Positions 1 through 12,281 of a DNA stretch of 12,281 bases are shown one piece after another; position 1 is the stretch's first letter; every line of letters starts with the position of its first letter. Made by a program: the position numbers and the translations under genes. Source of the DNA: an uncultured Pseudomonadota bacterium (GTDB lineage: Bacteria > Pseudomonadota > Gammaproteobacteria > Burkholderiales > SG8-39); NCBI GenBank assembly GCA_903864555.1, contig CAIPGJ010000111.1, forward strand, positions 1-12,281, written 5' to 3'. Under the pieces are notes generated by a model, which made no database searches, was not told the origin of the DNA, and saw only the letters and a program-made list of their open reading frames with translations.

Positions 1-896
1 ATCTTCTGGCGGGTGGCCGGATCCTTGAGGCTGGCTGCAGTGGCCTGGTAGACGCGGTCGATGATGGCGGGCGAAGTGCCTGCCGGGGCGAGCCAGCCCA
101 TCCAGGTGCTGGACTCATACCCGGGCACCGTTGCCGAAACCAGCGGCAGCTTGGGGAAGAGTTCGGACGGCACCTGTGTGCCCACGGCGATCACGCGAAC
201 CGCGCCGCTGCGCACCTGGGGGTCATCAGGCAGCACCAGGTTGAGCATCATCTGCACACGCCCCTGGGAGAGGTCGGTCATGGCCGGTGCCGTTCCCTTG
301 TAGGCGATGTGGGTCATCTTGACGCCGGTACGCGTGGCAAACAGTTCACCGCTCAGGTGGGCAAAACTGCCCACGCCGGTGGAGGCGTAATTGATGGCGC
401 CCGGGTCCTTGCGCGCGAGGTCGATCAGTTCCTTCACCGAATTGACGGGAAAATCCTTGGCGACCATGAGGAAGGCCGGGCTGGAGCTGATCTGGGTGAT
501 GGGCGCGAAGTCCTTCAGCGCGTTGTAGCTGATGTTGGTCATCAGGTGGGGGTTGATGACCATGGTGCCCGGCGTGCCGGCCATCAGGGTGTAACCATCC
601 GGTGCAGCCTTGGCGACCTGCCCGCCACCGATCACGCCGCCCGCTCCGGCCACGTTCTCGACCACGAAGGTCTGGCCCAGGCGCTTGCGCAGTTCCTCGG
701 CAATGATGCGCGACATCAGGTCGGTGCCGCCGCCGGTGGCAAAGGGCACCACCACGCGCACCGGCTTGGCCGGCCAGGCCTGGGCCTGGGCCTGTGCCGT
801 GCCTGCAGCGGCCAGGCCGAACAAGGCGGCTGCCGCGGCGGTCAGGACGCGGGACTGCGGTGCAACACCCCGGCGCTTCTCGGGATTCAATGACAT
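1..896 (-). CDS. Bug/TctC-family tripartite tricarboxylate transporter substrate-binding protein, C-terminus cut by window edge
   Basis: Periplasmic solute-binding protein of the Bug (TctC) family, which captures small carboxylates or related solutes. The start at 896 is preferred over an out-of-frame ATG at 900 because an AAAGGAG ribosome-binding site lies 5 nt upstream of it and the frame then stays open to the window edge. About 298 codons are present; the family usually has 320-330, so roughly 30 residues are missing. Residues 1 to about 38 form a signal peptide (basic start, Ala/Leu-rich core, AQA-type cleavage site). The mature protein opens with WPAKPVRVVVPFATGGGTD (residues 41-59), the family's first ligand-loop signature. 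APDGYTL (about 98-104) and HIAYKG follow, then a PGYE-W segment. It is the last visible gene of a minus-strand run of three Bug genes behind a selenoprotein gene. Family assignment is secure; the ligand is unknown. Confidence 0.93.
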   Translation of the reverse strand, partial: MSLNPEKRRGVAPQSRVLTAAAAALFGLAAAGTAQAQAQAWPAKPVRVVVPFATGGGTDLMSRIIAEELRKRLGQTFVVENVAGAGGVIGGGQVAKAAPDGYTLMAGTPGTMVINPHLMTNISYNALKDFAPITQISSSPAFLMVAKDFPVNSVKELIDLARKDPGAINYASTGVGSFAHLSGELFATRTGVKMTHIAYKGTAPAMTDLSQGRVQMMLNLVLPDDPQVRSGAVRVIAVGTQVPSELFPKLPLVSATVPGYESSTWMGWLAPAGTSPAIIDRVYQATAASLKDPATRQK

Positions 897-994
897 ACAT
901 TCTCCTTTGGTGTTCAGGATCGGCCGGTCATGCTGCCGGCTCGACAAGGCTTTCGTACTGGTGGCCGGCGCACCCGAAAAACCCGGATCAAGGC

Positions 995-1016
995 GCGCCC
1001 GGCGATGCCAGGGCGC
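995..1016 (-). terminator. Hairpin abutting a stop codon, possible weak terminator
   Basis: On the minus strand a GCGCCC/GGGCGC stem continues, past one bulged T, into GGC/GCC closed by an ATC triloop. It starts at the base after the TAG stop (1019-1017) of the second Bug gene. A run of five T follows, but only after about 14 nt of GC-rich sequence, so it is not a classical intrinsic terminator. It may attenuate transcription between the two Bug genes or stabilise the 3' end. The 120-bp gap (897-1016) holds nothing else I recognise apart from the next gene's ribosome-binding site. Confidence 0.4.
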
Positions 1017-2012
1017 CTAGTCTACCGTGGCGCCGGTCTCTTTCACCACCCGCGTCCACTTCACGATTTCATTGCGGATGAAGGCCTCGAATTCGCGGGG
1101 ACTGTTACCCACCGGTTCGGCGCCTTCACGGGCCAGCCGCTCCTTCACGTCCGGCTCCTTGAGCGCCTTGACCAGAACGGCATTGAGGCGCGCCACCACC
1201 GGCGCCGGCGTGCCGCCCGGTGCCACCAGCCCCGCCCAGTTGATGGATTCGTAGCCCGGCAAAGTTTCGGCGACTGTCGGCACATCGGGCATCAGCGTGC
1301 TGCGTGCCGGCGTGGTCACGGCGATGGGACGCAGGCGCCCGGCCTTCAGCAGTGGCTGCGCGGCAATCACGGTGCTCAGCATCACATCCACCCGGCCCCC
1401 GGCCACATCAGCCAGTGCCGGTGCGCCACCCTTGTAGGGCACGTGCGTCATCTTCGCCGCCTGCAGGCCCAGCAATTCCATGCCCAGCTGGTTGATGCTG
1501 CCATTGCCGGCGGAACCGAAGGTGAGCTTGCCCTGGCTCTTCTTCGCCAGTTCGATCAGGTCCTTCATGGTGCGGATGGGCAGGTCGGGGTTGGACACGA
1601 TGATCATCGCGGTGGAGGCAAACAGCGAGATGGGCGCGAAATCCTTCTGCGTGTTGTAGGGCAGCGTGCGCAGGCCGGTGGCGTTGATCACAAAGGCGGG
1701 CGTGGTGAGCAGCAGGGTGTAGCCATCGGGCGGGGCTTTGGCCACGATTTCCGTCCCCACCACCGCACCGCCGCCGGCGCGGTTGTCGACGATGGTCTGC
1801 TGCCCCAGCGACTCACCCAGTTTCTGCCCGACCAGGCGGCCGAACATGTCGGCGGCAGCCCCCGGCGCAAACGGCACGATGAGGCGGATGCTTTTCTCCG
1901 GCCATGCGGCATCGGCCGCCGTGGCCGGTTGCGCTGCCGGAAAGAGGCCAGCGAGGGCCGCCATTGTCATTGTCACTGCATATCGCGCTGCTGCTTGTTT
2001 CGCCACGTGCAT
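1017..2012 (-). CDS. Bug/TctC-family substrate-binding protein (331 aa)
   Basis: Second periplasmic Bug-type solute receptor of the minus-strand cluster. The frame stays open far upstream (to about 2561), but that extension lies across the next gene. The ATG at 2012 follows GAGGAG at a normal distance and begins an obvious signal peptide (MHVAKQ, then a hydrophobic stretch, cleavage near residues 30-36), so it is the start. Recognisable segments are WPEKSIRLIVPFAPGAAAD (about residues 37-55), PPDGYTL, HVPYKGGAPAL and PDVPTVAE. An oddity: the usual Gly-Gly-Pro of the first ligand loop is replaced by Gly-Ala-Ala-Ala, unlike the other Bug proteins here, which may reflect a different ligand. The gene ends with TAG at 1019-1017. 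It lies 38 bp downstream of the third Bug gene and is probably cotranscribed with it. The ligand is unknown. Confidence 0.93.
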   Translation of the reverse strand: MHVAKQAAARYAVTMTMAALAGLFPAAQPATAADAAWPEKSIRLIVPFAPGAAADMFGRLVGQKLGESLGQQTIVDNRAGGGAVVGTEIVAKAPPDGYTLLLTTPAFVINATGLRTLPYNTQKDFAPISLFASTAMIIVSNPDLPIRTMKDLIELAKKSQGKLTFGSAGNGSINQLGMELLGLQAAKMTHVPYKGGAPALADVAGGRVDVMLSTVIAAQPLLKAGRLRPIAVTTPARSTLMPDVPTVAETLPGYESINWAGLVAPGGTPAPVVARLNAVLVKALKEPDVKERLAREGAEPVGNSPREFEAFIRNEIVKWTRVVKETGATVD

Positions 2013-2025
2013 GTCCTGCTCCTCT

Positions 2026-2039
2026 GTTACTGCAGTAAC
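2026..2039. repeat. Perfect 14-bp palindrome between two Bug genes
   Basis: GTTACTGCAGTAAC is a perfect dyad within the 38-bp gap between two minus-strand Bug genes, just upstream of the GAGGAG ribosome-binding site of the downstream one. It could be an operator half-site pair or a small RNA hairpin affecting initiation. No partner copy was noticed in the window. Confidence 0.6.
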
Positions 2040-2050
2040 CATGAAAAGGC

Positions 2051-3034
2051 TTACTCCGCCTTGATGCCGGCGTGCTTGACGACCTCGGACCACTTGGTGA
2101 GTTCTGATTTCACATACTCGGTAAATTGCTCGGGGCTGCTGGCCACCACTTCCCCGCCTTCGGCCGTGAACACCTTGCTGACATCGGGATGCTTCAGCGC
2201 CCTGCCCGTTTCCTGGGCAATGCTGCGGACCAGCGCCGGCGGGGTACCACCGGCGACGAACACGCCGAACCAGACCGAGGCTTCGAAACCCGGAAAACCG
2301 GACTCCGCCACGGTGGGCAGGTCGGGCAGCATCTTCACCCGCTGCCGGCTGGTGATGGCCAGGGGTTGCAGCTTGCCCGACTTCACGAAGGGCAAGGCGG
2401 CCATGGCATTGGAAAAAGCCACCTCCACCTGCCCGCCCACCAGATCGTTCAGCGCGGCGATCGAACCTTTGTAGGGGATGTGGGCGATCTGGGTGCCGGC
2501 CATCTTGTTCAGCAGCTCGCAGGTGAGGTGATTGCCTGAGCCGATGCCGGCCGAGGCGCAATGCAGCGCCCCGGGTTTGGCCCTGGCCAGGACCAGCATG
2601 TCCTTGAAGTTCTTCGCGGGCAGCGACGGATGCGCCGTCAGCATGTAGGGCTGCGAGCTGATCTGCGTCACCGGCAGCAGGTCAGTCGCCGTGTTGTAGG
2701 GCAGCTTCTGATAGACGAAGGGATTGACCACGATCTGCGAGGTGCCAATCAGCAGGGTGTGTCCATCCGGCGGCGACTTGGCCACCACTTCGGTGCCGAT
2801 GATGGTGCCGGCGCCGGCGCGGTTCTCGACGATCACCGTCTGGCCGGACTGTTCCGTGAGTTTCTGCGCGATCAGGCGTCCGGCGATGTCCACCGGACCA
2901 CTGGGCGGAAAGGGCACGACGATGCGTGCCGCTTTGGTCGGAAAGCCCTGGCCCCAGGCACTGCCTGCCAGCAGGGCGAGAACACTACCGGCCCATGCCA
3001 GGCCGGCCCTGCTTTGTTTATTGGTGCGACTCAT
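2051..3034 (-). CDS. Bug/TctC-family substrate-binding protein (327 aa)
   Basis: Periplasmic Bug-type solute receptor, the Bug gene nearest the selenoprotein gene. The ATG at 3034 follows an AAGGAGG ribosome-binding site by about 7 nt. A signal peptide covers residues 1 to about 28 (MSRTNKQSR, then an Ala/Leu core ending SAWG). The mature part starts FPTKAARIVVPFPPSGPVD (about 31-49), with Ser-Gly-Pro in the ligand loop. Further family marks are PPDGHTLL, HIPYKGSIAAL, PDLPTVAESGFPGFE and the closing helical segment. Length is normal. The gene lies 84 bp downstream of the selenoprotein stop codon, on the same strand, so the two may share a transcript. No TctA/TctB membrane proteins are adjacent. 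The family is secure and the ligand unknown. Confidence 0.95.
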   Translation of the reverse strand: MSRTNKQSRAGLAWAGSVLALLAGSAWGQGFPTKAARIVVPFPPSGPVDIAGRLIAQKLTEQSGQTVIVENRAGAGTIIGTEVVAKSPPDGHTLLIGTSQIVVNPFVYQKLPYNTATDLLPVTQISSQPYMLTAHPSLPAKNFKDMLVLARAKPGALHCASAGIGSGNHLTCELLNKMAGTQIAHIPYKGSIAALNDLVGGQVEVAFSNAMAALPFVKSGKLQPLAITSRQRVKMLPDLPTVAESGFPGFEASVWFGVFVAGGTPPALVRSIAQETGRALKHPDVSKVFTAEGGEVVASSPEQFTEYVKSELTKWSEVVKHAGIKAE

Positions 3035-3109
3035 GTACCGCCTCCTTGGTGGCTGCCGGACATCTCTGGTGTGTGGTGGTGCTGATTTTGTGCTGAGGCC
3101 CGGCAGGAT

Positions 3110-3121
3110 TGAATCGATTCA
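3110..3121. repeat. 12-bp palindrome over the selenoprotein stop codon
   Basis: TGAATCGATTCA is a perfect dyad. On the minus strand it includes the TGA stop (3121-3119) of the UGSC selenoprotein gene and runs into the 84-bp gap before the next Bug gene. The rest of the gap shows only the Bug gene's ribosome-binding site. It is short enough to be chance. Confidence 0.5.
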
Positions 3122-4717
3122 GGTGATTTCACGGGTGACCGACCTGGTATTGCCGAAACTCTGCACATAGGCCGAATGCGTGCCCGGACCGCCGGCCACC
3201 AGGATACCCAGCTCGGCCGGACTGGCGCAGGCGGGCAGCAGGGTGTCGCGGGTGACCACGCCCAGTTCGGCGCGGCGCGAGTGCGTGGCCTGCTCGAAGT
3301 CGATGCCGGCCATCATGCTCGCCGGCATCTTCGAGGCCTCCCACAGCAGCCGCTTGGCCTCGGCCTTGCTGAGGCCACCGCCCTTGAGGATGTCGGCGTA
3401 CTCCGGGCACAACACCACCCAGGGCTGGCCGCAGGTGCGGTAGTCATTGCCGGCCGGGCGCGGCATGGATTGGCCAAACACGCGCACCACTTCATCGACG
3501 ATCTTGGAGCGGGTGTTCATGTTGACGATGCCTTCGGCGCCGACCACGGTCACGGCATTCTGGTCCGCGCGCATGCCGCGCTCCACATGCAGCGGCTCCC
3601 AGGGGCTGTCGGCCTCGTTCTCGGCGCAGCAGAAGGAGTACTTGCCCGGATAGCCATGCGTGGCGCGATCCATCTCGCCGGGCATGGCGCGACCGATGTT
3701 CTGCAGCACCAGCCGCAACGCCCGCCCCATGGTGGCATTGGCCCAGTTGCCCTGCCCCAGGCAGTTGGCGCCGCTGTTCATGCCCAGCTGCTTGGCAATG
3801 GGCCCATTGACGATCAGCCACACCGCCACCGGGTTGGTGGTGGCCTGTATGCCCTGCAGGTTGAACTTCGGGTCGGTCACCGCATCCACAGCAGCGATCA
3901 GCACCGGCAGGTACTCCGGATCGCAGCCGGCCATCACGGCATTGATGGCGATGCGCTCGACCGTGGCCGCGCCATAACCGGGCGCCACCAGGCCGATCAC
4001 CTCGGCCGGGTCACGCCGCGTCGCACGCAGCATGCGTTCCACCCGCGCGCGCGTGGGCGGCACCACGGGAAAGCCATCGGTCCAGCGCTGCTGGCGAAAA
4101 TGCAGATTGACCGCATCCAGGTCATCGGCCAGTTCGATCAGGCCTGCCCGCTGGCTGGCCGCGATGGCATTGCCCCTGGGCGCTGCCGCGGGGGACACCA
4201 GGTGCAGGATATTCTCCGCGCACTGGATCGCCAGCTCGCGGATGCCCTCGCGCTTGATGGCGCCGAAGGGATGCGGCACGATGGCCAGCGGCATCTCGGG
4301 AAAAGCGAGGCCGCGTGCCTGGGCACGACCCAGCGATTCAAAAGCCGTGGACACCACCGAGGCGGTGGCCAGACCGCGCTTGGCGGCTTCTGCGCTGTCG
4401 TGGACACTCCACGACGTGCAGGACCCTCAGTCGCCCGACCCGGTGATGACCAGGTCGCACTTGTCCAGCAGCTCCTGCATCACCGCATCGCCGGCCGGCA
4501 CCGAGGCCTGGCGCTTCTTGAAGATCAAAGTCCCAGCCGCGCCATGGCGGGTCTTGAACACCTCGGCCAGGTCTTCGATCAGATAGTCGAAATTGGGCTT
4601 GGTATTGTCGATGAAGCCCACCACCTTGCCTTTCACATCGGCAAGCGTGCGGTACTTCTGGACGTCGCCGTCGCGATAGGGGGCGATCGGATCGTAGACG
4701 GACATACGTGCGGGCAT
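3119..4717 (-). CDS. UGSC-family selenoprotein with in-frame UGA-encoded selenocysteine at residue 97 (532 aa)
   Basis: The product is one protein read through a TGA at 4429-4427. The residues before it are DLVITGSGD and those after are GSCTSW, so the codon lies exactly at the U of the Sec-Gly-Ser-Cys motif (97-100) that names the UGSC family. The frame then runs 435 further sense codons to TGA at 3121-3119. No plausible ribosome-binding site precedes a restart after the TGA, which argues against two genes. The start at 4717 has GAGGAG 8 nt upstream. Residues 20-165 look alpha/beta, with strands such as KVVGFIDNT and DLVITGSGD, and form the UGSC domain. Residues 200-525 are a second conserved region (WTDGFPVVPPT at 212-222, ATVERIAINAVMAGC at 251-265, SFCCAENE at 361-368). 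There is no signal peptide, so it should be cytoplasmic. The Sec-x-x-Cys spacing suggests selenol/thiol redox chemistry, but the reaction is unknown. Three Bug receptor genes follow on the same strand. Confidence 0.94.
4390..4429 (-). promoter_or_regulatory. Bacterial SECIS element with its UGA selenocysteine codon
   Basis: On the minus strand the UGA (4429-4427) is followed by 11 nt and then a perfect 8-bp stem, GTCGTGGA (4415-4408) with TCCACGAC (4404-4397), closed by a GTG triloop (or a 7-bp stem with an AGTGT loop). A lower 4-bp stem, CTGC (4421-4418) with GCAG (4393-4390), can form across a small internal loop. The apical loop begins 18-19 nt after the UGA and has a G in its first two positions. 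Both fit the known bacterial SECIS rules for SelB recruitment. The bulged U important in E. coli fdhF is not evident. Folding energy was not computed. Confidence 0.88.
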
Positions 4718-5036
4718 TGCCACTGCTCCTCTATTTCTGCCATTTTCGCCGGACTGCCTGTACAGGCTCATCCCGGCGCGTTGGCCTTCTTCGGATTGAA
4801 CTGACCATCGCTTAAGGATGCCTTCAAGACAAGGGGAAATCCACGCTCCATCATAGACCAAGCCCCGGAACAATCTGACACGCGACAGCTGAAAGCGCCT
4901 TTTCCCCGCAACGACAGAAATGATAGTTTGTCATCAGGGTGGAAGATTGCATCTTTATTGACAGGATCGCAACGGTTACGATGCCGCAACACCACCGGGT
5001 AGCAACTGCCAGATCCCGGGAGAAAAGGAGCCAAGG
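4718..5036. other. Divergent intergenic region between selenoprotein and MBL-fold genes
   Basis: This 319-bp region should hold the promoters of both divergent blocks. On the plus strand TTGACA (4958-4963) is a consensus -35 box, but no good -10 lies 16-18 nt downstream. On the minus strand TATGAT (4855-4850) resembles a -10 but has a poor -35. Each start has a clear ribosome-binding site: GAGGAG before 4717 and AAGGAG before 5037. Nothing resembles a regulator gene, a tRNA or a tRNA-Sec. The selenoprotein frame stays open back to 4873, but that stretch has no ribosome-binding site matching an earlier ATG. Confidence 0.6.
4756..4767. repeat. 12-bp palindrome upstream of the selenoprotein gene
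   Basis: GCCTGTACAGGC is a perfect dyad whose near end lies 38 bp upstream of the selenoprotein ATG at 4717. It is well placed for an operator or a 5'-UTR hairpin. No second copy was found in the window. Confidence 0.5.
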
Positions 5037-5864
5037 ATGGATTGCATTTACGAAGTCTTCGCCATCAAATATGCAACCCGAAGCGCACGTCGGGCCGACA
5101 ACTTTGTGGGCGGTGATCCGCACGATGCGCCCATGCCGATGGCCTACTACGTCTGGCTGATCCGGAATTCCGAGCGCACTTTTGTGGTTGATACCGGGTT
5201 CTCCCGCGAGATGGCTGCCAGGCGCAAGCGCACCTATCTGCGCACACCCGCTGAGGGTCTCGCGCTGCTGGGAGTGGATGCACGGCAGGTTCAGGAAGTC
5301 ATCCTTACCCACCTGCACTATGACCACGTGGGCACCTTCCAGGACTTCCCCGCGGCCCGCTTCCACCTGCAGGACGATGAAATGCAATATGCAACCGGGC
5401 GCCATATGCGCCACGCCCGATTTAATCATGGGTATGAAGTGGAAGACGTGGTCGGCATGGTTCGCCTCGCCTACAAGGACCGGGTCAGCTTCCACAAGGG
5501 CGACGCAGTGATTGCGCCCAACGTGAGTCTGCACCGCATCGGCGGGCACACCCATGGACTGCAATGCGTGCGGGTGATGACGCGCCGTGGATGGCTGGTT
5601 CTGGCATCGGATGCCAGCCATTACTACGAGCACATGGAAACCAACCGGTGTTTCCCGACCAGCTTTCATCTCGGCGAGATGGTTGAGGGCTACACGACCC
5701 TCAACGCATTGGCGGAATCGCCCCGACATATCATCCCGGGTCATGATCCACTGGTGATGTCCCGATATCCCAGCCCCAGTCCGGCGCTGGAAGGAATCGC
5801 CGTGCAATTGCATGTGGAACCTGCGGCCGATCAGCCTGCGCATCCAGGCGGGGCCGCCCACTGA
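5037..5864 (+). CDS. MBL-fold metallohydrolase, N-acyl-homoserine-lactonase-like (275 aa)
   Basis: Metallo-beta-lactamase-fold hydrolase with a two-metal site. The HxHxDH motif THLHYDHVG puts His92, His94, Asp96 and His97 in place. GGHTHG supplies His171, the Asp of SDASH is Asp192, and PGHDP supplies His236. This ligand set and the short length fit the AiiA/AttM-like lactonase branch, whose members open lactone rings. Lactonase activity on a homoserine lactone is only one option; a catabolic lactone or ester is as likely given the neighbours. ATG at 5037 follows AAGGAG by 6 nt. No signal peptide is seen, so it is probably cytoplasmic. Translation ends at three consecutive in-frame TGA codons (5862-5870). 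It is divergent from the selenoprotein gene and heads the plus-strand block, 281 bp before the next gene. Confidence 0.92.
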   Translation: MDCIYEVFAIKYATRSARRADNFVGGDPHDAPMPMAYYVWLIRNSERTFVVDTGFSREMAARRKRTYLRTPAEGLALLGVDARQVQEVILTHLHYDHVGTFQDFPAARFHLQDDEMQYATGRHMRHARFNHGYEVEDVVGMVRLAYKDRVSFHKGDAVIAPNVSLHRIGGHTHGLQCVRVMTRRGWLVLASDASHYYEHMETNRCFPTSFHLGEMVEGYTTLNALAESPRHIIPGHDPLVMSRYPSPSPALEGIAVQLHVEPAADQPAHPGGAAH

Positions 5865-5964
5865 TGATGAGACGGCAGATTCACTGCTCACTGCCGCGGT
5901 TGCGCACGGAAGGCGGTTTGTTTCACAGGTAGACTATGCGAAAGGATTTAGAGTGCCTAACAAT

Positions 5965-5986
5965 GCGAGGGGACACATCCCCTCGC
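5965..5986. terminator. 9-bp perfect hairpin downstream of the MBL-fold gene
   Basis: GCGAGGGGA pairs with TCCCCTCGC around a CACA loop, about 100 bp after the MBL-fold stop. It is GC-rich and very stable in appearance but lacks a T-run, so it could be a Rho-assisted or 3'-end-protecting structure rather than a classical terminator. Confidence 0.45.
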
Positions 5987-6002
5987 GCTCCCCAAAGTCA
6001 GA

Positions 6003-6029
6003 GCGCCTAACGGCAATTCTGTTAGGCGC
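6003..6029. repeat. 9-bp inverted repeat GCGCCTAAC/GTTAGGCGC
   Basis: GCGCCTAAC and GTTAGGCGC flank a 9-nt loop. A further partial copy, GTGCCTAACAATGCG, lies about 50 bp to the left (from 5953). The GCCTAAC and GTTAGGC ends match the core-site consensus of integron attC sites, but the internal spacing is not that of a standard attC. It could also act as a terminator for the upstream gene, although no T-run follows. Confidence 0.5.
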
Positions 6030-6145
6030 CCTTATCCAGAATTCGATGCCGGATGAGGATCCGAGACAAGTCGATGAGTTTGATGCAGAAGCACTGGAAG
6101 AACACCAGATCCACAAGAACCAATCGTCCAATAAAGGAGGAAACC

Positions 6146-7126
6146 ATGGCTACGCAGCACCTCAGACTGTCCGCCTGTTTCATGCTTGCCCTGTCCGCCG
6201 CTTCCGCACAGGTATCGCATGCACAGTCGTATCCCAGCAAACCGGTACGATGGATCAGCACCTACGCCGCCGGAGGTCCGGTCGATCTCACGGCCCGTCC
6301 TGTGGCCCAGACGCTGAGCGGTATCCTGGGGCAACAGGTGATCATTGAGCACCGCCCCGGCGCCAATGGCAATATCGGCGGCCTGGCCGTAGTCAAGTCT
6401 GCGCCGGACGGCTACACCATCCTCGTGACCTCCACCAGTCAGCTGACGATCAATCCGAGCCTGTATCCGGTGATGCCCTTTGATACGGAAAAAGATCTTG
6501 CGCCAGTCACGCTGATCTCGATGACCCCGACGGTCATGATCACCCACCCCTCGGTCAAGGTGAACTCTGTCAGGGAACTGCTGGCGTTTGCTCGCGCCAA
6601 CCCCGGAAAGCTCCGGTACGCATCTGCCGGCAATGGAAGCATCAATCACCTGTCGACCGAACTGCTGAAGCTGATCGAGAAGATCGATCTGGTCCATATT
6701 CCCTACAAGGGCGGCGGACCTGCGCTTACCGCCGTTGTGGCAGGCGAGGTGGACATGATGATCATCAGCCTGCCTACAACGATTCCCTTCGTCAAGGATG
6801 GTCGAATCCGCGCTTTGGGCGTCAGTGCCGGGGCGCGTCAGCGCTCCTTCCCGGATGTGCCAACCATGACAGAAGCCGGCGTGGCCGGATTCGAGTCGGC
6901 GGCGGGTATCGGACTGCTTGCGCCGGCGGCCACCCCCAGGGCTTTGATCACCCAGCTTCAGACCAGCACGGTGAAGGCCATGAACACGCCTGAAACAAGA
7001 AATCTGTTGCTGGCCAGCGGCGTTGAGCTGATTGGCAGCACCCCTGAGGAATTCACCAGGCTCATCAAGTCGGAATCCGCCCGGTGGGACAAGGTTGTGA
7101 AGGCAGGCAATATCAAGCTCGACTGA
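6146..7126 (+). CDS. Bug/TctC-family substrate-binding protein (326 aa)
   Basis: Periplasmic Bug-type solute receptor, the first gene of the putative catabolic group. ATG at 6146 follows a full AAAGGAGG ribosome-binding site by 5 nt. A signal peptide spans residues 1 to about 26 (MATQHLRLSACFMLAL, cleavage near SHA/QS). The mature protein begins YPSKPVRWISTYAAGGPVD (about 29-47), with the canonical Gly-Gly-Pro-Val-Asp ligand loop. APDGYTI, HIPYKGGGPAL and PDVPTMTEAGVAGFE follow at the expected positions. Length is normal. The acyl-CoA synthetase gene starts 269 bp downstream, so co-regulation is plausible but direct cotranscription is not proven. The ligand is probably the acid that the downstream enzymes activate; this is inference. 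Confidence 0.95.
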   Translation: MATQHLRLSACFMLALSAASAQVSHAQSYPSKPVRWISTYAAGGPVDLTARPVAQTLSGILGQQVIIEHRPGANGNIGGLAVVKSAPDGYTILVTSTSQLTINPSLYPVMPFDTEKDLAPVTLISMTPTVMITHPSVKVNSVRELLAFARANPGKLRYASAGNGSINHLSTELLKLIEKIDLVHIPYKGGGPALTAVVAGEVDMMIISLPTTIPFVKDGRIRALGVSAGARQRSFPDVPTMTEAGVAGFESAAGIGLLAPAATPRALITQLQTSTVKAMNTPETRNLLLASGVELIGSTPEEFTRLIKSESARWDKVVKAGNIKLD

Positions 7127-7395
7127 GAAGGCGCATGACTGGCACCGGCGCGTTTTTTCGTCCGCAAGGCGCTCAATCACGTGACGGGCCCGCTGGTCGA
7201 CCGCCGTTGCCTCGAACGCCTTGAGCGCCTAGTCCTTAAAGCCGTCAGCATGGCTACGCAGCGAACCATCGATACGGGAGACGGAAAACCTCTTCGCAGA
7301 GCTGCTCCCCTATCAGTTACCTACCTGCAAGGTGCAGGGTATTTTCAGCCTGCACCTGCGGACGAGCCTTTCGAACTTCCGGAGCACACACTCAA
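7127..7395. other. Intergenic region with dyads and possible gene remnant
   Basis: No functional gene is recognised in this 269-bp gap. Six T (about 7153-7158) follow a GC-rich stretch with only a 4-bp GCGC/GCGC stem, at best a weak terminator for the Bug gene. A plus-strand frame with a GTG at 7181 runs to TGA at 7397-7399 (72 codons, overlapping the next gene by 4 bp), but it has no ribosome-binding site and resembles no family I know. On the minus strand, about 7225 to 7130, another short frame has strongly GC-biased third positions, as a decayed gene end might. Neither is called as a gene. Confidence 0.5.
7167..7230. repeat. 10-bp inverted repeat enclosing three successive 8-bp palindromes
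   Basis: AGGCGCTCAA (7167-7176) and TTGAGCGCCT (7221-7230) are perfect inverted copies 44 bp apart. Directly after the left arm come TCACGTGA (7177-7184), CGGGCCCG (7185-7192) and, two bases later, GGTCGACC (7195-7202), each a perfect palindrome. It lies between the Bug and acyl-CoA synthetase genes. It may be a regulator-binding region, a structured RNA or a remnant of mobile DNA; it matches no named element I know. Confidence 0.55.
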
Positions 7396-9486
7396 GTGAA
7401 ATCCAGCCTTTCCTCCCTTTTTTCGCCACGTTCCATTGCGGTCATCGGGGCCACCGACGAAATCTCGCGAGCCGGAGGTCGCGCACTCGCCATTCTCAAA
7501 ATGGCGGGATATCAAGGTGCAATCTACCCGGTCCACCCGACACGCACGACCATCCAGGGGCTTCCCGCCTATCCATCCCTTTCGGCACTCCCCGCCCCGG
7601 CAGACCTCGCCGTCATCTCGCTTGCGCCGGAACGCGTCGTTGACGCCATCAGGGAATGCGTCAGCAACGGCGTGGGGGCTGCGACTGTCTTTGCGGATGG
7701 CTTCACTTCCACCATGAGGGAAGCGCTGGAGACCATCCTGAGGGACGCCAGCGCAGCAAGCGGATTGCGGATGCTCGGTCCGAATACCATCGGCTTCAGG
7801 GCGCTTGCCGACAACGTCTACGGAACCTTTGCCGGAGACATCGAATTGGGAACCTTGGTTGGTCCCACCGCATTCATCGCGCAAAGTGGTGGCATGAGCA
7901 CCTATTTCGGATCCACCTGCCTGGCCACTCGCGGCATCGGGACCCGCTATCTGATCGATACCGGCAATGAGTTTGATATTGCTGCAGCAGACTGCATCGA
8001 GCACATCGCCAACGACCCGGAGGTCAATGCCATTGCACTGATGGCCGAGAGCGCCAAGGACGGCAGAAGGCTGACCGACGCGATCCGGCTGGCCGTGGGC
8101 CGGGGCAAGACTGTCGTGGCACTCAAGATGGCCCGCAGCGTTGCCGGACTGGCTCAGGCGGCCTCCCACACCGGCGCCCTGGCCGGAAAGGGAGAGCTGT
8201 TCGACTCCGAGCTGCGTGCGGCGGGGGCCTGTGTCGTGGCCAGTGAGACGGAGTTGCTCGACGCCATGGCCATTGCGGGCCTGAAGCGCATCCCGGCCGG
8301 ACGGGGCGTGGGAATCGTCACCTCTTCGGGTGGTTTTGGCATTCTTGCCCTGGATGCCGCGGAGCGGGCGGGAATGCTGGTTCCAGCACCTGCGTTGGCG
8401 GCCAGCGAAGCGGAAAGGCAGGAGATCAAGGGCGGGAAATTTGCAAACCCGTTTGATTTCTCCTCCAGTCTTTCGGCCGGACCGAAGGCGGCCGAAACGG
8501 CACTCAACTGGATCCTCTCGCAACCCAACATCGACTGCGTGGTCGCCTTTCATTTCTATTCGGCAATGCGCGTCGATCGCCAGGAATCGCTTTTCAGGCA
8601 GCTGAGTACCGCTGCAAAGAGCACGACCAAACCCATCTTTGTCTGCGGCGTCGCGCCAGCCGATTTTGCAGCCCGCTTGCATGACGTTGGGGTAGTTTTC
8701 TTCGAGGATCCATCCCGCCTCATGAAGGCGCTGTCGACTCTGGTTCCCATGACGCAGGCCGTTGCGGTAGCGCCTGCCTTGCAAGGCATGACCGGGGAGC
8801 CAATGCCCATTGCCGGGGCTGCTGCCCGTCAGCGACTGCAACATCTGCGAAACCTGCCCCAGGTGCCCAGCCATGCCGTAGCAAGCTCGGTGGAAGCACG
8901 GACTCTCCAGCAACAGCTGGGGTGCAAGGTCATTCTCAAGGTTGAAAGTGACGCCCATGCTCACAAGTCCGATTACGGTCTGGTTGAAGGTCCGCTGGCA
9001 CCGCATGAACTGGAAACGGCTTTCTCCAGACTCGAGGCGGCACGGCGTGCCTGTGGCGCCCAGGACGCGCCCATGGTGCTTCAGCCATTCGAGCGGGGCG
9101 TTGAACTGGCATTGGGCGCTTACCACGACCCGATATTCGGCCCTTCCGTGATGGTCGCAGTTGGCGGGATTTTTTTGGAGATCCTGAATGACGCAGCCTT
9201 CGCCGCCGCTCCCATCGACCGGGAACGGGCCCGACAGATGATTCTTTCTCTCAAAGGCGCCCCCCTGCTCCTGGGCGCTCGCGGGAGGCCCCTGGCGGAC
9301 ATTGACGCCGCGGCAGCTGCGCTGTGCGACCTTGCCGATTTCATCGTCACGAACACAGACGAGATTCAGGAGGTGGACATCAATCCACTCATCGTGAAAG
9401 ACCAGGGCCATGGCGTCATTGCAGTGGATGCCCTGTTGATTCCCCGGCACGTCCAGTCCCGTCCGCTGACTACAGGCCAGGCATGA
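7396..9486 (+). CDS. Acyl-CoA synthetase (NDP-forming), acetate--CoA ligase family (696 aa)
   Basis: Single-chain acyl-CoA synthetase of the ADP/NDP-forming type, joining a carboxylic acid to CoA with ATP by way of a phospho-histidine. Order of domains: CoA-binding Rossmann domain (about 8-105, with SIAVIGAT at 13-20); succinyl-CoA-synthetase-alpha-like domain (about 150-290), with QSGG at 163-166 and SHTGALAG at 257-264, where His258 is the likely phosphorylated residue; a linking ligase domain (about 300-450); and a C-terminal ATP-grasp domain (about 470-690), with the HKSDYG motif at 523-528 and EVDINPL at 659-665. The length of about 700 residues is normal. The GTG start at 7396 has GGAG 11 nt upstream, rather far, so expression may be modest. 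The stop overlaps the next ATG by 4 bp (ATGA), indicating translational coupling with the flavoprotein. The substrate acid is not identifiable. Confidence 0.93.
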   Translation: MKSSLSSLFSPRSIAVIGATDEISRAGGRALAILKMAGYQGAIYPVHPTRTTIQGLPAYPSLSALPAPADLAVISLAPERVVDAIRECVSNGVGAATVFADGFTSTMREALETILRDASAASGLRMLGPNTIGFRALADNVYGTFAGDIELGTLVGPTAFIAQSGGMSTYFGSTCLATRGIGTRYLIDTGNEFDIAAADCIEHIANDPEVNAIALMAESAKDGRRLTDAIRLAVGRGKTVVALKMARSVAGLAQAASHTGALAGKGELFDSELRAAGACVVASETELLDAMAIAGLKRIPAGRGVGIVTSSGGFGILALDAAERAGMLVPAPALAASEAERQEIKGGKFANPFDFSSSLSAGPKAAETALNWILSQPNIDCVVAFHFYSAMRVDRQESLFRQLSTAAKSTTKPIFVCGVAPADFAARLHDVGVVFFEDPSRLMKALSTLVPMTQAVAVAPALQGMTGEPMPIAGAAARQRLQHLRNLPQVPSHAVASSVEARTLQQQLGCKVILKVESDAHAHKSDYGLVEGPLAPHELETAFSRLEAARRACGAQDAPMVLQPFERGVELALGAYHDPIFGPSVMVAVGGIFLEILNDAAFAAAPIDRERARQMILSLKGAPLLLGARGRPLADIDAAAAALCDLADFIVTNTDEIQEVDINPLIVKDQGHGVIAVDALLIPRHVQSRPLTTGQA

Positions 9487-11030
9487 GCGCAAGGCTGAAG
9501 GACGCAAGCGAAGCACAGGGCGGGCGTCTGCACCCATGGCATTACGAGGCCGACATTGTGGTTATCGGCTATGGCGGGGCGGGCTCTGCGGCAGCCATTG
9601 CTGCGCATGACTCCGGCCACAGTGTCCTGGTATTGGAGAAGGCGCCTTTCGGCGGTGGCAATACCGGCTGCTGCGGCGGCGGCATGCGTATCCCCAAGGA
9701 GGCAGCCAAGGCGCTCGATTACTACCGCGCACTCACCCAGGGTACAGTCGAGGACGAATCACTCCGGGCCATGGCCAGGGCCATCCATGCACTTCCCGCC
9801 CGAATGGAGTCCTGGGGCGCCGAACTCGAGTGGATCAAGCGCGGGCTGGATTACCCCGGCTTGCCTGGTGCTGAAACCTTTGGCGAAGTGGTGAGCATCT
9901 CGAGAACCAAGGAGGAGAAGGCGCGTCAGGCAGGCGGCCCCATCTTCGCAGTTCGCGGCGATGGACTGTTCGCCTTTCTGGATGGCCAGGTAAAGAAGCG
10001 AAGCATCAAGGTCCTTTTCAATTCTCCTGCCCAATCGCTGGTGCAGGATCCGGATACGAAGGAAATCCTTGGCGTCCGTGCATTGGAGAACGGCAGCACC
10101 AACGTGCTCGTCAAGGCACGCAAGGCCGTCATCCTCTGCTCCGGGGGCTTCCAGAACAACCGTGAAATGCTGATCAATTACCTGCCCTACATGTCCGCCT
10201 TGCCAACGACGCCCTATGGCACTCCCTACAGCACCGGTGACGGCATCCACATGGCGAGTGAAGTTGGCGCAAAGCTCTGGCACATGAGCGGCGTGGAGCT
10301 GGGTCAGTTCGCCCCGCGCATCCCGAGCGAGAAATATGGCCTTGGCTTTCGCCTGGAGAAGTCCTTGCGCCCGCAAAGCCAGGTCATCTACGTGAACAAA
10401 TCCGGTCACCGCTTCATGGACGAATCAGTGCTGCTCAGTCATCGCAAGGATCTCTTTCCGGTGCAGATTTTCGATCAGGAGAAAGCCACCTATCCCAACA
10501 TTCCCTTCTTCATGATCTTCGATGACGCTTATCGGGCCCCTCGCCCGATCGTCGGAGGCCACATGGGATGGTGGTGGGTGCACAAGGTCTACCAATGGAG
10601 CGAGGACAACAGTGCCGAGGTGAATCTCGGCTGGATCACCCAAGCCGACACCATTGCCGAACTGGCCTTGAAGATGGGGCTGGATGCCGACGGCCTGGAG
10701 CAATCCGTGCATGAGTACAACCGCAGTTGCGAAAGCGGGCTCGATTCGGCCTTTGGACGCTCCAGGACGTCGATGGCACCATTGCTCAAGCCGCCCTTCT
10801 ACGCCACCGAATTGTGTGAGCCCATCATCAACACCCAGGGTGGTCCCAAACACAATGCGCACGCCCAGGTTCTCGATCGGCATGACCACCCCATCAAGCG
10901 GCTGTATGCCGCAGGTGAGCTGGGGTCTTTCTTCTATCCACTGTACGAGAGTGCATCCAATGTTCCGGAAGCGTTGGCTTTCGGCATCATCGCCGCGGAG
11001 CACGCCGTCCGGCTGGAAAGCTGGAGCTAG
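9483..11030 (+). CDS. FAD-dependent oxidoreductase, fumarate reductase/3-ketosteroid dehydrogenase type (515 aa)
   Basis: Flavoprotein of the FAD-binding-2 superfamily, which includes fumarate reductase flavoproteins, urocanate reductase and 3-ketosteroid delta-1-dehydrogenases. ADIVVIGYGGAGSAAAIAA (about 23-41) is the dinucleotide-binding motif GxGxxG, with the ribose-binding acid at Glu52 (LVLEKA). The C-terminal FAD contact region reads NTQGGPKHNA (about 450-459), then LYAAGELGS and a SNVPEAL-AFGIIAAEHA helix. The frame is open upstream inside the synthetase gene, but the ATG at 9483 overlaps the synthetase stop as ATGA, so it is the start. No Tat or Sec signal is present; the protein should be cytoplasmic, probably introducing or removing a C=C bond next to a carbonyl or acyl-CoA. 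The active-site acid/base residues were not assigned. It is tightly linked to the acyl-CoA synthetase. Confidence 0.92.
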   Translation: MSARLKDASEAQGGRLHPWHYEADIVVIGYGGAGSAAAIAAHDSGHSVLVLEKAPFGGGNTGCCGGGMRIPKEAAKALDYYRALTQGTVEDESLRAMARAIHALPARMESWGAELEWIKRGLDYPGLPGAETFGEVVSISRTKEEKARQAGGPIFAVRGDGLFAFLDGQVKKRSIKVLFNSPAQSLVQDPDTKEILGVRALENGSTNVLVKARKAVILCSGGFQNNREMLINYLPYMSALPTTPYGTPYSTGDGIHMASEVGAKLWHMSGVELGQFAPRIPSEKYGLGFRLEKSLRPQSQVIYVNKSGHRFMDESVLLSHRKDLFPVQIFDQEKATYPNIPFFMIFDDAYRAPRPIVGGHMGWWWVHKVYQWSEDNSAEVNLGWITQADTIAELALKMGLDADGLEQSVHEYNRSCESGLDSAFGRSRTSMAPLLKPPFYATELCEPIINTQGGPKHNAHAQVLDRHDHPIKRLYAAGELGSFFYPLYESASNVPEALAFGIIAAEHAVRLESWS

Positions 11031-11085
11031 TCAAAGCACAGTGGTCCAAACAACAGCACACACTCATCAATCCCAGGAGGATCCA

Positions 11086-12063
11086 ATGAATTCAACGCGT
11101 CTTGCAAGCGCCGCCATCGTGGCCTGCCTCTCTTCAATGCTGGCATCCACGGCCTGTGCAGCTGACTGGCCGACAAAACCGATCAGGCTGATCGTTCCCT
11201 ATGAACCCGGTGGCCCCACCGATGCCAGTGCCCGTGCCATCAATACCAAGGTGGGGAACGCCCTGGGACAGCCGGTCCTGATCGAAAACCGGCCGGGTGC
11301 CGGCAGCATCGTCGGCTCGGAACTGGTGGCGAAGGCGCCTCCTGACGGTCAGACGATCCTGCTGTTCACGGCAGCCAACACCATGAACATCACTCTGATT
11401 CCGAACCTCCCCTATGACATGGTGAAGGATTTCGCCCCGATCACCATGCTGGTGCGCCTACCCAGCATCGTGGTCGTCCACCCATCGCTGCCCGCACGTT
11501 CAGTGGGTGAGCTCATCGCCTATGCAAGGGCCAATCCCGGCAAGCTGAGTTATGCATCCGCCGGCACCGGAACCCCGATGCACCTCGCCGGCGAACTGCT
11601 GAAGAGCATGGCGAATCTGGATATCGTGCATGTGCCCTACAAGGGCTCCGCGCCTGCGCTGACCGATCTCATGACAGGGAGAGTCGAGCTCTCGCTGATT
11701 GGCTCCAGTCCGGCGCTTCTCTCACTCATCCAGGCCGGCAAGCTGCGCGCCATCGCCACCACCAATGAATCCCGCTCCCCCTTGTTGCCGGACCTTCCCA
11801 CAGTGAGCGAATCGGGTCTGGCCGGATTCCAGTCTGAAGGCTGGCATGGCCTTGCCGCCCCGGCCCGCACCCCGCGCGCGGTGATCAATCGCCTGTACAA
11901 GGAAATTGACACCGTGCTGAAGGATCCGGAAACCAAAGCCACGCTGCTCAAGAACGGCGCCGACCCGGCCGGGATGCCACCGGATGAGTTCTCGAGAATC
12001 ATCCAGTCGGAGATCCAGAAATGGGCCAAGGTCGTCCAGGCAAGCAAGCTGACCGCCAACTGA
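11086..12063 (+). CDS. Bug/TctC-family substrate-binding protein (325 aa)
   Basis: Fifth periplasmic Bug-type solute receptor in the window. ATG at 11086 follows AGGAGG by 5 nt. A signal peptide covers residues 1 to about 25 (MNSTRLASAAIVACL, cleavage near ACA/AD). The mature start DWPTKPIRLIVPYEPGGPTD (about 27-46) carries the classic Gly-Gly-Pro-Thr-Asp ligand loop. PPDGQTILL, HVPYKGSAPALTDL and PDLPTVSESGLAGFQ follow. Length is normal. It sits 55 bp after the flavoprotein and 44 bp before the acyl-CoA dehydrogenase, so it is very probably in the same operon and likely binds the substrate or a relative. The ligand is unknown. Confidence 0.95.
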   Translation: MNSTRLASAAIVACLSSMLASTACAADWPTKPIRLIVPYEPGGPTDASARAINTKVGNALGQPVLIENRPGAGSIVGSELVAKAPPDGQTILLFTAANTMNITLIPNLPYDMVKDFAPITMLVRLPSIVVVHPSLPARSVGELIAYARANPGKLSYASAGTGTPMHLAGELLKSMANLDIVHVPYKGSAPALTDLMTGRVELSLIGSSPALLSLIQAGKLRAIATTNESRSPLLPDLPTVSESGLAGFQSEGWHGLAAPARTPRAVINRLYKEIDTVLKDPETKATLLKNGADPAGMPPDEFSRIIQSEIQKWAKVVQASKLTAN

Positions 12064-12107
12064 TCCTGCGACAGCACAGCATCTGACTTCGATCGAGAGC
12101 ATCATTC

Positions 12108-12281
12108 ATGACTGAAATGCAGGATCACATGGAAGCCCTGACAGGCAGCGTGGAAGCCTTCCTTGCCAAAGGCTCACACCGGCAGCGCAGCCGCAGCCAG
12201 CGAGGCCGGCTGCCGGGCTATGACCGGCAGTTCTGGCGCGAATTGAGTGCCATGGGACTGCTCGGCATTCTGATTCCCGAG
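12108..12281 (+). CDS. Acyl-CoA dehydrogenase, N-terminal fragment cut by window edge
   Basis: The first 58 codons of a protein beginning MTEMQDHMEALTGSV. The helical start and the segment YDRQFWRELSAMGLLGILIPE closely resemble the N-terminal alpha domain of FAD-dependent acyl-CoA dehydrogenases, where a Trp-x-x-Leu-x-x-(Met/Leu)-Gly-Leu-Leu-Gly...Pro-Glu stretch is typical. Such enzymes form the alpha,beta double bond of an acyl-CoA. ATG at 12108 has only a weak GAGAG sequence 9 nt upstream, and in-frame Met codons follow at residues 4 and 8, so the exact start is uncertain. It follows the fifth Bug gene by 44 bp on the same strand, which fits a catabolic operon with the acyl-CoA synthetase. 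The catalytic Glu and most of the protein lie outside the window. Confidence 0.75.
   Translation, partial: MTEMQDHMEALTGSVEAFLAKGSHRQRSRSQRGRLPGYDRQFWRELSAMGLLGILIPE

What the first reader, a model, noticed from the sequence alone, without database searches (positions are those of the whole stretch)
3119..4717. A UGSC selenoprotein hidden behind an in-frame TGA
Seen: an open frame from 4717 is interrupted once, at 4429-4427, by TGA, which falls exactly at the U of Sec-Gly-Ser-Cys, then continues 435 sense codons with consistent protein character on both sides. Known: the UGSC family was recognised as a selenoprotein family, with Sec or Cys at this position, and has no settled function. Inference: this is one 532-residue selenoprotein, which standard gene callers would report as two genes or a pseudogene.
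Basis: partly seen in the sequence, partly recalled or inferred. Interest (0 to 1): 0.93.

Follow-up and report, generated by a model that had tools for sequence, protein, structure and literature searches.

The report
Amplified selenoprotein paired with acid receptors
This bacterial gene carries an in-frame stop codon that is likely read as selenocysteine, giving one two-domain protein whose relatives occur in up to dozens of copies per genome in some environmental Betaproteobacteria, and which is predicted to break carbon bonds in small acids that a neighbouring uptake protein would bring in.

Summary
Frame 4717-3119 (-) has one in-frame TGA (4429-4427, codon 97) at the U of Sec-Gly-Ser-Cys, then 435 sense codons. 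TGA stands there in 78 of 78 loci covering the site; of 120 listed homologs of a natural Cys form, 119 have Cys there. An 8-bp stem follows, with frozen synonymous sites (53 of 53 at three codons). In 20 relatives' genomes selA, selB, selC and selD pass cut-offs in 19, 19, 19 and 20. A UGSC fusion with an unnamed domain, probably this one, was reported in 2008 (PMC2398784), so the protein is of a known kind. New in what I could search: (i) amplification, 7-58 UGSC matches per genome, 54 of 58 with TGA in one; (ii) likely remote kinship of the Sec domain with GrdB/PrdB reductase selenoproteins; (iii) linkage to TctC receptor genes, 51 of 128 versus 52 of 502 other ORFs. Inferred function: a Sec nucleophile that reductively cleaves carbon-heteroatom bonds of imported organic acids. 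Sec insertion and activity are untested.

The parts
3119..4717 (-). UGSC two-domain gene, 532 residues with Sec at residue 97 (predicted)
4181..4717 (-). N-terminal UGSC domain (PF24696), Rossmann-like alpha/beta model, likely remote relative of GrdB/PrdB by profile comparison
4427..4429 (-). In-frame TGA, predicted Sec codon (residue 97)
4397..4415 (-). SECIS-like hairpin GTCGTGGA-GTG-TCCACGAC, apical loop starting 19 nt after the TGA
3122..4153 (-). C-terminal domain, probably the 'Unknown_1' of the 2008 paper (not compared), without significant Pfam, NCBIfam or PDB match
2051..3034 (-). TctC/Bug-type receptor gene directly downstream (84-bp gap); close relatives in the same place in L001 (85%) and L002 (82%), a 54% relative in L004
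1017..2006 (-). second TctC receptor gene in the same direction
3..947 (-). third TctC receptor gene, cut by the window end
9477..11030 (+). FAD_binding_2 flavoprotein (start not fixed); a 66% identical gene lies 48 bp upstream of a UGSC domain in L006

Best explanation
Window 3119-4717 (-) is a two-domain gene whose in-frame TGA is likely decoded as selenocysteine, giving an enzyme that is predicted to use this selenolate, in the manner of GrdB and PrdB, to cleave a carbon-heteroatom bond in an organic acid that the TctC receptor encoded next to it would deliver. Shown here: the conserved TGA, Cys homologs of full length, the SECIS-like hairpin with frozen synonymous sites, the Sec machinery in relatives' genomes, the copy number, the linkage to tctC, and profile similarity of the Sec domain to GrdB/PrdB-like sequences with the Sec sites aligned. 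Inferred: that the selenol is a nucleophile toward substrate carbon; that a Se-substrate adduct is released by a second thiol, Cys100 where present, or an external dithiol; that the C-terminal domain binds the substrate in place of GrdE/PrdA; that each paralog serves a different substrate. My odds: Sec decoding 0.96, GrdB/PrdB kinship 0.75, the whole statement 0.45.
For: Sec. GrdB/PrdB kinship: in a scan of 30 UGSC domains against NCBIfam the families after UGSC_fam with most members are gly_red_sel_B (16 of 30, best E 3.8e-5), PrdB (12), GrdF (10), GrdH (6) and various_sel_PB (5), the matched stretches spanning the Sec site. hhalign of that UGSC profile with 21 GrdB/PrdB-like sequences, collected by iterated profile search from one GrdB, gives probability 91.4, single-comparison E 9.2e-7, score 47.7 over 106 columns; residue 97 falls on the Sec of the GrdB (L105) and on the first Cys of CPxC in the others. 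The best of 29 control profiles scores 27.6, and masking residues 94-103 leaves 37.3. Only Sec/Cys97, Gly98 and Phe126 are invariant in the 30 domains. Substrate side: tctC on the same strand within 600 bp downstream of 51 of 128 C-domain genes versus 52 of 502 other ORFs, odds ratio 5.7, p 1.4e-13; a close relative of the window's tctC follows the UGSC gene in L001 and L002. Ten neighbour clusters that I chose were named by one representative each, among them MmgE/PrpD (18 of 101 loci), CoA_transf_3 (10), SDR (8), FAD_binding_2 (7). Precedent: amplified GrdB paralogs, one with its own transporter assigned to C-F cleavage of fluoroacetate (PMC10838667, abstract and passages).
Against: No substrate or activity is known. 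GrdB/PrdB models are matched far below their curated cut-offs, and the window's own domain has no such hit in its table. With the motif masked the hhalign probability falls to 67, and 20 of the 21 template sequences have CPxC, not UGxC. GrdA is found in only 3 of 20 genomes, so the glycine-reductase cycle as such cannot be general. The C-domain matches neither GrdB nor a PrdA/GrdE model. One subfamily has lost the second Cys of UxxC. Other large neighbour clusters were left unnamed and some look like housekeeping genes (a MurA-like cluster in 11 loci, recognised by eye).
Confidence: 0.45

Rival explanations
1. It is a thiol/selenol redox protein (disulfide reductase or peroxidase-like), as the GOS paper assumed when it suggested a Trx-like fold; the C-domain would add another redox Cys.
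For: UxxC motif; near-invariant Cys265 in the C-domain; PMC2398784 states a likely Trx-like fold and a potential redox role (passages).
Confidence: 0.25
2. The selenol binds a soft metal or organometal and the protein serves detoxification.
For: Sec is a soft-metal ligand (recalled); the 2026 review describes a Sec-assisted organometallic operon (PMC13188914, section 9 read).
Against: No metal-resistance family among the ten neighbour clusters that I named (the other clusters were not named).
Confidence: 0.1
3. The C-domain is the catalyst, for example a hydro-lyase distantly like class I fumarate hydratase, and the Sec domain supports it.
For: Foldseek's first match for the C-domain is a fumarate hydratase (E 3.1e-3) and 13 of the first 14 VIA rows are fumarate hydratases.
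Confidence: 0.12
4. TGA is a real stop or an error: two genes or a pseudogene.
For: In 27 loci the two domains are on separate ORFs; no protein data.
Against: TGA conserved in 78 of 78 loci, inside the first domain; Cys homologs intact; frozen hairpin codons.
Confidence: 0.02

Closest known systems
UGSC family (PF24696; NF041046) and the UGSC/Unknown_1 fusion of PMC2398784 (Figure S1A, known to me from the text only)
   Same: Same Sec domain (145 bits, cut-off 25); Sec or Cys at the same site; probably the same fusion.
   Different: NF041046 score is under its cut-off (109 versus 125); 7-58 UGSC matches per genome in the 20 genomes, whereas a table of the 2016 survey gives 26 and 33 for this family (PMC5029168, passage; I take these as organisms and genes, the heading was not shown).
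Glycine/sarcosine/betaine reductase selenoprotein B (GrdB, PF07355) and D-proline reductase PrdB
   Same: Profile similarity over 106 columns with the Sec sites aligned; paralogs beside a transporter gene, as in the far operon.
   Different: Far under the curated cut-offs; no GrdE/PrdA match in the C-domain; GrdA in 3 of 20 genomes.
TctC/Bug receptors of tripartite tricarboxylate transporters (PF03401)
   Same: The window holds five; one follows the UGSC gene directly, as in L001 and L002.
   Different: No membrane component of such a transporter among the nine window proteins scanned.

Membership tests
UGSC family | PF24696 above its gathering score | tested here: met
   145.1 bits, cut-off 25, residues 7-173
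UGSC family | NF041046 equivalog above its cut-off | tested here: not met
   109.3 bits full length, 112.6 domain alone, cut-off 125; filed by PF24696 and motif, not as this equivalog
UGSC family | Sec or Cys at the U of UGSC | tested here: met
   TGA in 78 of 78 loci, Cys in 119 of 120 listed homologs of the Cys form
Bacterial selenoprotein | SECIS-like hairpin just after the UGA, G in the first loop positions, loop 16-37 nt from the UGA | tested here: met
   8-bp stem, loop GTG at 19 nt; rule quoted in PMC13188914
Bacterial selenoprotein | selA, selB, selC, selD in the same genome | tested here: inconclusive
   host genome not held; relatives over cut-off: 19, 19, 19 and 20 of 20
Bacterial selenoprotein | Se incorporated in the protein | not testable with these tools
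   needs 75Se or mass spectrometry
GrdB/PrdB superfamily | Homologous Sec domain | tested here: inconclusive
   hhalign probability 91.4, score 47.7, 29 controls at most 27.6; no GrdB structure found in the PDB by sequence
GrdB/PrdB superfamily | Curated model cut-offs (TIGR01917, TIGR04483) | tested here: not met
   at most 22.8 bits against 602, and 17.2 against 300, in the ten members scanned singly
Glycine reductase system | GrdA partner in the genome | tested here: not met
   host genome not held; 3 of 20 relatives' genomes have it
Thioredoxin fold | Trx-like fold of the Sec domain | tested here: inconclusive
   Rossmann-like matches rank first; absence from a list is no exclusion

The most novel reading that the evidence does not exclude
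A lineage of environmental Betaproteobacteria has turned the UGSC fusion into a large, substrate-diversified set of selenoenzymes: a GrdB/PrdB-type Sec domain joined to a new substrate-binding fold, many copies coupled to their own TctC receptor, reductively removing heteroatoms (N, S, O or halogen) from different organic acids without the glycine-reductase partners. One genome would carry about 50 selenoproteins of this single family, close to the largest whole selenoproteomes reported (57 and 63).
Probability: 0.35. Interest if true: 0.88.

Novelty: new variant of a known kind. Interest (0 to 1): 0.72.

Why it matters
UGSC is one of the commonest selenoprotein families in the GOS water metagenomes (PMC2398784, PMC9402790, passages), and the 2026 review counts it among families whose functions remain largely uncharacterized (PMC13188914, passage). 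A likely kinship with GrdB/PrdB, a conserved receptor partner and an extreme copy number make the function directly testable: find the receptor's ligand, then ask the enzyme to cleave it. If true, selenium-based C-X bond cleavage is a large, overlooked catabolic trait in environmental Betaproteobacteria, hidden because gene callers cut nearly all listed copies at the TGA (117 of 120).

Tried and rejected
Code change (TGA as sense everywhere): rejected, four other window genes end in TGA. Rfam scan of 3100-4900: two matches at E 7.5 and 9.4, chance. Solved relatives by sequence: no significant match for the whole protein, C-domain, N-domain or GrdB (best E 0.79, 0.21, 0.13, 0.7). Trx fold: no thioredoxin among the 50 VIA rows shown, which excludes nothing. 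C-domain as GrdB relative: hhalign probability 0.2. C-domain as fumarate hydratase: weak lead only. A homolog search with the Sec part of a GrdB (P0242) gave 6 proteins that cover 52% of it and appear to end at the Sec site; I then gathered GrdB/PrdB-like sequences from genomes. An earlier TctC proximity count within 3 kb (102 of 132) was judged partly background and replaced by the controlled count. Control clusters are unfiltered ORF clusters and may include antisense ORFs.

Literature: searches brought up no paper that I saw to link UGSC to GrdB/PrdB, to TctC or to amplification in Betaproteobacteria. I read passages only of PMC2398784, PMC13188914 (plus its section 9), PMC5029168, PMC9312934, PMC5330540, PMC7539508 and PMC9402790, and abstract plus passages of PMC10838667. 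PMC7435645, PMC12016555, PMC10100899, PMC11097638 and PMC10133366 were seen in listings only. Two papers cited in the 2026 review, on selenoprotein neighbourhoods and on groundwater MAGs, are not held, so they could hold part of this.

Full report
Observation. The minus-strand frame 4717-3119 reads 532 residues with a single in-frame TGA at codon 97 (4429-4427), in GSGD-U-GSCTSW, and a terminal TGA. It matches PF24696 with 145 bits and the narrower NF041046 with 109 bits, under that model's cut-off of 125.

Sec decoding. A genome-contig scan found 94 relatives and kept 80 loci: 65 titled Betaproteobacteria, beta proteobacterium, Burkholderiales or Burkholderiaceae, 12 Bordetella parapertussis, and one each Chitinophaga pinensis, Chloroflexi and uncultured bacterium. 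Of the 80, 78 cover residue 97 and all 78 have TGA. In 101 loci (80, 20 fetched regions and the window; four genome-search loci left out) 132 UGSC-domain matches hold 120 TGA, 1 TGC and 11 that my motif rule could not place. The TGC case, L085, is an intact 550-aa ORF over both domains. A search with it found 5099 homologs; of the 120 listed, 119 have Cys at the Sec column and 1 does not cover it. The 120 hits listed for the window protein (of 7380) are 366-458 aa long and 117 begin after the TGA. Behind the TGA stands GTCGTGGA-GTG-TCCACGAC, loop at 19 nt. Over 112 distinct contexts 96% of stem cells are standard pairs in register, against 15-59% when slid by 1-3 nt. Double changes number 18, against 2-21 in slid controls, so these prove nothing by themselves. 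Another subfamily has another stem, GCCCGC-CGTGTT-GCGGGC. In 53 main-subfamily fused genes (of 69 fused ORFs; 11 dropped for length or N, 5 for another motif) Ser102 is always TCG, Ser104 always AGT and His106 always CAC; the block 102-107 has the lowest codon entropy of 90 blocks. The host genome is not held. In 20 relatives' genomes the cut-offs are passed by selA in 19, selB in 19, tRNA-Sec in 19 and selD in 20; the selA miss (G006) and the selB miss (G018) have partial matches at contig ends, the tRNA-Sec miss is G019.

One protein or two. One search lists 69 fused ORFs; of 34 UGSC-only rows, 27 have a C-domain ORF just downstream, 4 are broken fragments (L048, L049, L061 twice) and 3 have no partner. 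The separation is at the domain border, not at the TGA. That the pair occurs both as fusion and as neighbours supports joint function.

Amplification. PF24696 matches per genome in 20 genomes chosen because they hold relatives: 34, 25, 30, 7, 40, 29, 19, 31, 58, 8, 22, 14, 12, 19, 25, 19, 26, 35, 7, 8, total 468, fragments included. In G009, 54 of 58 rows contain TGA, 51 of them without another stop; in G005 38 of 40 and in G018 30 of 35 contain TGA. G009 has one selB and one tRNA-Sec over cut-off, which speaks against, but does not exclude, a mixed MAG. In an even draw of 274 genomes of the class, at most 12 candidates scored in each, 3 have the family, G009 included. Reported largest selenoproteomes are 57 genes and, for one MAG, 63 (PMC13188914, passage).

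Context. The gene is followed by three tctC genes on the minus strand. A close relative of the first lies in the same place in L001 (85%) and L002 (82%), and a 54% relative in L004. Over 101 loci tctC follows 51 of 128 C-domain genes (14 more lacked room) against 52 of 502 other ORFs and 54 of 292 tctC genes themselves. Neighbour clusters within 5 kb of a UGSC domain that I named by one representative each: MmgE/PrpD in 18 loci, CoA transferase III in 10, SDR in 8, FAD_binding_2 in 7 and six smaller ones; other clusters, some as large, were left unnamed. The window's flavoprotein has a 66% relative 48 bp upstream of a UGSC domain in L006; the only other match at that threshold (L042) is 5.6 kb away.

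Mechanism. In the far operon of a fluoroacetate-reducing bacterium a GrdB paralog beside its own transporter is predicted to let the Sec attack the C-F bond, after the glycine-reductase mechanism (PMC10838667, abstract and passages). By analogy UGSC would attack the carbon bearing a leaving group in a TctC-delivered acid. GrdA was not found in 17 of 20 genomes, so electrons would have to come by another dithiol route, as in D-proline reductase (recalled). That TctC/Bug receptors bind carboxylates is general knowledge, not tested here. This step is inference.

Verdict. The kind was known; the amplification, the receptor pairing and the likely GrdB/PrdB kinship are what is new in the sources I could search.

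Noticed in passing
20 relatives' genomes: selD itself carries an in-frame TGA in 16 of 20 genomes, so SelD is likely a selenoprotein there too.
   Followed up: no
L105 1483-2760, and G009 contig C148: A GrdB-type gene with TGA at its Sec site lies on the same contig as a GrdA gene with TGA, a glycine-reductase-like set in a betaproteobacterial MAG; PrdB-like ORFs occur in further genomes.
   Followed up: partly
L085, L097, L099: A UGSC subfamily has the motif UGTS or CGTS: the second Cys of UxxC is lost while Sec or Cys at the first position stays.
   Followed up: partly
L031 3919-4917, L036 3729-4727, L037 4389-5387, L049 3700-4704, L073 13366-14352: C-domain matches that lie apart from the UGSC-domain matches in the same locus.
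   Followed up: no
window about 5960-6000: A TGA triplet on the minus strand in the gap between the metallo-beta-lactamase gene and a tctC gene is followed by a perfect stem GCGAGGGG...CCCCTCGC; possibly a terminator.
   Followed up: no
window 1-12281: Five tctC receptor genes in 12 kb.
   Followed up: partly
L004, L016, L077 and others: Record titles such as Bordetella parapertussis (12 loci), Chitinophaga pinensis or Chloroflexi for contigs with this gene look like mislabelled or contaminated MAGs.
   Followed up: no
L023 10001-11680: A second TGA at residue 191, in the linker between the domains: possibly a split gene pair.
   Followed up: no
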